Source: Arthrobacter beigongshangensis (lineage in GTDB: Bacteria > Bacillota > Bacilli > Bacillales_A > Planococcaceae). Taken from it: 64,000 bases of DNA. Where the stretch lies: contig NZ_JADHDX010000013.1 in the NCBI RefSeq assembly GCF_016820585.1, positions 1 through 64,000 on the forward strand, read 5' to 3'. The notes under the pieces were generated by a model. That model was not told the origin of the DNA. It saw nothing but the letters and a program-made list of their open reading frames with translations, and ran no database searches. Made by a program: the position numbers and the translations under genes. Positions 1 to 64,000 of this stretch are shown here, piece after piece; positions within the stretch are counted from its first letter, which is position 1, and every line of letters starts with the position of its first letter.

Positions 1-749
1 AGCCGAAGCGGTTTCAATGGAAACTTTCAGTCACAATTTTGATAGAGGACTTTTTCAGTGGCCTCGAAAAAGGACAGGGACTTTTTGAAGAGTCAAATGG
101 GGGCACACTGTTTTTGGATGAAGTTGCGGATCTTCCGCTTGTCGTACAAAAAAAATTATTGTCCTACTTAGCGGAAAAGAAGATTGATGGTAGTGCTACT
201 GAACTTTCTGTTCGTATCATTACAGCAACGTCAAAAAATCTAGAAAAAGCAATGCACGAAGGGTTATTCATTGAAGAATTGTATTATATTCTCAATCGAA
301 TTTCCATTCAAATTGTACCATTGAGGTCTCGAATAAAGGATATTCCACTCATTGTTGAACATTTACTTGTCAAACTCAATCAAGAATTCGGCATGAACAT
401 AAAAACGATGACTGATGAGGCATTGAAACGGCTTCAACAATATGACTGGCCAGGAAATGTACGAGAGCTTGAAAATGTACTGAGCCGAACGATGATATTT
501 ATGGATCCAGGGGAAGCGGTTATTGGCTTAGATGAAGTGGCAAAATCATTTTTATCACGCGAGGATAAAGACGAGGAAGCGTTTCTCCCAGAAAAAAGCA
601 CGCTTGCTTCAATTATGGATGATTATGAGAAGACGATACTTGAAACAGCACTTCGTGAAAATGATGGCAACAAATCACTAACTGCGAATAGGCTAGGTAT
701 TTCGCTCCGTTCGTTGTACTATAAGCTTGAAAAGTTCAGTCTTGTCTAA
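1..749 (+). CDS. bkdR: BkdR-like AAA+ enhancer-binding regulator, 3' part, degenerate
   Basis: C-terminal part of an NtrC-type regulator; the 5' end lies outside the window. Visible are the Walker B segment (GGTLFLDEVADLP), sensor I (VRIITATSKNLE), the sensor II-like WPGNVRELENV, and a C-terminal Fis-type helix-turn-helix (NGNKS-like turn, then LGISLRSLYYKLEKF). Position before ptb-bcd-buk fits BkdR, which in B. subtilis activates the bkd operon with sigma-54. Oddities: the usual arginine-finger segment (FRxDLYYRLN) reads FIEELYYILN, and the GAFTGA loop region is shortened to a few residues. Bases 2-46 read like family sequence in frame 2 (AEAVSMETFSHNFD) while the rest reads in frame 3, suggesting a single-base frameshift near 38-47 or a sequence error. 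It may be a sigma-54-independent or inactive regulator. Only 28 bp separate it from ptb. Confidence 0.75.
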   Translation, partial: PKRFQWKLSVTILIEDFFSGLEKGQGLFEESNGGTLFLDEVADLPLVVQKKLLSYLAEKKIDGSATELSVRIITATSKNLEKAMHEGLFIEELYYILNRISIQIVPLRSRIKDIPLIVEHLLVKLNQEFGMNIKTMTDEALKRLQQYDWPGNVRELENVLSRTMIFMDPGEAVIGLDEVAKSFLSREDKDEEAFLPEKSTLASIMDDYEKTILETALRENDGNKSLTANRLGISLRSLYYKLEKFSLV

Positions 750-776
750 AGCTAACCAAGTAAAGGAGGCGACGCA

Positions 777-1685
777 ATGGTTATACTCGATTCACTCATT
801 ACAAAAGCTGCATCGAAGACGGATCCAGTTGTTTCTGTTGCATCAGCAGCAGATTTGGAAGTTCTTGAGGCGGTTAATCTCGCCATTACAAAAGGAATCG
901 CAACATTTTTGTTGTTCGATGATGAAATAAGATTGCAGGAATTGCTGGCATCGAATTTCCCGCATTTGCTAGTGCATGATAAAGTAAGCATCCATCATGC
1001 AGAAGATGAATTCCAAGCATCCAAACTCGCGGTGAAAGCGGTTTCAAGTGGAAAGGCTCATGTTGTCATGAAAGGGAATGTGGCAACATCAATTATCTTG
1101 AAGGCGGTCTTGAATAGCGAGTACGGATTGCGGTCTGGAAAAATATTATCACATGTAGCCGCATTTGAAGTAGCTGGCTACGATCGTTTACTATTCGTCA
1201 CAGATGCGGCTATGAACATTGCACCGGATCTTGAAGCGAAAGCACAAATCATTCGCAATGCCGTTGGGACTGCACATGCATGTGGTGTTGTTGAGCCGAT
1301 TGTTGCACCACTTGCTGCGATTGAAACAGTCAACCCAGCAATGGAGCCAACAACAGACGCCGCATCGCTTGTCGTTATGAACAAACGTGGACAAATTACG
1401 GGCTGTATTATCGATGGGCCACTTGCTCTCGACAACGCTATTTCTGAACAAGCGGCTGCACAAAAAGGCATCACAAGTAACACTGCCGGAAAAGCAGATA
1501 TTCTCGTAGTTCCGAACATCGAATCTGGTAATATTTTATACAAATCACTCATGTATTTTGCCGGCGCTAAAGTCGGTGCCATTATCCAAGGCGCAACAGC
1601 TCCCATTGTTCTAACATCAAGGGCAGACAGCGCCGAAAGTAAGCTGTACTCATTAGCATTAGCCATTCTTGCAATAAAACAATAA
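777..1685 (+). CDS. ptb: Phosphate butyryltransferase
   Basis: Exchanges the CoA of butyryl-, isobutyryl- or isovaleryl-CoA for phosphate, the first step in harvesting ATP from branched-chain keto-acid oxidation. The 302-residue length is typical of the Ptb/Pta family. The middle and C-terminal parts carry the family-like stretches [15 protein letters not shown] and [24 protein letters not shown] at 777 is preceded by a strong AAAGGAGG 9 bases upstream. It is the first enzyme gene of the bkd operon, 26 bp before bcd; no sigma-54 -24/-12 promoter fits into the 28 bp separating it from the regulator. Acyl-chain preference cannot be read from sequence. Confidence 0.93.
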
Positions 1686-1710
1686 AAGAACCCCTAGGAG
1701 GAATTTCACA

Positions 1711-2811
1711 ATGGAACTTTTTAAATATATGGAGAGTCATGATTACGAGCAACTAGTTATTTGTCAGGATAAAACATCGGGTTTGAAAGCGATTATCGCT
1801 ATTCACGATACAACACTTGGACCAGCACTTGGTGGAACACGTATGTGGACATATGCAAGTGAAGAAGAAGCAATTGAAGATGCATTGCGTCTAGCACGCG
1901 GTATGACATATAAAAATGCAGCAGCAGGCTTAAATCTTGGCGGCGGAAAAACTGTAATTATCGGTAACCCAAAAACGGATAAAAATGATGAAATGTTCCG
2001 CGCATTCGGTCGCTTTATCGAAGGCTTGAACGGTCGCTATATCACTGCAGAAGATGTAGGAACAACGGAAGCGGATATGGATTTAATTCATCTGGAAACG
2101 AATTATGTAACAGGCACTTCAGCGGGCGGAAATTCAGGTTCATCAGGCAATCCTTCGCCAGTAACAGCTTATGGTATTTATCAAGGGATGAAAGCGGCGG
2201 CGAAAGAAGCATTTGGTACAGATTCATTGACAGATAAAGTAGTCGCTGTCCAAGGTGTTGGTAACGTCGCCTATTCACTTTGCGAATACTTGCATAAAGA
2301 AGGTGCTAAACTCATTGTTACAGACATTAACGCGGAGGCAGTCCAGCGTGTTGTCGATGCATTTGGCGCAACAGCAGTTGGCATTAATGATATCTATTCA
2401 CAAGAAGCGGATATTTTCGCACCATGTGCGCTTGGTGCCATCATCAACGACGAGACGATTCCACAGTTCAAAGTAAAAGTCATTGCTGGATCAGCTAACA
2501 ACCAATTGAAAGAGCCAGAACACGGCGACAAAATCCATGAAATGGGTATTGTTTACGCACCAGATTATGTTATTAATTCAGGCGGCGTTATTAACGTTGC
2601 AGATGAATTAATTGGCTATAACCGTGAACGTGCATTGAAGCGTGTAGAAGGGATTTACGATACAATCGAGAAAATCTTCGCAATTTCTAAACGTGATGGC
2701 ATTCCAACATACGTAGCAGCGGACCGTCTTGCAGAAGAACGTATCGCACGCGTTGCAAAATCACGTAGCCAGTTTTTACAAAATGAAAAAAGCGTATTAT
2801 CAAAACGTTAA
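1711..2811 (+). CDS. bcd: Leucine dehydrogenase
   Basis: NAD-dependent oxidative deamination of Leu, Val and Ile to their 2-keto acids, which feed the dehydrogenase complex encoded downstream. The 366-residue protein has the Glu/Leu/Phe/Val dehydrogenase layout: a substrate domain with the glycine-rich catalytic-lysine motif [10 protein letters not shown] near residue 80, then a Rossmann domain with [17 protein letters not shown] near residues 175-195. ATG at 1711 follows TAGGAGGAATTTCACA. It lies between ptb and buk, as in B. subtilis. A perfect 10-bp inverted repeat follows the stop codon. Confidence 0.95.
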
Positions 2812-2819
2812 TTTAACTT

Positions 2820-2846
2820 GAATCGGCAGAAATTTCCTGCCGATTC
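2820..2846 (+). other. Inverted repeat in the bcd-buk gap
   Basis: GAATCGGCAG (2820-2829) and CTGCCGATTC (2837-2846) form a perfect 10-bp stem with a 7-nt loop. No T-tract follows (AATTATGCC), so it looks more like an RNA processing or stabilising stem, or a leaky attenuator, than a terminator. Confidence 0.6.
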
Positions 2847-2905
2847 AATTATGCCGAGGTGTAATTAAATTTATAAGAATGATTGAAATGGAAGGAGGTT
2901 CTGTT

Positions 2906-3988
2906 GTGCAAAACACACCAATCAAGGTTCTGGTCATTAATCCGGGATCCACATCCACAAAAATAGGCGTTTTCGAAGAAGAAACTTTATTGCTAGAAGT
3001 TACCTTACGCCATTCATCAGAAGACATTGCACGATATCCTTCTATTATCGATCAATACAATTTCCGTAAAGAAACGATTGTTGAAGCGCTTGAAAAAGAA
3101 GGCTTCAACATCTCGGAACTTACTGCCGTTTGCGGTCGTGGCGGCCTTCTCCGCCCGATTGAAGGTGGTACGTATTCCGTCAACGACGCGATGATCGAAG
3201 ATTTGAAAAAAGGATATTCTGGGCAGCATGCCTCGAATCTTGGTGGTATCCTAGCAAATGAAATTGCGAATGGATTGAATATCCCTGCCTTTATCGTCGA
3301 TCCTGTCGTCGTCGACGAACTTACACCTGTCGCACGCATTTCTGGATTTGAATTATTCGAGCGAAAGTCGATTTTCCACGCACTTAATCAGAAAGCTGTC
3401 GCACGTCGGTATGCGAAACAAGTTGGTGAAAAGTATGAGGAGCTTCGCCTCATCGTAACGCATATGGGTGGTGGGATTACAGTCGGCGCACATGAATTTG
3501 GTAAAGTAGTTGATGTCAATAACGGTTTACATGGGGATGGTCCGTTTAGTCCAGAACGCGCGGGAACGGTTCCAGCAGGTGACCTCGTTGAAATTTGTTA
3601 TTCAGGCGAACTGTACCGCAATGAAGTGATGAAAAAACTCGTCGGTCAAGGTGGTCTTGTTGGCTATTTAGGTACCAATGACGCTGTAGAGGTAGAAAAA
3701 AGAATTGCCAAAGGTGATGTTAAAGCAAAGCTCGTCTATGATGCAATGGCTTATCAGGTCGCCAAAGAAATCGGCAGTGCAGCAACTGTCCTTCGCGGAC
3801 AAGTTGATGCAGTCATCCTAACAGGCGGTCTTGCGTATGGTAAAGAGTTCGTTGAAGCGATTTCGTCCAGAATCGACTGGATTTCTACAATTGTTGTTTA
3901 CCCAGGTGAAGACGAGTTGCAAGCACTTGCAGAGGGAGCCATTCGTGTTTTATCGGGTGAAGAAACAGCTAAAATCTATCCGTCTTAA
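2906..3988 (+). CDS. buk: Butyrate kinase
   Basis: Transfers phosphate from butyryl-phosphate or branched acyl-phosphates to ADP, completing the Ptb-Buk route to ATP. The 360-residue protein has acetokinase-family signatures: [14 protein letters not shown] at the N-terminus, [19 protein letters not shown] near residue 190, and [10 protein letters not shown] after it. GTG at 2906 is preferred because GGAGG ends 8 bases before it; the in-frame ATG at 2879 has no ribosome site. It lies between bcd and lpdV and is presumably co-transcribed with them. Confidence 0.94.
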
Positions 3989-4015
3989 CGGGTCGTTGTG
4001 AAGGAGGCCATGTAT

Positions 4016-5443
4016 ATGGCACGGGAATATGATGTAGTAATTTTGGGAGGCGGAACAGGCGGCTATGTCGCCGCTATTCGCGCTGCACAATTAGGACTAA
4101 AAACGGCACTTGTCGAACAAGGGAAACTTGGCGGTACTTGTTTACATAAAGGCTGTATTCCAAGTAAAGCGTTGCTGAAAAGTGCTGAAGTTTTTGATAC
4201 GGCGAAAAACCAAGCAACTGCGTTTGGTGTGGATACGAAAGAAGTAACACTCGATTTTAGTCGTGTACAAGCACGCAAAGAAAGTATTGTTAAACAGCTA
4301 CATGGTGGCGTTACCGCACTCATGAAAAAGGGCAAGATTGACGTTTTTGAAGGGCTCGGTAGAATGCTCGGGCCATCGATTTTTTCACCAATGCCAGGTA
4401 CAATTTCAGTAGAAATGAACAATGGCGACGAAAATGAAATGCTTATCTTGAAAAATTTAATCATTGCAACAGGTTCTAGACCACGTTCATTACCTGGTTT
4501 GGACATTGACGAACAGCAAATTATGTCATCAGATGGAGCACTGGCAATGGAAACACTTCCGAAATCTATTCTTATCGTTGGCGGCGGTGTCATTGGTATT
4601 GAATGGGCATCTATGCTCAATGATTTTGGTGTAGACGTTACAGTTCTTGAATATGCAGATCGCATTATTCCAACTGAAGATGAAGATATTTCTAAAGAAA
4701 TGAAAAAGTTATTGACGAAAAAAGGAATAACTTTTGTGACCAGTGCAAAAGTGCTTCCAGACACACTTGTGAAAACAGCAGATTCTGTCACCATTTCCGC
4801 TGAGCTAAACGGTGAAGCAACAGCGTTTACAGCCGGAAAAATGTTAGTATCTGTAGGTCGACAAGCGAATGTAGAAGGAATTGGCCTTGACAATACCGAA
4901 ATAGAATTAGACAAAGGCTATATTAAAACAAGACCAACGTTCCAAACGAAAGAGCATCATATTTACGCGATTGGCGATGTCATTGGTGGATTGCAATTAG
5001 CGCATGTTGCTTCTCACGAAGGAATTGCGGCTGTTGAACATATTGCTGGATTGAAAAATGAGCCAATGGATTATACAAAAATCTCACGTTGTATCTATTC
5101 GAGTCCCGAAGCCTCAAGTGTTGGCATAACGGAGAAACAGGCGAAAGAACAAGGGTTTGACGTGAAGATCGGAAAATTTCCATTCATGGCAATTGGTAAG
5201 GCGTTGGTCAACGGCAATTCGGATGGTTTCGTTAAGATTGTTGCAGATAAGAAAACTGATGACATTTTAGGTGTTCATATGATCGGTGCACATGTGACGG
5301 ATTTAATATCCGAAGCAGGGCTGGCAATGGTTCTTGACGCGACACCGTGGGAAGTGGCTAGCACGATTCATCCGCATCCATCTCTATCAGAAGTGATGGG
5401 TGAAGCAGCACTTGCTGTGGATGGTAAAGCAATTCATATGTAA
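4016..5443 (+). CDS. lpdV: Dihydrolipoyl dehydrogenase of the branched-chain complex (E3)
   Basis: Reoxidises the dihydrolipoyl group of the E2 subunit using FAD and NAD. The 475-residue protein begins with the FAD-binding motif VVILGGGTGGYVAAIRAA and the redox pair GGTCLHKGCIPSKALLKSA. A second nucleotide-binding motif (ILIVGGGVIGIEWASML) lies near residue 180. The C-terminal catalytic His/Glu motif is HPHPSLSEVMGEA. ATG at 4016 is chosen because AAGGAGG at 4001-4007 gives an 8-nt spacer; the ATG at 4010 is too close. The bkd setting marks it as the branched-chain E3 rather than the pyruvate dehydrogenase one. Confidence 0.95.
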   Translation: MAREYDVVILGGGTGGYVAAIRAAQLGLKTALVEQGKLGGTCLHKGCIPSKALLKSAEVFDTAKNQATAFGVDTKEVTLDFSRVQARKESIVKQLHGGVTALMKKGKIDVFEGLGRMLGPSIFSPMPGTISVEMNNGDENEMLILKNLIIATGSRPRSLPGLDIDEQQIMSSDGALAMETLPKSILIVGGGVIGIEWASMLNDFGVDVTVLEYADRIIPTEDEDISKEMKKLLTKKGITFVTSAKVLPDTLVKTADSVTISAELNGEATAFTAGKMLVSVGRQANVEGIGLDNTEIELDKGYIKTRPTFQTKEHHIYAIGDVIGGLQLAHVASHEGIAAVEHIAGLKNEPMDYTKISRCIYSSPEASSVGITEKQAKEQGFDVKIGKFPFMAIGKALVNGNSDGFVKIVADKKTDDILGVHMIGAHVTDLISEAGLAMVLDATPWEVASTIHPHPSLSEVMGEAALAVDGKAIHM

Positions 5444-5473
5444 CTACGTTTTCTAGTGGAGGGGGAAATAGAA

Positions 5474-6481
5474 ATGGCAAATAATCGTCATGAAGAACTT
5501 GGTTTGACGAACGAAGATGTCCTACAAATTTTTGAAACGATGCTAATGGCTCGCCGTATTGATGAGCGCATGTGGCTCTTAAACCGTGCAGGGAAAATTC
5601 CATTCGTCATCTCCTGTCAAGGCCAGGAGGCAGCACAGGCTGGAGCGGCTTATGCACTTGATAAGGACAAGGACTGGATTGCACCTTATTACCGTGATAT
5701 GGGCGTGGTTCTTCATTTTGGTATGACTCCGAAAGATCTAATGCTGTCTGCGTTCGCGAAAGCAGAGGACCCAAACTCAGGAGGTCGCCAAATGCCGGGC
5801 CACTTTGGCCAACGGAAAAACCGTATTTTAACGGGTTCATCACCTGTTACGACACAATTACCACATGCTGTTGGCGTTGCACTTGCTGCAAAGATGAAAA
5901 AAGAAGATTTCATCACATTCGTAACACTCGGTGAAGGTTCGTCCAACCAAGGAGATTTTCACGAAGGTATGAACTTCGCAGGAGTACACAAATTGCCGAC
6001 CGTTATTATGGTTGAAAATAATAAGTACGCGATTTCTGTACCTGTCGAAAAACAATTGGGCTGTGTCAATGTGTCAGACCGCGCTATCGGATATGGTATG
6101 CCGGGTGTCACTGTCGATGGAACAGACCCACTTGAAGTTTACAAAGTCGTAAAGGAAGCAGCAAATCGTGCGCGGAGTGGCGAAGGTCCAAGTTTAGTAG
6201 AAACCATTTGCTATCGTTTAACAGCACACTCCTCAGACGATGACCAACGTCAATACCGTGATGCAGAAGAACTGGAAAATGAGAAGAAAATGGATCCAAT
6301 TCCAAAGTTCTCGGCTTATTTAAAAAAAGTCGGCGTACTAACGGACGAACTAGAAAAAGAACTGGAAGAACGCATCATGAAAGAAGTGAACGAAGCGACC
6401 GATTATGCGGAAAACGCTCCGTACGCTGAGCCTGAATCTGCGCTTCTCCATGTTTATGCTGAACAAGGAGGGAACGAATAA
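5474..6481 (+). CDS. bkdAA: Branched-chain 2-keto acid dehydrogenase E1 alpha
   Basis: Thiamine-diphosphate-dependent alpha subunit that decarboxylates branched 2-keto acids. The 335-residue protein shows the ThDP signature starting LGEGSSNQGDFHEGMNFAG and closing with VMVENN-type residues (IMVENNK) about 30 residues later. SGGRQMPGHFG and RLTAHSSDDDQRQYR, the phosphorylation-loop-like region of E1 alpha proteins, are also present. ATG at 5474 follows GGAGGGGG; an upstream in-frame ATG (5456) overlaps the ribosome site. Its stop overlaps the bkdAB start by one base, so the two subunits are translationally coupled. Confidence 0.95.
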   Translation: MANNRHEELGLTNEDVLQIFETMLMARRIDERMWLLNRAGKIPFVISCQGQEAAQAGAAYALDKDKDWIAPYYRDMGVVLHFGMTPKDLMLSAFAKAEDPNSGGRQMPGHFGQRKNRILTGSSPVTTQLPHAVGVALAAKMKKEDFITFVTLGEGSSNQGDFHEGMNFAGVHKLPTVIMVENNKYAISVPVEKQLGCVNVSDRAIGYGMPGVTVDGTDPLEVYKVVKEAANRARSGEGPSLVETICYRLTAHSSDDDQRQYRDAEELENEKKMDPIPKFSAYLKKVGVLTDELEKELEERIMKEVNEATDYAENAPYAEPESALLHVYAEQGGNE

Positions 6482-7464
6482 TGGCTGTCATGTCTTATAT
6501 TGATGCAATCACACTTGCCATGAAGGAAGAAATGGAACGAGATGATCGCGTTTTTGTACTGGGTGAGGATGTTGGACGTAAAGGTGGCGTTTTTAAAGCA
6601 ACGACTGGTCTTTACGACCAATTCGGTGAATATCGTGCGCTAGATACACCTCTTGCTGAATCTGCCATAGCAGGTGTCGGAATTGGTGCAGCGATGTATG
6701 GATTGCGTCCAATCGCAGAAATGCAATTCGCGGATTTCATCATGCCAGCTGTAAACCAAATTGTTTCAGAAGCAGCAAAAATTCGTTACCGTTCGAACAA
6801 TGACTGGACATGTCCGATTGTTGTCCGTGCACCTTTTGGTGGCGGCGTTCACGGTGCATTGTACCACTCGCAATCCGTGGAATCGATGTTTGCTAGCACA
6901 CCTGGACTCAAAATCGTCATACCTTCTACTCCTTACGATGCAAAAGGGCTGCTAAAAGCGGCAATCCGTGATGAAGATCCCGTGCTTTTCTTTGAGCATA
7001 AACGTGCTTATCGGTTAATTAAAGGGGAAGTACCAACAGATGATTACGTACTACCACTTGGTAAAGCGGATGTAAAACGCGAAGGCGATGACATTACGAT
7101 TATTACTTATGGTTTATGTGTACATTTTGCTTTGCAGGCGGCTGAACGACTTGCAGAAGACGGTATTTCTACACATATCCTTGACTTACGTACGGTTTAC
7201 CCACTCGATAAAGAAGCGATTATTGAAGCAGCTTCTAAAACGGGGAAAGTTTTACTTGTAACGGAAGACAATAAAGAAGGAAGCATTATGGGAGAAGTAG
7301 CAGCCATTATCGCTGAAAACTGCCTATTTGAACTTGATGCACCTATTAAACGTCTTGCCGGACCAGATGTTCCAGCAATGCCGTACGCACCGACGATGGA
7401 GAAATTTTTCATGGTCAATCCAGACAAAGTCGAAAAAGCAGCACGTGAACTTGCTGAGTTTTAA
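6481..7464 (+). CDS. bkdAB: Branched-chain 2-keto acid dehydrogenase E1 beta
   Basis: Beta subunit of the E1 heterotetramer; 327 residues, normal length. It opens with MSYIDAITLAMKEEMERDD and carries transketolase-type motifs including FVLGEDVGRKGGVFKAT, DTPLAESAIAGVGIGAAMYG and FADFIMPAVNQI. The C-terminal transketolase domain has LRTVYPLDKEAI and LLVTEDNKEGSIMGEV. The ATG overlaps the bkdAA stop (TAATG), with GGAGGGAACGA just upstream. It is followed by an unusually long 102-nt gap before bkdB in an otherwise tight operon. Confidence 0.95.
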   Translation: MAVMSYIDAITLAMKEEMERDDRVFVLGEDVGRKGGVFKATTGLYDQFGEYRALDTPLAESAIAGVGIGAAMYGLRPIAEMQFADFIMPAVNQIVSEAAKIRYRSNNDWTCPIVVRAPFGGGVHGALYHSQSVESMFASTPGLKIVIPSTPYDAKGLLKAAIRDEDPVLFFEHKRAYRLIKGEVPTDDYVLPLGKADVKREGDDITIITYGLCVHFALQAAERLAEDGISTHILDLRTVYPLDKEAIIEAASKTGKVLLVTEDNKEGSIMGEVAAIIAENCLFELDAPIKRLAGPDVPAMPYAPTMEKFFMVNPDKVEKAARELAEF

Positions 7465-7509
7465 CACGATTCAGCATGCCATTTTGGAGAAATTCGCACA
7501 TTGGCTGCA

Positions 7510-7534
7510 TCAATTACGCCATAGCATAATTGAT
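7510..7534 (+). repeat. Imperfect hairpin in the bkdAB-bkdB gap
   Basis: CAATTACGCC-ATAGC-ATAATTGATTT forms a short imperfect stem (CAATTA/TAATTG) in the only long gap (102 nt) within the bkd operon. It closely resembles the 3' hairpin of the dispersed element at 63685-63705 (CAATTACGCC then GGCGTAATTG), so it may be a degenerate partial copy. The characteristic GGATGTCAC box is not present here. Confidence 0.4.
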
Positions 7535-7566
7535 TTTTATTTTCATTCAGGACGGAGGCAAATGAA

Positions 7567-8874
7567 TTGGCTATTGAAAATATTTTAATGCCACAGCTTG
7601 GGGAAAGTGTGACAGAAGGTACCATTGAGAAATGGCTCGTCAAACCGGGCGATACGGTGAATAAATATGACCCACTTGCAGAAGTAAACACAGATAAAGT
7701 AACGGCGGAAGTTCCATCTTCATTTGCGGGGACAATTAAAGAATTGGTTGCGCAAGAAGGGGAAACACTAGCAGTTGGCGCTATTGTTTGTACGATTGAA
7801 GTTGAGGGTGAAGCCACTGCGGAAGCACCGGTGGTAGCGGAATCTGCTCAAGTTGAAGCGGTAACTGAAACGCCGGCAGCTGAACCACAAAAACCGACAG
7901 CGTCATTGAATCGTGAAAAAGGCAAAGCGGCGGGACGTTATTCACCTGCAGTGCTGCGTCTGTCACAAGACAATGGTATTGATTTGACACTTGTAGAGGG
8001 GTCTGGCAAGGAAGGGCGTATTACCCGTAAAGACTTGTTGGCCATTATCGAAAGTGGCAATATTCCAACGGCTGCTACGGCGCCAATTGTAGACACGACA
8101 ACTCCGGCTTCAGTTGTTCCGGCTACATCTGTACCAAAAGCAGCTGAACCTACTAATGTACCTGTTGCTGTAGGGGATACAGAAATTCCGATTACTGGTG
8201 TGCGCCGTGCCATTGCTAGCAATATGCTACGCTCGAAACACGAAGCGCCACACGCTTGGATGATGATTGAAGTAGATGTTACGAATCTTGTTCAGTATCG
8301 TGATTCATTGAAAAATGACTTCAAACAAAAAGAAGGCTTCAATCTGACGTACTTCGCATTTTTCGTGAAGGCAGTCGCACAAGCATTGAAAGAATTCCCA
8401 ATGATGAATTCCATGTGGGCAGGCGATAAGATTGTCTTGAAAAAAGACATCAACATATCCATCGCTGTTGCATCGGATGACGCATTATTCGTTCCTGTCA
8501 TCAATCATGCAGATGAAAAGACGATTAAAGGCATTGGGCGTGAAGTCCAGGAGCTTGCTGGTAAAGTGCGTTCTGGTAAATTGAAATCATCTGAAATGCA
8601 AGGTGGTACGTTTACGGTGAACAACACAGGCTCATTCGGTTCTGTTCAGTCAATGGGTATCATTAATTATCCGCAAGCGGCGATTTTACAAGTAGAATCG
8701 ATTGTCAAACGTCCAATGATTATGGACGGCGGTATGATTGCAGCACGTGATATGGTGAATTTATGTCTATCACTCGATCATCGTGTACTTGACGGCTTAG
8801 TTTGTGGACAATTCCTTGCGCGTGTGAAAGAAATTCTTGAAAATGTTTCTGCGGATAATACATCTGTTTATTGA
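7567..8874 (+). CDS. bkdB: Branched-chain dihydrolipoamide acyltransferase (E2)
   Basis: Core of the complex; transfers acyl groups from the lipoyl arm to CoA. The 435-residue protein has an N-terminal lipoyl domain with the lipoylated lysine in VNTDKVTAEV (Lys44). An Ala/Pro/Glu-rich linker follows, then a peripheral subunit-binding domain (YSPAVLRLSQDNGID...GRITRKDLL, about residues 120-160), a second linker, and the catalytic domain ending with the SLDHRVLDG active-site motif. The start is TTG at 7567, supported by GGAGG at 7554-7558; the nearby ATG at 7562 is out of frame. It ends the operon at a strong terminator. Confidence 0.94.
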   Translation: MAIENILMPQLGESVTEGTIEKWLVKPGDTVNKYDPLAEVNTDKVTAEVPSSFAGTIKELVAQEGETLAVGAIVCTIEVEGEATAEAPVVAESAQVEAVTETPAAEPQKPTASLNREKGKAAGRYSPAVLRLSQDNGIDLTLVEGSGKEGRITRKDLLAIIESGNIPTAATAPIVDTTTPASVVPATSVPKAAEPTNVPVAVGDTEIPITGVRRAIASNMLRSKHEAPHAWMMIEVDVTNLVQYRDSLKNDFKQKEGFNLTYFAFFVKAVAQALKEFPMMNSMWAGDKIVLKKDINISIAVASDDALFVPVINHADEKTIKGIGREVQELAGKVRSGKLKSSEMQGGTFTVNNTGSFGSVQSMGIINYPQAAILQVESIVKRPMIMDGGMIAARDMVNLCLSLDHRVLDGLVCGQFLARVKEILENVSADNTSVY

Positions 8875-8888
8875 GAAAAATGATACGC

Positions 8889-8922
8889 CTCGGTCCGTCT
8901 CTTATGGGATCGAGGTTTTTTA
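8889..8922 (+). terminator. Terminator after bkdB
   Basis: CCTCGGTCC and GGATCGAGG form a 9-bp stem (one G-T pair) with a loop of about 10 nt, followed by TTTTTT. It closes the bkd operon. Confidence 0.85.
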
Positions 8923-8994
8923 TTTGCCGAAAAGATAGAGGTATTCGTATGAATAGAGCCGAATAACAGAATATGAGTATTCAAATTGAAGTAA

Positions 8995-9022
8995 TTGAAG
9001 AGTGATTTTGTTAACTTATATT
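8995..9022 (+). promoter_or_regulatory. Candidate sigma-A promoter for the SDR-ligase pair
   Basis: TTGAAG (8995-9000), a 16-bp spacer and TATATT (9017-9022), located after the bkdB terminator and about 90 bp before the dehydrogenase start. This is a sequence-match inference only. The rest of the 238-bp gap shows nothing else convincing. Confidence 0.4.
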
Positions 9023-9112
9023 AAAGAGGTGAATTAAAGTGGTGCATCACTGAAGCGGGTTTGTTATGTTGTAAGTTTGTATATCAATCTATTCTAAAAT
9101 GGAAGTGACAGG

Positions 9113-10000
9113 ATGACTTTAGAAAAGGGGCCGGCCAGTAATCATACGTATGGTTTTTTAGAAAGAATATTATTTCAACCTACTTACTTTAATTTCAATA
9201 AGCTGCAACAGGAACTAAGCGGTAAGACCATTCTAATTACGGGAGCTAGTTCAGGCATTGGTGAACAAGTGGCGTACGTACTAAAAGATATACATGTACA
9301 TTTAATTTTAGTCGCTAGACGAGAGCAAAATCTTCAAGTTATAAAAAGTGAAATTGAAAAAAGTAAAGCCTTTGTAACCATACATAAAGCTGATCTTAGA
9401 ATAGAGCAAGACCTAAATGGTTTAGTGCAGCTGATTCAAGAATTACCTGAAGGGCTAGATGTCGTTATTAGTAATGCAGGACTATCTATCAATCGATCGA
9501 TTTACCAATCTTTAGATAGATATCATGATTTTCAGAGAACAATGGCTATTAACTATTTTGCACCTGTCAACATGCTACTATCACTTATTCCTTTATTAGA
9601 AAAAAACAAAGGACATATTGTCAACGTTTCTACAATAAATTCTTTATTAATTCCAATCCCAAATTGGGCTGCTTATCAAGCTTCAAAAACGGCTTTTGAT
9701 GTATGGTTTCGTTCAATAGCCATTGAATTGCAACAGAAAGGTGTATCTACAACTTCAGTCTATCTTCCGTTGGTTAAGACCGACATGATACGACCTACTG
9801 TTGCTTATAATAATATGCCAGCGATGTGTCCAAATCATGTAGCGAAAATCATTTGTAAGTCTATATACACAAAAAGAAAAAAGTATAGCCCATGGTGGCT
9901 TCTATTCGGTCAAGTGTCATCTATTCTTTTTAGGGGTTTTTTAGAAAGAACGATGCTAAAAGTAATTGGAAGACGAGGGGATAAGCGTGCAGGCTCATAA
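9113..10000 (+). CDS. Short-chain dehydrogenase/reductase (SDR)
   Basis: NAD(P)-dependent oxidoreductase of the classical SDR fold, 295 residues. It has the cofactor motif ILITGASSGIGEQVAYV near residue 45, the SNAGLSINR segment, an active-site Ser in VNVSTINSL, and the catalytic YQASKTAFD (YxxxK). About 40 residues precede the SDR core, and a C-terminal tail with aromatic and basic residues (SPWWLLFG...) may touch the membrane. The gene is visibly more AT-rich than the flanking bkd and mut genes and overlaps the next gene by 14 nt, so the pair acts as a unit. Substrate is unknown; with an acyl ligase beside it, a fatty-acyl or polyketide-like substrate is plausible. The ribosome site is weak. 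Confidence 0.8.
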   Translation: MTLEKGPASNHTYGFLERILFQPTYFNFNKLQQELSGKTILITGASSGIGEQVAYVLKDIHVHLILVARREQNLQVIKSEIEKSKAFVTIHKADLRIEQDLNGLVQLIQELPEGLDVVISNAGLSINRSIYQSLDRYHDFQRTMAINYFAPVNMLLSLIPLLEKNKGHIVNVSTINSLLIPIPNWAAYQASKTAFDVWFRSIAIELQQKGVSTTSVYLPLVKTDMIRPTVAYNNMPAMCPNHVAKIICKSIYTKRKKYSPWWLLFGQVSSILFRGFLERTMLKVIGRRGDKRAGS

Positions 10001-11540
10001 ATTTATGTATCTCTTAAACAAAATGAATTTGCTTTCTCCAAAGGGTATAGGTAGATTTGTGTCTGCCATTATGAATGATGGCATTAATATTATGATTTTA
10101 GTGAAACTTTCTGAGAAAATATATGGTGACAAAATTGCTCTAATAGATGATCAAGAGTCGATTAGTTACACAGAACTGCGTACGCAATGTGAAAACCTTT
10201 CAATAAACCTTCAACATAAGTACGATTTTGGTGAGCATAAAAAGGTAGCTTTTCTTTGTCGAAATCATGCTTCATTAGTCAAAGCAATTTTTTCTGTTTC
10301 ACGTTTAGGAGCAGATATTTACTTATTAAATACAGAAATGAGCAGTAGTCAATTTGAAGAATTAGTAGAACAACATCAATTCGATTTGATTATCTACGAT
10401 GAGGAATTAACTTATTTACTAGAGAAGTCCACTTTAGGCAACAAGAAAATATTGTGTTTTCATGATGAAATGATTGCTATTAATCATTTGGTTGGAAATA
10501 AATCCTGCTTTAATCATAAATTAAAAAGAGCATCTGCGAGTAAAATTGTTCTATTAACAGGAGGGACAACAGGGAAGTCCAAGAAAGTTATGCATCAACC
10601 TTCACTTATGAATTACGTCAACCCATTCTTATCTTTGTTAACTAAATTAAAGCTAGTCAATAGAGAAAATATGCTGATTGCAACGCCGATTTACCATGGG
10701 TATGGAATTGCAATTTTGTTATCGTTTATAGCTTTAGGAAAAACTGTCGTTCTTACTAAAGGGTTTGCTGCTGAAAAAGTGTGCGAACTTGTTCGTGAAC
10801 ATCAAATTGAAGCAATTACTGTCGTACCCTTAATGATAGATAAGATGTTAAAACACAATGCCAATGATTTAACGTCACTTAGGTGTATAGCTTCCGGGGG
10901 AGCGATACTAAATCCAAAACTGGTTATCGAAGTAAACGATAAACTGGGTGAAGTTTTGTTTAACTTATATGGAACATCAGAATCTGGTTTAAATTGTATT
11001 GCAACACCAGCAGATTTAAAGTTATATAACGGTACAATTGGTAAGGCCATTAATGGGGGTCATTTAAAAATACTAGATACAAAGAAAAAAGAAGTAGAGG
11101 TTGGCAAGGTTGGCCAATTTTACATAAAAAATAGTTGGTCGATGAAAAATCCGGAAAATGCCTGGATAGGTACAGGCGATTTGGGCTACAAAGATCAGCG
11201 AGGCTTTTACTATTTACGTGGGAGAACTGATGACATGATTGTATCCGCTGGTGAAAATGTGTATCCCATTCAACTTGAACAAATCCTGATTAAACATCAT
11301 TTAATAAAAGATGTAGCAGTAGTTGGTATTGAGGATGATAGGTTTGGTCAAAGATTGTGTGCGTTTGTGGAACCAATTAATGATGAATTAACAAGCGAAG
11401 CCATTTTTGATTGGTTACATAGTAGAACGGCTAGGTATCATATGCCAAAAAAAATTATTTTCATTAGCAAAATCCCGTATACCTCTGTAGGTAAACAGGA
11501 TAAGAAAAGTTTAAAAATAGGGGTAAATGATTATATGTAA
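9987..11540 (+). CDS. AMP-forming acyl-CoA synthetase/ligase
   Basis: ANL-superfamily adenylating enzyme, 517 residues. Core motifs in order: the phosphate loop LLTGGTTGKSKKVMHQ (usual form TSGTTGxPK), LYGTSESG, GTGDLGYKD, the hinge GRTDDMIVSAGENVYP, and a C-terminal SVGKQDKKSLK containing the expected catalytic lysine. GTG at 9987 is chosen over TTG at 9966 because GAGGGG lies 8 bases upstream. It overlaps the SDR gene by 14 nt and shares its AT-rich composition, which suggests horizontal acquisition as a two-gene cassette. The acid substrate cannot be deduced. A fatty acid activated for the partner reductase is one option. Confidence 0.8.
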   Translation: MQAHKFMYLLNKMNLLSPKGIGRFVSAIMNDGINIMILVKLSEKIYGDKIALIDDQESISYTELRTQCENLSINLQHKYDFGEHKKVAFLCRNHASLVKAIFSVSRLGADIYLLNTEMSSSQFEELVEQHQFDLIIYDEELTYLLEKSTLGNKKILCFHDEMIAINHLVGNKSCFNHKLKRASASKIVLLTGGTTGKSKKVMHQPSLMNYVNPFLSLLTKLKLVNRENMLIATPIYHGYGIAILLSFIALGKTVVLTKGFAAEKVCELVREHQIEAITVVPLMIDKMLKHNANDLTSLRCIASGGAILNPKLVIEVNDKLGEVLFNLYGTSESGLNCIATPADLKLYNGTIGKAINGGHLKILDTKKKEVEVGKVGQFYIKNSWSMKNPENAWIGTGDLGYKDQRGFYYLRGRTDDMIVSAGENVYPIQLEQILIKHHLIKDVAVVGIEDDRFGQRLCAFVEPINDELTSEAIFDWLHSRTARYHMPKKIIFISKIPYTSVGKQDKKSLKIGVNDYM

Positions 11541-11663
11541 AAATAGCATGACAAAGATAGTTGTGTCAGGTACTAGATCCGAACAAAAGTACTCGTTACT
11601 ATTCATAACGAATGAAAAATACAATCAACGCTTGTGCAACAGAATCATTGATGGAACAAGTCA

Positions 11664-11690
11664 AGATCGTCCATCGACGGTCTTTTTCCT
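11664..11690 (+). terminator. Terminator after the SDR-ligase pair
   Basis: GATCGTC-CATC-GACGGTC (one G-T pair) followed by TTTTT. It separates the acquired pair from the mut operon. Confidence 0.7.
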
Positions 11691-11758
11691 CTTTCATCAC
11701 TAAGCATAGTCGGGTAAACTAGAAGTAGATGAATAATTTGAGGGGGGAAGCGTGTACG

Positions 11759-13426
11759 ATGACTATACATACTATGAAATCGATGACATTCGAACAAGTG
11801 GACTTCGAGCAATGGAAAGAGGAAGCGATTCGCTCTTTGAAGGGGAAACCGCTAGAGTCACTAATGACGAAAACCTTGGAAGGAATTGACCTTCAACCAC
11901 TGTATACGCGTGAAAGTTTTATAGAAGGCGTTCGTGTAACGAAACAACAGACGGGCTGGATCATTGCACAGCAAACACATGCAATGAATGGCCAACAGTT
12001 CGTTACGGAATTGAAAAGTTCATTGGATCGTGGTAATGAGGCGATTGTTTACGATGGTACACAGCCATTTGACTGGGACGAATCCTCACTTCGTGAAATC
12101 GCACAGCTAATGACAGACTATCCAATCTTCATTACAAATACTAAAAAGGAAGACACGTTTTTGAAAGCCTTTACATTTGTTGAGGAAGCGAATCGTTCAG
12201 CAGTTAAAGGGGCCATTGCTGTTTCCGGATGGGCATTGCCTGAAGGTTTCACAAGCTTGCGGACAAGCGGTGCCGATACATGGACAGTGCATCATAACGG
12301 CGCTGATGCGGTGACTGAACTGGCTCTGGCATTAGCAAAAGCCGCAAGGTATGCGGAGAAGCATGAAACGTTCAATCAGTTTGCAGCAGATTTCTTTGCC
12401 CGCTTTGCTGTCGATACGCATTTCTTCATGGAAATTGCCAAATTCCGCGCATTCCGTGTGCTCTGGCAAGCCTTTAGCGCCGCTTACAGTGTAACAGATG
12501 CTCCGTCTATTCCGCTGCTGGCAACGACATCGCTCCGGTCCTATTCGAAGCTAGATCCGTATGTCAATCTGTTACGAGCTGGCAATGAAACATTCGCTGC
12601 GGTGCTTGGGGGAGCAGATGTGATGACGGTTCATCCGCATGATATTTTGACGGGTCCATCAGAAAGTTCCATCCGATTTGCCCGCAATATTCAACTTGTA
12701 CTGAAAGAAGAAACGCATGTCGATAAAGTCATTGATCCAGCGGGCGGTTCTTATTACATCGAAACATTGACGGCTGAACTTGTAGACAAAGCATGGGCAT
12801 TATTTGTAGAGATAGAAGCTGCGGGTGGTTACGAAACATATATGGCTAATGGCAGCCTGGCCGCACTTCTTGAACAACGTAGAGATGAAGTAGCAAAAGG
12901 GAAACAGTCATTGATTGGCACGAACGTCTATGCAGATGTGGCGGCTACCGAATTTGCTGATTGGAGTGGCGTTGCGGTCGAAGGTCGCCTTGCTGAACCA
13001 TTTGAGGATCTTAGATTATTATTTAGTAAAGAACAACCACGAACGGTGCTACTGAAGTTTGGCGCGTTGAAAGATTTCAAACCACGTGCTGATTTTGTCG
13101 CTGGATTTTTAGCGACGGGCGGTATTCAGTGTGAATGGAGTCCGGCATTTGAAGATGCACAATCGGCACAGGCTTGGCTTGCGAATGAACAAGTCGACTA
13201 TGCCATTGTTTGCGCTACGCCTGATATGACTGTAGCCGTTATGGAAACAATACTTGAAGGATGGTCAAAAAATATCCTGTTAGACGTCGCAGGGAAATAT
13301 GAAGCGGCAATGGAACAACAATGGTTGGGTGCTGGTTTGAATGGTTTTCTGTTTGCGGGACAAAACAAAGTCGACAAATTAATAGCTATCCACACTACAT
13401 GGAAAGGGGGCGTTGACGGTGAATAA
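11759..13426 (+). CDS. mutA: Methylmalonyl-CoA mutase, small (beta) subunit
   Basis: Non-catalytic partner subunit of adenosylcobalamin-dependent methylmalonyl-CoA mutase, 555 residues. It resembles the large subunit in its barrel domain (for example [15 protein letters not shown] and [16 protein letters not shown]) but its C-terminal domain lacks the cobalamin-ligating DxHxxG motif, as expected for this subunit. ATG at 11759 is favoured over the ATG at 11729 because a GAGGGGGG lies between them. It overlaps mutB by 8 nt, pointing to coupled synthesis of the heterodimer. This is the first gene of mutA-mutB-meaB. Confidence 0.92.
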
Positions 13427-15578
13427 GCCCGATTTCAGTCAAGTAGATGTGCAGAAAATTGTACAAGCTAACAAATCGCAAACACAATCTGCTGGTAAGC
13501 TGTTCCGAACAAATGAAGGAATTGATATTAAAGCAATCTATACAGATCAGGATATTGTAAACGTTGAACACGTCAACGATTATCCCGGACTTGCACCAAA
13601 TACAAGAGGTCCTTATCCAACGATGTACGTGGCTCGACCGTGGACAGTACGTCAATACGCCGGATTTTCAACGGCTGAGGAAAGTAATGCGTTTTACAGA
13701 CGTAATCTAGCGATGGGCCAAAAAGGATTATCTGTGGCCTTCGACCTTGCGACTCATCGTGGTTATGATTCCAATCATCCACGGGTTACAGGTGATGTAG
13801 GGAAAGCCGGCGTTGCTATCGATTCGGTTGAGGATATGAAAATTTTGTTCGATGGCATTCCTCTTGATCAAATGTCTGTCTCGATGACGATGAACGGGGC
13901 GGTATTGCCGATTATGGCGTTTTATATCGTCGCTGCTGAAGAACAGGGCGTTACACCAGATAAGCTTGCGGGGACAATCCAGAATGATATTTTGAAAGAA
14001 TATATGGTGCGCAACACGTATATTTTCCCACCTGATATGTCGATGAAGATTATTGCTGATATTTTTGAATATACGTCTAAAAATATGCCGAAATTTAACT
14101 CGATTTCAATTTCGGGCTACCATATGCAAGAAGCTGGAGCGACTGCGGATATTGAACTTGCCTACACACTGGCAGATGGACTCGAATATGTCCGGACAGG
14201 CTTGAAGGCGGGTATCGACATTGATTCCTTCGCGCCAAGATTATCGTTTTTCTGGGCAATTGGCATGAACTACTATATGGAAATTGCCAAAATGCGTGCA
14301 GCACGTAAAATATGGGCGCAAATGATGTCAACGTTTGAACCGGAGAACCCGAAAACACTGGCATTGCGTACACATTCGCAAACATCAGGCTGGAGTTTAA
14401 CAGAACAGGACCCATTTAATAATGTTACACGCACGCTTATCGAAGCGAATGCAGCGGCAATGGGACACACACAATCACTCCATACGAACGCACTTGATGA
14501 AGCAATTGCGTTACCGACAGATTTCTCTGCACGTATTGCACGTAATACGCAATTATTCCTGCAAGAGGAAACGATGATGACGAAAGTAATCGATCCGTGG
14601 GGCGGCTCATACTATGTCGAAAAATTAACGGATGAATTGATGGACAAGGCTTGGGAATTGATTGAAGAAATCGAGGATTTGGGTGGTATGGCGAAAGCGA
14701 TTGAAACGGGCTTACCAAAAATGAAAATTGAAGAAGCTGCGGCCAAGCGTCAAGCACAAATCGATTCGCGTGCAGAATCCATTATCGGGGTCAATAAATA
14801 TCGCCTGGACAAGGAAGATCCTATCGATATTTTAGACATTGACAATACGCTTGTTCGTCAGAAACAAATTGAACGTATCCATCAGATGAAGGCAGATCGC
14901 GACGACGCGGAAGTCGTACGCATTCTAGCGACATTAACGGAAATTGCACGTAGTGGTGAAGGCAATCTACTTGCCTGTGCTGTTGATGCCGCACGTGCGC
15001 GCGCGACAATCGGTGAAATTTCGGATGCGATTGAAAGCGTATCTGGCAGACATAAGGCGGTGATTCGTTCCGTGAGCGGCGTATACAGTTCGAATTTCTC
15101 GAACGCAGAAGAGATTAACGAAGTGAAATCAATGGCGGACGACTTTTTAGAAAATGAAGGTCGACGTCCACGTATTCTCATTGCCAAAATGGGGCAGGAC
15201 GGCCATGACCGTGGTGCGAAAGTGATTGCTTCGTCATTTGCGGATCTTGGCTTTGATGTCGATATCGGGCCATTGTTCCAAACGCCAGAAGAAACTGCTT
15301 TACAGGCAGCAGAAAACGATGTTCATGTCATTGGGGTTAGTTCTCTTGCTGCCGGACATAAAACACTTGTGCCAGAGCTTCTTGGAGAGCTCGCGAAAAT
15401 TGGTCGGGAAGATATTCTCATTGTCGTCGGCGGTGTCATTCCAGCTCAAGATTATGCATTTTTACGTGAAAATGGTGCAGCGGCAATCTTCGGTCCGGGG
15501 ACTGTTATCCCAGTCGCCGCGCAAAAAGTCATTGAAGAAATATACCGCAGACTCGGCTACGAGGAAGTGACGGAGTGA
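13419..15578 (+). CDS. mutB: Methylmalonyl-CoA mutase, large (alpha) subunit
   Basis: Catalytic subunit that isomerises (R)-methylmalonyl-CoA to succinyl-CoA using adenosylcobalamin. 719 residues, standard length. The barrel domain holds [16 protein letters not shown]. The C-terminal cobalamin domain has the full signature [20 protein letters not shown] (His ligand), then VSSLAAGH and IVVGG. GTG at 13419 gives a good spacer to the GGAAAGGGGG at 13401-13410; TTG at 13413 is a less likely alternative. It overlaps meaB by 4 nt (GTGA). Confidence 0.95.
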
Positions 15579-16657
15579 CTGAGGACAACCGTTTGTTACC
15601 CGACGACAGTGCACTTCATGTAATGGATGGCATCGCCTCCTCGCATGATGGCATGGCTGCTGCGAAGCGCAAGCGATTTGTGAAAAAGGACCGAGATATC
15701 CCGATCGACGAGTTATCGGACAAGATTGTAGGGGGTTCACGCCTTCATTTAGCAAAAGGAATCACCTTACTTGAAAGCATTACCGTAAAGGATAAAGCAG
15801 CGGGTCAACAACTGCTGCTAAATGTTTTGCCGAAAACAGGAAACAGCATCCGCATCGGTATTACCGGTGTCCCGGGTGCCGGAAAAAGCACATTCATTGA
15901 AGCATTTGGACTGATGCTTGCCAATGCAGGTCATAAAGTAGCCGTCCTTGCCATTGATCCAAGCTCGACAGTAACAGGTGGCAGTATTCTTGGTGATAAA
16001 ACCCGAATGGAAGAATTGGCAAGACATCCAAATGCCTTCATTCGACCGTCACCATCGGCAGGTACGCTTGGTGGTGTCCACAAAAAATCACGTGAGACAA
16101 TGCTGCTTTGTGAAGCAGCTGGCTATGATGTGGTATTAATCGAAACGGTCGGTGTTGGGCAAAGTGAAACCGTCGTTCGTGGCATGGTCGATTATTTCAT
16201 GCTCCTTGTGTTAACAGGAGCTGGAGATGAATTGCAAGGGATGAAAAAAGGGATTATGGAGCTGGCGGATGGAATCGTCGTTCATAAAGCTGACGGAGAT
16301 AATCTCCGACTTGCGAAAAAGACAGTGAGAGAATATCGCCAATTGCTCCATTTTCTTCAACCATCTTCACCGGGATGGACAACAACATCACTTCCTGTTT
16401 CCTCCATTAAAAATACCGGGCTTGAGGACGTGTGGCAGACGATATTGACTTTTAAACAGACGATGGAAGATAGTCGCGTTTGGGAAGGTAGACGTCAGTC
16501 TCAAACGAGAGACTGGTTCCGTTCAATGATTAACGATAGGTTAATTGATACGTTTTTTGCGGAACCCGGGAAGAAAGAGCAAGTTGCAGAACTGGAGAAG
16601 TCCTTGCTTAAAGGGGATTTGACGGTGACAAGTGCGGTTGATCGGCTGTTTGACTAA
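15575..16657 (+). CDS. meaB: Methylmalonyl-CoA mutase-associated GTPase MeaB
   Basis: G3E-type GTPase that loads cobalamin into and protects the mutase. 360 residues with the P-loop [18 protein letters not shown] near residue 95, a switch region [22 protein letters not shown], and [12 protein letters not shown]. The base-recognition motif reads HKADGDN instead of the usual NKADGDN, a conservative change. The GTG start overlaps the mutB stop in GTGA, so it is coupled to mutB. The operon ends at a bidirectional terminator immediately downstream. Confidence 0.93.
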
Positions 16658-16664
16658 AAAAATA

Positions 16665-16708
16665 AAAAGGTGACTTTCCGTTTTAATAAACAGCGGAAGT
16701 CACCTTTT
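16665..16708. terminator. Bidirectional terminator between meaB and the convergent membrane gene
   Basis: AAAAGGTGACTTTCCG (16665-16680) pairs with CGGAAGTCACCTTTT (16694-16708), with one bulged base and a 13-nt loop. A/T runs on both sides let it stop transcription from both directions. Confidence 0.85.
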
Positions 16709-16712
16709 CTAT

Positions 16713-16967
16713 TTAAGATACTTTCTCCTTGCGATGACGTAAAAAATAAATAAACTCTGCAATTAATGATGCGGGTATCGTATAAAGACTACCTTGTAAA
16801 TTAAATTGCATTTGCTGCTGCTCAAAACTCATGTCGTCATACATCTCATTATGCGTTTTACCGGACTTTTCTAGCTCCTTTTTGGTTGCTTCAATATTAC
16901 GGTATTGCACGGGAATCATGATAATCATGTAAATGGCCAAAATCGCACCGATGATCCACCATTCCAT
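16713..16967 (-). CDS. Small membrane protein, DUF3949-like
   Basis: 84-residue protein with a hydrophobic N-terminal helix (WWIIGAILAIYMIIMI), a charged middle (NIEATKKELEKSGKTHNEM) rich in Glu/Lys/Gln, and a second hydrophobic segment before a basic tail (FLRHRKEK). ATG at 16967 is chosen because AAGGAGG lies 8 bases upstream on this strand; a GTG 9 nt earlier overlaps the ribosome site. The pattern resembles Bacillus DUF3949 proteins of unknown function, but that assignment is from memory and not certain. Confidence 0.65.
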   Translation of the reverse strand: MEWWIIGAILAIYMIIMIPVQYRNIEATKKELEKSGKTHNEMYDDMSFEQQQMQFNLQGSLYTIPASLIAEFIYFLRHRKEKVS

Positions 16968-17079
16968 GATTTTCACCTCCTTCCTTTTCTCGTAATGTGC
17001 TGTTAATCGTATATACGTATGTCTATTGGAAAAAGTTTCATTTTTAATTTCATTTATTTTGGCAATTAAATCAGTAACT

Positions 17080-17412
17080 TTAGCTCAATTGCACGAATGA
17101 CAGCCATAAAAGATGTTTGCAAAGGACGAAGCTGTAGAGGACAAGTGTAAAGCTAAGTAAAAATTGTAAGTATCTTTTGGGTTCAATCTTAGCTAGCAGA
17201 TAAAGTAGTAGAAAAGGAAGACTGATTTTTAGTAGATAAAATCCAGGGACACTTGTATCATAGACAACCCGCATCAATGGGTTTGCTTCTGTAATATAGT
17301 TATTCCGTAGACCGAAATCGGTGAATAAGGAATCTAAAATAGCTAACGAGAGTAAAAAAACACCTGCTTTAAACAGTTTACTACGAGTAGAGAATAGCAG
17401 CTTCGTGTTCAC
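17080..17412 (-). CDS. DUF5658-like membrane protein
   Basis: 110-residue integral membrane protein with about three hydrophobic segments. Short motifs around the first loop (LDSLFTDFGLRNN, then EANPLM) resemble DUF5658 proteins, in which a conserved Asn-Pro follows the first membrane helix. The start is GTG at 17412 with AAAGGAG upstream. It is transcribed divergently from the bacilliredoxin gene. No function is known. Confidence 0.65.
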   Translation of the reverse strand: MNTKLLFSTRSKLFKAGVFLLSLAILDSLFTDFGLRNNYITEANPLMRVVYDTSVPGFYLLKISLPFLLLYLLAKIEPKRYLQFLLSFTLVLYSFVLCKHLLWLSFVQLS

Positions 17413-17501
17413 AGCCTTACGCTCCTTTCCATTGGGCGATATGGAAATAGGGTATGGATGATAGAGCTAAAATATTCACTACTCTTTTTAGAATTGATTT
17501 T

Positions 17502-17530
17502 TTGCACGAAATCTCTACTCCTGCTATGAT
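17502..17530 (+). promoter_or_regulatory. Sigma-A promoter of brxB
   Basis: TTGCAC (17502-17507), a 17-bp spacer and TATGAT (17525-17530), about 30 bp before the brxB start. It is a near-consensus vegetative promoter. Confidence 0.75.
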
Positions 17531-17562
17531 AAAGAAGAAAATAGAAAGGGGATACATGCACA

Positions 17563-18003
17563 ATGAGTATGGATTTTAATCTTTATATGAATGATATTCT
17601 TAGACAAGCTCGCTCAGAGATGGAAGCGAGTGGTTATGAGCAACTAACGACTGCTGAAGGCGTTGAAGATGCGTTTAAACGCTCGGGTACAACACTTGTC
17701 ATGGTCAATTCTGTTTGTGGCTGCGCAGGTGGTATCGCACGACCAGCGGCGGCTCACGCGGTTCACTATGATAAACGTCCTGACCACTTAGTAACAGTAT
17801 TTGCTGGGCAAGATAAGGAAGCGACTGCACAAGCACGTATGCTATTCGGAGAAGATCACTTGCCATCATCACCGTCTTTCGCCCTAATTAAAGATGGTAA
17901 ACTCGTAGCAGAAGTGGGTCGTTATGAAATCGAAGGACATGATCCAATGTCTGTTGTCGTTAACTTACAAAGTAAGTTTGAAGAATTTTGTGAGGAAGTT
18001 TAA
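17563..18003 (+). CDS. brxB: Bacilliredoxin BrxB (YqiW family)
   Basis: Removes bacillithiol from S-bacillithiolated proteins in the cytosol during thiol stress. 146 residues with the family active-site motif [13 protein letters not shown] (CGC) near residue 50. The ATG follows GAAAGGGGATACATGCACA. In B. subtilis yqiW also lies just after the bkd operon, which supports orthology to BrxB rather than BrxA. It is followed by a strong bidirectional terminator shared with a tiny convergent gene. Confidence 0.92.
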
Positions 18004-18041
18004 CCAACGTCCTGTTGGTCCAAAGCTTTCGGGTAATTAAT

Positions 18042-18087
18042 AAAAACAGTCCGTATGCGCATTTAATCGCTTATACGGACTGTTTTT
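18042..18087. terminator. Bidirectional terminator between brxB and the Prli42-like gene
   Basis: AAAAACAGTCCGTAT (18042-18056) and ATACGGACTGTTTTT (18073-18087) form a perfect 15-bp stem with A- and T-runs at the two ends. It can serve both convergent genes. A smaller ACCAAC/GTTGGT hairpin precedes it at 18003-18019. Confidence 0.9.
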
Positions 18088-18096
18088 GAATTGTGA

Positions 18097-18195
18097 TTAC
18101 GATAAAATTGCGCTGAGGCCGAACAGGACACTTGACGCAAACATTGCGCCAACCATTACAAGAACAATGATTTTTTGTACTTTTTTATTGCTCAT
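18097..18195 (-). CDS. prli42: Prli42-like stressosome-associated membrane miniprotein
   Basis: A 32-codon gene on the minus strand. It starts with MSNKKVQKIIVLVM, continues with a hydrophobic helix (VGAMFASSVLFGLSAIL) and ends at a TAA. AGGGG lies 8-9 bases before the ATG. Prli42 in Listeria is a 31-residue membrane peptide that anchors the stressosome. The basic SNKK start, single transmembrane helix and length match that family in Bacillales. It lies between the brxB terminator and the methylmalonyl-CoA epimerase gene. Family assignment is from the short sequence pattern, so it is probable rather than certain. Confidence 0.75.
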   Translation of the reverse strand: MSNKKVQKIIVLVMVGAMFASSVLFGLSAILS

Positions 18196-18305
18196 TAGTC
18201 AAAACCCCTATACGTTTGATACTTCTATTTTAACAGAAATTGCAGATTTCACAACATCTAATGAAATTATGAGGTAAAATAGAGAAGAGAAGAGGGGGTA
18301 TGAAG

Positions 18306-18716
18306 ATGCAAGCAGTTGATCATATTGGCATTGCTGTGAAAAGTATAGAAACGTCACTGGACTATTATATACATACTCTTGGTTTGAAACTATTAGCTAT
18401 CGAAGAAGTCATTAGTCAAAGCGTCCGTGTTGCGTTCATTGATGCTGGAAATGTGAAGCTAGAACTACTGGAGCCGCTTGGGGAAGACGGTCCAATCGCG
18501 AAGTTTATTGATAAGCGTGGGGAAGGTGTTCATCATATTGCATTTGGTGTGATGAATATTCGTTCAAGAATGGCCGAATTAGAGGGAAAAGGGGTTCAGC
18601 TGCTACAAACTGAGCCAAAAGCTGGCGCTGGTGGGGCGCAAGTGGCATTCCTTCATCCTAAATCATCATTTGGCGTGTTATATGAGTTATGCGATAAGAC
18701 TGGCAAAGGGGATTAA
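18306..18716 (+). CDS. mce: Methylmalonyl-CoA epimerase
   Basis: Interconverts (S)- and (R)-methylmalonyl-CoA, linking the carboxylase product to the mutase. The 136-residue vicinal-oxygen-chelate protein has the expected metal ligands in DHIGIAV near the N-terminus, LELLEP, GVHHIAFGV and YELCDK. ATG at 18306 is favoured over 18300 because of spacing to AGAGGGGG. It corresponds to yqjC of B. subtilis and is followed 3 nt later by yqjD. Confidence 0.92.
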   Translation: MQAVDHIGIAVKSIETSLDYYIHTLGLKLLAIEEVISQSVRVAFIDAGNVKLELLEPLGEDGPIAKFIDKRGEGVHHIAFGVMNIRSRMAELEGKGVQLLQTEPKAGAGGAQVAFLHPKSSFGVLYELCDKTGKGD

Positions 18717-18719
18717 ACA

Positions 18720-20273
18720 ATGGACATTTATGATAAAATTAATGAATTATATGATAAAAAAAGAACGATTGAACTTGGTGGCGGCGACGAGCGTATTGCC
18801 AAGCAGCATGAGAAAGGCAAGCTTACAGCCCGTGAACGAATTCATTTATTATTGGATCCAAACACCTTTGTTGAATTGAATCCTTTTGTAACACACCGGA
18901 CACGTGATTTTGGCATGGACAAGCTAGAAGGTCCTGGAGATGGCGTTGTTACAGGCTATGGTAAAATTGATGGACGACCAATTTATTTATTCTCCCAGGA
19001 TTTCACTGTTTTTGGTGGAGCACTTGGGGAAATGCACGCTATGAAAATTGCCAATGTCATGGATTTAGCAGCAAAAAATGGCGCGCCTTTCATTGGTTTG
19101 AATGATTCGGGTGGCGCCCGTATTCAGGAAGGTGTTGTATCGCTGGATGGCTACGGGGAAATTTTCTATCGGAATGCCATTTATTCAGGCGTTATTCCTC
19201 AAATTTCTGTCATTCTAGGACCTTGTGCAGGAGGAGCTGTCTATTCACCAGCCATTACAGATTTTGTTTTTATGACTGATGAGACAAGTCAGATGTTCAT
19301 CACTGGACCGAAAGTCATTGAAACGGTAACTGGAGAAAAAATTTCCTCTGAGGATCTCGGTGGTTCAAAAGTACATAACGCAATTAGTGGTAATGCACAT
19401 TTTCGTGGGAAAGATGAAGCGACTGTTTTGCAGGATGTTCGAAAATTATTGTCTTATTTACCGCAAAACAATACTGAAAAAACACCTGTTACCCCGTATA
19501 ATGAAGATGAAATGGAAGACTATCGTGCAGATTTGGCGGATGTTGTGCCATTTGAAACAACTCGACCTTATGATGTCCGTAAAGTGATTGACCAAGTGGT
19601 CGACACAGGGTCATTTATGGAAGTTCAAGCTGAATTTGCGAAAAATGCTGTTGTTGGATTTGCGCGGATGAAAGGCGAAACAATAGGACTTATTTGTAAC
19701 CAACCTAAAGTAATGGCAGGCGGTTTGGATATCAATTCATCTGATAAAATCGCGCGTTTCATTCGCTGCTGTGATTCCTTTAATATTCCATTGATTACAT
19801 TTGAAGATGTTACTGGCTTTTTCCCAGGTATTAAACAGGAGCATGGCGGTATTATTCGTCACGGCGCGAAGATTTTGTATGCGTATTCAGAGGCAACTGT
19901 ACCTAAAATGACTGTTATTTTGCGTAAGGCATTTGGCGGCGCTTATGTGGCCTTGAATTCAAAATCTATCGGCGCAGATATCGTCTATGCATGGCCTAAC
20001 GCGGAAATCGCTGTGATGGGTGCAGAAGGTGCAGCTAATATTATTTTCGCTCGTGATATTGCGAATAGTGATAAACCAGAACAAACACGCGCTGAAAAAA
20101 TCGAGGACTACCGTGAGAAATTCGCCAATCCCTATGTAGCAGCTTCTCATGGTATGGTGGATGATGTCATTGATCCACGAGAAACGCGCATTAAGTTACT
20201 ACAAGCACTAGATATGATGCGTAATAAACAAGAAGTAAGACCGAAAAAGAAACATGGCAATATCCCATTATAA
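18720..20273 (+). CDS. yqjD: Acyl-CoA carboxyltransferase beta chain (propionyl-CoA carboxylase type)
   Basis: Carboxyltransferase that moves CO2 from carboxybiotin to propionyl-CoA (or the reverse in decarboxylases). 517 residues, the usual length, with two crotonase-like halves. Visible motifs are LNDSGGARIQEGV, GPCAGGAVYSPAITDF in the N half and KAFGGAYVALNSK, VMGAEGAANIIF in the C half. The start follows AAAGGGGATTAAACA. It sits with epimerase upstream and near mutAB-meaB, so propionyl-CoA carboxylation is the likely role. No biotin carboxylase or biotin carrier gene lies next to it, so those parts must come from elsewhere. Confidence 0.9.
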   Translation: MDIYDKINELYDKKRTIELGGGDERIAKQHEKGKLTARERIHLLLDPNTFVELNPFVTHRTRDFGMDKLEGPGDGVVTGYGKIDGRPIYLFSQDFTVFGGALGEMHAMKIANVMDLAAKNGAPFIGLNDSGGARIQEGVVSLDGYGEIFYRNAIYSGVIPQISVILGPCAGGAVYSPAITDFVFMTDETSQMFITGPKVIETVTGEKISSEDLGGSKVHNAISGNAHFRGKDEATVLQDVRKLLSYLPQNNTEKTPVTPYNEDEMEDYRADLADVVPFETTRPYDVRKVIDQVVDTGSFMEVQAEFAKNAVVGFARMKGETIGLICNQPKVMAGGLDINSSDKIARFIRCCDSFNIPLITFEDVTGFFPGIKQEHGGIIRHGAKILYAYSEATVPKMTVILRKAFGGAYVALNSKSIGADIVYAWPNAEIAVMGAEGAANIIFARDIANSDKPEQTRAEKIEDYREKFANPYVAASHGMVDDVIDPRETRIKLLQALDMMRNKQEVRPKKKHGNIPL

Positions 20274-20286
20274 GGAGATGTACGAT

Positions 20287-21408
20287 TTGAATAAGCAAAG
20301 ATTATTGGATGAATTTTTTGAATTGGTTCAAATTGATTCGGAAACAAAGGATGAAGGACAAATTGCTGATATTTTAACAACAAAAATGAAGGCCCTTGGT
20401 TTTGATGTGAAAGAAGATGATTCGGCTGTTCGAAGTGGACATGGTGCGGGGAATCTGATTGCGACAATGAAAGGAACGGTGGAGGGAGTCGACCCGATTT
20501 ATTTCACTTGCCATATGGATACGGTCGTTCCGGGCATAGGCATTAAACCTGAACTTCGGGAAGACGGCTATATTTATTCTGACGGTACAACCATTCTTGG
20601 TGCGGATGATAAAGCCGGGATTGCAGCGTTATTTGAAATGGCGCGCACATTGAAAGAAAGTAAGCAGCCACATGGCGATATCCAATTTATCATTACAGCA
20701 GGTGAGGAAAGTGGACTTGCCGGTGCAAAGGAAATGGACACGTCGTTGATTACCGCAAAATATGGTTATGCAGTGGATAGTGATGGAAAAGTTGGCGGAA
20801 TCGTAACTGCAGCGCCACATCAAGCAAAGCTGCAGACGATGATTTATGGAAAAACGGCTCATGCAGGTGTTGCACCTGAAAAGGGTGTTTCCGCTATTAA
20901 TATTGCAGCCAAGTCAATAGCGGCTATGTCTCTTGGACGAATTGATGCAGAAACGACGGCCAATATTGGGCGCTTTACAGGTGGTCAAGCAACGAATATC
21001 GTCTGTGATGAAGTTCATATTTTGGCGGAGGCGCGCTCTATTAATCCTGATAAATTGAAGGAGCAAACAGAGCATATGGTGCGGACATATGAACGAACTG
21101 CCGAGTTGATGGGTGGAAAAGCTGAAACGGAAGTTAAAATCATGTATCCTGGATTTAGCTTCGCAGAGGATACGGAAGTAGTTCAAACTGCGATGCAGGC
21201 AATTCGCAATATCGGCCGCACGCCAGAGCTAATGACAAGTGGCGGTGGCAGTGACGGTAATATTTTCAACGGTGCAGGTATTCCGACAGTTACATTATCT
21301 GTCGGCTACGAGGAAATTCATACAAAAAATGAGCGGATGCCCGTTGAGGAATTAAATAAGTTAGCTGAGTTATTACTTGAAATTGTTCGTGTAACAGCAA
21401 ATGTCTAA
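20287..21408 (+). CDS. yqjE: M20 family peptidase, PepT-like (YqjE)
   Basis: Zinc-dependent aminoacyl or tripeptide peptidase of family M20. Metal-site segments run in order: CHMDTVVPG, LGADDKAGIA, AGEESGLAGAKEMD, AVDSDG, and the late HTKNERM histidine. TTG at 20287 is chosen because AAGGAG (20272-20277) gives a 9-nt spacer and the product then begins MNKQRLLDEFFELVQ, like B. subtilis YqjE; the ATG at 20278 abuts the ribosome site. 373 residues. It lies directly after yqjD, in the B. subtilis order, and is probably in the same operon. The exact substrate is not known. Confidence 0.88.
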   Translation: MNKQRLLDEFFELVQIDSETKDEGQIADILTTKMKALGFDVKEDDSAVRSGHGAGNLIATMKGTVEGVDPIYFTCHMDTVVPGIGIKPELREDGYIYSDGTTILGADDKAGIAALFEMARTLKESKQPHGDIQFIITAGEESGLAGAKEMDTSLITAKYGYAVDSDGKVGGIVTAAPHQAKLQTMIYGKTAHAGVAPEKGVSAINIAAKSIAAMSLGRIDAETTANIGRFTGGQATNIVCDEVHILAEARSINPDKLKEQTEHMVRTYERTAELMGGKAETEVKIMYPGFSFAEDTEVVQTAMQAIRNIGRTPELMTSGGGSDGNIFNGAGIPTVTLSVGYEEIHTKNERMPVEELNKLAELLLEIVRVTANV

Positions 21409-21422
21409 GGGAGGCGTTAAAA

Positions 21423-21899
21423 ATGAGTGATTTAAAGGCGGTTATTATCCAATGTGGCAACGAGGAGTATGCAATTGCGGTTGAAACGGTTGTATCTATT
21501 GAACGACTTGAGCAAGTAAACCGAATTCCACATTTACCTGACTACATGCTTGGTCTGATGCGGATTCGTGGAGAACTTGTTCCAATCATAGACTTTGAAC
21601 AAGTTTTGTATGGTAATAGTGCAAAAGGGCATGAGGAAGCACGTGTCGTCGTCGTTCAGACTGAGAATTTATTCATCGGGTTGCTGGTTTTGGATGCTAA
21701 GGAAATTCTCGATATTCCAGAAAATGTTATGACGTCCGCAGGATTGATGGCTTATTCGAGAACACAGTATTTCACAACCGTTGCAAATTTGGAAAATCGT
21801 ATGATTACAGTTGTCGATCCTGAGATTCTATCAAAAACGCTTGCTGGGATGGAAGAAATCAGTGAATATGTTCAAGAGCAATTAGCGCTGGAACAATAA
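21423..21899 (+). CDS. CheW-domain protein
   Basis: 158-residue stand-alone CheW-like adaptor; CheW couples chemoreceptors to CheA. The sequence runs through the SH3-like fold with EYAIAVETVVSIERLEQVNRIPHLP and GLMRIRGELVPIIDF, the usual CheW hallmark. AAGGGAGGCG precedes the ATG. No chemotaxis genes are nearby. It lies between yqjE and polY1, followed by its own terminator, so it may be an auxiliary CheW/CheV-like adaptor. Partner receptors cannot be inferred. Confidence 0.85.
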   Translation: MSDLKAVIIQCGNEEYAIAVETVVSIERLEQVNRIPHLPDYMLGLMRIRGELVPIIDFEQVLYGNSAKGHEEARVVVVQTENLFIGLLVLDAKEILDIPENVMTSAGLMAYSRTQYFTTVANLENRMITVVDPEILSKTLAGMEEISEYVQEQLALEQ

Positions 21900-21907
21900 C
21901 AATTACA

Positions 21908-21936
21908 ACCGGGTAGTATCATCTGCCCGGTTTTTG
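21908..21936 (+). terminator. Terminator after the CheW gene
   Basis: ACCGGG (21908-21913) pairs with CCCGGT (21926-21931), with a 12-nt loop and a TTTTT tail. Confidence 0.85.
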
Positions 21937-21969
21937 TAATCAACGGGAGAGCCAAGGAGGGAAGGGATC

Positions 21970-23142
21970 GTGACGTCGACTACAAGAGTGATTTTACATC
22001 TGGATATGAATAGTTTTTTCGCTTCTGTCGAACAAGCGCATGACCCATCCTTAAAGGGCATTCCGATGGCCGTCGCGGGTAATCCGAAAGAACGTCGAGG
22101 CATTTTAGTCACTTGCTCGTACGAAGCGAGGGCACGTGGTATTTATACAACAATGACTGTTGGAGAGGCGAAACGTCTTTGTCCAGAATTGGTCCTTGTC
22201 CCACCTGATCACGAAAAATACCGAATAGCTTCATCAGCTGTTTTCGACTTGCTACGCTCCTATACGGATCTTGTGGAACCGGTGTCGATTGACGAGGCCT
22301 ACATTGATATTACGGCCATCGGTGGATTAACAGATGCCGTCAAAATTGCATCTGATATGCAACTTCGCCTCCTACAGGAACTCGATTTGCCCTGTTCTAT
22401 CGGAATTGCACCGAATAAATTTTTGGCTAAAACCGCATCCGACATGAAAAAACCGATGGGGATTACGATTTTACGTAAACGGCAAGTTGAAGCAATCCTC
22501 TGGCCTTTGCCCGTTATTGAAATGCATGGCATTGGAAAAAGTACAGAGAAGAAATTGCAGACACTTGGTATCCAGACCATTGGTGATCTTGCCATTTCAG
22601 ATGAAATCAAAATCAAATCAACACTTGGTAAAAATGGCTTGAGACTTCGACAACGAGCAAATGGTATCGATAACCGCGTTGTTGACCCCGAAGCAGCTGA
22701 GGAACGAAAAAGTGTCGGTAGTTCAACGACATTAGCTATCGATGAAACAGAGTTGGATGCCTGCCTTAAAATTTTCAGTAGACTTGCCGGTAGCGTGGCG
22801 AAGCGGCTTGATAACAGACAGCTTGCAGGAACAGTCGTTATGATTCAACTGCGCACCGCTGACTGGCGAAATCAGACGCGCAGTCGCACGGTTTTAAATC
22901 CACTTTATAAAGAGCAAGATATCTATAAAGAAGCCGCAAATTTATTCAAAAAGTATTGGAATGGTGAGCCGATTCGATTGCTTGGCATTACAGTATCGAA
23001 TGTCATTCCGATACATGAACTACATGAACAGTTATCGTTCTATAATTTTGAAAAACATGCCAAAGAAGAACAAATGGATAGTCTTCTTACGCAATTAGAG
23101 CAAAAATTTGGTCCCGGCTCAGTGAAACGGGGCAATACATGA
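21970..23142 (+). CDS. polY1: DNA polymerase IV, Y family (PolY1)
   Basis: Translesion DNA polymerase of the DinB branch, 390 residues. Catalytic carboxylates are in LHLDMNSFFASVEQ at the N-terminus and VSIDEAYIDI near residue 105; the YEARARGI fingers motif and helix-hairpin-helix region (MHGIGKSTEKKLQTLGI) follow. The GTG start has AAGGAGGGAAGG upstream. Its place after yqjE and before rnz matches B. subtilis yqjH. No LexA box was seen just upstream, unlike polY2 in this window. Confidence 0.92.
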   Translation: MTSTTRVILHLDMNSFFASVEQAHDPSLKGIPMAVAGNPKERRGILVTCSYEARARGIYTTMTVGEAKRLCPELVLVPPDHEKYRIASSAVFDLLRSYTDLVEPVSIDEAYIDITAIGGLTDAVKIASDMQLRLLQELDLPCSIGIAPNKFLAKTASDMKKPMGITILRKRQVEAILWPLPVIEMHGIGKSTEKKLQTLGIQTIGDLAISDEIKIKSTLGKNGLRLRQRANGIDNRVVDPEAAEERKSVGSSTTLAIDETELDACLKIFSRLAGSVAKRLDNRQLAGTVVMIQLRTADWRNQTRSRTVLNPLYKEQDIYKEAANLFKKYWNGEPIRLLGITVSNVIPIHELHEQLSFYNFEKHAKEEQMDSLLTQLEQKFGPGSVKRGNT

Positions 23143-23158
23143 GAGGAGAGATGCTGTT

Positions 23159-24103
23159 ATGGAACTGCAATTTTTAGGGACAGGTGCAGGTATGCCGTCA
23201 AAAATACGTAATACATCAGCCCTTGTATTGAATTTGTCTGCCGAAGGGCGAGGCTACTGGCTATTCGATTGCGGCGAAGCTACGCAGCATCAAATTTTAC
23301 ATACCTCATTGAAACCACGAAAAATTAGCAAAGTGTTTATCACACATTTGCATGGTGATCATATTTTCGGCTTGCCAGGGTTAATTGGCTCACGATCATT
23401 TCTTGGTGGCAATGAACCACTTGATATATATGGGCCAGCGGGTCTTGAAGAATGGTTAGAAACAACGCTACGTATTACTAACACACATTTGAATTATGAG
23501 TTGCAGATTCATGAAGTTGGAGACGGCATTGTCGTTGAAGATGATGAATTTTTAGTTGTAGCAAACAGCCTACAGCATGTCATTCCATGTCTCGGTTATC
23601 GGATTGAACAAAAGCCACTGCCTGGAAAATTGCTTATTGATAAGGTGAAAGAAGCAGGAGTACCAAGTGGGCCGCTGTTGAAGCAATTAAAAGATGGGGA
23701 AGATGTGACCTTGGAGGACGGACGGGTTGTGCATAGTCAAGATGTTACCGGTGAACCACAGAATGGGTTTACAGTAGCTATCCTTGGTGATACAAGTTAT
23801 TGTGCGGCGGCTGTTGAGCTAGCACAAGCTGTAGACATTCTTGTCCACGAGGCCACATTTGATATGGAAACTGGAAATTTAGCGAAAGAGTATGGACATT
23901 CAACCATTGGTGACGCGGCGCGTGTGGCGAAGGAAGCAGGTGTGACAACGCTGATTGCCAACCATATTAGTGCGCGTTTCATGCCAAGTGATGTGGCGAA
24001 GCTCAAGGAACAAGGCGAGGCTATTTTTTCTACGCTACATATTGCGGAAGATTTTGTTCGATTTGAGTGGAAAGATGGGGCAGTAATTGAGTGCCGGTCA
24101 TAA
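23159..24103 (+). CDS. rnz: Ribonuclease Z
   Basis: Endonuclease that trims the 3' ends of tRNA precursors lacking an encoded CCA. 314 residues of the metallo-beta-lactamase fold. It has the zinc motif THLHGDHIFGLPGL, followed by LGDTSYCAAA, VHEATF and IANHISARF histidines. GAGGAGAG precedes the ATG. In B. subtilis rnz (yqjK) also follows yqjH, with gndA and zwf in between that are missing here. The last codons and the stop codon lie inside the first unit of a 21-bp repeat array. Confidence 0.94.
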   Translation: MELQFLGTGAGMPSKIRNTSALVLNLSAEGRGYWLFDCGEATQHQILHTSLKPRKISKVFITHLHGDHIFGLPGLIGSRSFLGGNEPLDIYGPAGLEEWLETTLRITNTHLNYELQIHEVGDGIVVEDDEFLVVANSLQHVIPCLGYRIEQKPLPGKLLIDKVKEAGVPSGPLLKQLKDGEDVTLEDGRVVHSQDVTGEPQNGFTVAILGDTSYCAAAVELAQAVDILVHEATFDMETGNLAKEYGHSTIGDAARVAKEAGVTTLIANHISARFMPSDVAKLKEQGEAIFSTLHIAEDFVRFEWKDGAVIECRS

Positions 24104-24199
24104 CTACATCTAAGACTGTCATAAAGTAGTTCGTGGCGGTCATAACTACATCTAAGACGGTCATAAAGTACTTCATGGCGGTCATAACGTCATCAGAAA
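24095..24199 (+). repeat. 21-bp-period tandem repeat at the 3' end of rnz
   Basis: Five units of 21 bp start at 24095, 24116, 24137, 24158 and 24179. The consensus start is CGGTCATAA, with alternating tails (units 1 and 3 share CTACATCTAAGA; units 2 and 4 share AGTA-TTC-TGG). This makes an exact 42-bp higher-order period. The first unit includes the rnz stop codon, and the last unit runs into the terminator stem. Confidence 0.85.
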
Positions 24200-24241
24200 C
24201 CCACTTTTCATAGTCAACGAGAAGTGGGTTTACGTTATGAC
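24181..24241. terminator. Bidirectional terminator between rnz and the YbaK gene
   Basis: Outer arms GTCATAACGT (24181-24190) and ACGTTATGAC (24232-24241) enclose the inner stem AAACCCACTT/AAGTGGGTTT, with a 6-nt bulge on the left side only. It is a long near-perfect hairpin between convergent genes, and the outer arm is formed from the last tandem-repeat unit. Confidence 0.8.
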
Positions 24242-24243
24242 TA

Positions 24244-24720
24244 TTATTTCACTGCAACAACTTGTCCCTTAGTCATGTTCTCCAACTCACTAGGCGTCAA
24301 TTGAAACACCGCTTTTGGATGTCCAGCTGCTGCCCAAATTGTGTAATATTGAAACAAATCTTCATCAATCAAGGTACGTACAGGATTCTTATGTCCCAAT
24401 GGTGGAACTCCACCGATAACAAATCCCGTCGTTTCACGGACAAAATCAGCATCTGCCTTCCCTAATTTTTCCCCCAATTGCTTGCCAATTAACTTTTCAT
24501 TGATCCGATTAACGCCGCTCGCTACAACTAACAGCGGCTCATTAGTACTTTTTAATCGAAAAATAATCGACTTGGCAATTTGGGCAACCTCACAGCCTAG
24601 GGCATCTGCCGCCTCTTGCGCTGTTCGTGCGCTATCCGTCAGTTTGATTACTTGGTTTGGATGCTGTAACTCCTGTAGCTTATCTTGTACAAGTTGCGAG
24701 CTAGACGTTAAATTTGGCAT
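24244..24720 (-). CDS. YbaK/ProX-type aminoacyl-tRNA deacylase
   Basis: 158-residue protein of the YbaK/EbsC family, which hydrolyses mischarged tRNAs such as Cys-tRNA-Pro in trans. Typical features are the mid-protein SIIFRLKSTNEPLLVVASG with a conserved lysine, RINEKLIGKQLG, and the glycine-rich IGGVPPLGHKNPVRTLIDEDL near residue 110. ATG at 24720 is chosen; a TTG 18 nt upstream is the alternative. It is convergent with rnz and shares the terminator. The exact tRNA specificity (YbaK, ProX or other) cannot be read here. Confidence 0.85.
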   Translation of the reverse strand: MPNLTSSSQLVQDKLQELQHPNQVIKLTDSARTAQEAADALGCEVAQIAKSIIFRLKSTNEPLLVVASGVNRINEKLIGKQLGEKLGKADADFVRETTGFVIGGVPPLGHKNPVRTLIDEDLFQYYTIWAAAGHPKAVFQLTPSELENMTKGQVVAVK

Positions 24721-24899
24721 GGTCTCCAATCCTTTCAAACAACTTCTTTTTTTATCTGAATAAATAGTTCATTGATTAATATATCACATTCTACTCCAAG
24801 CATTAAAGTGTATTGTCGATTAGTAAGGAGGTAATTGTTTTTTATATGGAGAATACATATAGTAGTGGAATAAAATCCCAGCAAACAGGAGGTAGAGAT

Positions 24900-25343
24900 A
24901 TGTTGAAAAAAATACTTGCGGTATTGGTTACACTAATCATTTTGACGGCGTGTTCACATAAAAAAACGGACAATTATGCATATGCGCTTAAAGGGGAGAG
25001 CGAACATTGGGAAAGTGAATATTTTGTCGAGGGAAGAGATGTCTGGAAAGAAAAAGATAACAGAACGACGTTTTCAAGCGATCATAATCATACATTTACA
25101 ATAATATACAAAGGGCCTTTAGAAGAGTTGTCATCGTTGAAAAACCTAGAGTATGCTTTTGAAGGAGCTGCGCATAGCGGGGGTGGATCACAGGAATTCG
25201 ATGAACCACCTATCTCCAAGATCCTTGTTTCACATAGAGGAGGAGGTGGCGGAGCAAGAGTGCAAAAAGATGGAGTTATTCATGTAACGATAAAATGGGA
25301 TACATTTGAAGAGTCCATTGAATTGCGTAATACAGGTAAATGA
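24900..25343 (+). CDS. Lipoprotein of unknown function
   Basis: 147-residue secreted lipoprotein. The signal peptide is MLKKILAVLVTLIILTAC with the lipobox LTAC, so the mature protein is anchored on the outer membrane face. The mature part is hydrophilic with a glycine run (RGGGGGAR) and an Ig-like beta pattern near the C-terminus (IHVTIKWDTFEESIEL). The ATG at 24900 has AGGAGGTAGAG upstream. A terminator follows. No family was recognised beyond a general resemblance to small Bacillus lipoproteins. Confidence 0.75.
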   Translation: MLKKILAVLVTLIILTACSHKKTDNYAYALKGESEHWESEYFVEGRDVWKEKDNRTTFSSDHNHTFTIIYKGPLEELSSLKNLEYAFEGAAHSGGGSQEFDEPPISKILVSHRGGGGGARVQKDGVIHVTIKWDTFEESIELRNTGK

Positions 25344-25365
25344 TTTTTACTAATATTTTACTCTA

Positions 25366-25408
25366 ATAGCCCCCAAAGGAATGATGCATTTTTATGGGGG
25401 CTATCTTT
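25366..25408. terminator. Terminator between the lipoprotein gene and namA
   Basis: ATAGCCCCCA (25366-25375) pairs with TGGGGGCTAT (25395-25404) in a perfect 10-bp stem followed by CTTT. It lies between convergent genes and probably serves both. Confidence 0.8.
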
Positions 25409-25415
25409 AAACTAG

Positions 25416-26435
25416 TTAAAAAAGCCAACCTCGCGCATACTGCTTAGGTGTCGGAACCTCCACACCAAGCTCTTTCGCAGCCGTATAAGCCCAGTACGGA
25501 TCACGTAGCAATTCGCGTGCCAATAACACGACATCCGCGCGTCCATTTTTCAATATTTCCTCCGCTTGAATGCCTGTTGTAATCAACCCGACCGCACCAG
25601 TTGCAATATCGGCACCTGCCTTGATAGTTTCCGAAAATGGTACTTGATAGCCAGGGAATACATCGATGGCTGCCGGGACAACTGCACCAGAGCTAACATC
25701 AATCAGGTCGACACCTTGCGCTTTCATCCACTGTGCCATTTCCACATAACTATCTGCTGTCAGTCCACCGTCTGCGTAATCATGCGCGGAAATACGAACG
25801 AAAAGGGGACCTTCCCAAACTGTCCGTATTTCATCGATCACTTCTCGCAACAGTCTATAGCGATTTTCTGCTGAGCCACCATATTCATCCGTTCGTTTAT
25901 TGGATAAAGGAGATAGAAATTCGTTAATGAGATAACCGTGTGCTGCATGGAGTTCAATGACATCGAATCCAGCTTTTTTCGCACGGACGGCTCCTTCTTT
26001 AAATGCTTGCACGGTTTCCTTAATATCCTTTATAGTCATCGCGACTGGTACCCGATAGCTGTCACTGAATGCAATAGCAGATGGTGCATAAATATCGCCT
26101 TCGACTGTAGCTTTCCTTCCAGCATGTGCAAGCTGAATGCCAGTTTTGGCTCCATGCTGCTGCATCAAACGAACTGCTTCTGCCAATCCTTCCACATGCT
26201 CATCGCTCCAAATGCCAAGATCTTGCGCTGAAATCCGTCCTGCCGGCTGCACCGCAGTCGCTTCAACAATAATCAACCCAACTTGCCCTACAGCACGTGT
26301 AGCATAGTGAATCTTATGCCAATCCTCAACTTGGCCCTCCTCATTGAAACTTGAATACATACACATCGGCGCCATAACGATGCGGTTTTTAAATGTCGTG
26401 TTACGTATTGTGATTGGTTCAAATAATTTAGCCAT
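25416..26435 (-). CDS. namA: NADPH dehydrogenase NamA (old yellow enzyme, YqjM)
   Basis: FMN-dependent ene-reductase of electrophilic alkenes, linked to oxidative-stress detoxification. 339 residues, the YqjM length. It carries the YqjM-type cysteine near the flavin ([10 protein letters not shown]), QLAHAGRKA, the histidine motif [34 protein letters not shown], and a C-terminal phosphate-binding region ([14 protein letters not shown]). In B. subtilis it lies two genes past rnz (yqjK-yqjL-yqjM), consistent with the backbone order here, although the strand is reversed. Confidence 0.93.
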
Positions 26436-26599
26436 GTTTTTTTCAATCCTCTCAATTGCTTTTCATCATCAGTATAGCAAAGGGACAAGACGATAGCTGT
26501 GTATGTTGCTTGTGAAATGCATCCTTTTCAGCCGCTCAGCAGGAGAAATAGTGTCTTATGTAGAAGTTTGTCAAGTATAAGAAAAGGGAGTGATTGGAA

Positions 26600-27142
26600 G
26601 TGCAAGCGTTATTAGTCATTGATGTTCAAAATGGTATTGTGAATCTCGGAGATTTCCAACAAGAATTAGCACACATGGTGACGATTATTAAGGATTTCAA
26701 AAGTCAGGATAAACCTGTAATTTTCGTTAGACATTTTGATGATGCTAAGGAAAGCCCGTTGCACAAAAACTCTGTTGGCTCTGAGCTACATCCTTCGTTG
26801 AAAGAATACGCTGATTGTGTTGTTGAAAAACAAACACCAAGCTCCTTCTTTAACACAAATTTGGCCTCATTGCTAGAAGAATTGGGCGTAAAGCATCTGT
26901 TCATAACGGGCTTTAACACCGAGTTTTGCTGTATGTTTACCGCTATTTCTGCATTTGACAGGGGCTATAAAGTGACTTTTATTGAAAACGCAACGGGAAC
27001 GGTCAATACAGATGAAACGTATGAGATGGAAGGGTTGGATATTCGAGATTTCATCGGGACTGTTTTGCACTGGTCGGATGTCATTGAGGTGTTGGATTTT
27101 GAGGAATATGTTGAACAATATTCATTGAATAAAACCATCTAA
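26600..27142 (+). CDS. Isochorismatase-family cysteine hydrolase
   Basis: 180-residue hydrolase. The catalytic triad of the family is visible: Asp in LLVIDVQNG, Lys in VVEKQTPSSFFN, and Cys in GFNTEFCCMFTA. The fold is shared by nicotinamidases and isochorismatases, so the actual amide or ester substrate is open. GTG at 26600 is preferred over TTG at 26594 from its spacing to GGGAG. A terminator follows. It begins the accessory region between namA and proI. Confidence 0.8.
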   Translation: MQALLVIDVQNGIVNLGDFQQELAHMVTIIKDFKSQDKPVIFVRHFDDAKESPLHKNSVGSELHPSLKEYADCVVEKQTPSSFFNTNLASLLEELGVKHLFITGFNTEFCCMFTAISAFDRGYKVTFIENATGTVNTDETYEMEGLDIRDFIGTVLHWSDVIEVLDFEEYVEQYSLNKTI

Positions 27143-27167
27143 AGGGGCAATTATGCCACTTTTTTTG
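27141..27167 (+). terminator. Terminator after the isochorismatase-like gene
   Basis: AAAGGGGCA-ATTA-TGCCACTTT makes an 8-pair stem with one mismatch, followed by a run of seven Ts. Confidence 0.7.
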
Positions 27168-27258
27168 TGATTCGCTTAATTAAAAGAAAAATTTGGAACT
27201 TTAGAAATTCGTAGCTCGTCTACATACATAGTTTGTACAACGAAAGCAGGTGCACGTG

Positions 27259-27876
27259 ATGAGTTATCAATGGTTGGAATGGGCACAACGAATCCAAGCC
27301 TTATCACAATCGGGTTTAGCCTTTTCAAAGGATATTTATGACATCGAGCGTTATGAAGAATTACGTAGGATTAGTGCGGAAATCATGGTGGAACACACAG
27401 AGTTAGAGATGCAAAAAATCAAAGATTTATTTCTGAGTGACACGGGCTACCAAACGCCTAAAGTGGATGTACGTGGCGTCATTTTTCAGGATGATAAGAT
27501 CTTAATGGTCAAGGAAAAGTTGGATGATCGATGGTCATTACCTGGCGGGTTTTGCGATATTGGCTTGTCTGCTTCTGAAAATATTATTAAGGAAATCAAA
27601 GAAGAATCTGGCTATGATGCAGTGCCGACGAAACTGCTTGCAGTGTGGGATAAAAACAAACATCCACATCCACCAGAGGCTTTTCATTATTATAAGCTAT
27701 TTATCCAATGCGAAATTATCGGAGGACAGCCGCTGACGGGTATTGAAACGAGTGATATCCAGTTTTTCTCCGAAAGCGATATCCCAAGCTTGTCGGCTAA
27801 CAGAGTAGTCGAGTCACAAATTAAAACCCTTTTTGAAATTTCAAGGGACCCTAACAAGGAAACGTTATTTGATTGA
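27259..27876 (+). CDS. Nudix hydrolase with YjhB-type N-terminal domain
   Basis: 205-residue protein. The first 65 residues (YQWLEWAQRIQALSQSGLAF and following) match the helical N-terminal domain found in YjhB-type ADP-sugar/nucleoside-diphosphate Nudix hydrolases. The Nudix box near residue 95 reads GGFCDIGLSASENIIKEIKE then ESGY; the leading Glu is shifted and Arg is Lys, variants usual for this subgroup. ATG at 27259 or the GTG at 27250 could be the start. Substrate is likely an X-linked nucleoside diphosphate, but this is family inference. Confidence 0.82.
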   Translation: MSYQWLEWAQRIQALSQSGLAFSKDIYDIERYEELRRISAEIMVEHTELEMQKIKDLFLSDTGYQTPKVDVRGVIFQDDKILMVKEKLDDRWSLPGGFCDIGLSASENIIKEIKEESGYDAVPTKLLAVWDKNKHPHPPEAFHYYKLFIQCEIIGGQPLTGIETSDIQFFSESDIPSLSANRVVESQIKTLFEISRDPNKETLFD

Positions 27877-27891
27877 GTGGGGGAGATAGAT

Positions 27892-28026
27892 TTGGCTGTC
27901 AGTAAAAAAACATGGAGTAAACTTTATGAAATTGTATTTTTTACAGTCTGTGGGCTCGTATTTGTGTGTTCAGGTATAGGTTTCATCTTTATTTTGCTGT
28001 TTACGATGGATTATTTTTCGCAATAA
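27892..28026 (+). CDS. Small single-pass membrane protein (44 aa)
   Basis: TTG at 27892 preceded by GGGGGAG gives a 44-codon frame ending at TAA. The N-terminus is basic (MAVSKKTWSKLYE), followed by a long hydrophobic helix (IVFFTVCGLVFVCSGIG, FIFILLF) and a short polar tail. It starts 15 bp after the Nudix gene and is followed by the ribosome site of a decayed membrane gene. Function unknown; possibly the first member of a now-broken membrane operon. Confidence 0.6.
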   Translation: MAVSKKTWSKLYEIVFFTVCGLVFVCSGIGFIFILLFTMDYFSQ

Positions 28027-28043
28027 AGGAGGCTGAATACCAT

Positions 28044-28310
28044 ATGTAAAATCCTTTCATCACTATTCTTGGAAGTAGCTCTTATTTCATTTGTCAGTCC
28101 ACTAGTATTGTATTGCTTTATCCACGGGAATGCAGAAAGGTATATTTAGATTATCAATGGACCAGCCCCATTTAGTAATTTGGGCAGTGGTCCTTATCAG
28201 TTCTGGATGGGAATAGGGCTTGTTCTCGTAGGAATTTTTGGATTATATTAGCTGCTGTTTTCAGGAAGTTAGGTATGCTGCTTGATGAAAAGGAGGCATA
28301 TAGGCATTGA
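28044..28310 (+). pseudogene. Decayed membrane-protein gene with three lesions
   Basis: AGGAGG precedes ATG at 28044, but the next codon is a stop (ATGTAA). Reading one base over gives a continuous membrane-protein-like frame (KILSSLFLEVALISFVSP, then CFIHGNAERYI), an in-frame TAG at 28147, and more of the same protein (IINGPAPFSNLGSGPYQFWM). After GLVLVGIFGLY the frame stops again but continues in another frame as ILAAVFRKLGMLLDEKEAYRH to the TGA at 28308-28310. A start-region shift, a nonsense codon (probably from Trp TGG) and a 3' frameshift show an inactivated gene of about 88 codons. Confidence 0.7.
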
Positions 28311-28435
28311 ATCCATCTGTTAAAAATAAGCTAAAGAAGATTTCTACCTTTATTCTATTTATTGTCATTATGAGTTTAGTGTCTTATTTTGAAGTGTTGA
28401 TTAAGCGCCAAATTCAAAAAATAAAATTACTTTAG
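28307..28435 (+). CDS. Truncated small membrane protein, paralogue of the gene at 29286
   Basis: AAGGAGG precedes TTG at 28307; the 42-residue product begins MNPSVKNKLKKISTF and continues with a membrane helix (ILFIVIMSLVSYFEVL). Its first 30 residues match the start of the frameshifted gene at 29286 (SIKNKLK, then VSAFILFIVIVGLASYF), which goes on for about 120 more residues. It is therefore a truncated paralogue, translated or not. It overlaps the end of the decayed gene upstream by 4 nt. Confidence 0.5.
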   Translation: MNPSVKNKLKKISTFILFIVIMSLVSYFEVLIKRQIQKIKLL

Positions 28436-28484
28436 AACCTAAGAATATTCTTAAACTAATCACAATATGAAAGGTTGTTGCGCT

Positions 28485-29252
28485 TTGAACCGAATTTCAA
28501 TGGTAGAAGACCTTTTAAAGGATTCATTTAAAATATTAAATGGGTTTCCCTATTATATTGCAATTGAAGAGAACGAGAGCACACACTATGACCATGGGAA
28601 CTGGTTAGATGAGATAAGAACTTTAATTGATTTTGCTATACAAAGTGAACTTAATAGAGTAAGTGCTTTAATTAATAGGTCTTCTGAACATTATTTATAT
28701 CTATCTAAAATGTTAATCAGCTTAGGATTTGAACAATATGCTTCAAAAATCGAGGTGTTCAGGGACCTGCATGATATAAATAGCAACGTAAAAGGATATG
28801 AGTGGCGTTCCTTAAGCGACTCTACAATTTCTGAAGAAGAATTTAAGAATCTTTGGAAGGATTGTATGTCTGGCTCAGAAAACTCAGTCTCTTCACTCAC
28901 CATTGACGAACATCTAAGCTCGGTACAAAGTGAATTAGGGGAGAAGTGGAGAAAATCTTGTAAGGCAATTTATTTGGAAGGTAGACCTATAGGTGTCTCT
29001 ATGCCTCATATCGAGCCCGGCACAGTAGATGAAGGAAGATTATTTTATTTTGGATTAATACCTGAAGAAAGAGGAAAAGGACAAAGTGCAATTATTCACT
29101 ATCAATCAATGTATTTATTAAAACTAATGGGCGCCACTTATTACATAGGAAGTACCCATGAGACCAATAAAAAAATGCAGAAAGTATTTTCAAGAAATGG
29201 ATGCTCTATTAGGGCAAGAATGGAATCATATTATAAATATTTAGATAGTTAA
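28485..29252 (+). CDS. GNAT-family acetyltransferase
   Basis: About 255 residues with the GNAT acetyl-CoA site in the C-terminal half: YFGLIPEERGKGQSAIIHYQ (R/Q-x-x-G-x-G/A type) and a later THETNKKMQKVFSRNGC that matches the usual motif B Asn and residues. The N-terminal half is a helical extension. TTG at 28485 has AAAGG upstream; the ATG at 28467 has none, and ATG at 28500 is another option. It lies between the two paralogous membrane-protein remnants. Substrate unknown. Confidence 0.7.
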   Translation: MNRISMVEDLLKDSFKILNGFPYYIAIEENESTHYDHGNWLDEIRTLIDFAIQSELNRVSALINRSSEHYLYLSKMLISLGFEQYASKIEVFRDLHDINSNVKGYEWRSLSDSTISEEEFKNLWKDCMSGSENSVSSLTIDEHLSSVQSELGEKWRKSCKAIYLEGRPIGVSMPHIEPGTVDEGRLFYFGLIPEERGKGQSAIIHYQSMYLLKLMGATYYIGSTHETNKKMQKVFSRNGCSIRARMESYYKYLDS

Positions 29253-29285
29253 TTAATTCTTTGATGAAGGGAAGGTATTTATAGA

Positions 29286-29734
29286 GTGAATTCTTCTATT
29301 AAAAATAAGCTGAAAAGGTTTCTGCCTTTATCTTATTTATTGTGATTGTAGGATTAGCGTCCTACTTTGCTGTGTACAAGGCTTCATTTTCACCGAATGG
29401 TTATGATATTGTTTCGCAGGAAAAAGATCGTGTCACGGTGAAATCATTTAATTTAGTTGGGATGGAAAAAGATATAACAACCGTAGTATTTTCTGAAGAT
29501 GATGTATGGAAAATCGATTATATGAGCGATGAAATCAAGAAACTGAAAGATTTTTTATGGTTTCTGTTTACGGCAAGTAGCATTTCAATTCTTATGCTTA
29601 TTATAAAGTTGCGTGGTGGCAAGCATTGGTGGTATGCAATTTGGGAAAGTAACCTAATTATCGCGATACTTTTACCGCTACTTTACATTAAAACCGCTTT
29701 GACGACTATACAGCGGTTGATTGAGAACCTATGA
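29286..29734 (+). pseudogene. Frameshifted membrane protein gene
   Basis: GTG at 29286 starts MNSSIKNKLK and then reads out of frame, ending at a TGA. Restoring one A to the AAAA run at 29313-29316 joins it to VSAFILFIVIVGLASYFAVY and a full frame to 29734. The intact protein would be about 149 residues: an N-terminal helix, an extracytoplasmic part (ASFSPNGYDIVSQEKD...) and two further helices (FLWFLFTASSISILMLI; NLIIAILLPLLYI). The lesion in a homopolymer could also be a sequence error. It is a paralogue of the truncated gene at 28307. Confidence 0.65.
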
Positions 29735-29769
29735 ATCGAGAATTTGAAAAATAGAATGTGGGGTTTGGA

Positions 29770-30291
29770 ATGAGAAAAGTTGAGGTTCTGCCTTATGATA
29801 AACAATGGGTTTCCATGTTTGAAAAAGAGTCTCGTAAATTGTATGAGATTTTAGGCACTGAAATAATTGAATTACATCATATAGGGAGTACATCCGTGAG
29901 CGGTCTGCATGCAAAGCCTATCATTGATATGATGCCTGTAGTAAGGGATATACATCGAGTGAATGACTATAACACTGCAATGATTGCCATTGGCTATGAA
30001 CCAAAAGGTGAAAACGGCATAGCTGGGCGTCGATATTTCCAAAAAGGCGGAGATCATCGAACGCACCATATCCATATGTATGCATGGGGGAATCCAGAAA
30101 TTAAGCGACATCTTACATTTCGGGATTATTTACGAGCATATCCAGATGTTGCACAAGAATATGGGGATTTAAAGGTAATATTGTCTCAACGTTTTCCCTA
30201 TGATATTGAATCGTATATCAAGGGCAAAGAACAGTTAGCATCCGAGATTGAGCGAAAAGCGAAGGATTTTAATAATAACTATACGGAGTGA
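29770..30291 (+). CDS. GrpB family protein (UPF0157)
   Basis: 173-residue protein of the GrpB family, a nucleotidyltransferase-fold group. The hallmark runs HHIGSTSVSGLHAKPIIDMM near residue 40, with HHIHMYAWG and LTFRDYLRAYPDVAQEYGDLK later. ATG at 29770 is chosen over the GTG at 29758. A Nudix gene follows 6 nt after it, so the two are probably co-expressed. Biological role in Bacillales is not established. Confidence 0.85.
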   Translation: MRKVEVLPYDKQWVSMFEKESRKLYEILGTEIIELHHIGSTSVSGLHAKPIIDMMPVVRDIHRVNDYNTAMIAIGYEPKGENGIAGRRYFQKGGDHRTHHIHMYAWGNPEIKRHLTFRDYLRAYPDVAQEYGDLKVILSQRFPYDIESYIKGKEQLASEIERKAKDFNNNYTE

Positions 30292-30297
30292 TATTGA

Positions 30298-30711
30298 ATG
30301 GAGTTTATAACACCAAAACATATTGTTTCAGCAGCAACGATTGTACTGAATGACCAAAATGAAATTCTATTAATAAAGGGACCAAGAAGGGGGTGGGAAA
30401 TGCCTGGTGGCCAGGTTGAAGAAGGTGAATCCTTGAAGGAAGCTGCAATTAGAGAAACAAAAGAAGAATCAGGAATAGATATTGAAATAACGAAATTTTG
30501 TGGAGTATTTCAAAATATAAATGCTTCAATTTGTAATACATTATTTTTGGCTAGACCAATTGGAGGCGAGCTAACAACGAGTATTGAGAGTTTGGAAGTA
30601 GGTTATTTCCCTATTGAAAAAGCATTGGAAATGGTTACTTGGGGAAATTTCAGGCAAAGAATTGACTATTGTCTAAATGACGAAATGCAGCCTTTTTGCA
30701 TTGAATTTTAA
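30298..30711 (+). CDS. Nudix hydrolase (MutT-like)
   Basis: 137 residues with a complete Nudix box: GGQVEEGESLKEAAIRETKE followed by ESG, near residue 40. This motif binds the metal that hydrolyses nucleoside-diphosphate derivatives. GGAG lies upstream of ATG 30298. It follows the GrpB gene by 6 nt. The short length and canonical box suggest a house-cleaning type; substrate not determined. Confidence 0.85.
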   Translation: MEFITPKHIVSAATIVLNDQNEILLIKGPRRGWEMPGGQVEEGESLKEAAIRETKEESGIDIEITKFCGVFQNINASICNTLFLARPIGGELTTSIESLEVGYFPIEKALEMVTWGNFRQRIDYCLNDEMQPFCIEF

Positions 30712-30866
30712 TTTGGCATTTTCAGTTAGCAGATTGTGTAAGAAGATAGTTGAAATTATGTTTCATAAGAGAGTTACATTTGATACATACAGCTGGATCA
30801 CGTGTTTCAAAAAGAATAACGAATGACTTAACAGCAGTGATAAAACGTTCGGAGGAGGAGTTAGCT

Positions 30867-31376
30867 ATGATACATATTATAAAAGCCAATGCTAATCACG
30901 TTGAAGGGATAGCAAAAGTTTGTAGCGATGGTTATTGGGCAACATACAAAGAAACACATTCTGAAGCATACATCGAAGGAATAATTAAGGAGTTTTATAA
31001 TCGTGAAAGAATTCTAAAAGAGGTTACAGAAACGAGTAAGGAATGGGGAGGCTATTTTGTTGCAGTAGAAGATAATGAAGTGATTGGAGCAGGCGGTGGT
31101 GGACTGGTTGGGGACGAATCTGGAGAAATTTTTGTTTTGTATCTAGATCCTAGCAGACGTAACGAGGGGATTGGCACAATGATAGTAGATGCTATTACGA
31201 AACAACAAAAGGAAGAGTTTAACGCAACGGAGCAATGGGTTTCTGTTTCGAAAGGAAATCAAAAAGGCATTCCTTTCTATGAGGCAAAAGGATTTATTCT
31301 TAACCATGAACGGGATGGACATGGAAGCGTTGATGGGGAAAGTTATATTTCATTAAGATATTGTCGTAAGATTTAA
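30867..31376 (+). CDS. GNAT-family acetyltransferase
   Basis: 169-residue GNAT protein. The acetyl-CoA-binding segment is VLYLDPSRRNEGIGTMIVDA (R-x-x-G-x-G/A) near residue 95, followed by VSKGNQKGIPFYEAKGF, the usual C-terminal motif. A strong GGAGGAGGAG precedes ATG 30867, which decides the start against longer in-frame options. Substrate unknown; small-molecule or protein N-acetylation are both possible. Confidence 0.82.
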   Translation: MIHIIKANANHVEGIAKVCSDGYWATYKETHSEAYIEGIIKEFYNRERILKEVTETSKEWGGYFVAVEDNEVIGAGGGGLVGDESGEIFVLYLDPSRRNEGIGTMIVDAITKQQKEEFNATEQWVSVSKGNQKGIPFYEAKGFILNHERDGHGSVDGESYISLRYCRKI

Positions 31377-31410
31377 TGGCTTTGTTAAATATGAAAGGGA
31401 GGTTAATACG

Positions 31411-31686
31411 ATGAAAAAATATTTGAGCATGATTTCAGTAGTGTTGCTAATTGCATTTATCGTTTTAGGTTTTATTAGCCCGCAAGTATTGAATCCCTTA
31501 CCTGATTCATGGGACATATTGATAATCATATCATTACTAGTTTGTTCATTTTTCACGGCATTATTTAGTGTGAAAGGACGTTTGAAAACAATTACTGTAG
31601 TGATTTCTTCACTTGGTATGTTAGCTTTATTAGTTCTAACTATTTTCAGTATTGGTATCATGTTTTTTGGTGATTTTGGAACATAG
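31411..31686 (+). CDS. Small integral membrane protein
   Basis: 91 residues, almost entirely hydrophobic, with three predicted helices (YLSMISVVLLIAFIVLGFI; ILIIISLLVCSFFTALF; ITVVISSLGMLALLVLTIF). AAAGGGAGG precedes the ATG. No recognisable family. It lies between an acetyltransferase gene and a YdcF-like gene. Confidence 0.65.
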   Translation: MKKYLSMISVVLLIAFIVLGFISPQVLNPLPDSWDILIIISLLVCSFFTALFSVKGRLKTITVVISSLGMLALLVLTIFSIGIMFFGDFGT

Positions 31687-31749
31687 ATATTTTTGGAAAT
31701 GAAGAAATTGAGCAGGAATTAGAGGTTTATTTAAAGGGGAGAATGATTA

Positions 31750-32304
31750 GTGGCTAATCCATTTGACTGCATTACCGACTTTATTTTTGTTGAAACTGAA
31801 ATTGCTTCAGCAGATGTCATTTTAGTGCCTGGTGCCAATCATCCTCAACTAATGGAGAAAGCTGCTTCTTTACATAAGCAGGGATTCGCACCATACATAT
31901 TACCATCTGGTGGATATAAGCCACATGTAGGGACTACTGAGTGGAATTACTTACGGAATATTGGTATTGAAAACGGAGTACCAGAAGACGCCATTTTAAA
32001 AGAAGACAAAGCACGGCATACGTTGGAAAATGCTCGTTTTTCGTTGGAGGTTCTTCAAAAAGCAGGCACCCATCCGAACAAAGTAATAATTGTTTGTAAA
32101 GCAGGTCATTCTCGTAGAGCATTATTATGTTATCAATCGGAATTTCCAAAAGAAACCGAGTTTCTAGTAGCACCTGTTATAGATAGGCATGGGATAACGA
32201 AGGAAAATTGGTTTTTATCTGAAGTCGGGATCAGTCGTATCATGACCAAAGTTGAGAAAATCGGTAAATACTTTGGTGATTATATTCCGAATTGGGTTGA
32301 GTAA
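31750..32304 (+). CDS. YdcF/SanA family protein (DUF218)
   Basis: 184-residue protein of the DUF218 family. It has the characteristic opening strand SADVILVPGANHPQLMEKA, then LPSGGYKPHVGTTEWNYLRN, a conserved-acid segment KARHTLENARFS and IIVCKAGHSRRALLCYQ. Related proteins (YdcF binds S-adenosylmethionine in E. coli; SanA/ElyC act at the envelope) differ in role. This one has no signal or membrane segment, so it resembles the cytoplasmic YdcF group. The start is GTG at 31750 with GGGGAG upstream. Confidence 0.78.
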   Translation: MANPFDCITDFIFVETEIASADVILVPGANHPQLMEKAASLHKQGFAPYILPSGGYKPHVGTTEWNYLRNIGIENGVPEDAILKEDKARHTLENARFSLEVLQKAGTHPNKVIIVCKAGHSRRALLCYQSEFPKETEFLVAPVIDRHGITKENWFLSEVGISRIMTKVEKIGKYFGDYIPNWVE

Positions 32305-32355
32305 TACATAGAATTTGTTCGAGAAATTTGAATAAACAATACAAGGGGGATCAAT

Positions 32356-32487
32356 ATGAAGGTGGTTCTTCAAGATGAAGTCGTTTTTGGTAAGATTATT
32401 TCTCCTAGTTTCGGTTTATTGTCAATCATGGGGGTCGCAGTTATTTTGGGATTTATAATATTTACTTTAAAAATGGGGGGATGGTAG
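32356..32487 (+). CDS. Small single-pass membrane protein (43 aa)
   Basis: ATG at 32356 with AAGGGGG upstream opens a 43-codon frame ending TGGTAG at 32487. A polar N-terminus (MKVVLQDEVVFGK) is followed by a hydrophobic helix (LLSIMGVAVILGFIIFTL) and a short KMGGW tail. The next small membrane gene begins one nucleotide after its stop, so the two are tightly coupled. Unknown family. Confidence 0.6.
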   Translation: MKVVLQDEVVFGKIISPSFGLLSIMGVAVILGFIIFTLKMGGW

Positions 32488-32488
32488 T

Positions 32489-32704
32489 TTGAAGAACACA
32501 AAGTTAAGAATTGCAAGGATTATCCCTAATGTGTTTTGTTATTTAATGTTTATCGGAGCTTTAATTTTTGTTGTTAGCAATGCGGAAGGAATTAAGGGAA
32601 TAGGACAAGCTCCCTATTGGACTTTAATGTTATTGGCGCTTTTAGGAGTATCTCTTTTGGGAAGTTTTCGAATATGGCGATGGATTTCCGATGGGAAAAT
32701 GTAA
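32489..32704 (+). CDS. Small two-helix membrane protein (71 aa)
   Basis: TTG at 32489, one base after the preceding stop and within reach of GGGGGGATGG, encodes 71 residues. A basic start (MKNTKLRIARIIP) is followed by two hydrophobic helices (VFCYLMFIGALIFVV; TLMLLALLGVSLLG) and a basic C-terminus (FRIWRW). It is coupled to the 43-residue gene upstream. No function recognised. Confidence 0.6.
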   Translation: MKNTKLRIARIIPNVFCYLMFIGALIFVVSNAEGIKGIGQAPYWTLMLLALLGVSLLGSFRIWRWISDGKM

Positions 32705-32831
32705 AGGGTCTGCTTAGCAATTATGTACAATTTAAGAAGGGAATATGATTTTTACTAAGATGATAGTACAACTGGACATCGTATAAGGGCTAAAGTAAAT
32801 GGTGAACTGAAAAGGAATGGGGGTAGATTTT

Positions 32832-33281
32832 TTGGATTCTAATTATAAATGTTCTATAGATATACGTTTCAGTGGCGGAGATATTCAATTTGACGTTTCG
32901 AATGACATACAGTTATTTAGTTTTAAGTCAGGTATAGGTTTTGTTGCAATCCCACATTTTTTTTCGACGCTTTCATCTCTATATAAAGGAGAGATCAGTG
33001 AGGCACAATTGGATTGTCACGGAAACTTTGATTACTATATATTTTCTAACGGTGGTACAAACCTTTTTATCGAACATATAGGTCATTATCCAGAAGGTAT
33101 ATTCAACTATCAATTTAAGCTAAAAAAATATATGGAAGCTATTGATACAGGTTTTCAAAAATATTTGCAACAACTTGAAAAGGAAGGAATATTACCTTTG
33201 GAAAACCCAGAATTTGGGCATCCATTAGGTGAGGATGTGTTGAATGCTTTTTATGATTTCTCATCACTTTTAAACTGTTAA
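32832..33281 (+). CDS. Hypothetical cytosolic protein
   Basis: About 149 residues, soluble, beta-rich in the first two thirds (CSIDIRFSGGDIQFDVSND; LDCHGNFDYYIFSNG) and helical at the end. Such immunity-like or barrel-like patterns occur in many small Bacillus proteins, but no family was recognised. TTG at 32832 has GGGGG upstream with a good spacer; ATG at 32817 is nearly on top of AAAGGA and less likely. Confidence 0.6.
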   Translation: MDSNYKCSIDIRFSGGDIQFDVSNDIQLFSFKSGIGFVAIPHFFSTLSSLYKGEISEAQLDCHGNFDYYIFSNGGTNLFIEHIGHYPEGIFNYQFKLKKYMEAIDTGFQKYLQQLEKEGILPLENPEFGHPLGEDVLNAFYDFSSLLNC

Positions 33282-33339
33282 AGTTAACAGAGTTATTCAT
33301 ACCGAATAGTCATAAAATAGAGAGGTGTGGTGACATTAA

Positions 33340-34209
33340 ATGAATGAAACAATAGAAAAAGCAAAAGATCTTGAGGAATTATCTCACTTTTTATCGGAAA
33401 TAAACAAACAAAAAAGATCACATATTGGCTATTGTGGCGTGAAGGTAGTGGAGATTTATGAAACATTAAAAGAAGACTTTGTCAGTGATGATGGCGATAT
33501 CAACTTTTTTGTCGCGAGAGATAATACAGGGAAAATTATAGCAGCTGTTGGTTTGGATATGGATGAATCAAGTGCAGAAGTATGGGGCCCGTTTAATAAA
33601 AACTCTTCTGTCAGGCTACAGCATCAATTATGGGAACAGTTAGTAAACGATAATCCTACAGTTCAAACCTTTTACTTTTTTATTAATCAAGAAAATACAG
33701 AACAACGAGCATTCATGAATGAACTACAGACAAAAGAGTCGGGTGAACACCTTATTCTAGAAATTAGAGAACAAGACTTCAATAGGGTAAGTGAGTTAAA
33801 GAGTATACCTTTTATCCAAAGCGATTTTGATGCATTTGAAAAATTACATAACGAAATGTTTCCCGGTACGTATTATGATGCAAAAACAATAACAGAGAGA
33901 CTAAGCGATGAAAATATGTTGAGAGTGCTTAAAACCGAATCTAATGAGTTGCAAGGCTATGCCTACTTTGAGGTTGATACTGAAATGGCGGAGGCTTCAT
34001 TGGAATATATCGGTATTTCTAAAAAGGCACAAAATCAGGGTTTAGGCACGATGTTGTTAAAAGACGTGCTGACAGAAATGTTTTCTTACCCACAAATTAG
34101 CGAAATTAAACTATGTGTAGATAATACCAACAGCCGAGCGAATCACGTTTATATCAAAGCTGGCTTTAAACCGAGAGATATTTTAGTTAGTTATGTTCTT
34201 AAAGTGTAG
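33340..34209 (+). CDS. GNAT acetyltransferase with two tandem GNAT-like halves
   Basis: 289 residues. The C-terminal half has the acetyl-CoA site LEYIGISKKAQNQGLGTMLL (Q-x-x-G-x-G) and the LCVDNTNSRANHVYIKAGF motif. The N-terminal half (about residues 1-140) has the strand-helix pattern of a GNAT fold (FFVARDNTGKIIAAVGLDMD) but no clear acetyl-CoA loop, so it may be a degenerate second domain. AGAGGTGTGG precedes the ATG. Function unknown. Confidence 0.72.
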   Translation: MNETIEKAKDLEELSHFLSEINKQKRSHIGYCGVKVVEIYETLKEDFVSDDGDINFFVARDNTGKIIAAVGLDMDESSAEVWGPFNKNSSVRLQHQLWEQLVNDNPTVQTFYFFINQENTEQRAFMNELQTKESGEHLILEIREQDFNRVSELKSIPFIQSDFDAFEKLHNEMFPGTYYDAKTITERLSDENMLRVLKTESNELQGYAYFEVDTEMAEASLEYIGISKKAQNQGLGTMLLKDVLTEMFSYPQISEIKLCVDNTNSRANHVYIKAGFKPRDILVSYVLKV

Positions 34210-34261
34210 AGGCTTTCGTTAAAGAGTTTATGGCTATTCGTTTTGGCATCGCCGTACTAGC

Positions 34262-34591
34262 TTATCTGGCGGTTTCCTGAAATGTAATGGTAATCACTTT
34301 TTCAGTAACCGTAGCATACTCAATTTTGACAAAGACACCGAATTCATGGCCAGCATCTTTGAGCCACAGTTTAAACTTTTCAATTGTCGAATCTCCTTTT
34401 AATTCATTGCCTTCATGCAGGTAGTCAATAATAGTTGCATTTGGATATCTGGATTGTGTTTCTTGCATAGCGAGCCTTCCCCACTTGGCATAGGCTGGAA
34501 CTTCTTGATGGATTTGGGCCATCGCTGGGATGGGTGTTGGTCCGGCGTTAATAATCGTAAAAATACCGAGCGCAAGAAACGTTTTTCGCAT
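34262..34591 (-). CDS. Secreted DUF3889-type protein
   Basis: 109 residues. A signal peptide (MRKTFLALGIFTIINAG... to AMA-Q) precedes a compact domain with EVPAYAKWGRLAMQETQSRYP and VFVKIEYATVTEKVITITF, typical of the DUF3889 family of exported Bacillales proteins. ATG at 34591 is preferred over 34603 because AAAGGAG directly abuts the latter. Function of the family is not known. Confidence 0.75.
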   Translation of the reverse strand: MRKTFLALGIFTIINAGPTPIPAMAQIHQEVPAYAKWGRLAMQETQSRYPNATIIDYLHEGNELKGDSTIEKFKLWLKDAGHEFGVFVKIEYATVTEKVITITFQETAR

Positions 34592-34696
34592 AATGAATAT
34601 CATCTCCTTTTGCAGTAGGATACGTAATTTTCTTGGGATTATTCTATAGAGGATAAGAATATGAATTTTTTCCAGGAATAATAGCAGGAGGTTACA

Positions 34697-34825
34697 ATGA
34701 TGAGAAACAAAATTGATGAAATAGTAGACAGTCTGCCAAAAGATGAGCTGGAAAATGTGTATTGGTCCATTAAGTTTATCGAAGATGAGTACCTGCTTAA
34801 GAAAAATTTACATAGGATCAGTTGA
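34697..34825 (+). CDS. Small acidic protein (42 aa)
   Basis: A strong AGGAGG six bases before ATG-ATG at 34697-34702 opens a 42-codon frame ending TGA at 34825. The product is charged and likely helical (MMRNKIDEIVDSLPKDELEN, then WSIKFIEDEYLLKKN). It is followed 19 nt later by a small lipoprotein gene that has its own strong ribosome site, suggesting one transcript. The regular spacing of acids and leucines suggests a short coiled coil. No family recognised. Confidence 0.6.
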   Translation: MMRNKIDEIVDSLPKDELENVYWSIKFIEDEYLLKKNLHRIS

Positions 34826-34844
34826 TTGATGAGGAGGTTATGAT

Positions 34845-35189
34845 TTGAAAGTAAAACAAATCTTGATTTATATGCTTATTTTCATTTCGTTCATTGCAAC
34901 AGGTTGTACATCCGATGAAATAGAGAGTAATAACGCTGATAAAGAGATTAGAGATGTGGTATTGAATTATTTTGAGGAGCAAGATTGGAATCATGAACCA
35001 AATTCGAGAAGTGATTGGGAAAATGCGACAGTGGGGAAAATAACGGTGGATGACCGTTATAAAAATATCGATAAATCATATATGGGAAAAGAAATCTTTA
35101 CGGTAACGATTGAAGATACAATCGCCGCACCAATTGTCTTTGTTGATCCAGGTACTTTAGAGGTGGTTGGAATTATGCCAGGGGAGTAA
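34845..35189 (+). CDS. Small lipoprotein
   Basis: 114 residues with a signal peptide and lipobox (MLIFISFIATGC) after a short basic start. The mature part is acidic, and its second half carries a strand-rich region (KEIFTVTIEDTIAAPIVFVD) ending near GIMPGE. The TTG start at 34845 has GAGGAGG 8 nt upstream. It is downstream of the 42-residue acidic protein. No function recognised. Confidence 0.7.
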   Translation: MKVKQILIYMLIFISFIATGCTSDEIESNNADKEIRDVVLNYFEEQDWNHEPNSRSDWENATVGKITVDDRYKNIDKSYMGKEIFTVTIEDTIAAPIVFVDPGTLEVVGIMPGE

Positions 35190-35454
35190 TAGCCTTGTAT
35201 TGCTATCTACTAAAATGTTTGCTGGTGAAATGAATGCAAATAATGATTTATTTAATCCTGAGGATTACTGTTGAAAACGATACGATGGTACATTTTCAAG
35301 AAGTAGCTTCCAAATATCTGGACAACCAACTTTGCTGGCTCCGTTTGTTAGAACTGTGTAAAAATTCATCATTTGAAAAACGCATTGAACAAATGCCGAT
35401 TTCTAGCCGTCACAAGCCGTGTTATACAACTTTTGAAATGCTAAGAGGTGCATA

Positions 35455-35478
35455 TGAAAAGACCTTAATCAAAGGTCT
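35455..35478 (-). terminator. Minus-strand terminator after the lipoprotein gene at 35490
   Basis: On the minus strand AGACCTT-TGATT-AAGGTCT is followed by TTTTC. It lies just past the stop of the minus-strand lipoprotein gene. The 300 bp between 35190 and 35490 otherwise hold no supported gene. Confidence 0.6.
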
Positions 35479-35489
35479 CGGTTCAATGA

Positions 35490-35978
35490 CTATTCCATTA
35501 AATCCATTATCTTGTTAGTTGATTCTTCTGGGAGTATATAAATGGTGTGTGTATCATCTGTTTTCATTAAAGTACTTTCTTCAAACTTCCCACCCAACCA
35601 GAGATGAAAACTTTGTTTGTTTTCATTTTCATAAACAATATCCACATAAAACTCTGGATTTGCCATATTTACTATGCCATTTTCTTTTATAGCACTTGAA
35701 AATACGCTTTTCAAGATTTCAATAGAGAAGTCATCGTCAAAAATGGTTGCATTATTACCTTTTGATGTTGAAATGCTGACCTTCTTAATTTCTCCATCAA
35801 GTACTAGCACTTCATTTTCACCTGGTTGTTGTTCTGATAAGGCTTGTTTTGTTGGCTCCCGTTCAGTGGTATCCGTATCCGTATCTGTATTTATTGCAGC
35901 ATTATCCTTTGCTTGGCAACCTAAAAGGGTAACAGTCATAAAAGACATTGATAAAACAAGTAGTACAAATTTTTTCAT
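35490..35978 (-). CDS. Lipoprotein with an Asp/Thr repeat linker
   Basis: 162 residues. The signal peptide ends at the lipobox TLLGC; a short low-complexity linker (NTDTDTDTTEREPT) follows, then a globular domain with beta strands (VLVLDGEIKKVSISTS) and a C-terminal YILPEES segment. GGAGAATACAGTAT precedes the ATG. It faces away from the ECF operon about 400 bp upstream. Function unknown. Confidence 0.72.
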   Translation of the reverse strand: MKKFVLLVLSMSFMTVTLLGCQAKDNAAINTDTDTDTTEREPTKQALSEQQPGENEVLVLDGEIKKVSISTSKGNNATIFDDDFSIEILKSVFSSAIKENGIVNMANPEFYVDIVYENENKQSFHLWLGGKFEESTLMKTDDTHTIYILPEESTNKIMDLME

Positions 35979-36212
35979 ATACTGTATTCTCCAATCTTAT
36001 TTTTAGTTATTATTAAAGTTAGACGAATCAAGTCCTTTTAACGTTTCAAAATTTACTGTGTTGTAATGAACGTTAAACCATATATCGATTTTTAGTTGAT
36101 AACAACATTCTTTATGAAAACAGACTTGATTAAAGAGGTTAATTTGTAGCTATTTTAAAGCGTTGATCGAAGAAGGATTAATGCTTTTTTATCGAACTAA
36201 CGAGGTAAGAAT

Positions 36213-36243
36213 GGGTTGCTCTTACATGGCAGCCCCTTTTTAT
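36213..36243 (+). terminator. Orphan terminator-like hairpin
   Basis: GGGTTGC-TCTTACATG-GCAGCCC (one G-T pair) followed by CTTTTTATT. No gene upstream on this strand for over 1 kb. Confidence 0.6.
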
Positions 36244-36309
36244 TGCGTAATAAAATTAAATCCCTTCATCTGGAGTTATTTCAACCTATAGCTAATTTGG
36301 TTAGAAAAA

Positions 36310-36337
36310 TGAACTTTCGATAGATGAGCCTCGTTTA
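36310..36337 (+). promoter_or_regulatory. Candidate ECF-sigma autoregulatory promoter
   Basis: TGAAC (AAC at 36312-36314) is separated by 17 nt from CGTTTA (CGT at 36332-36334), and lies 25 bp before the sigma gene. The AAC-N16/17-CGT pattern is the general signature of Bacillus ECF promoters. The same spacing is found before the second sigma gene in this window. Confidence 0.55.
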
Positions 36338-36361
36338 TACTTATGAAAGGGGGGACGATTC

Positions 36362-36877
36362 GTGAATAAAGAACAATTGTTAGAAGAAATAATGGACCAT
36401 TATACAGACTTGTTATTTCGGATTGCTTATTACTATACGAAAGATATACAAGTGTCTGAAGATATCGTACAAGATACTTTCGTGAAATTTTATCATTCAG
36501 CTCGTTATGAAGAACAGGGAAATATAAAGGCTTACTTATCAAAAATGACCGTTAATCGTTGTAAAGATTATTTGAAAAGTTGGTCTTATCGTAAAATAAT
36601 CGTTCAAAAAAAGTTGTTCCATACTAAACACTATACGCATAAAGATGTCCTTATCCATACTGATGAAACAAATATGCTAGATGAAGCAATCCTATCTCTA
36701 CCTTTAAAGCAACGGGAGGCGATTGTTTATTTTTATCTTGAAAATATGTCGATTAAAGAGATTGCGAAACTTCTATCTATTTCTGAAAATACGGTGAAGT
36801 CAAGGTTAAGACGTGGCAAAGAGCTATTAAAAGCTAGTTTGCAGCATATCGAATGGGAGGTGTTGTTAAATGACTAA
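36362..36877 (+). CDS. ECF-type RNA polymerase sigma factor
   Basis: 171 residues, the two-domain ECF layout. Region 2 includes LFRIAYYYTKDIQVSEDIVQ and a DTFVKFYHSA segment that binds the -10. Region 4 has the helix-turn-helix MSIKEIAKLLSISENTVKSR then LRRGKELLK. The GTG start has AAAGGGGGG upstream. It overlaps the next gene by 8 nt, the usual sigma/anti-sigma coupling. Specificity is unknown; the upstream AAC-N17-CGT motif suggests autoregulation. Confidence 0.88.
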   Translation: MNKEQLLEEIMDHYTDLLFRIAYYYTKDIQVSEDIVQDTFVKFYHSARYEEQGNIKAYLSKMTVNRCKDYLKSWSYRKIIVQKKLFHTKHYTHKDVLIHTDETNMLDEAILSLPLKQREAIVYFYLENMSIKEIAKLLSISENTVKSRLRRGKELLKASLQHIEWEVLLND

Positions 36878-38282
36878 TTACCGTATGAAACGGCTACAAA
36901 ATATAGCGGAAAATAAACAACGAATTATATCGAATACTCGGCAAAAAATAGCCGAGCCGAAGAATAAAACAATCAATTGGCTGTATTTATCAACATCAAT
37001 GGCAGTCATTGTTTTATGTGTTTTTTTCGCAAGGCTATCATGGGATACAATTGGAAATCCAATTGACATCAGCCAATCAAACATGTTTGTTGAACAATCT
37101 GAGGTGGAGCTGATTGTAATTGATACTGTGGAAACAGGGGAAACGGTTACGATTGAAAATAAGGAAACGATCGTATTAGTAGCTGATTGGTTAAACGAAG
37201 TATTTTCTAAGCCCAACCACAATCTAGAGAATGAACAAGCAATTGCATATCAAATTTATATAAAAAATACGGGCTATTATCCAGCAGGAGCGATTTCAAT
37301 TACGAGTGAAAAGTTGATTGTTGGAGAAAACTATTACGAAATCTCGGCTCAACAATATGAAACGATTTCGAGCCTAATATTCGAAGTAAAAGAAAAAGAA
37401 GATGACATTATTTTTGATGTTAATTCATTTGGAACAGTGAATGAAAAGCTATTGAAAGAGTTAGATGACGTGATTTCAGGAAAGATGAAAACAGAAGTAT
37501 TTGGAAATGGTATACCGAATGCTATTCATACAGTACGTATTAATAAAGAAGGAATAGCAATTGTGGATTTGCGATTGGTTTTTAGAACTACTCTTGATAA
37601 TTTCTGGTCTAGTCATGTCAAAGGTGAGGTGGGAAGGGCTTTTAATTCGATTCTATTTAATGAGCCTCAAGTAAGTACGGTTTATTATTTATTAGAGGGT
37701 AATTTTAGTGAGTGGAGTAGGTGGGGCGAATTTGTAGAAGAACCTTACACTCGAGAAATGTGGGAAGAAGTATCTTACGGGCTACAATCACTTTTTGAAA
37801 TAAAAGTAGAAACACATTATGATATAGGTAATACTGACTCCCATTCAGGCTGGAAAACATCTCCTGATCATTTACAACAAGCAACCATTGATGGAAAAGG
37901 AGAAAATGCAATTGAAGAAGGAGAAGCGTTGCTGGTTATAGAAAACCTTGAAACGAGCGAAGCAACGATTTATAAGCTCAAAGATAATAGCGTAGCTCAA
38001 AATACACCTAAATATGTTGAGTGGATAGATGAAAATCGACTATTTGTAATTATCGGCTATGCGTATGGTACGGTAACGAAAGGTGGTCAACTTTATGAGA
38101 TGAACATAAAGGACAATACCATTATCCCAGTATTCGAAGATTTGACAGAAAAAGAAGAGATTATGACCATTAAAGCCAATGACAACGGTACATTCACCTA
38201 TCAAAAACATGTATATCATGATGATAATTATAGTGAAGGTCATATAGAAGAAGGTATACTTCCTTTTCCATCCGCTAAGTAA
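36870..38282 (+). CDS. Membrane-anchored anti-sigma/sensor candidate with GerMN- and DUF4652-like parts
   Basis: 470 residues. The N-terminal 35 residues are cytosolic and basic. A single helix follows (LYLSTSMAVIVLCVFFARL), then a large extracytoplasmic part. Around residues 215-285 the sequence (HTVRINKEGIAIVDLRLVF, RAFNSILF) resembles a GerMN-type domain. Residues about 330-440 (GWKTSPDHLQQATIDGKGEN; LFVIIGYAYGTVTKGGQLYE) resemble DUF4652. It overlaps the sigma gene, so an anti-sigma role is likely, but no zinc-type anti-sigma motif is visible in the short N-terminus. Domain names come from pattern memory and need an HMM search. Confidence 0.65.
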   Translation: MTNYRMKRLQNIAENKQRIISNTRQKIAEPKNKTINWLYLSTSMAVIVLCVFFARLSWDTIGNPIDISQSNMFVEQSEVELIVIDTVETGETVTIENKETIVLVADWLNEVFSKPNHNLENEQAIAYQIYIKNTGYYPAGAISITSEKLIVGENYYEISAQQYETISSLIFEVKEKEDDIIFDVNSFGTVNEKLLKELDDVISGKMKTEVFGNGIPNAIHTVRINKEGIAIVDLRLVFRTTLDNFWSSHVKGEVGRAFNSILFNEPQVSTVYYLLEGNFSEWSRWGEFVEEPYTREMWEEVSYGLQSLFEIKVETHYDIGNTDSHSGWKTSPDHLQQATIDGKGENAIEEGEALLVIENLETSEATIYKLKDNSVAQNTPKYVEWIDENRLFVIIGYAYGTVTKGGQLYEMNIKDNTIIPVFEDLTEKEEIMTIKANDNGTFTYQKHVYHDDNYSEGHIEEGILPFPSAK

Positions 38283-38440
38283 TGAAGTGCTTCGTAAGAA
38301 GGGGAGCAATATGTATGCATGAGGTGAATTGCCTACCTAATACTCATACGCTTAGACGGTAGTTTGATGTAAGATAATGGTCCCATATTAATAGGCAAAT
38401 TTTTATGCAGAAAACTCCGCAAAGAAGGAAGTGCTAAACG

Positions 38441-39148
38441 ATGAATTTTGAAACGGTTATGCAGGAGCTTGAAGTCCTAGGCAAGGAAAGAATGAAGAAA
38501 ATGTACATGTCCAATGGTGCTCATGAGCCACTTTGGGGCGTGGCTACAGGTGCTATGAAACCAATGGTAAAGACTATAAAAATAAATCAACCGTTAGCTG
38601 AAGAGCTTTATGCGACAGGAAACTACGATGCCATGTACTTTGCAGGTGTTATTGCAGATCCAAATGCGATGACAGAGTTGGATTATGATCGTTGGATGGA
38701 TGCAGCGTATTTTTATATGCTGTCCGACTATGTAGTAGCCGTAACGTTATCAGAGTCAAATATTGCACAGCAAGTTGCTGATAAATGGATCGCAAGTGGG
38801 GAAGAGCTGCGAATGTCGGCGGGCTGGAGTTGCTACTGTTGGCTGTTAGGTAGTCGGAAAGATGTGGAGTTTTCGGAAAGTAAGATGTCCGATATGCTTG
38901 ATTTGGTGGAAAATACAATTCATGATTCACCAGAGCGAACGAAATCCGCTATGAATAATTTTGTATACACGGTGGGAACATCCTATTTACCGCTCCATGA
39001 AAAGGCAGTCGAGACCGCAAAAGCCATTGGAGTAGTAGAAATTAAAAAAGATAATAAAAAGAGCAGTTTCATAAATGCCGGTGAAAATATCGAGAAAATG
39101 GTTGATAAAGGGAAGATTGGTTTTAAGCGTAGGCATGTAAGGTGTTAA
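38441..39148 (+). CDS. DNA alkylation repair-like (AlkD/HEAT) protein
   Basis: 235 residues, all-helical, with repeated alpha-hairpins such as LAEELYATGNYDAMYFAGVI and LSDYVVAVTLSESNIAQQVADKW, the pattern of HEAT-repeat DNA alkylation repair proteins (AlkC/AlkD family). Catalytic function as a glycosylase cannot be confirmed because the key Trp/Asp positions cannot be aligned by eye. AAGAAGGAAG precedes the ATG. A terminator follows directly. Confidence 0.7.
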   Translation: MNFETVMQELEVLGKERMKKMYMSNGAHEPLWGVATGAMKPMVKTIKINQPLAEELYATGNYDAMYFAGVIADPNAMTELDYDRWMDAAYFYMLSDYVVAVTLSESNIAQQVADKWIASGEELRMSAGWSCYCWLLGSRKDVEFSESKMSDMLDLVENTIHDSPERTKSAMNNFVYTVGTSYLPLHEKAVETAKAIGVVEIKKDNKKSSFINAGENIEKMVDKGKIGFKRRHVRC

Positions 39149-39152
39149 TAAT

Positions 39153-39180
39153 ATCCTCGCATTTGCGAGGATACATTTTT
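39153..39180 (+). terminator. Terminator after the AlkD-like gene
   Basis: ATCCTCGC-ATTT-GCGAGGAT followed by ACATTTTT. Perfect 8-bp stem with tetraloop. Confidence 0.8.
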
Positions 39181-39814
39181 AATCAGTCACAATCAAACCT
39201 AATAAAGAAGCGATTTGAACGGCCTGATAAGAATTTATTTTACAGCCATTAAGATCCTCAAAAGATACGATAAGCGACTCAAAAGTAGAATTGCTTAGGT
39301 CAACCCCTTTAAGTCGCGTTTTTTCAAAGTTTGAACCATCAATTTTGCATGAGTTAAACTCGATATTTTTAAAAATACAATCATAAAAATCAGCACTGAC
39401 TAATGAAGTGTCCTGAAATTTAACTTTTTCGAATTTTGAATTGCCAAATCCGGTTAAGTTTAGTACAGAATTATCAAATTCTACATTACCGAAACGAGAT
39501 TCTGTCAAATCTAGCCCTAATAATTTGCAATTCTTAAATACAACCCTGTGTATGGAAGAATTACTTAAATTCGCGTTTGAAAAATCACAGTTCTCAAAAA
39601 TGACGTCAGTCATTTCGATATGGCTAAAATCCGTATTATTAAACCTACAATTCTTTACAAACATTTGAGATAATCGTGGCCTATCCAGCACTTCATTCGT
39701 AAAATCGGAATCATTAATGATGCACAATTCAAGTTCTGGATCTTCTTGATAAAAAATATCTTGGAAATTCATTGCAGGTAAATCGTTAGGGATTTTGGGC
39801 GAATCAATTTTCAT
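39179..39814 (-). CDS. Pentapeptide-repeat protein
   Basis: 211 residues. From about residue 50 the sequence repeats in fives with F or L at the centre (NNTDFSHIEMTDVIFENCDF, SNANLSNSSIHRVVFKNC, and onward to SNFEKTRLKGVDLSNSTF), which folds into a right-handed quadrilateral beta-helix. The N-terminal part is outside the repeat. AAAGAGGTAG precedes the ATG. Some relatives protect DNA gyrase from quinolones or act as effectors, but this one lacks diagnostic features. Confidence 0.85.
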   Translation of the reverse strand: MKIDSPKIPNDLPAMNFQDIFYQEDPELELCIINDSDFTNEVLDRPRLSQMFVKNCRFNNTDFSHIEMTDVIFENCDFSNANLSNSSIHRVVFKNCKLLGLDLTESRFGNVEFDNSVLNLTGFGNSKFEKVKFQDTSLVSADFYDCIFKNIEFNSCKIDGSNFEKTRLKGVDLSNSTFESLIVSFEDLNGCKINSYQAVQIASLLGLIVTD

Positions 39815-40045
39815 ATGAACTACCTCTTTCCAACATAAATTAGGTTCATTTGTTCAAAAAATGAACTTCATACCTTGAATCATAACTGTAAGCCATTATC
39901 GATTATTATAAAAGACTATATTTTTATCGGGGTTTGTGTCCACTGTTCTTAAAATCTCTGATTGGATAAATGCGATAACCTAGGAAAGATGCTGAGTTAT
40001 GAAAACCCGGTAAGTAAAAAAAGTGATTGTAGAGGAGGCTGTCTC

Positions 40046-40864
40046 ATGAAAAAACTTTTGATTCTGGGTGCTAGTGGGTTGGTTGGGAAAGCGATTGCGA
40101 AGGAATGTGCACAGGATTTTGATGTATATGGAACATATTTTTCAACCAAAACGGATCTGGCAGACGACAAGCAATTTCAATTAAATGTTCAGGATGAGGG
40201 GGCGATAAGAGATATACTGCAGATAGTTGAGCCTGATATCATTATTTCGAGTTTACGGGGTGATTTTGACGAGCAGCTCACATTCCATCAAAACTTGGCG
40301 GAGGCAATAAAAAATAAAGCGACTAGGCTTTACTATTTCTCTACAACAAATGTTTTCGATGGTGATTTGTCCAGGCATCACAGTGAATCAGATGCAACAA
40401 TTGCCGACTCGGATTATGGTCAATTTAAAATAAATTGTGAGAAAATGCTAACGGAATTACTTGGACATCGTGCTACCGTTATTAGAATACCCGGTATTTG
40501 GGGAAAGAACTCGCCACGCATGAACAATTTGAAAAAGAATATTGAAGTAGCTGAGCCTATTCAAGCTTATCGTAATTTAGAATGTAGTTTTCTGTCAGAC
40601 ATGCAGCTAGCTAGTCAAGTCCACTTCATTGTCGAACATGAATTGACTGGAATAATCCATTTAGCTTCAGTAGACAGGGTGAAAGAAAGCACGTTTGTCG
40701 AAGAATTAGTTGGTAAATTAACAACTCGGGACGTGAATTTGCAATATAACGCTTATCAAGACGAAGAAACTACTTATTATTTTGGCCTTGTGTCAAATCG
40801 TGAGGACTTGCCGGACAATCTTAACATTACTAACGGGGAAATTATATCTTATTTGCTTGGATGA
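40046..40864 (+). CDS. NAD-dependent epimerase/RmlD-like sugar reductase
   Basis: 272-residue extended SDR. The N-terminal cofactor loop is LLILGASGLVGKAIAKE; the active-site Thr/Ser is in LYYFSTTNVFDGD and the catalytic pair in DYGQFKINCEKM (YxxxK). The order and length match RmlD-type dTDP-4-dehydrorhamnose reductases, but no other sugar-nucleotide genes are near. AGAGGAGGCTGT precedes ATG 40046, which rules out the longer frame. It is coupled to the small membrane protein 13 nt downstream. Confidence 0.8.
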   Translation: MKKLLILGASGLVGKAIAKECAQDFDVYGTYFSTKTDLADDKQFQLNVQDEGAIRDILQIVEPDIIISSLRGDFDEQLTFHQNLAEAIKNKATRLYYFSTTNVFDGDLSRHHSESDATIADSDYGQFKINCEKMLTELLGHRATVIRIPGIWGKNSPRMNNLKKNIEVAEPIQAYRNLECSFLSDMQLASQVHFIVEHELTGIIHLASVDRVKESTFVEELVGKLTTRDVNLQYNAYQDEETTYYFGLVSNREDLPDNLNITNGEIISYLLG

Positions 40865-40877
40865 GGGGAAACAGTAT

Positions 40878-41201
40878 ATGCCATTAGAAGAAGGTATTTT
40901 AGGGATGTTAATGATAGGATTTTCGGTTGTAATGGGGATTGCAATTATAATTCTGTTGTTACTTTGGTTTCAAAAGAAAAATAATAGTTCTGCCTATGCT
41001 TGGACATTATTGCATCTACTATTTTTCTCGGTTGCAGCTTATTTTTTCTTACAAGCTCTTTCTTTCGATTATGAACATGTAATGGCATCTGAAGAAAATT
41101 CACTTCAACTAGGAATTGCTGGAGTCATTTGGTTTTTCAGCATGGTTTGTTTGATTCTGGGAGTTTTTAAATTTTCTAATTCTGGAAGAGTGACGAGATA
41201 G
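40878..41201 (+). CDS. Three-helix membrane protein
   Basis: 107 residues with three hydrophobic helices (MLMIGFSVVMGIAIIILLLL; LLHLLFFSVAAYFFLQAL; GVIWFFSMVCLILGVF) and a basic end. ATG at 40878 has GAGGGG upstream and lies 13 nt after the RmlD-like gene. No family recognised. Confidence 0.65.
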   Translation: MPLEEGILGMLMIGFSVVMGIAIIILLLLWFQKKNNSSAYAWTLLHLLFFSVAAYFFLQALSFDYEHVMASEENSLQLGIAGVIWFFSMVCLILGVFKFSNSGRVTR

Positions 41202-41232
41202 TTAGTAGACTGAAAATAATGAAGTTAGTTGT

Positions 41233-41280
41233 AAAAGGATAGAGCAGGCAGAAAATTTCTGCTTGTTTCTATCCTTTTTT
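41233..41280 (+). terminator. Terminator before the second ECF operon
   Basis: Outer arms AAAAGGATAGA (41233-41243) and TCTATCCTTTT (41268-41278) enclose an inner stem around GCAGAAA/TTTCTGC, followed by Ts. Confidence 0.85.
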
Positions 41281-41291
41281 GCGACTTTAAT

Positions 41292-41320
41292 AAAAACCTT
41301 CTATGAGGGCACGTCGTCTA
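41292..41320 (+). promoter_or_regulatory. Candidate ECF-sigma autoregulatory promoter
   Basis: AAAACCTT (AAC at 41295-41297) is followed 17 nt later by CGTCTA (CGT at 41315-41317), after the terminator and about 25 bp before the sigma start. Same AAC-N17-CGT geometry as upstream of the sigma gene at 36362. Confidence 0.55.
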
Positions 41321-41343
41321 TTGATTGGGAGGAGGGATATAGG

Positions 41344-41877
41344 TTGGAGGAAGTAATTGTTAAAGCGTTTGAAACAGAAGATAGGAAAGTCCTCATGGAT
41401 GAGATTATGAATCGCTATGGACAGGATATTTTAAGGCTTGTTTATTCTTACGTGAATAATAAAGAATTGGCGGAGGATTTGACGCAGGATATTTTTGTGA
41501 AATGCTATAAATCCCTTCATACATACAAAGGAAAATCATCGCTTCGTACATGGTTGTGGCGTATTGCGATTAATCACTCCAAGGACTTTCTGAAAAGTTG
41601 GTATAACAAACATGTCGTTATTTCGGAAGAACAACCAATCACCCATCGAACAACAAAAGAAATGGTGGAACAGGTTGTCATTCAAAAAGAAGAGGATGAT
41701 CAATTAATTTCTGCGCTTTTGACGCTACCGATTAAATACCGTGAAGTCATCTATCTCTTTTACTATGAGGAATTGTTGATTAAGGAAATTGCAGTTATTA
41801 CCGGGGCTAGTGTGAATACGGTTAAAACACGGCTTAGACGTGCGAAAGAGTTGTTGAAAGAACGATTGGAGGCATGA
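41344..41877 (+). CDS. ECF-type RNA polymerase sigma factor
   Basis: 177 residues. Region 2 shows DILRLVYSYVNNKELAEDLT and QDIFVKCYKS; RLVW-like RTWLWRIAINHSKDFLKSW closes it. Region 4 is PIKYREVIYLFYYEELLIKE followed by the helix-turn-helix ITGASVNTVKTRLRRAKELL. TTG at 41344 is chosen because GGAGGG is 7 nt upstream; a longer in-frame stretch would start inside the preceding terminator. The PadR and SEDS-like genes follow within a few bases, so all three form one operon. No classical anti-sigma gene is adjacent. Confidence 0.87.
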   Translation: MEEVIVKAFETEDRKVLMDEIMNRYGQDILRLVYSYVNNKELAEDLTQDIFVKCYKSLHTYKGKSSLRTWLWRIAINHSKDFLKSWYNKHVVISEEQPITHRTTKEMVEQVVIQKEEDDQLISALLTLPIKYREVIYLFYYEELLIKEIAVITGASVNTVKTRLRRAKELLKERLEA

Positions 41878-41880
41878 GGG

Positions 41881-42276
41881 ATGGAGAATCGCTTGAAAGG
41901 ACTAAAAAAATCAATGGATGATACTGCATTTAGCCAACTTCAGTTTACAGAACAGCATCGTAAGGAAATTCGGGCAAAAATTAGTGAAACGGATGACAGT
42001 GTTTTATTGGCTGTCATGCAGTTGCTTGTCGAAGAAAAAACGGGCTATGAATTGGTGCAGTTTTTAGGAGGACGGGGCATTCGAAAATTTGAAGACAACG
42101 AAGGTAACTTGTATACCTTGTTGCATCAGTTAGAACGCGACGGTTGCTTACAATCTAGCTGGAACGAGGCGACGAAATTTTATAGGTTAAACAATAAAGG
42201 CATAAAGCGATTAGGCAAAATGGAAAAGCAATCTAGTAGTAGACGATTCACTTTGAAAGACATCGTGGAGGGGTGA
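41881..42276 (+). CDS. PadR-family transcriptional regulator
   Basis: 131 residues. An N-terminal extension of about 40 residues precedes the winged helix typical of PadR: SVLLAVMQLLVEEKTGYELV, then NEGNLYTLLHQLERDGCLQS and FYRLNNKGIKRLGKME. The ATG lies 3 nt after the sigma stop with GGAGGCATGAGGG as ribosome site. PadR proteins often pair with a HAAS-domain membrane protein, and the next gene encodes one. Confidence 0.85.
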   Translation: MENRLKGLKKSMDDTAFSQLQFTEQHRKEIRAKISETDDSVLLAVMQLLVEEKTGYELVQFLGGRGIRKFEDNEGNLYTLLHQLERDGCLQSSWNEATKFYRLNNKGIKRLGKMEKQSSSRRFTLKDIVEG

Positions 42277-42283
42277 GTGACAA

Positions 42284-43576
42284 ATGCACAAGAGTAGTCA
42301 ATCTTTTTTAGGGGAAGTTAGGGAACAGATTCAATCAAAAGAAGCGAAGGAGTTTGTGGCGGCGGAGTTGGATCATCATATAAAAGAAGCAAAGAGTAAG
42401 TGGATGGAGAAAGGATTAGATGAAACAGTATCTGAGGAAAAAGCTGTCGTGCAGATGGGTAGTCCTGTAACGCTGGGACAGCAGTTGAATAAGCTTCATC
42501 GCCCAAAGGTGGATTGGCTGATGGTGATGTTGTTGGTTACGACGATGGGTTTAGGATTTTTACCGATTTTGTTTATTGAAGTTGAATACCATTACATGGA
42601 TGCAGGCTCTTTTTCTGTGAAGAAAGCTGTGTATTCATTGTTAGGCGGGGCATTAGCTTTCGGAATAATGTTTATAAACTATCGAAAGTTAGAAAGATTT
42701 GGCTGGTTATTTTATGGTGTTGGAATACTCATTCTTCTGCTGTTGCACTATTCATCCCATATGATAAATGGCGTATCTGTTCTTGTAATCGGGACATACA
42801 AAATAGATAGTTTAGCAACTATGCCATTTTTTCTTTTAGCGTGGGCTTCCTTTTTTAATCATAAAAAAATAAAGATTTGGCATTTACTTTTATTATTCAT
42901 AGTCTCTTTTGGGTTATTCTCGAACACTGCCAATCTTCCAGCAATGTATATCTATATCGCTATGGTATTTGGGCTATTTTGCTGTAGCCGGTTTAGCCGA
43001 AAAGTAAAGTGGTGGATTACTGGCGGGATAGTAGGCTCGTTATTTTTGTTAGGTTTAATGGCTTGGGCATCTATTAAAATGTATCAGATAGAGCGTTTGC
43101 TAGCGTTTATTAGCCCAGAACAATATGCCAGTGGAGCCGGCTATATGAATTTGCTCCTCCAAGAACATATATCAAAGGCGGGTTGGTTTGGCAACGCACT
43201 GAGTAGTGGGATGATACCCGATGTTCATACTGATTTTGTTTTTGCGGGCTTCACATATTATTTTGGCTGGCTAGCTGCCTTCGCCCTTTTCACGGTTCTT
43301 ACCCTTTTTATCGTGAGAATTATGATGATTGCGCGTACCATTCATGAGCCCTTTGGCAAGTTGTTGTTAATGGGCGCAGTTGCACTGTATACGGTCCAGC
43401 TAGTTAGCAATATTGCAATGACGTTAGGATTGATCCCGATTACTTCGATTTCTTTACCGTTCATTAGTTATGGTTTAATGCCGATTTTGTTGAATGCTTT
43501 TATAATGGGCATTGTGTTGAGTGTTTATCGGCGGAAGGATTTGACGTCAATGAAATCGGCGCAGCCGCAGCAATAG
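42284..43576 (+). CDS. HAAS-SEDS membrane protein (FtsW/RodA-like)
   Basis: 430 residues. The first 75 residues (SKEAKEFVAAELDHHIKEAK, MGSPVTLGQQLNKLHRPK) form a HAAS-like cytosolic domain, known as a PadR-associated signalling module. About ten membrane helices follow, with SEDS features: the periplasmic signature PDVHTDFVFAGFTYYFGWLA (compare PExHTDFIF in FtsW/RodA) and a C-terminal LPFISYGLMPILLNAFIMG. SEDS proteins polymerise glycan strands of peptidoglycan. The loop after the second helix pair differs from canonical RodA, so catalytic activity is uncertain. Third gene of the sigma-PadR operon. Confidence 0.8.
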   Translation: MHKSSQSFLGEVREQIQSKEAKEFVAAELDHHIKEAKSKWMEKGLDETVSEEKAVVQMGSPVTLGQQLNKLHRPKVDWLMVMLLVTTMGLGFLPILFIEVEYHYMDAGSFSVKKAVYSLLGGALAFGIMFINYRKLERFGWLFYGVGILILLLLHYSSHMINGVSVLVIGTYKIDSLATMPFFLLAWASFFNHKKIKIWHLLLLFIVSFGLFSNTANLPAMYIYIAMVFGLFCCSRFSRKVKWWITGGIVGSLFLLGLMAWASIKMYQIERLLAFISPEQYASGAGYMNLLLQEHISKAGWFGNALSSGMIPDVHTDFVFAGFTYYFGWLAAFALFTVLTLFIVRIMMIARTIHEPFGKLLLMGAVALYTVQLVSNIAMTLGLIPITSISLPFISYGLMPILLNAFIMGIVLSVYRRKDLTSMKSAQPQQ

Positions 43577-43581
43577 GTAGG

Positions 43582-43613
43582 AAAACCCGAAGAGTAGATG
43601 CTTCGGGTTTTTT
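43582..43613 (+). terminator. Terminator of the sigma-PadR-SEDS operon
   Basis: AAAACCCGAAG (43582-43592) and CTTCGGGTTTTTT (43601-43613) form a strong stem with a T-tail. Confidence 0.9.
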
Positions 43614-43653
43614 GCCTTTTATTTAGATAGAGAAAATGTTTGTTTCTGGAGTG

Positions 43654-43779
43654 GGTAGTCGAGTTTTCCGAAAAGGTAGTTCAGTTTTGCAAAAAGGTAG
43701 CTCAGTTCGTCCTTAGGGTAGTCCAGTTTGTCTCTAAGGTAGCTCAGTTTATGAAATTGGTAGGCGAGACTGACTTTAA
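43654..43779 (+). repeat. Six-unit 21-bp tandem repeat at the 3' end of proI
   Basis: Units begin with GGTAG at 43654, 43675, 43696, 43717, 43738 and 43759, each exactly 21 bp. The second part of each unit varies (for example TCAGTTTTGCAAAAA or CTCAGTTCGTCCTTAG). The array ends at the proI stop codon. Because 21 is a multiple of three it stays open in several frames and would encode heptads such as KLSYLRD on the minus strand, but no ribosome site supports translation. Confidence 0.85.
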
Positions 43780-44585
43780 GACTCTGCTCCAAGCTCCCGC
43801 GAGCGCGCAGTCGCTTTATCAATGCACTCCCCAATTGCTTCCTTAAACAATCTACCTTCCAACGCTTTCAATCCCGCTTCGGTCGTGCCGTTTGGACTCG
43901 TCACGTTTTTTCGCAGTTCTGCTGGTTCTGTACCGGTTTCTTTCATCATTGCCGCGGCGCCTTCGAGTGTTTGAATGATGAGGGAGCGGGCGGTGTCTTT
44001 GGAAATGCCTTTGGCTATCGCAGCTTCTTCAAGCGCTTCGGCTAAATAGTAAACATAGGCAGGGCCGCTACCAGATAAGGCAGTCACAGCATGGAGATCG
44101 TCCTCTTCGACTTCTTTCACTAGTCCAATGGCTTCCAATAGGCCAAGAACATGCTGGCGCATTGCTTCGTCAACAGCGCTATTCATAGCAATGCCCGTCG
44201 CGGACTTACCAATGGTAGCAGATGTGTTTGGCATGGAGCGCGCTACAGGTCGTGCGCCAAGTCCATTTTCAATTGTTTGGGTAGAAACGCCTGCAATGAC
44301 AGACAAGACGGCTGCTTGTGGCGCAAGAAGAGGACGAATATCTGCCATCACCTGATGGATGTCTTTCGGTTTTGTCGCAAGCACAACTAAATCCGCCGTT
44401 TTTACCGCTTCTTTATCCTGACAGACGATTGAGACCCCATATTTTTTTTGTAATGAAATAAGTCTTTCATCATCTGATTTATTCATCACGTATACATTAT
44501 GTGGCTCGATTGCTCCTTGCTTTACAATCCCAGCAATAACAGCTTCGGCCATTGAACCGGCACCTATGAAAACAATTTTTTTCAT
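43776..44585 (-). CDS. proI: Pyrroline-5-carboxylate reductase
   Basis: NADPH-dependent last step of proline synthesis; 269 residues, the usual P5CR length. The N-terminal dinucleotide motif is KIVFIGAGSMAEAVIAGI; the C-terminal half carries TALSGSGPAYVYYLAEALEEA and the family signature VTSPNGTTEAGLKAL. AAGGAGAG lies upstream of the ATG. In B. subtilis proI (yqjO) also follows yqjM in this region. The T-box leader upstream points to control by uncharged tRNA-Pro. Confidence 0.95.
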   Translation of the reverse strand: MKKIVFIGAGSMAEAVIAGIVKQGAIEPHNVYVMNKSDDERLISLQKKYGVSIVCQDKEAVKTADLVVLATKPKDIHQVMADIRPLLAPQAAVLSVIAGVSTQTIENGLGARPVARSMPNTSATIGKSATGIAMNSAVDEAMRQHVLGLLEAIGLVKEVEEDDLHAVTALSGSGPAYVYYLAEALEEAAIAKGISKDTARSLIIQTLEGAAAMMKETGTEPAELRKNVTSPNGTTEAGLKALEGRLFKEAIGECIDKATARSRELGAES

Positions 44586-44623
44586 TTCAATCTCTCCTTG
44601 TATCTATCAAATTCCGACTGAAT

Positions 44624-44889
44624 GGAAGAAAAAACATGCGTTTTCATCCTTTAATAAAAGGACGAAAACGCATGTTTCCGCGGTACCACCTAGTTTTACT
44701 AGCCAATTGCATGCCAGTACATCTCTTTCTTTCGTAACGCGAAAGGCACGGCCGGGTTTCCACGGCAGCTCGGAAGGAGGTTCAAGATAGGAGGGGGATT
44801 GTGGCTTTCAGCCGATGACCACATTTTCTGATATCCGTTTCTACCAATACTAATCTTCGTCTACGCTTATCGTTTCATGAATTAGAATG
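44624..44889 (-). ncRNA. T-box leader upstream of proI
   Basis: Minus-strand leader with an AGGTGGTACCGCG T-box core (44679-44691), followed by a terminator with arms AACATGCGTTTTCGTCC and the complementary GGATGAAAACGCATGTT, then TTTTTT (44624-44676). Near the 5' end GAAGATTAGTA has the AGTA typical of the specifier loop of stem I; on the opposite side the triplet CCT followed by A (44789-44791) would be a proline specifier. So uncharged tRNA-Pro should promote readthrough into proI, as is known for proI of B. subtilis. Specifier choice is inferred without folding software. Confidence 0.85.
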
Positions 44890-44918
44890 ATTATTGCACG
44901 TTGTCTGAACAAAGTCAA
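44890..44918 (-). promoter_or_regulatory. Promoter of the proI T-box transcript
   Basis: On the minus strand TTGACT (44913-44918), a 17-nt spacer and AATAAT (44890-44895) lie just upstream of the T-box leader. Confidence 0.75.
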
Positions 44919-44930
44919 CATTCAGTTCGA

Positions 44931-46043
44931 CTATTGGTTTGTCTGAATGAAAAACCAAATGACACTGATGATGGCGATGACGACCAGCACGGTGAATGTA
45001 ACTTTGACTGCGCTCACCGGTGATTTACCGCTTACCTTTCCAGTCTGTCCATTGACTAAAAAACGATATATCTTATCGTTAAAGCTAAAGGATGAAATCC
45101 AAATAGGTAATAAAATATGCTTGTACGTAATCCCTGTATAGTCAGTGGAAACACTTACTATTTGGACTTCATCACCATGGACTTGCCCGTGAATTCCACT
45201 CCTAATCCCCTGGTCGATCATCCCTTTTGCATCTGTCCAGCCTTCCTTTAACGGAATAGAATATCTTTCTGCTAAAAAGCCCGATAGATACGGAGTTTTA
45301 TAATCAACCAGTTCATGTAGACGAAAAGGCTCAATATTGTCAATCAGCCCACTAGCCACATTGCGTGAGGCTTTGACTAATACATCATCAAAAAACTCAC
45401 TATAACGACCGTGTTCTGTGCGCCACCTAATTTTCCGTACCTGCTCTGTCACTTGTTTCGGTTTGCCGTCTTCCATGACAGTGCGCGTCACCATGACATA
45501 GTAATACGTACCAATTCTGACGACATAGTTAGAATTGGTTTGCGAATCAAATGTCCAGTAGGGAATATAGGCACCTGATAATTTATCCAATGTATACGAT
45601 TTTTTTAACTTGTTTGGGGCAAAATATCTTTTTCGTATCCACACTTTAAATTTATCAATCGCTTCTTCCTTTGCAATTTGAAAGGGCAGTACCAATGCGG
45701 GCTTGATTCCGGCATGATGTTCGCTGATGGTGATGTGTGATGATCCGCAAAATGAACAGAAATCTGCTACCTTATCTTTATCCAATAGTGTTTCTGCACC
45801 ACAGTTATCACATCTAAACACCCGTTTTTCATCGTCCCAACTATGATTGTCTTGCTCTAATGCTTGTAAAAAGTCATGCTCAATTGTATTATGCTGTGTC
45901 ATTTCAATTTCTCGTTCGCTTCCACAAAACGGGCATTTTAGTGTCCCGCTTGTGGGATCAAATACAGCATTACCACCACAAGAAGGGCATTTAGTCACTT
46001 CTGTTTGCTCGACTATATATTCTTCATTCTCTACATCTGCCAT
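44931..46043 (-). CDS. Zinc-ribbon membrane-anchored protein, YdjG-like
   Basis: 370 residues. Two zinc ribbons lie at the N-terminus (CPSCGGN...CPFCGSE and CDNCGAE...CSFCGSS), a large soluble region follows (for example KPALVLPFQIAKEEAIDKFK and YIPYWTFDSQTNSNYVVRIG), and a single membrane helix ends the protein (VTFTVLVVIAIISVIWFFI). B. subtilis YdjG, encoded with the envelope-stress protein PspA, has the same zinc-ribbon plus membrane-anchor plan. It is directly downstream of the YdjI-like gene on the same strand. Role as a membrane partner in envelope stress is inferred from the family. Confidence 0.75.
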   Translation of the reverse strand: MADVENEEYIVEQTEVTKCPSCGGNAVFDPTSGTLKCPFCGSEREIEMTQHNTIEHDFLQALEQDNHSWDDEKRVFRCDNCGAETLLDKDKVADFCSFCGSSHITISEHHAGIKPALVLPFQIAKEEAIDKFKVWIRKRYFAPNKLKKSYTLDKLSGAYIPYWTFDSQTNSNYVVRIGTYYYVMVTRTVMEDGKPKQVTEQVRKIRWRTEHGRYSEFFDDVLVKASRNVASGLIDNIEPFRLHELVDYKTPYLSGFLAERYSIPLKEGWTDAKGMIDQGIRSGIHGQVHGDEVQIVSVSTDYTGITYKHILLPIWISSFSFNDKIYRFLVNGQTGKVSGKSPVSAVKVTFTVLVVIAIISVIWFFIQTNQ

Positions 46044-46067
46044 GAAGACACCCCATTTACTTCCATA

Positions 46068-47201
46068 TTACAAATTGTCTCCGCAGTCGACGCAAAACTT
46101 TGCTGTCGGCGGATTTTTCTTCCCACACTTCGCACAGGCTTTTTCTGTAATTTGCTGCACACCGCATTCTCCACAAAACTTGGCATCTGCATTGATAGGG
46201 GCTTGACAGCTAATACATGGCACTTTTTCTGTTTGAATCGTTTTTCCACATTCTCCACAAAATTTAGCTGTTGAAAGAATTTGTGCCTGACAATGCGGAC
46301 AGCTTATTTTAGCTGGCTGTGCTGCCGCTGGTTGTTGCGGAGCTGCTGAAAAAGCATTGGCCATTACGCCGCCGAGTGCAGCCCCTGCACCAAGTCCAGC
46401 ACCTGCGCCCGCTAATCCGCCGCCTTCATTGCGTGCCGCTTCACGAATCGCTTCGGCCGCTTGGTATTGCTGATACTGATTCATATCGCCGAGCACACCC
46501 ATCGTTGTGCGCTTATCCATCGCTTTCTCGACTTCTTCAGGTAACGATAAGTTTTCGATGTAGAGGGAAGTGATGTCAAAGCCGAATGCGCTGAAACGTT
46601 GTTTCATCTTCGCTTGGCCTTGCGTGCTCAATTCATCATAATGCATCGCCAAATCCAAAGCCGGAATTTTTGACTCGGCAAACAGATCCGTTAATCCAGA
46701 CAAAATCATCTTTTTCAGTTGCTCTTCGATGGCGCTTGTTTCGTAGGAAGCACTCGTTCCAAACAGTTCCTTGAGGAATACAGTTGGCTCAGACACCCGG
46801 TAGGAATAAATCCCGTAGCCACGTAAACGAATCATGCCAAATTCAGCATCCCGCATCATAATTGGGTTAGAAGTGCCCCATTTTTGATTGACAAATTGCT
46901 TTGTATTGACAAAATAGACTTCGGCTTTAAAAGGAGATTCAAAGCCGTGTTTCCATGACTTCAACTTTGTTAAAATCGGCATATTTTGCGTGTATAATTG
47001 ATGGCGCCCAGGCCCGAAAACATCGGCAATCTCGCCTTCATTGACAAAAATGGCAACTTGAGATTCGCGGACAGTTAACTCTGCACCCATTTTGATTTCA
47101 TTGTTTTCAACAGGGAAGCGATAGACTAACGTATTTGTACTGCTATCCGTCCATTCAATGACTTCGATAAATTGACTTTTGAAAAATCCGAACAAGCCCA
47201 T
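46068..47201 (-). CDS. SPFH-domain/virion core-type protein with zinc ribbons, YdjI-like
   Basis: 377 residues. The first 230 residues form an SPFH-like domain of the YdjI kind (MGLFGFFKSQFIEVIEWTD, VFGPGRHQLYTQNMP, LIRLRGYGIYSYRV, LYIENLSLPEEVEKAMDKR). A Gly/Ala/Gln linker follows (GGGLAGAGAGLGAGAALGG). The end holds three zinc ribbons (CPHCQAQ...CGECGK; CISCQAP...CGECG; CAKCGKK...CVDCG). AAAGGAGAGTGTCT precedes the ATG. It is the first gene of the pair with the YdjG-like protein; pspA and ydjH are absent here. Confidence 0.8.
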   Translation of the reverse strand: MGLFGFFKSQFIEVIEWTDSSTNTLVYRFPVENNEIKMGAELTVRESQVAIFVNEGEIADVFGPGRHQLYTQNMPILTKLKSWKHGFESPFKAEVYFVNTKQFVNQKWGTSNPIMMRDAEFGMIRLRGYGIYSYRVSEPTVFLKELFGTSASYETSAIEEQLKKMILSGLTDLFAESKIPALDLAMHYDELSTQGQAKMKQRFSAFGFDITSLYIENLSLPEEVEKAMDKRTTMGVLGDMNQYQQYQAAEAIREAARNEGGGLAGAGAGLGAGAALGGVMANAFSAAPQQPAAAQPAKISCPHCQAQILSTAKFCGECGKTIQTEKVPCISCQAPINADAKFCGECGVQQITEKACAKCGKKNPPTAKFCVDCGDNL

Positions 47202-47240
47202 GTAGACACTCTCCTTTAAGTAAGATAATCATTCTAAGAA

Positions 47241-47289
47241 CTTAATTTAAATCAGTAGGGAATTTCGTTTCCTACTGATTTAAATTAAG
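47241..47289. repeat. Long perfect hairpin beside the dispersed element
   Basis: CTTAATTTAAATCAGTAGG (47241-47259) and CCTACTGATTTAAATTAAG (47271-47289) are exact reverse complements, giving a 19-bp stem with an 11-nt loop. It lies between the divergent SPFH and yqjP genes and directly abuts the repeat box. Confidence 0.85.
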
Positions 47290-47375
47290 CCTCCGGCGGA
47301 TGTCACAAATTTTGAAAGGAGTTAATTGCGCAAGCGCAATTCAAAATTTGGACGCAAATACGCCAAGGCGTATTT
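47290..47375. repeat. Dispersed intergenic element, copy A (full)
   Basis: Box CCTCCGGCGGATGTCAC at 47290-47306. Arms CAAATTTTGAA (47306-47316) and TTCAAAATTTG (47340-47350) enclose a small hairpin AATTGCG-CAAG-CGCAATT. A second hairpin AAATACGCC-AA-GGCGTATTT follows at 47356-47375. The same box followed by hairpins recurs at 62292 and 63622. Confidence 0.8.
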
Positions 47376-47481
47376 AATTTTTATTATAGCATATTTTGAA
47401 AAATCAAAAGGTGACGTCCCTCTCTAAAAAAGGTACAATGGACTGAATACTCATTCATTTATACAAAGGGGACTTTTATTG

Positions 47482-48426
47482 ATGATACATAAAATTATCA
47501 TTCCAACACCATTCGCTGTTGGCGATGTCAATTCATTTCTGATGAAAGGAGATACACTGTCACTCGTCGATGCAGGACCGAAAACACCCGAAGCCTACGC
47601 GGCGCTCGAGCATGGCATTAAGGAAGCGGGATATGCATTCAACGATATTGAACAAGTCATTTTGACACATCACCATCCCGATCATGCTGGCTGGATTGAT
47701 GCATTTGATCGGGCAAATGTGTTGGGGCATACCTATAACGATCTTTGGCTGAAGCGAGATGATGATTTTTTCAAGTACCATGATGCATTTTATTTGGAGC
47801 GTCTTTTGGAGGAAGGGGTTCCTGAGGAATATCTCTTTTGGGTCAAGCGCATGAAACGTTCCGCCGCGTTAATGGGGGAGAGACCGCTCGATCATCTACT
47901 TGCCGAGGGAGATGCACTGCCTGGACATGAAGGTTGGACGGTCATGGAAACACCAGGACATGCGCAAAGTCATCTCGTTTTTTTGCATGAACAAAGGGGT
48001 GAAATGATTGGTGGGGATCTTGTGCTTGAAAAAGTTTCTTCTAATCCACTCATTGAGCCGCCACTTGATCCGAAGATGGGACGTCCGCGTTCGCTATTAC
48101 AATATAACGCGTCATTGAAACGGCTGCTGACATTGCCTATTGATATCATTTACAGTGGACATGGCAATGACGTGCGCAATATTCATCCGCTGATTGAAGG
48201 TCGCCTGGTGAAGCAGCGTGAACGAGCGATGAAGGTGCTGGCTATGATGGACGGTGGACCGCGCACTATTTTTGAACTCACAAAAGAGTTATTCCCGGCT
48301 GTTTATGAAAAAGAATTAGGGCTGACATTGTCCGAAACAATTGGTCAAACAGATTATCTTGTCGATGAAGGGCTTGTTGTTGAAACACGTGATGAAAGCG
48401 GCGTCTATTACTATGAACAAGCGTAA
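47482..48426 (+). CDS. yqjP: Metallo-beta-lactamase fold hydrolase (YqjP-like)
   Basis: 314 residues. The zinc motif THHHPDHAGWID is near residue 60, with later metal ligands in METPGHAQSHLVFL, MIGGDLVLEKV and IYSGHGND. A C-terminal winged-helix-like extension follows. ATG at 47482 has AAAGGGG upstream; TTG at 47479 is the alternative. In B. subtilis yqjP follows proI and precedes yqjQ, as here. It overlaps the next gene by 14 nt. Substrate unknown. Confidence 0.85.
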   Translation: MIHKIIIPTPFAVGDVNSFLMKGDTLSLVDAGPKTPEAYAALEHGIKEAGYAFNDIEQVILTHHHPDHAGWIDAFDRANVLGHTYNDLWLKRDDDFFKYHDAFYLERLLEEGVPEEYLFWVKRMKRSAALMGERPLDHLLAEGDALPGHEGWTVMETPGHAQSHLVFLHEQRGEMIGGDLVLEKVSSNPLIEPPLDPKMGRPRSLLQYNASLKRLLTLPIDIIYSGHGNDVRNIHPLIEGRLVKQRERAMKVLAMMDGGPRTIFELTKELFPAVYEKELGLTLSETIGQTDYLVDEGLVVETRDESGVYYYEQA

Positions 48427-49165
48427 ATCAGTTGTTGTGACAGGCGCGACGAGCGGTGTTGGCTATGCGGTGACAAAAAGGCTGTTGCTGGAAGGTCATA
48501 CTGTTTGGGCGACAGGTAGAGCACCAGATAAGCTATGGGAATTGCAAAATGCAGGTGCACAAACGGTACCTGCGGATTTATCCGACAAAGAGGAAGTTGA
48601 ACGGTTGTTGGCGCACATTGGTACGCCGGATATTGTTATTTTTTCTGCTGGTGTAGGAGCGTTCGATTATGCCTATGAAACGTCGGATGAAGCGATTGAG
48701 AGCATGATGGCAGTCAATGTTGTTGCGCCTATGCAGTTGAGCAAGCGTTTGTTGCCAGGGATGATGGAACGTCGGCAAGGGCACCTCATCTTTCTTGGTT
48801 CCCAGGCGGGTAAAGTGGCAACACCCAAGGCTTCAATCTACGCAGCATCTAAGCATGCGATTATAGGTTACACCAATGCTTTGCGAATGGAAGTAGCGCC
48901 ATTCGGTATCCATGTTACTACAATCAATCCAGGACCCATTGATACGCCTTTTCTAGATTTAGCAGATGATACAGGTGACTACCGTACATCGCTTGGTCGG
49001 CATTTATTAGCAGTGGAAGATGTCGTAGATGCAGTGATGAAAACGGTGGGACATCCGGTGAGAGATGTGAATTTGCCTTGGTATATGGGCGTCACTAGTA
49101 AATTGCATGCTGTCGCGCCAGCACTTGTGGAACGGCTGGGGCGTAAGTATTTTATGAAAAAATGA
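48413..49165 (+). CDS. yqjQ: Short-chain dehydrogenase (YqjQ-like)
   Basis: 250-residue classical SDR. The cofactor loop is VVVTGATSGVGYAVTKR, followed by VIFSAGVGAFDYA, LIFLGSQAGKVATPKAS and the active-site IYAASKHAIIGY (YxxxK). ATG at 48413 lies inside the end of yqjP and gives translational coupling. B. subtilis yqjQ has the same position and length. Substrate unknown. Confidence 0.85.
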   Translation: MNKRKSVVVTGATSGVGYAVTKRLLLEGHTVWATGRAPDKLWELQNAGAQTVPADLSDKEEVERLLAHIGTPDIVIFSAGVGAFDYAYETSDEAIESMMAVNVVAPMQLSKRLLPGMMERRQGHLIFLGSQAGKVATPKASIYAASKHAIIGYTNALRMEVAPFGIHVTTINPGPIDTPFLDLADDTGDYRTSLGRHLLAVEDVVDAVMKTVGHPVRDVNLPWYMGVTSKLHAVAPALVERLGRKYFMKK

Positions 49166-49177
49166 TACGGCATAGTA

Positions 49178-49207
49178 AAAAAGCTCAGATTTAAACCTGA
49201 GCTTTTT
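49178..49207 (+). terminator. Terminator after yqjQ
   Basis: AAAAAGCTCAG (49178-49188) and CTGAGCTTTTT (49197-49207) form a perfect 11-bp stem; the A/T runs allow use from both strands. Confidence 0.85.
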
Positions 49208-49253
49208 GAATGTACCTACTATAGTTAGAAGCATCATATAAAATAATTTACGC

Positions 49254-49877
49254 TTAGTTATCCTTTTCCAACTTACTTTCCATCAATTTTGCCATTTGTT
49301 GAGAATTCGAATCTTTTTCTTCATAGAGTTTATCAATGATGTTTTGATAGTCCTTTTCATTGCGATTTTGACTTAGTTTATTGGCAGCTTGAATTTCTTG
49401 TACTTTAATCTTGAATCCAACAATACCTTTTAGTTCTTTTTCTAACAACTGAGGAGAAATTTTATCCCATAAAACTGGATTTTCACGGTTACCTTCATAT
49501 TTTCGCAGTAACTTTGTCAGATCCTGCTTTAGACCTTCCTCGTCCAAAATGTCGACTTTACCATACATATGTACAGCTTGGTAATTCCATGTCGGAACAT
49601 TTTCTTTTTCATACCAGGAAGAAGAGATATAAGAATGCGCTCCCTGGAACATCACTAATACTTCTTCACTGGTTTCGAATGTTTTCCATTGAGGGTTTCC
49701 ATAAGCCATATGCCCCGTTATATAATAAGTATCTTCTTCTTTACTGAACTGCAATGGCAAATGAGTAGCAATTGGTTTCCCTCGTTTTGTTGTGACAATC
49801 GTACCAAAAGAATTTTGTTGGACAAAATCCCAAATTTCATCAACATTTGTGACCTTAAAATATTTTGGAATATACAT
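49254..49877 (-). CDS. paiB: PaiB-family FMN-binding regulator
   Basis: 207 residues, the standard PaiB length. It begins MYIPKYFKVTNVDEIWDFVQ and has the FMN-binding split-barrel features GTIVTTKRGKPIATHLPLQ, YYITGHMAYGNPQWK and the NVPTWNYQAVHMYGKV segment. In B. subtilis paiB with paiA affects sporulation and degradative enzymes. Here it lies 21 nt downstream of a PaiA-like acetyltransferase in the same order as paiA-paiB. AAAGGTAGG precedes the ATG. Confidence 0.85.
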   Translation of the reverse strand: MYIPKYFKVTNVDEIWDFVQQNSFGTIVTTKRGKPIATHLPLQFSKEEDTYYITGHMAYGNPQWKTFETSEEVLVMFQGAHSYISSSWYEKENVPTWNYQAVHMYGKVDILDEEGLKQDLTKLLRKYEGNRENPVLWDKISPQLLEKELKGIVGFKIKVQEIQAANKLSQNRNEKDYQNIIDKLYEEKDSNSQQMAKLMESKLEKDN

Positions 49878-49898
49878 AATAACCTACCTTTCAAAAAG

Positions 49899-50417
<519 letters not shown>

Positions 50418-50442
50418 TTACATATATCGCTCCTTTATGTAA

Positions 50443-50895
50443 TCAATAAGTCCTCTTGTTTCCCTTTTTAACAAATTCCCAATCTTTTTCTACATTTTTT
50501 CTTGCCCTTTGAAGAAGATTGAAAATGGTTTCTGCATCTTTTTCAGAAAATCCCTTTAATGCAATGTTGTTGGAGTAATCATTTTCTTTTTTTATAAGTG
50601 GGTAAACATTTTTCCCTTTCTCTGTTGGAAAGAGTTTCTTGATTTTTTTATTATGTTCATCGTCTTTCTTTTCAATAAAGCCATTAATTTCAAGTTTTTT
50701 TATAGCACGAGATGCTGTTGTTCGATCTACTTTTATCATTTCAGCTAACTTTTCTTGAATGATTCCTGGGTTTTCAAATATTCGTACAAGGTATAAATAC
50801 TGACCTTTTGTCAGGTCATATTCTTTAAATTCTATATTACTTATCGAATCTAATGCCCTTGCTATCATTCCAATTTCACGAAGAATTCCCTTCAT
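50443..50895 (-). CDS. MarR-family transcriptional regulator
   Basis: 150-residue winged-helix regulator: LTKGQYLYLVRIFENPGIIQ, the recognition helix VDRTTASRAIKKLEINGFIE, and the wing KKDDEHNKKIKKLFPTEKGK. It heads the marR-paiA-paiB operon. Two TTGC-N4-GCAA palindromes lie upstream and are the likely operators, implying autoregulation. AAGGAGGAAATT precedes the ATG. Ligand unknown. Confidence 0.88.
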   Translation of the reverse strand: MKGILREIGMIARALDSISNIEFKEYDLTKGQYLYLVRIFENPGIIQEKLAEMIKVDRTTASRAIKKLEINGFIEKKDDEHNKKIKKLFPTEKGKNVYPLIKKENDYSNNIALKGFSEKDAETIFNLLQRARKNVEKDWEFVKKGNKRTY

Positions 50896-50922
50896 AATTT
50901 CCTCCTTAGTACATATTTTTTA

Positions 50923-50990
50923 TTGCGAATGCAATAAAAATGGCATACATTAAATATATTTTATTTTTGTTGCATTTGCAACAAAAATAA
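50923..50990. promoter_or_regulatory. Two TTGC-N4-GCAA operator palindromes upstream of the MarR gene
   Basis: TTGCGAATGCAA lies at 50923-50934 and TTGCATTTGCAA at 50970-50981. The second sits in a perfect 30-bp palindrome with 14-bp arms (50961-50990). A minus-strand promoter candidate (TTGCAA, 17 nt, TAATGT) overlaps the second site. This is the arrangement expected for a self-repressing MarR regulator; binding is inferred. Confidence 0.75.
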
Positions 50991-51092
50991 ATTACGAAAA
51001 GGACGAGTAAAGTGCAATGTTTTCAAATGATCTTTAATCGGTATTATTACTCTTTCTGTTTCCTCTACAAGACATTTGGTTAATTTACCCGA

Positions 51093-51139
51093 TTGAATAT
51101 GAACGTATGTTCTGTATATAATTAGTGGAACAATCGTTC
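51093..51139 (+). promoter_or_regulatory. SOS promoter of polY2 with two LexA boxes
   Basis: TTGAAT (51093-51098), an 18-nt spacer and TATAAT (51117-51122). One GAAC-N4-GTTC box lies in the spacer (GAACGTATGTTC, 51101-51112) and another just downstream (GAACAATCGTTC, 51128-51139). Both match the Bacillus LexA consensus core exactly. Confidence 0.85.
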
Positions 51140-51158
51140 TTAGTTGGAGGAGTGAAAT

Positions 51159-52412
51159 ATGTATAAACATTTACCAGATCGAAAAATCGTCTGTCTCGAC
51201 ATGCGTAGCTTTTATGCGAGTTGCGCTGCGGTGATTGAAGGGCTCGATGTCACGAAGACGTCCATTGCCGTTATTGGCAACAAAGAACGGAAAGGTGGCA
51301 TTGTCCTAGCGGCGTCTCCGTTGCTCAAGAAGAAATTTGGGGTGGAGTCTTGTATGCGTCTGTTTGAAATCCCAGATGATCCCTCGATTCACCTTATCGA
51401 GCCCCAGATGGCGTTGTATATAGAGATATCAATGGAAATCACCCGATTGCTAAATAATTATGTGCCAAAAGAAGCCATTCATGTGTACAGTATCGACGAA
51501 AGTTTTATTGACTTAGGTGGGACGGAGCGATTATGGGGACCTGTGGAAGAGACGGTTCAACGTATACAAGACGATCTTGAAAACCAATTTCAATTGCGAT
51601 CAGCCTGTGGAATTGGCCCGAATATGCTGATGGCAAAACTTGCTCTCGACATCGAAGCGAAAAAGACGGGTATCGCGCGGTGGACGTATGAGGATGTTCC
51701 GACAAAGTTATGGCCTGTTGCGCCGTTGAGTCGCATGTGGGGGATAGGTAGTCGATTGGAAAAAACATTGAATGATATGGGATTATATTCTGTCGGCGAT
51801 CTTGCTCACGAGCCCCTTGAAGTGCTTGAAAAGAAGTTCGGCCTAATGGGCAATCAATTGTATCACCATGCGCACGGAATCGACTTGTCCGATTTGGGTG
51901 CCCCACTTGTTGAAGGGCAAAAGAGCTATGGGAAAGGGCAAGTGTTGTATCGGGATTATAATAAACGAGAAGATGTGCTCACGGTTATGCTTGAAATGTG
52001 TGAAGATGTCGCGAGGCGGGCAAGGGAAGCAAGAAAGGTAGGGCGTACGGTCCATTTGTCTATCGGCTATTCGAAACGGTCGCTGTCTGGCGGTTTTAGC
52101 CGTTCACGTTCGATGGGTGAGGCGACCAATGACACGATGAAAATCTATCAACTCTGTATAACACTATTCGATAAGTTCCATGACGGCAGTTCGGTACGAC
52201 GTTTATCGATTAGCCTAACAAATTTGGAAGAGGAGCATTCTGTGCAGCTTAACCTGTTCGATAATCAATCAGAACGAACTCGGCAACTAGGTGCAACCAT
52301 CGATGCACTCAGGAGTAAATACGGATCAAATGCTATTCTCCGTGCGGTGTCTTATACAGAGGCGGGGACAGCCATTGAGCGAGATAAGCTGATTGGGGGG
52401 CATAAGAAATAG
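51159..52412 (+). CDS. polY2: Y-family DNA polymerase PolY2 (YqjW/UvrX type)
   Basis: 417-residue translesion polymerase of the UmuC-like branch. Catalytic acids are in KIVCLDMRSFYASCAAV and VYSIDESFIDLGG; the helix-hairpin-helix region is WGIGSRLEKTLNDMGLYSVG. In B. subtilis yqjW is SOS-induced and needed for UV mutagenesis. The ATG has GGAGGAGTGAAAT upstream. Two LexA boxes sit on its promoter. The usual downstream partner yolD/yqjX is 1.4 kb further on, separated by unrelated genes. A terminator follows. Confidence 0.92.
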   Translation: MYKHLPDRKIVCLDMRSFYASCAAVIEGLDVTKTSIAVIGNKERKGGIVLAASPLLKKKFGVESCMRLFEIPDDPSIHLIEPQMALYIEISMEITRLLNNYVPKEAIHVYSIDESFIDLGGTERLWGPVEETVQRIQDDLENQFQLRSACGIGPNMLMAKLALDIEAKKTGIARWTYEDVPTKLWPVAPLSRMWGIGSRLEKTLNDMGLYSVGDLAHEPLEVLEKKFGLMGNQLYHHAHGIDLSDLGAPLVEGQKSYGKGQVLYRDYNKREDVLTVMLEMCEDVARRAREARKVGRTVHLSIGYSKRSLSGGFSRSRSMGEATNDTMKIYQLCITLFDKFHDGSSVRRLSISLTNLEEEHSVQLNLFDNQSERTRQLGATIDALRSKYGSNAILRAVSYTEAGTAIERDKLIGGHKK

Positions 52413-52466
52413 TTGGAAAAACTTATTAATTCTAACCAAGTGTAAGGCATTTTTTCGCACAGTTTA

Positions 52467-52505
52467 ACAAAGCATCCCTCGTTTTTGAGAGATGCTTTGT
52501 TTTTC
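52467..52505 (+). terminator. Terminator after polY2
   Basis: ACAAAGCATCCCTC (52467-52480) pairs with GAGAGATGCTTTGT (52487-52500) with one mismatch, followed by TTTTC. Confidence 0.85.
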
Positions 52506-52586
52506 TTATTCGTACTATTTCAGTTTTATTTCACATAAACAATTGGCAATCTTTATGAAGAAAATTATATGTAAACAGGCGAAAGA

Positions 52587-52606
52587 GAACATATGTGTGG
52601 TATACT
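52587..52606 (+). promoter_or_regulatory. Extended -10 promoter of the toxin gene with a LexA-like half site
   Basis: TGG-TATACT (TATACT at 52601-52606) has an extended -10 but no clear -35. Directly upstream GAACATATGTGT (52587-52598) matches the Bacillus SOS box GAACATATGTTC at 10 of 12 positions. Damage control of the toxin is possible but unproven. Confidence 0.4.
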
Positions 52607-52687
52607 ATAAGAGTAATTAAATAGGGAATCGAGGGTAGTCGGCACTCCTGTTATGGTCTATTCACCTGACGGAAGGGGGTGTTGTAT

Positions 52688-52771
52688 GTGAGCGTGTTTC
52701 AAGCAATTGTCCTTATGATTAGCTTCGCCAGCCTAATCGTTGCTGTCATCGCATTATCACAAAAGAAATAA
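52688..52771 (+). CDS. Putative type I holin-like toxin peptide (27 aa)
   Basis: GTG at 52688 after AAGGGGGTG encodes 27 residues: MSVFQAIVLMISFASLIVAV, then a short polar end with two lysines. Size, single membrane helix and opening residues match the putative holin-like toxin family of Bacillota, whose mRNA is controlled by an antisense RNA. The leader (CACC...GGTG around the ribosome site) may hide the start. The long 3' region has two hairpins, as in par-type type I systems. Toxicity is inferred from family, not shown. Confidence 0.7.
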   Translation: MSVFQAIVLMISFASLIVAVIALSQKK

Positions 52772-52821
52772 CCCGCCCTTGAGCCTCCAAGCAAATGAGC
52801 GGATTATTCTGTAGAGTTTGC

Positions 52822-52889
52822 TGATCGCCTTTGAAGCGATCCTATTTTATTGCAAAGCCGTTTGATGGTTGCGCATCAGACGGTCTTTT
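52822..52889 (+). terminator. 3' hairpins and terminator of the toxin transcript
   Basis: A first hairpin GATCGC-CTTTGAA-GCGATC lies at 52823-52841. A terminator CCGTTTGATG-GTTGCG-CATCAGACGG then TCTTTTT lies at 52858-52889. An antisense antitoxin RNA would be expected to overlap this region on the minus strand. The 200 bp beyond (52890-53094) show nothing else. Confidence 0.7.
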
Positions 52890-53094
52890 TAATATATGCT
52901 ACTTCACTACTAGTATACGTTGTGCACTTCCGAATTTCAAGTTCGTTGCAATTGGTGTAGAGACGTTAGAATTTGTTCCCGCTAGCACTTTTTATAACAC
53001 ATGAACGTAACTCAATCAGCAGTATTTTCACCGCCACGGTAAGGGTGGTAAATTATGAATCTCTAAGTATGACAAATCAATTTCTTCTTCGTTA

Positions 53095-53718
53095 TTAATT
53101 ATCGAAATACTGGGGGTTAAGTGTATTTTGATGCGTATATGGATGCAATTGGTTGACGTATTGATAGGAGGTGTTGTCATTTGCTCTATTGCAGTCGCTA
53201 GGCGGACCAATAAATGTTGATGGCTTAACGGGAGCAATTGCTTTCTCCCATTGACCTTCATCAAGACAATAGGTGTGCGCCATAATATTGGCAGGCGTTA
53301 ATGTTAAAAGGTCAGAGCCTAGAATTACTTCCGGAGTTGACGCATCAAAAATTCCTAGAAAATGAGTGTCATTAGCCGTGGCTACCATGTAATGCCACCA
53401 GCCTTGAGGTACGTTTGCTACCTGTCCGGCTGTAATAGGATAATCTTGAATTTGCTTTGTAAAAGGATTGAGTAACGATACAGTAACAGCACCAGAAATA
53501 CAATAGAGTAGCTCTGCGGCATGTTGGTGGTAATGAGGCTCAATCACATTATCAGCGTTAAGAAAAATATCAAGCAAAGACACATTTTCTAGCGTGTTTA
53601 ATTGATTGATGCCAAGTACATTAATAAAATTTTGATTATTTTTCTTGAAAAGCGGACTGTTATTTACATCAAAAGTGAACTGTGTTGCCGGTGACGTGTA
53701 ATCGATAATTGACCCCAT
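53095..53718 (-). CDS. Cupin-domain protein
   Basis: 207 residues. A cupin barrel is visible: PHYHQHAAELLYCISGAVTV (H-x-H...E metal motif) near residue 63 and VPQGWWHYMVATANDTHFLG for the second motif. The C-terminal tail is rich in Asn/His/Gln/Tyr. GGAAGGATGTACTT precedes the ATG. Cupins of this shape resemble oxalate decarboxylase-like or auxin-binding-like folds, but the substrate is unknown. It lies between the toxin gene and the YolD-like gene, opposite to both. Confidence 0.75.
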   Translation of the reverse strand: MGSIIDYTSPATQFTFDVNNSPLFKKNNQNFINVLGINQLNTLENVSLLDIFLNADNVIEPHYHQHAAELLYCISGAVTVSLLNPFTKQIQDYPITAGQVANVPQGWWHYMVATANDTHFLGIFDASTPEVILGSDLLTLTPANIMAHTYCLDEGQWEKAIAPVKPSTFIGPPSDCNRANDNTSYQYVNQLHPYTHQNTLNPQYFDN

Positions 53719-53820
53719 AAGTACATCCTTCCGTCATAATCTCAAATATGCGTAGTTCGCACATTTTTACAGGGTATGTATGAATTCATTTTTGTGTGAT
53801 GATTGCTAATAAGCAATAGC

Positions 53821-53864
53821 TTGCCAAAAGTATATACATGCATTTATAATGGGAACTAATGTTC
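53821..53864 (+). promoter_or_regulatory. SOS promoter of the YolD-like gene
   Basis: TTGCCA (53821-53826), an 18-nt spacer and TATAAT (53845-53850) are followed at once by a LexA box GAACTAATGTTC (53853-53864), an exact GAAC-N4-GTTC match. The gene thus has its own SOS control. Confidence 0.85.
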
Positions 53865-53891
53865 TTGTCTGGTGGAAAGGAGGAAGTACAA

Positions 53892-54227
53892 ATGATTCGC
53901 GATCGAGGACGTATCAAATGGACAGCGATGATGTTGCCAGAACACTTGGCGAAGTTACGTGATTGGGTTGGTGAAGATGACTTTGAAGAAAAACCGGATA
54001 TTGACGAATGGACTCTACAAGAGTTTCAACAGCAGTTGGCCATTGCATATCAATCGAACTGTGAAATTCGAGTCAAGACATGGAACATAGGGGTGCTTGC
54101 TAATATAACAGGCATCTTGACTAGAATCGACGAACAAGCCCGGCTCATTTACATAACGGATGGGTTAACAGTGCAGAAGATATTGTTGAACAGCATTGTC
54201 GGAATTGAAACGATTACGACGGATTAA
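53892..54227 (+). CDS. yqjX: YolD-like protein (YqjX type)
   Basis: 111-residue YolD-family protein, the regular small partner of SOS-induced Y polymerases in Bacillus. It opens IRDRGRIKWTAMMLPEHLAKL with the family's typical K-W-x-x-A-M-M-L-P start, and ends in a beta-rich domain (GILTRIDEQARLIYI). ATG at 53892 has GGAGGAAGTACAA upstream. In B. subtilis it directly follows yqjW; here 1.4 kb of other genes intervene, but its own LexA box keeps it in the SOS regulon. Confidence 0.88.
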   Translation: MIRDRGRIKWTAMMLPEHLAKLRDWVGEDDFEEKPDIDEWTLQEFQQQLAIAYQSNCEIRVKTWNIGVLANITGILTRIDEQARLIYITDGLTVQKILLNSIVGIETITTD

Positions 54228-54233
54228 TTAGCT

Positions 54234-54683
54234 CTAGTGGTCATGCTCGTCTACTTGCTCCTTCAAGACAGTTAATAGCATAAAACCTTCAATGAATAAA
54301 TCTTGATCGCAGCCTTCCAGTGTATATGTGAGTACTTGTTGACCATTTCCCGTGATAAGATCCGTACAGGTCATAGTAAATTTGGCAGGATCATTTCCTT
54401 TGTTGCTATTTTTGGACCGGTCAATTTCCAAATCGATGGATGAACCATCGAAAGTCAGATTGTAAAGTGTCGGTTCTCCCTCAAGTGTGTAATTCGCAAT
54501 CCGTATAGAATCTGGCTTATCCCTTTCGACACTGTCCAAGAACAATTCAAAGCTTGGAAAATTATAAACGGGACCATTCATATTAATAACATCTCCGTTT
54601 TTCACTGCTTTTTCGCTATCATATGAACAGGCTGATACTAGTACTATTCCGAGAATCCAAAGTAAGTACAAAAGTTTCCGCAT
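54234..54683 (-). CDS. DUF4362-type lipoprotein
   Basis: 149 residues with a signal peptide and lipobox (LLWILGIVLVSAC). The mature part begins KNGDVINMNGPVYNF and has SIRIANYTLEGEPTLYNLTF and a second pair of cysteines (TCTD, GCDQD), typical of DUF4362 exported proteins. ATG at 54683 is chosen because GGAGGG is upstream; a longer in-frame extension lacks a ribosome site. Function unknown. It converges with the YolD-like gene. Confidence 0.8.
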   Translation of the reverse strand: MRKLLYLLWILGIVLVSACSYDSEKAVKNGDVINMNGPVYNFPSFELFLDSVERDKPDSIRIANYTLEGEPTLYNLTFDGSSIDLEIDRSKNSNKGNDPAKFTMTCTDLITGNGQQVLTYTLEGCDQDLFIEGFMLLTVLKEQVDEHDH

Positions 54684-54893
54684 TTTATCCCTCCGGCAAT
54701 TAACTAGGTCTTCACCTTCACTATATGGTTTTATCACGCGTTATATTACTGTAGTTACTTCGAAAACCGAATAATTTAAAACTCGGACCTTTTCTATTGT
54801 TCAGACATTTGCTAAACTATTCAAAGGGCAATTTGAAACAGTGGAAATCTAAACGCTCTGCAGATTCAAATTTCAGATCCAATTAGACCAAGG

Positions 54894-54899
54894 TATAAT
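54894..54899 (+). promoter_or_regulatory. Candidate -10 of the ABC exporter operon
   Basis: TATAAT at 54894-54899, 30 bp before the first ABC gene; the -35 region (TTTCAG) is poor, suggesting regulated expression. No leader peptide with a bmrB-like arrangement was recognised in the 190 bp upstream. Confidence 0.35.
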
Positions 54900-54929
54900 T
54901 GATTTTTAAAGAAAAGTAGGGGAAGCCAA

Positions 54930-56684
54930 GTGAAAGTTTTAGTACAATTGAGTTGGTTTTTTAAACAACAGAAAAAGCAATACATATTTGGCATTGCTAT
55001 GCTTGTTTTTGTATCGCTCTTGCAGCTCCTCCCTCCGAAAATTATCGGAATTATCGTTGATGATATTACGCTAGGTGAATTGACGGCTGGGGGGCTGACA
55101 AAATGGCTTATTATTTTAGGAGTGGCGGGCATTCTCATGTATGTTGCGCGTTTCTATTGGCGCGTGATGATTTTTGGTTCAGCCGTACTACTATCTCGTA
55201 AAATGCGTGAAAAATTATTCAATCATTTTACAAGAATGTCACCTTCCTTCTATCAAAAAAGAAGAGTAGGCGATTTAATGGCCCACGCTACAAATGATAT
55301 TAACGCTGTACAACAAACGGCGGGTATGGGCGTTTTAACACTGGTCGACTCCATCTCAACAGGTGGATTTGTTATTTTGACAATGGCGATTACTATCAAT
55401 TGGAAACTAACATTAATTGCCCTCATTCCATTGCCGTTTATGATTTTCATGACGGGTTATTATGGGAAGTTGCTGCGAAATCGTTTCCGCTTTGCGCAAG
55501 AAGCTTTTTCTAATTTGAATGACAAAACACAGGAAAGTATATCGGGCATTAAAGTCATCAAAACATTTGGCCAGCAGCAGGAGGATATTGAGGATTTCAC
55601 GAATTTATCGACTGATGTTGTCGCTAAAAACATGCGGGTTGCTAAAATCGATGCATTATTCGATCCGACGATAACAGGAATTTTTGCGATTTCATACATT
55701 TTGTCGTTCTTTTTCGGAACGAAGTTTATCATGGCAGGTGACATGTCAATCGGGGATATGGTGGCGTTTAGTACATACCTGGGCCTCCTTGTGTGGCCGA
55801 TGCTGGCATTTGGGTTCCTGTTTAATATTGTGGAACGTGGAAATGCATCCTATAGCAGGATTACAGAACTATTATCTATCGAACCAGAAATTAAAGACCT
55901 ACCCGGCGCCATCGATAAAAGGCCAGAGGGTGATCTCTATTTCGATATCGTTGAATTCAAATTCCCTGATGACGAACGCCCTGCTTTGTATAATGTTCAC
56001 TTCACGTTGCAGCGAGGAGAAACGATGGGAATTGTAGGGAAAACGGGTTCGGGGAAAACTGCTATTTTGAAATTATTGCTCCGGGAATTTGAAGGGTACA
56101 AAGGTAGCGTGGTCTATGGGGGAAGCCCAATCAACCAGTACAAGCAGCAGCGTTTACGGGAATCCATCGGCTATGTGCCACAAGATCATTTCTTATTCTC
56201 AACAACACTATCTGAAAACATTGCGTTTACCAATCCTAACATTGCGACCGAGAAAATTTATGAGGCGGCACGACTTGCGCATATCCATGACGACATTTTA
56301 GGGTTTACAGAAGGCTATGACACTGTGGTCGGCGAACGCGGCGTATCGTTATCAGGTGGGCAAAAGCAACGGGTTTCCATTGCGCGTGCGTTAATTATGG
56401 AGCCAGAATTATTGATTTTGGATGATTCCTTGTCGGCTGTTGATGCGAAAACAGAGGAAGCTATTTTGGAATCGCTCAAACAAACACGGACAGGTGAAAC
56501 GACGATTATTACGTCACACCGTTTAAGTGCCATCCAACATGCGCATAAGATCATAGTCCTCGACGAAGGAACAATTGTAGAGGCGGGAACGCATGAGGAG
56601 TTAATTGAGATGGATGGTAAATATAAAGAAATGTATGATTTGCAACAACTAGAAGTACTTGTCGAACAAGGAGGTGAGGGGTAA
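54930..56684 (+). CDS. bmrC: ABC multidrug exporter half-transporter, BmrC-like
   Basis: 584 residues: six-helix membrane domain then a nucleotide-binding domain. Walker A GKTGSGKTAILKLL, signature VSLSGGQKQRVSIARAL and Walker B LLILDDSLSAVDAKTEEAI. The residue after the Walker B Asp is Asp, not the catalytic Glu, marking one degenerate ATP site as in B. subtilis BmrC. It pairs with the next gene (1-nt overlap) as a heterodimeric multidrug exporter. The GTG start has TAGGGGAAG upstream. Confidence 0.87.
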   Translation: MKVLVQLSWFFKQQKKQYIFGIAMLVFVSLLQLLPPKIIGIIVDDITLGELTAGGLTKWLIILGVAGILMYVARFYWRVMIFGSAVLLSRKMREKLFNHFTRMSPSFYQKRRVGDLMAHATNDINAVQQTAGMGVLTLVDSISTGGFVILTMAITINWKLTLIALIPLPFMIFMTGYYGKLLRNRFRFAQEAFSNLNDKTQESISGIKVIKTFGQQQEDIEDFTNLSTDVVAKNMRVAKIDALFDPTITGIFAISYILSFFFGTKFIMAGDMSIGDMVAFSTYLGLLVWPMLAFGFLFNIVERGNASYSRITELLSIEPEIKDLPGAIDKRPEGDLYFDIVEFKFPDDERPALYNVHFTLQRGETMGIVGKTGSGKTAILKLLLREFEGYKGSVVYGGSPINQYKQQRLRESIGYVPQDHFLFSTTLSENIAFTNPNIATEKIYEAARLAHIHDDILGFTEGYDTVVGERGVSLSGGQKQRVSIARALIMEPELLILDDSLSAVDAKTEEAILESLKQTRTGETTIITSHRLSAIQHAHKIIVLDEGTIVEAGTHEELIEMDGKYKEMYDLQQLEVLVEQGGEG

Positions 56685-58471
56685 TGTCGATGGAGAAACA
56701 GCCAAAACTAACAGCAAAAGATCAATGGTTGGTTTTCAAAAGACTGTTAAGCTATGCTATCCCTCATAAAAAAAGTATACTCATTGCGCTTACCTTATTG
56801 ATATTGACGACGATTGGTACGATTGTAGGACCGTTAATCATTCAGCGCTTTATCGACAATCATTTGACACCGATGAGCTTTCCGTGGGATACGATCGCGA
56901 CGATTGCAATTGTATACATTGTGATTCAAGTATTCATTGTCGTGGTGTCCTATTTCCAGCTAATGCGTTTCCAGGATATCGCATTGAAAATCATTCAGCA
57001 AATGCGGATTGACGTGTTTTCAAAGGTTCAAGGACTTGGAATGCGTTACTTCGATAAAACACCTGCAGGTAGTATCGTGTCACGCGTTACAAATGACACG
57101 GAATCGATCAAAGAAATGTTTGTCAGTGTCATTGTCACGTTTTTACAAGCAATTTTTATTTTGATTGGTGTCTATATTGCTCTCTTCTCACTGGATCGTA
57201 AGTTAGCACTGATATCGCTAGTATTATTGCCTTTAATCCTCCTGGTGATTGTCGCCTACAGACGCTATAGCGCTGACTTTTACCAAGATATAAGGGAACG
57301 TTTAAGCCAGCTGAATGCCAAAATTGCTGAATCGTTATCAGGTATGGGGATGGTTCAGGCATTTAGACAGGAAGACCGTCTAGAGGCTGAATTCGATGCG
57401 ATTAATGAAAAGCATTTCCGAGCGGGAATGCGCAATATTAAATTCGATAGTGTGCTACTTGGACCTGCGATTGACCTGCTATATGCAGCAGCAATTGTAT
57501 TCGTTCTCGGTTATTTCGGATTTATGTCACTTGACAGTGCAGTTGAAGTAGGAATTCTTTACGTTTTCACTACATTAATCGGTAAGCTTTTCCAGCCTAT
57601 TCAGCAAGTCATGCAACGCCTCTCGATTTTTCAACAAGCACTCGTCTCTGCTTCGCGTGTCTTTGTATTGATGGATGATTCTGATATGGAGCCAGAGCAA
57701 CAAAGCACTAGCAATGCAACTATCCAAGATGGAAAAATTGAATTTCGTAATGTGACATTTTCGTATGATGGGCAAATGAATGTGTTGAAAAATATTTCAT
57801 TCACAGCGAACGCAGGAGAAACGGTTGCTCTCGTTGGCCATACAGGTAGCGGGAAAAGTTCCATCATCAACTTGCTTATGCGATTTTATGAATACGAACA
57901 CGGGGACGTCTACATTGATGGTATCTCATTGAAGGAATTTTCAAAGCAGGAACTGCGTCAGAAAATGGGGCTAGTTTTGCAAGATCCCTTCCTGTTTTAC
58001 GGGGATATTGAAAGTAATATCCGTTTGCATGATCAGGAGATGACCTCTGCCGAAGTGAGAGCGGCCGCTGAATTTGTGCAAGCAAATGAATTTATTGAAA
58101 GGTTACCTGACAAATATGCACAAAAAGTGACAGAACGCGGCTCGACTTTTTCTAGTGGGCAGCGTCAGCTTGTCGCATTCGCACGGACGATTGCAACGAA
58201 TCCCAAAGTGCTCGTTCTCGATGAAGCAACGGCAAACATTGACACAGAAACGGAAGTCGCTATCCAGGCAAGCTTGGAGAAGATGCGCAAAGGACGTACA
58301 ACAATCGCCATTGCTCACCGTTTGAGTACTATTCAAGACGCAGAACTGATACTTGTTCTTCATAAAGGTGAAATTGTTGAACGTGGAACACATCAGGAAT
58401 TGTTAACACAACAAGGTCTTTATCATAAGATGTATTTGCTGCAAAATGGCATTTTAGAAGACAGCATTTAG
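56684..58471 (+). CDS. bmrD: ABC multidrug exporter half-transporter, BmrD-like
   Basis: 595 residues with an N-terminal six-helix domain and a nucleotide-binding domain. Walker A GHTGSGKSSIINLL, Walker B VLVLDEATANIDTETEVAI with the catalytic Glu intact. The signature motif reads FSSGQRQLVAFARTI (FSSGQ rather than LSGGQ), the expected asymmetric pattern of the partner to BmrC. ATG overlaps the BmrC stop by one base. Together they form a drug exporter; substrates cannot be predicted. Confidence 0.87.
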   Translation: MSMEKQPKLTAKDQWLVFKRLLSYAIPHKKSILIALTLLILTTIGTIVGPLIIQRFIDNHLTPMSFPWDTIATIAIVYIVIQVFIVVVSYFQLMRFQDIALKIIQQMRIDVFSKVQGLGMRYFDKTPAGSIVSRVTNDTESIKEMFVSVIVTFLQAIFILIGVYIALFSLDRKLALISLVLLPLILLVIVAYRRYSADFYQDIRERLSQLNAKIAESLSGMGMVQAFRQEDRLEAEFDAINEKHFRAGMRNIKFDSVLLGPAIDLLYAAAIVFVLGYFGFMSLDSAVEVGILYVFTTLIGKLFQPIQQVMQRLSIFQQALVSASRVFVLMDDSDMEPEQQSTSNATIQDGKIEFRNVTFSYDGQMNVLKNISFTANAGETVALVGHTGSGKSSIINLLMRFYEYEHGDVYIDGISLKEFSKQELRQKMGLVLQDPFLFYGDIESNIRLHDQEMTSAEVRAAAEFVQANEFIERLPDKYAQKVTERGSTFSSGQRQLVAFARTIATNPKVLVLDEATANIDTETEVAIQASLEKMRKGRTTIAIAHRLSTIQDAELILVLHKGEIVERGTHQELLTQQGLYHKMYLLQNGILEDSI

Positions 58472-58476
58472 AATAT

Positions 58477-58521
58477 AACCCGGCTCAAACGTACTTTTAT
58501 TCGGTACATGTGAGCCGGGTT
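58477..58521 (+). terminator. Terminator after the ABC exporter
   Basis: AACCCGGCTCA (58477-58487) and TGAGCCGGGTT (58511-58521) form a perfect 11-bp stem; an inner GTAC/GTAC pair lies in the loop. The T-tail is short (AAAT). Confidence 0.7.
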
Positions 58522-58627
58522 AAATGTATACTATAAAAATGTCATAAACTGTTCACAGACAAATAAGGCGTATTTCGGTGCTTCTTTTGATACGATTAGG
58601 TTAGAAAAGATAGAAGGGAAGAGAATA

Positions 58628-59338
58628 ATGGCACCAGACTTAAATCTATTTCTCGCTTTCGGCGCCGGATTTTTAAGCTTTATATCTCCTTGTACATTGC
58701 CTTTGTATCCAGCATTCTTATCGTATATTACGGGCATGTCATTGGATGAATTGAAATCGGATTCGAAACGCATGAGTAAAAGTGGAATGCTGCATACGCT
58801 GTTCTTTTTAATTGGATTTTCACTTATTTTTATTGTACTTGGTTTTGGATCATCATTCCTAGGCCGGTTCTTCATTGAAAATCAAGAAATTCTAAGGCAA
58901 GTGGGAGCTATTTTCATTGTCTTATTTGGTGTGATGATCGCCGGTATATTTACACCCAAGTTTCTTATGCAGGAAAAGAAGCTACAATTTAAAAATAGAC
59001 CTTCTGGCTACGCTGGGTCCGTGCTAATTGGGCTTGGATTCGCAGCGGGTTGGACGCCATGTTCTGGACCTATCATCGGAGCCATTATCGGATTAGCTGC
59101 TGCCAACCCGGGGTCAGGTATGGTGTATATGCTATTATACGTCCTTGGTTTCGCGATACCATTCTTCATCCTCTCGTTCTATGTGACCAGGCTTAGCTGG
59201 ATTCGGAAATCAAGTGGCATCATTATGAAGGTGGGCGGCTACATTATGATTGCAGTCGGGATTCTATTGTTTTTCGATGGTATGACGTACATCATCAGTT
59301 TATTGAGTCCGATTTTTGGAGACTTTACAGGTTTTTAA
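58628..59338 (+). CDS. ccdA: Cytochrome c biogenesis protein CcdA
   Basis: 236-residue, six-helix membrane protein of the DsbD/CcdA type that passes electrons from the cytosol to apocytochrome c thiols. The pair of conserved cysteines lies in FISPCTLPLYPAFL near residue 22 and GWTPCSGPIIGAIIG near residue 143. GAAGGGAAGAG precedes the ATG. It heads a block with a thioredoxin-like gene and ccdC. Confidence 0.92.
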   Translation: MAPDLNLFLAFGAGFLSFISPCTLPLYPAFLSYITGMSLDELKSDSKRMSKSGMLHTLFFLIGFSLIFIVLGFGSSFLGRFFIENQEILRQVGAIFIVLFGVMIAGIFTPKFLMQEKKLQFKNRPSGYAGSVLIGLGFAAGWTPCSGPIIGAIIGLAAANPGSGMVYMLLYVLGFAIPFFILSFYVTRLSWIRKSSGIIMKVGGYIMIAVGILLFFDGMTYIISLLSPIFGDFTGF

Positions 59339-59356
59339 TTTGGAAGGGGATCACTC

Positions 59357-59683
59357 ATGGAACAAATAGCTTCGTTTGAAGATTGGATTGAGACAATCGA
59401 GCGAGAAAATGAGTTACTTCTTTTCGTGAAAACCAATAATTGTTCGGTCTGTGATGGATTATATCCACAAGTAGAAGTCTTAAAAGCGGACTATCCAATC
59501 CCTTTTTATCAAGTAAATATAGCGCAAGTACCGGAAATAGCGGGACAGTTGTCATTGTTTACGGCACCGGTTGTCTTGTTGTTTTACGAAGCTAAGGAGT
59601 ACACGCGATTTGCTAGGTTTGTTCGGATCGAAGAGTTAAAGCAACGCTTAGCGGAGCTTATTGAACGGGGGAAACCAGATTGA
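59357..59683 (+). CDS. Thioredoxin-like protein
   Basis: 108 residues with the thioredoxin fold pattern. The CxxC motif is TNNCSVCDGLYPQVEVL near residue 31, followed by YQVNIAQVPEIAGQLSLFTA with the cis-proline region TAPVVLLF. No signal peptide, so it acts in the cytosol, perhaps passing electrons to CcdA. It replaces the CheY-like yneI found between ccdA and ccdC in B. subtilis. It overlaps ccdC by 4 nt (TTGA). Confidence 0.8.
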   Translation: MEQIASFEDWIETIERENELLLFVKTNNCSVCDGLYPQVEVLKADYPIPFYQVNIAQVPEIAGQLSLFTAPVVLLFYEAKEYTRFARFVRIEELKQRLAELIERGKPD

Positions 59684-60180
59684 GCGAATTGGTTGAAATG
59701 ATTTTCACAAAAGTCCCCCCCGTTTATCTTATTATCGGTTCAACGGCAATCGCATTGTTCATGGGAATATTAGCACTCATCGTTCGAACAAAGGCTGCCA
59801 AAAAGCCGGTGACTGCGAAAAGGATTATCCTACCGCCTCTTTTTATGTCAACCGGTGCACTGATGTTTATATTCGAAGAATTCAGGGTACCTCCGTTGCA
59901 AATTGTGGAGGCACTCATTGTTGGGGCACTATTCTCCATCATTTTGATTAAAACGACACACTTCGAACAGAAGGACAATGGCATTTACGTTAAACGTTCA
60001 AAAGCGTTTCTATTCATCTTACTGGGACTACTCATTGTTCGGCTGGTCGGCAAGCTCATCCTGAGCAATTCGATTGACGTTGGTGAATTGGGTGGCATGT
60101 TTTGGATTCTTGCATTCGGCATGATTGTTCCATGGCGAATTGGCATGCTGTCGAAGTTTAACTCACTTCAGAAAATATAA
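59680..60180 (+). CDS. ccdC: CcdC-family membrane protein
   Basis: 166-residue protein with five hydrophobic helices (VYLIIGSTAIALFMGILALI; LFMSTGALMFIFEE; ALFSIILIKTTH; FLFILLGLLIVRLVG; WILAFGMIVPW). It matches CcdC of B. subtilis, a membrane protein linked to cytochrome c assembly. The TTG start overlaps the preceding stop in TTGA. A terminator follows. Confidence 0.85.
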   Translation: MSELVEMIFTKVPPVYLIIGSTAIALFMGILALIVRTKAAKKPVTAKRIILPPLFMSTGALMFIFEEFRVPPLQIVEALIVGALFSIILIKTTHFEQKDNGIYVKRSKAFLFILLGLLIVRLVGKLILSNSIDVGELGGMFWILAFGMIVPWRIGMLSKFNSLQKI

Positions 60181-60197
60181 TAACAAGAACTAAACTA

Positions 60198-60236
60198 AAA
60201 AAAGATGCTCACACAATTTGTGTAGGCATCTTTTTT
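60198..60236 (+). terminator. Terminator after ccdC
   Basis: AAAAAAGATGC (60198-60208) pairs with GCATCTTTTTT (60226-60236); an inner CACA/TGTG stem extends it. Confidence 0.9.
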
Positions 60237-60290
60237 GGTTACGCCTCGCCAAAATTTGTGATATTCGCGGGGGGCTTTTGTAGAATGATG

Positions 60291-60713
60291 TTAAAATAGA
60301 TGTTCATAGGGAGTTAAATCAATATCCATAGATGATAGCTTTTTCCGTAGAAATTTATGGTCCCGTTTTGGCGTCGCCTGTATATAACCGCGAATAATAA
60401 GATCATGATTAATTTTCGGTGCTTTTTCATCTAATGCAATCTCACCAATTTTCCCGGCGATTTTTTGCTTGGCAACAGGTCGGAATAACTCTGGTACTGG
60501 GGTGACGAGCTCGTTGAGTAGTAATTTAGCTTCGTCATTCCAAAGATGAAGGGAACTCTCCACATAATGCTCTTCCCAGTCAAGCGTCGATTTACCATCT
60601 GCTTTCGGAAATACTTTGAGAAATTTCCGAAACATGAAGAAGCCGCCTATGGCAAAAAGTCCAACGAGAACAAAGGTCCATAAAGTAATCAACCACATAA
60701 ATAAATCTGGCAA
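60291..60713 (-). CDS. yneK: DUF2621 protein (YneK-like)
   Basis: 140 residues. An N-terminal membrane helix (WLITLWTFVLVGLFAIGGFF) is followed by a conserved cytosolic part (TLDWEEHYVESSLHLWNDEA, PVAKQKIAGKIGEIALDE, RDHKFLRKKLSSMDIDLTPY), as in Bacillus YneK. The start is TTG at 60713 with GAAGAGGTG upstream. In B. subtilis yneK also follows ccdC. Function unknown. Confidence 0.82.
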   Translation of the reverse strand: MPDLFMWLITLWTFVLVGLFAIGGFFMFRKFLKVFPKADGKSTLDWEEHYVESSLHLWNDEAKLLLNELVTPVPELFRPVAKQKIAGKIGEIALDEKAPKINHDLIIRGYIQATPKRDHKFLRKKLSSMDIDLTPYEHLF

Positions 60714-60935
60714 TAGTCTTCACCTCTTCCATATCTATTCACCATTATAAGAGTATCAGTAAAAAAATACACGAACAATGTATTTCTAAGCTTAATTTAT
60801 ACTGAGCCCCTTAAAGTGAAGCGGACTTCACAAAATCGTCAAAGTTTCAAGGAGTGATTATCGACTCGTTTGCTTGTGAAGGTGAATTACATCCGCTATG
60901 ATAAACGTATAAACAGTATAGTGAGGGATAAGAAG

Positions 60936-61532
60936 ATGCGTAGAAATTTATTATTACCGTATATTTTACTTGTAGTACTTGTCCTGGCAGCTTGTTCAGG
61001 ACCAGGCGGCTTCAAAGCAGACTTTGAATATCAAATCGCACCGTTTGAATTTACAAATCAGCATAATGAGCAAGTTTCGCTTGATGATTTGGAAGGACAA
61101 GTGTGGTTATCTCAATTTATATTCACAAAGTGTACATCAGTCTGCCCACCGATGATGGTGAATATGGTGGACATCCAAGCAAAACTAGCTGAAGAAGGCG
61201 TAGAAGACTATAAAATCGTATCATTTAGCGTCGATCCAGAAGTGGATACACCTGAAGTGTTACAAGAGTATCTTGATATGTTCGATACAAAGGACCAAAG
61301 TAAGTGGGAAATGCTAACGGGTTACACAATGGAGGATATTTCGAAGTTTGCGCTGGAATCTTTTAAGACAATTGTAGTTGATGATCCAAACTCTGACCAG
61401 GTGACACATGGTGTTCAATTTTCACTCGTCAATCAGCAGGGACAAATCGTCAAAATGTATAAAGGCGATACGGATGTCCAATTTGAACAAATTGTTAAAG
61501 ATATGAAAGCACTTATTAAAGCAGGTGCTTAA
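60936..61532 (+). CDS. SCO1/SenC family copper-delivery lipoprotein
   Basis: 198 residues. The signal ends at the lipobox VLAAC. The thioredoxin-like domain has the copper-binding pair FTKCTSVCPPMM near residue 68 and the later His in QVTHGVQFSLV. Sco proteins deliver copper to the CuA site of cytochrome c oxidase. ATG at 60936 has GTGAGGGATAAG upstream. It fits the nearby cytochrome-maturation genes ccdA/ccdC. Confidence 0.88.
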   Translation: MRRNLLLPYILLVVLVLAACSGPGGFKADFEYQIAPFEFTNQHNEQVSLDDLEGQVWLSQFIFTKCTSVCPPMMVNMVDIQAKLAEEGVEDYKIVSFSVDPEVDTPEVLQEYLDMFDTKDQSKWEMLTGYTMEDISKFALESFKTIVVDDPNSDQVTHGVQFSLVNQQGQIVKMYKGDTDVQFEQIVKDMKALIKAGA

Positions 61533-61573
61533 TCAGCATATGTAAGACTGGAACTGATGGGGTGTAAAGAGTC

Positions 61574-62242
61574 ATGGCAAAAAAGAAAAATAAAGGGTTG
61601 TCTATGAAGGTAAAAGCACTGCTCATTATTCTTCTTATTCCCGTGGCAGTTACCGTTTTTACATTGACGGCTATCATCTGGACAGGCTTACAAAACCCAG
61701 AACTGATTCGGAAGTCAGCAAGCGCACTGCTTGAGATAAAAGAGCATCATAGTGCGACGACGATTCCGGAAGAATATATCCAAGTGTATAAAGATGCGGC
61801 AGAATCCTACGGTATTCCGTGGACACTATTAGCGGCACATCATCGGATTGAAACTCGTTTTTCGACGATGGATCCTCTTCTTTCACCAGTGGGGGCAGAG
61901 GGACATATGCAGTTCATGCCCTGTACATTTGTAGGATGGGGTTACCCAGGTTGTAGTGGACTTGGTAAGGGAGAGATTCCAGAAAAGGATAAAACGAATC
62001 CAGCCATTATAAAGCAATATGGTGGCTATGGTGTAGATGCAAATGGTGACGGTATTGCCGACCCATATGATATTGAAGATGCCATGCATAGCGCTGCGAA
62101 ATACCTAGCGAAAAGTGGAGCGGCCGATGGCGAGCTCGAAAAGGCGATTTTTGACTACAACCGTAGTGAAAAATATGTACAGGATGTTCTTTATTTTTTC
62201 AATGAATTTGAGGCATATCGTATTGAAATGGAAAACAAATAA
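61574..62242 (+). CDS. Membrane-anchored lytic transglycosylase
   Basis: 222 residues: a basic N-terminus, one membrane helix (ALLIILLIPVAVTVFTLTAI) and an extracellular SLT-like domain. The likely catalytic Glu is in HHRIETRFSTMDPLLSPVGA, followed by GHMQFMPCTFVGWG and DANGDGIADPYDIEDAMHSA, typical of family 1 transglycosylases. It cleaves peptidoglycan glycan strands outside the cell. GGGGTGTAAAGAG precedes the ATG. A terminator follows. Confidence 0.85.
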   Translation: MAKKKNKGLSMKVKALLIILLIPVAVTVFTLTAIIWTGLQNPELIRKSASALLEIKEHHSATTIPEEYIQVYKDAAESYGIPWTLLAAHHRIETRFSTMDPLLSPVGAEGHMQFMPCTFVGWGYPGCSGLGKGEIPEKDKTNPAIIKQYGGYGVDANGDGIADPYDIEDAMHSAAKYLAKSGAADGELEKAIFDYNRSEKYVQDVLYFFNEFEAYRIEMENK

Positions 62243-62243
62243 T

Positions 62244-62281
62244 AAAAAGATGGACCTCCGTTCAAAGGGGTCCATCTTTTT
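62244..62281 (+). terminator. Terminator after the transglycosylase gene
   Basis: AAAAAGATGGACC (62244-62256) and GGTCCATCTTTTT (62269-62281) form a perfect 13-bp stem. The dispersed element copy B begins about 10 nt later. Confidence 0.9.
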
Positions 62282-62291
62282 ATTTGAACTT

Positions 62292-62334
62292 TCGGCGGAT
62301 GTCACGAATTTCGAATTACGCCTCAACGTAATTC
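62292..62334. repeat. Dispersed intergenic element, copy B (shortened)
   Basis: Box TCGGCGGATGTCAC at 62292-62305, then GAATTACG-CCTCAA-CGTAATTC hairpin at 62313-62334. The first hairpin of the full element is missing. Confidence 0.75.
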
Positions 62335-62338
62335 ATAC

Positions 62339-62593
62339 TCATGTAGCTCTACGCATGGTTTTCATGATAAAGCTCACAATGAAGACAAGGATTATCGCAC
62401 CAATCAGGGCTGGGAAGACGTAAAAATCGGATACTCGCCAACCCCATTGGCCAAGAAGTTTACCGCCAATCCAAGCTCCGATAATACCAGCAATGATATT
62501 TCCGAAAATGCCGCCTGGAATGTCTTTCCCTAAAATCATACCAGCCAACCAACCGATGATTCCGCCGATAATCAAAAACCAAATAAATCCCAT
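62339..62593 (-). CDS. GlsB/YeaQ/YmgE-family membrane protein
   Basis: 84 residues with the glycine-rich two- or three-helix pattern of this stress-associated family: GFIWFLIIGGIIGWLAGMI, GGIFGNIIAGIIGAWIGGKL and a final helix. AAAGGAGATGG precedes the ATG. In Gram-positives GlsB anchors the Asp23 stress protein, but no such partner is near. Confidence 0.85.
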   Translation of the reverse strand: MGFIWFLIIGGIIGWLAGMILGKDIPGGIFGNIIAGIIGAWIGGKLLGQWGWRVSDFYVFPALIGAIILVFIVSFIMKTMRRAT

Positions 62594-62708
62594 TGCATTC
62601 CATCTCCTTTGAAGTAATTCGTAGTTGCTTCTGTAGTATTCACAATAACCTTCTTTACAATACTTTAAACAACAAAAACGAAAAAATTACCAGAGATTTC
62701 AGAGGAGG

Positions 62709-63254
62709 TTAGCGGACAATTGTAGCACCTAACGTATTTTCAAAATGACGTAGTGCCCATTCATGACCCGCAGAATCGAAACTTGCGACACCTTGTTCAT
62801 GAATAAAGATATCGAAACCACGGTTATAAGCATCGACAGCCGTGTGAAGGATACAAATATCTGTACAGACGCCCACAAGATGTAATTGTGTAATTTGTCG
62901 TGTCCGCAAAAGTAGCTCCAAGTCAGTTCCGACAAATGCGCTGTAACGCGTTTTGTCCATCCAGTGGATGTTTGCCTTTCGCGCCTCATATAACTGCTGA
63001 AGAGATCCATATAAATTTCTGCCGGCAGTCCCACGAATATTATGAGGCGGGAACTGATTCGTTTCAGGATGGTACGGATCGTCAATTTCATGCACATCAA
63101 CCGGCATGGCAACAAAATGACCTTCATCTAAAAAGGTTTTTGTCAATTCTGTAATATAATTTTCAAGCGCCATCCCAGGTTCTCCACATGTTAATGCGCC
63201 GTCTTTAGCAATAAAATCGACCGTATAATCAATGACCATTAATGCTTTCTTCAT
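62709..63254 (-). CDS. Nicotinamidase-like cysteine hydrolase
   Basis: 181 residues. The catalytic triad is visible: Asp in LMVIDYTVDF, Lys in WMDKTRYSAF, and Cys in LVGVCTDICILHTAVD. A metal-type DVHEIDDPYHPET with FPPHNIRGTAGR matches nicotinamidases, which deamidate nicotinamide in NAD salvage (B. subtilis PncA/YueJ). AAAAAGGAGTGG precedes the ATG. Confidence 0.82.
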   Translation of the reverse strand: MKKALMVIDYTVDFIAKDGALTCGEPGMALENYITELTKTFLDEGHFVAMPVDVHEIDDPYHPETNQFPPHNIRGTAGRNLYGSLQQLYEARKANIHWMDKTRYSAFVGTDLELLLRTRQITQLHLVGVCTDICILHTAVDAYNRGFDIFIHEQGVASFDSAGHEWALRHFENTLGATIVR

Positions 63255-63754
63255 ACTAAATCCACTCCTTTTTATGTTGGTCTATTTATCATGTCCTATC
63301 CAAACAGCTTGTTCAAGTCTATTCTTAATGTATAGAATAATTAAATAACTTTATTTTAAGTAAAAAATGTTCTAAGAGGCTCAAAAGAGGGTATGTATTT
63401 GTGAGGTCTTCGCATTCGTGAGGAGAAGTAAATAAGCGATTCCTTTGCAAAGATTTGAATGCTGTCATTAGTGGCTGTAAGCTCTAAAACGATAATCCGC
63501 TTGGTCATTACAATTACTTATGAAAGACTATAAATATAATGTATTTTACTTATGTACGTTGGTATTATATGATGGACTAGAGAAAAGTTGCTTATTTGTC
63601 TTCAGCTTAAGACAGATAAAGCCTCCGGTGGATGTCACGGATTTTTTAGGTGGAGCTTCAATTCTCTTCGAGAAAATCCGGACACAATTACGCCGGGCGT
63701 AATTGATTTACAGCCTTTTCAGCAGTTTTAGTAGAAAAAAGGAGGAATTCAGTA
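63255..63754. other. 500-bp intergenic region upstream of aconitase
   Basis: No supported gene. It holds a candidate promoter (TTGTTC at 63309-63314, 18 nt, TAGAAT at 63333-63338), a TGTCTT-AAGACA hairpin just before the dispersed element copy C (63622-63705), and the aconitase ribosome site. Long leaders before aconitase genes often carry regulation, but no CcpC site could be assigned. Confidence 0.5.
63622..63705. repeat. Dispersed intergenic element, copy C (full)
   Basis: Box CCTCCGGTGGATGTCAC at 63622-63638, outer arms CGGATTTT (63638-63645) and AAAATCCG (63673-63680), then the hairpin CAATTACGCC-G-GGCGTAATTG at 63685-63705. Same plan as copy A, 50 bp before the aconitase start. Confidence 0.8.
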
Positions 63755-64000
63755 ATGGCAAAAAGCAATTTGCACAACAGCCGTCAATCTTTCGATTTGA
63801 ATGGCAAGACGTATAACTATTATCGTCTAGCTGCACTCGAAGAAGCAGGCATCGCAAACATTTCAAAACTACCTTATTCCGTAAAAGTACTACTTGAATC
63901 CGTACTACGTCAACATGACGGTTATGTCATCAAAGACGAACACGTAGAAAATCTAGCAAAATGGGGCAAAGATGCGGACGCGGATGCAGAAGTACCATTC
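63755..64000 (+). CDS. acnA: Aconitate hydratase, 5' part
   Basis: The first 82 codons are in the window; the gene runs past the edge. It begins MAKSNLHNSRQSFDLNGKTY, continues LAALEEAGIANISKLPYSVK and VLLESVLRQHDGYVI, the conserved start of AcnA/CitB aconitases of the TCA cycle (the [4Fe-4S] cysteines lie beyond the window). AAAGGAGGAATTCAGTA precedes ATG 63755. In B. subtilis citB also follows yneK. The product links the succinyl-CoA made by the mut pathway to the same cycle. Confidence 0.93.
   Translation, partial: MAKSNLHNSRQSFDLNGKTYNYYRLAALEEAGIANISKLPYSVKVLLESVLRQHDGYVIKDEHVENLAKWGKDADADAEVPF

Follow-up and report, generated by a model that had tools for sequence, protein, structure and literature searches.

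A sigma factor, a PadR repressor with an anti-sigma-like segment and a HAAS-SEDS protein with a degraded active site: a candidate membrane-stress switch in one operon

This study of the window, namely the whole stretch of 64,000 nucleotides that was analysed, indicates that an operon on its + strand encodes an ECF sigma factor, a PadR-family protein and a membrane protein of the FtsW/RodA (SEDS) type, and that together they appear to form a switch joining a DNA repressor to a sigma-factor brake, with a polymerase lacking most of its active site as the membrane sensor. What was observed comprises the gene order, the conserved promoter, a PadR N-terminus homologous to that of putative membrane anti-sigma factors, the loss of some SEDS residues with retention of others, and the RodA fold of the predicted model; the binding steps of the switch are proposed from sequence comparison. 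The features of the region are as follows.

41242-41268, + strand: terminator-like stem-loop upstream, separating the operon from the preceding gene (consensus match only)
41294-41318, + strand: ECF-type promoter, AAAC-N16-TCGTC then TAT, presumably read by the operon's own sigma factor
41344-41877, + strand: ECF sigma factor of the sigma-C type, 177 aa from TTG 41344 (NF006930)
41881-42276, + strand: PadR-family repressor of the LstR type, 131 aa (PF03551, NF006931)
41881-42000, + strand: N-terminal anti-sigma-like segment of PadR, residues 1-40 (profile searches)
42016-42213, + strand: winged-helix domain of PadR, residues 46-111 (PF03551 match)
42284-43576, + strand: HAAS-SEDS membrane protein, 430 aa (family matches, predicted model)
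42284-42508, + strand: HAAS domain, residues 1-75, presumed PadR contact (match at residues 13-69; GxP motif)
42512-43534, + strand: SEDS domain with degraded active site, residues 77-417 (PF01098, residue comparison)
43232-43234, + strand: codon of D317, equivalent of the catalytic Asp of RodA (alignment), kept here and replaced in 49 of 119 relatives
43580-43613, + strand: terminator-like stem-loop downstream (consensus match)

The three genes are tightly packed on one strand between 41344 and 43576, with 3 bases between the sigma stop (41877) and the PadR start (41881) and 7 bases between PadR and SEDS, and all three products exceed the cut-offs of their family models: NF006930 for sigma (270 bits, cut-off 198), PF03551 and NF006931 for PadR (47.2 and 155 bits, cut-offs 27 and 112) and PF01098 for the third protein (123 bits, cut-off 26.4). 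The single operon proposed by the sequence-only reading is thus well founded. The sigma factor most likely starts at TTG 41344 and not at 41263, because this codon follows GGGAGGAGGG and stands at the place of the GTG or ATG starts of relatives; position 41292, given there as the start of the finding, precedes the promoter-like site by two bases. Terminator-like stems flank the unit on both sides, such sites numbering 4 in the 64-kb stretch against 1.9 expected. No other ORF of the unit lies between the two terminators that could be an anti-sigma gene. The earlier statement that an ordinary anti-sigma gene is absent was right as written, but it overlooked the anti-sigma-like segment at PadR residues 1-40.

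The operon is of the kind known in Listeria as sigC-lstR-lmo0421 and is itself not new, having been described in 2005 (cited in PMC6686043) and in 2019; its description as little studied therefore holds only in part. In Listeria, sigma-C is needed for expression of the operon and LstR represses it; deletion of lstR raises lmo0423 139-fold and lmo0421 145-fold, and reporter expression is completely sigma-C-dependent (PMC6624303). PMC11237479 defined the HAAS domain, with its GxP motif and PadR pairing, proposed a HAAS-PadR dyad, reported that HAAS genes always stand beside a PadR gene and named a HAAS-FtsW/RodA fusion, CAC98500.1; since that work cites Hauf et al., we infer that this fusion is Lmo0421. 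PMC6686043 excluded Lmo0421 for weak homology and absence from lineages I and III. Because the Listeria operon and the HAAS-FtsW/RodA fusion are already in print, the novelty of the operon cannot be claimed and the designation "glycan polymerase" becomes unlikely.

For comparison, we assembled 119 HAAS-SEDS relatives, mostly close (80 of 125 confirmed loci plus the best 30 loci of each of two further searches, deduplicated by identical last 360 residues), and 32 SEDS controls (29 loci best by PF01098 score plus three others), which lean to canonical proteins because they were chosen in that way. PadR and sigma accompany 101 of the relatives and PadR alone 16, an operon counting as "sigma-less" when roughly 1.5 kb of upstream sequence gave no sigma match at E 1e-3; the remaining two have neither, one (L095) within 4 kb upstream and the other (L137) at a contig edge.

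The sigma-linked PadRs begin with a segment of about 40 residues (consensus MExRLKxLKKxMxxTTFxxLxFTExHRxxIxxxI), present in 101/101 of them versus 0/16 PadRs of HAAS-SEDS operons without sigma, the former count holding partly by construction because the profile was built from 33 such PadR N-termini of the window's PadR family. Residues F22 and F17 are kept in 100 and 99 of the 101, and the PadRs of sigma-less operons begin near the winged helix. A six-frame search of 81 genomes with this segment gave 27 matches below E 1e-3, and an ECF sigma gene adjoins each of the 23 examined. Among the open frames of 30 loci examined, 26 match below 1e-3, all beside a sigma gene on the same strand, and comprise 9 PadRs without a transmembrane helix (TM) and 17 single-TM proteins; the other 4 loci have weak matches and no such open frame. 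Each of the 17 has exactly one TM, placed directly after the segment as in the layout of anti-sigma factors, and from this layout and position they are putative anti-sigma factors. In a Pfam scan only three of the 17 passed a cut-off, L196 with DUF3221 and L207 and L211 with an LCP domain, and a MucB/RseB match in L203 fell just short. The PadR model NF006931 itself matches 7 of 8 membrane proteins scanned, at its N-terminal end (positions 1 to 39-43 in six and 1-67 in one).

The relationship was also recovered from the other side. A reverse profile made only from the 17 membrane N-termini, rows that had themselves been found by the PadR-segment profile, matched 100/101 sigma-linked PadRs and 0/16 others, with the window PadR at 7.6e-14. 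Starting from sigma only (NF006930, 61 genomes) and taking the longest frame behind sigma as the partner, we found a coupled partner frame in 30/30 loci examined, comprising 4 PadR and 26 single-TM proteins, and the segment scored below 1e-2 in 20 of these 30 partners, some of the tested rows also being in the profile. These data suggest that the repressor probably carries the "missing" anti-sigma factor as a fused part, and the simplest reading would be that PadR now stands where an anti-sigma factor had its membrane and sensor portion, the sigma-binding end having been kept. On a quick tree, the sigma label changes only twice, one of these changes being L095, which lacks sigma inside the sigma-linked group; the pattern suggests a single event, perhaps the arrival of sigma and segment at an older PadR-HAAS-SEDS pair. 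The literature searched contained no account of a PadR bearing an anti-sigma segment, and the term "anti-sigma" occurs 0 times in PMC6624303.

Coevolution between PadR 1-40 and sigma (41 of the top 200 pairs vs 61 expected) and between PadR and HAAS (33 vs 36 expected) lent no support to binding, and only sigma and HAAS lay slightly above expectation (46 of the top 200 vs 36). Distances of the PadR N-terminus tracked those of sigma with r 0.77, versus 0.86 for the winged helix. The fused-chain fold of sigma and PadR was poor (pLDDT 58, pTM 0.33) and did not support binding, and the PadR segment matched no solved structure better than E 0.9.

Upstream of sigma, a pair of AAC and CGT elements at ECF-like spacing occurs in 101/101 sigma-linked loci versus a mean of 6.4 and a maximum of 11 loci in 200 shuffles; as these letters were demanded by the search, what counts as independent evidence is how often the pair was found and which letters flank it. 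Most often the site reads AAAC-N16-TCGTC with TA behind it (T in 99/100 and A in 99/100 aligned regions), and the 25-base form accounts for 91 of the 107 sites listed. This conserved AAAC...CGTC-type promoter at 101/101 sigma genes seems to be a new observation. Within the window the pattern matches once, against a mean of 0.25 in shuffles. A larger regulon was considered and rejected, with 10 matches genome-wide versus 14 for the reversed control; the absence of an excess agrees with a sigma factor whose chief target is its own operon, which is what has been reported for Listeria. Visual inspection, without a count, showed a possible PadR operator in sigma-less operons, a dyad of the form ATACAT-N9-ATGTAT next to a sigma-A-like promoter; no such dyad was noticed in the aligned upstream regions of sigma-linked loci.

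The third protein carries a HAAS domain fused N-terminally to the SEDS part, beside PadR, as the sequence-only reading had proposed. This assignment is weaker than those of the other domains: NCBIfam perm_prefix_1 is passed (32.1, cut-off 30) and the GxP motif G59-S60-P61 is present, but the Pfam HAAS score of 20.5 is below its cut-off of 27. The predicted model places the HAAS helices at residues 5-15, 19-42, 47-58 and 61-71. That model (mean pLDDT 86.8, pTM 0.84) matches RodA structures 6pl6 and 6pl5 with a TM-score of 0.84 normalised by target, that is, the RodA fold. On the quick tree (SH-aLRT support only, 44 of 148 inner branches open), the 119 HAAS-SEDS proteins lie on one side of a branch with support 100 and the 32 canonical SEDS proteins on the other.

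Despite this fold, the polymerase residues are largely lost. The equivalents of W102, Q111, E114, K117 and D159 (E. coli numbers from PMC10449877, mapped by motif), at which changes harm E. coli RodA or B. subtilis SpoVE according to that paper, are kept in 4, 14, 1, 0 and 10 of the 119 relatives vs 32, 32, 32, 31 and 32 of the 32 controls. The position of the catalytic Asp holds D in 70 relatives, N in 40 and another residue in 9, versus D in 32/32 controls, and the quick tree requires at fewest 20 changes between D and not-D. Counted per protein, 0-3 of the six residues are kept in each relative versus 5-6 in each control; the window protein keeps D317 alone, the other five all being replaced. 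The catalytic Asp alignment suggested as a check thus finds the residue retained in the window but variable in the family. The departing membrane loop noticed from sequence alone is real, and is the very loop that bears W, QPSE and K in canonical SEDS proteins. Both EE positions are also lost in nearly all 119.

Other parts of the protein persist: R271, one Arg of PH1, in 115 relatives, P278 in 115, G286 in 113, P385 and P392 in 118, and S395 and G397 in 117, all seven together in 105/119, and the S, Y and G of the SYG motif in 117, 109 and 117. The presumed ligand pocket is not intact, because the second PH1 Arg (R in 28/32 controls vs 3/119 relatives) and the second G of SYGG (32/32 vs 12/119) are lost. 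The pattern of loss and retention fits a protein for which polymerisation is no longer required but which may have kept the ability to bind a lipid-linked ligand; the SEDS part looks like a receptor, and the identity of its presumed ligand is a guess. The residue counts in the 119 relatives and 32 controls led us to reject a plain polymerase as the main reading. Of the two possibilities raised by the sequence-only reading, a sensor derived from a SEDS enzyme is the better, given the loss of five of six residues; a regulated glycan polymerase is not supported, in view of the same losses, of the absence of the Asp in 49/119 and of Listeria, where overproduction of Lmo0421 failed, under the conditions used, to substitute for FtsW1 or the RodA proteins (PMC6624303). 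No description of a SEDS pseudoenzyme was found in the literature searched, and no paper there joined SEDS, RodA and pseudoenzyme.

The system shares features with several described ones. The closest is sigC-lstR-lmo0421 of Listeria monocytogenes (lineage II), which it resembles in gene order, in sigma-C and PadR models above cut-off and in the HAAS-FtsW/RodA fusion, a likeness resting on the NCBIfam models and the literature; control of the operon by sigma-C and LstR is a feature of the Listeria system. It differs in genus and in the anti-sigma-like N-terminus of PadR, which PMC6624303 does not describe. As in the HAAS-PadR dyads, HAAS is N-terminal to a multi-TM protein, PadR adjoins it and FtsW/RodA is among the listed partners; the available sections of PMC11237479 mention neither a PadR anti-sigma segment nor a check of SEDS residues. 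The ECF265 pair sigma-P/RsiP of Bacillus thuringiensis, with its sensor PbpP, is by description similar in combining an ECF sigma and an anti-sigma partner with a wall-synthesis protein as sensor, whereas here the segment-bearing PadR is the partner and a protein of its own, derived from SEDS, supplies the membrane part. About half of ECF265 sigma factors pair with a single-TM anti-sigma factor (PMC8092216), and PadR repressors are listed beside ECF265 (PMC8999054). RodA and FtsW share the predicted fold, one PH1 Arg and the SYG motif with the window protein; unlike them, it has lost five functional residues and the second PH1 Arg, its catalytic Asp is not conserved in the family, and HAAS has been added. 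The pair BC4206-BC4207, induced by an envelope-active peptide, likewise combines PadR with a partner membrane gene, but it has no sigma, and its membrane protein has 4 TM and is not SEDS.

We therefore favour, at evenly balanced confidence, a membrane-stress switch in which a PadR chimera and a HAAS-SEDS receptor are the separated halves of what is usually one membrane anti-sigma factor. The winged helix of PadR would repress the operon promoter, and its N-terminal 40 residues would bind and silence sigma. The HAAS-SEDS protein would be the membrane half, a former peptidoglycan polymerase hardly able to polymerise, which may bind lipid II or undecaprenyl pyrophosphate. A change in the ligand, or a drug acting on it, could cause HAAS to take up or reshape PadR, which would free promoter and sigma together, and the freed sigma would then drive its own operon through the AAAC-N16-TCGTC promoter. 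We infer sigma binding, the HAAS-PadR contact, the ligand and the sign of the response. The more specific proposal, that a single soluble protein acts as DNA repressor and, for the same operon, as anti-sigma factor, with a dead SEDS polymerase sensing lipid II or undecaprenyl pyrophosphate as its partner, is offered more tentatively, as possible rather than probable.

The roles given here to the PadR segment and to the SEDS protein could each be conceived differently. PadR may be a plain DNA repressor whose segment is a relic or touches sigma only so as to bring the repressor to polymerase that carries sigma at the promoter; sigma would then not be sequestered, and HAAS-SEDS would still relieve PadR. 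This accords with the lack of a coevolution signal between PadR 1-40 and sigma and with the Listeria L90A L92A L93A mutant of lstR, altered in the operator-recognition part, which derepresses as fully as the deletion (PMC6624303); a strong anti-sigma role is disfavoured on that account, since with a working segment repression should not be lost completely, provided that the mutant protein is stable. In LltR the altered residues are L49, R51 and L52 (PMC6624303), with numbers about 41 below L90, L92 and L93 of LstR, a hint, on our own matching of the residues, that LstR has the longer N-terminus. Yet a relic would hardly persist in 101/101 PadRs with F22 and F17 so nearly invariant, and the segment occupies most of the region ahead of the single TM in the related membrane proteins, where it therefore likely contacts sigma. 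We consider the plain repressor unlikely, although it is a serious rival.

The SEDS protein could instead be an active glycosyltransferase that uses a modified form of lipid II, or a different lipid-linked sugar, and serves as a drug-resistant back-up controlled by PadR and sigma, an idea raised in the discussion of Hauf et al. (PMC6624303). Retention of the Asp in 70/119 relatives, the window protein included, of one PH1 Arg and of S, Y and G of SYG would suit such an enzyme, but the tree needs at fewest 20 changes between D and not-D, W, Q, E, K, D159 and both EE positions are lost in nearly all, and Lmo0421 showed no observed RodA or FtsW activity; moreover, the unit has no further gene and so no class B PBP partner there. 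This makes an active enzyme distinctly improbable. Least probable of all, and to our mind quite remote, is that HAAS-SEDS is only a target gene for membrane protection and PadR itself binds the inducer. LmrR-type PadRs do bind drugs directly (PMC6624303, introduction), and the PadR and 4-TM pair BC4206/BC4207 of Bacillus cereus gives resistance to enterocin AS-48 (PMC2774856), against which stand the constant company of HAAS and PadR genes reported in PMC11237479 and the greater conservation of HAAS than of the membrane part (mean pairwise identity 0.53 vs 0.43), which suggests a cytosolic contact.

The kind of operon and the HAAS-FtsW/RodA fusion were known, and the anti-sigma-like segment of PadR, the loss of SEDS residues and the conserved promoter are apparently new. 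If true, the membrane-stress switch would explain how an ECF sigma factor without a classical anti-sigma gene is restrained and why this sigma is accompanied by a RodA-like protein and a PadR. The failure of the Listeria homologue to replace any RodA or FtsW would then make sense as well, and the switch would provide a natural sensor for stress in the lipid II cycle.

A genome-wide search with the NCBIfam sigma-C model NF006930, which the operon's own sigma factor passes, returned a single further match at E 1e-35 or better, and this second gene lies in the same window, coupled to a gene for a membrane protein:

36362-36877, second sigma-C-like ECF gene (NF006930 match)
36870-38282, single-TM protein with DUF4652

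The gene arrangement is that of an ordinary sigma/anti-sigma pair, the single-TM protein being the putative anti-sigma factor, and a promoter-like site, GAACTTT...TCGTTTA, was read by eye upstream of the pair.

Directly 3' of the terminator of the HAAS-SEDS operon, a repeat array was observed, with its copies spaced by exactly 21 bases:

43632-43763, five degenerate head-to-tail copies of a GGTAGYYCAGTTT-like unit

Among the relatives, loci L128-L144 pair PadR with HAAS-SEDS, with no sigma match at E 1e-3 within about 1.5 kb upstream; read by eye, their promoter is sigma-A-like and is accompanied by a dyad resembling ATACAT...ATGTAT, which is likely to be the PadR operator. The HAAS-SEDS gene is decaying in some genomes, since in-frame stops interrupt certain relatives (genomes G049, G142, G150, and G202) and several further genomes hold fragments (e.g., G168, G212, G153, and G199).

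In the single-TM partners of sigma-C-like factors at L207 and L211, the outer domain is LytR-CpsA-Psr (LCP), which places another wall-assembly enzyme fold at the sensor position.
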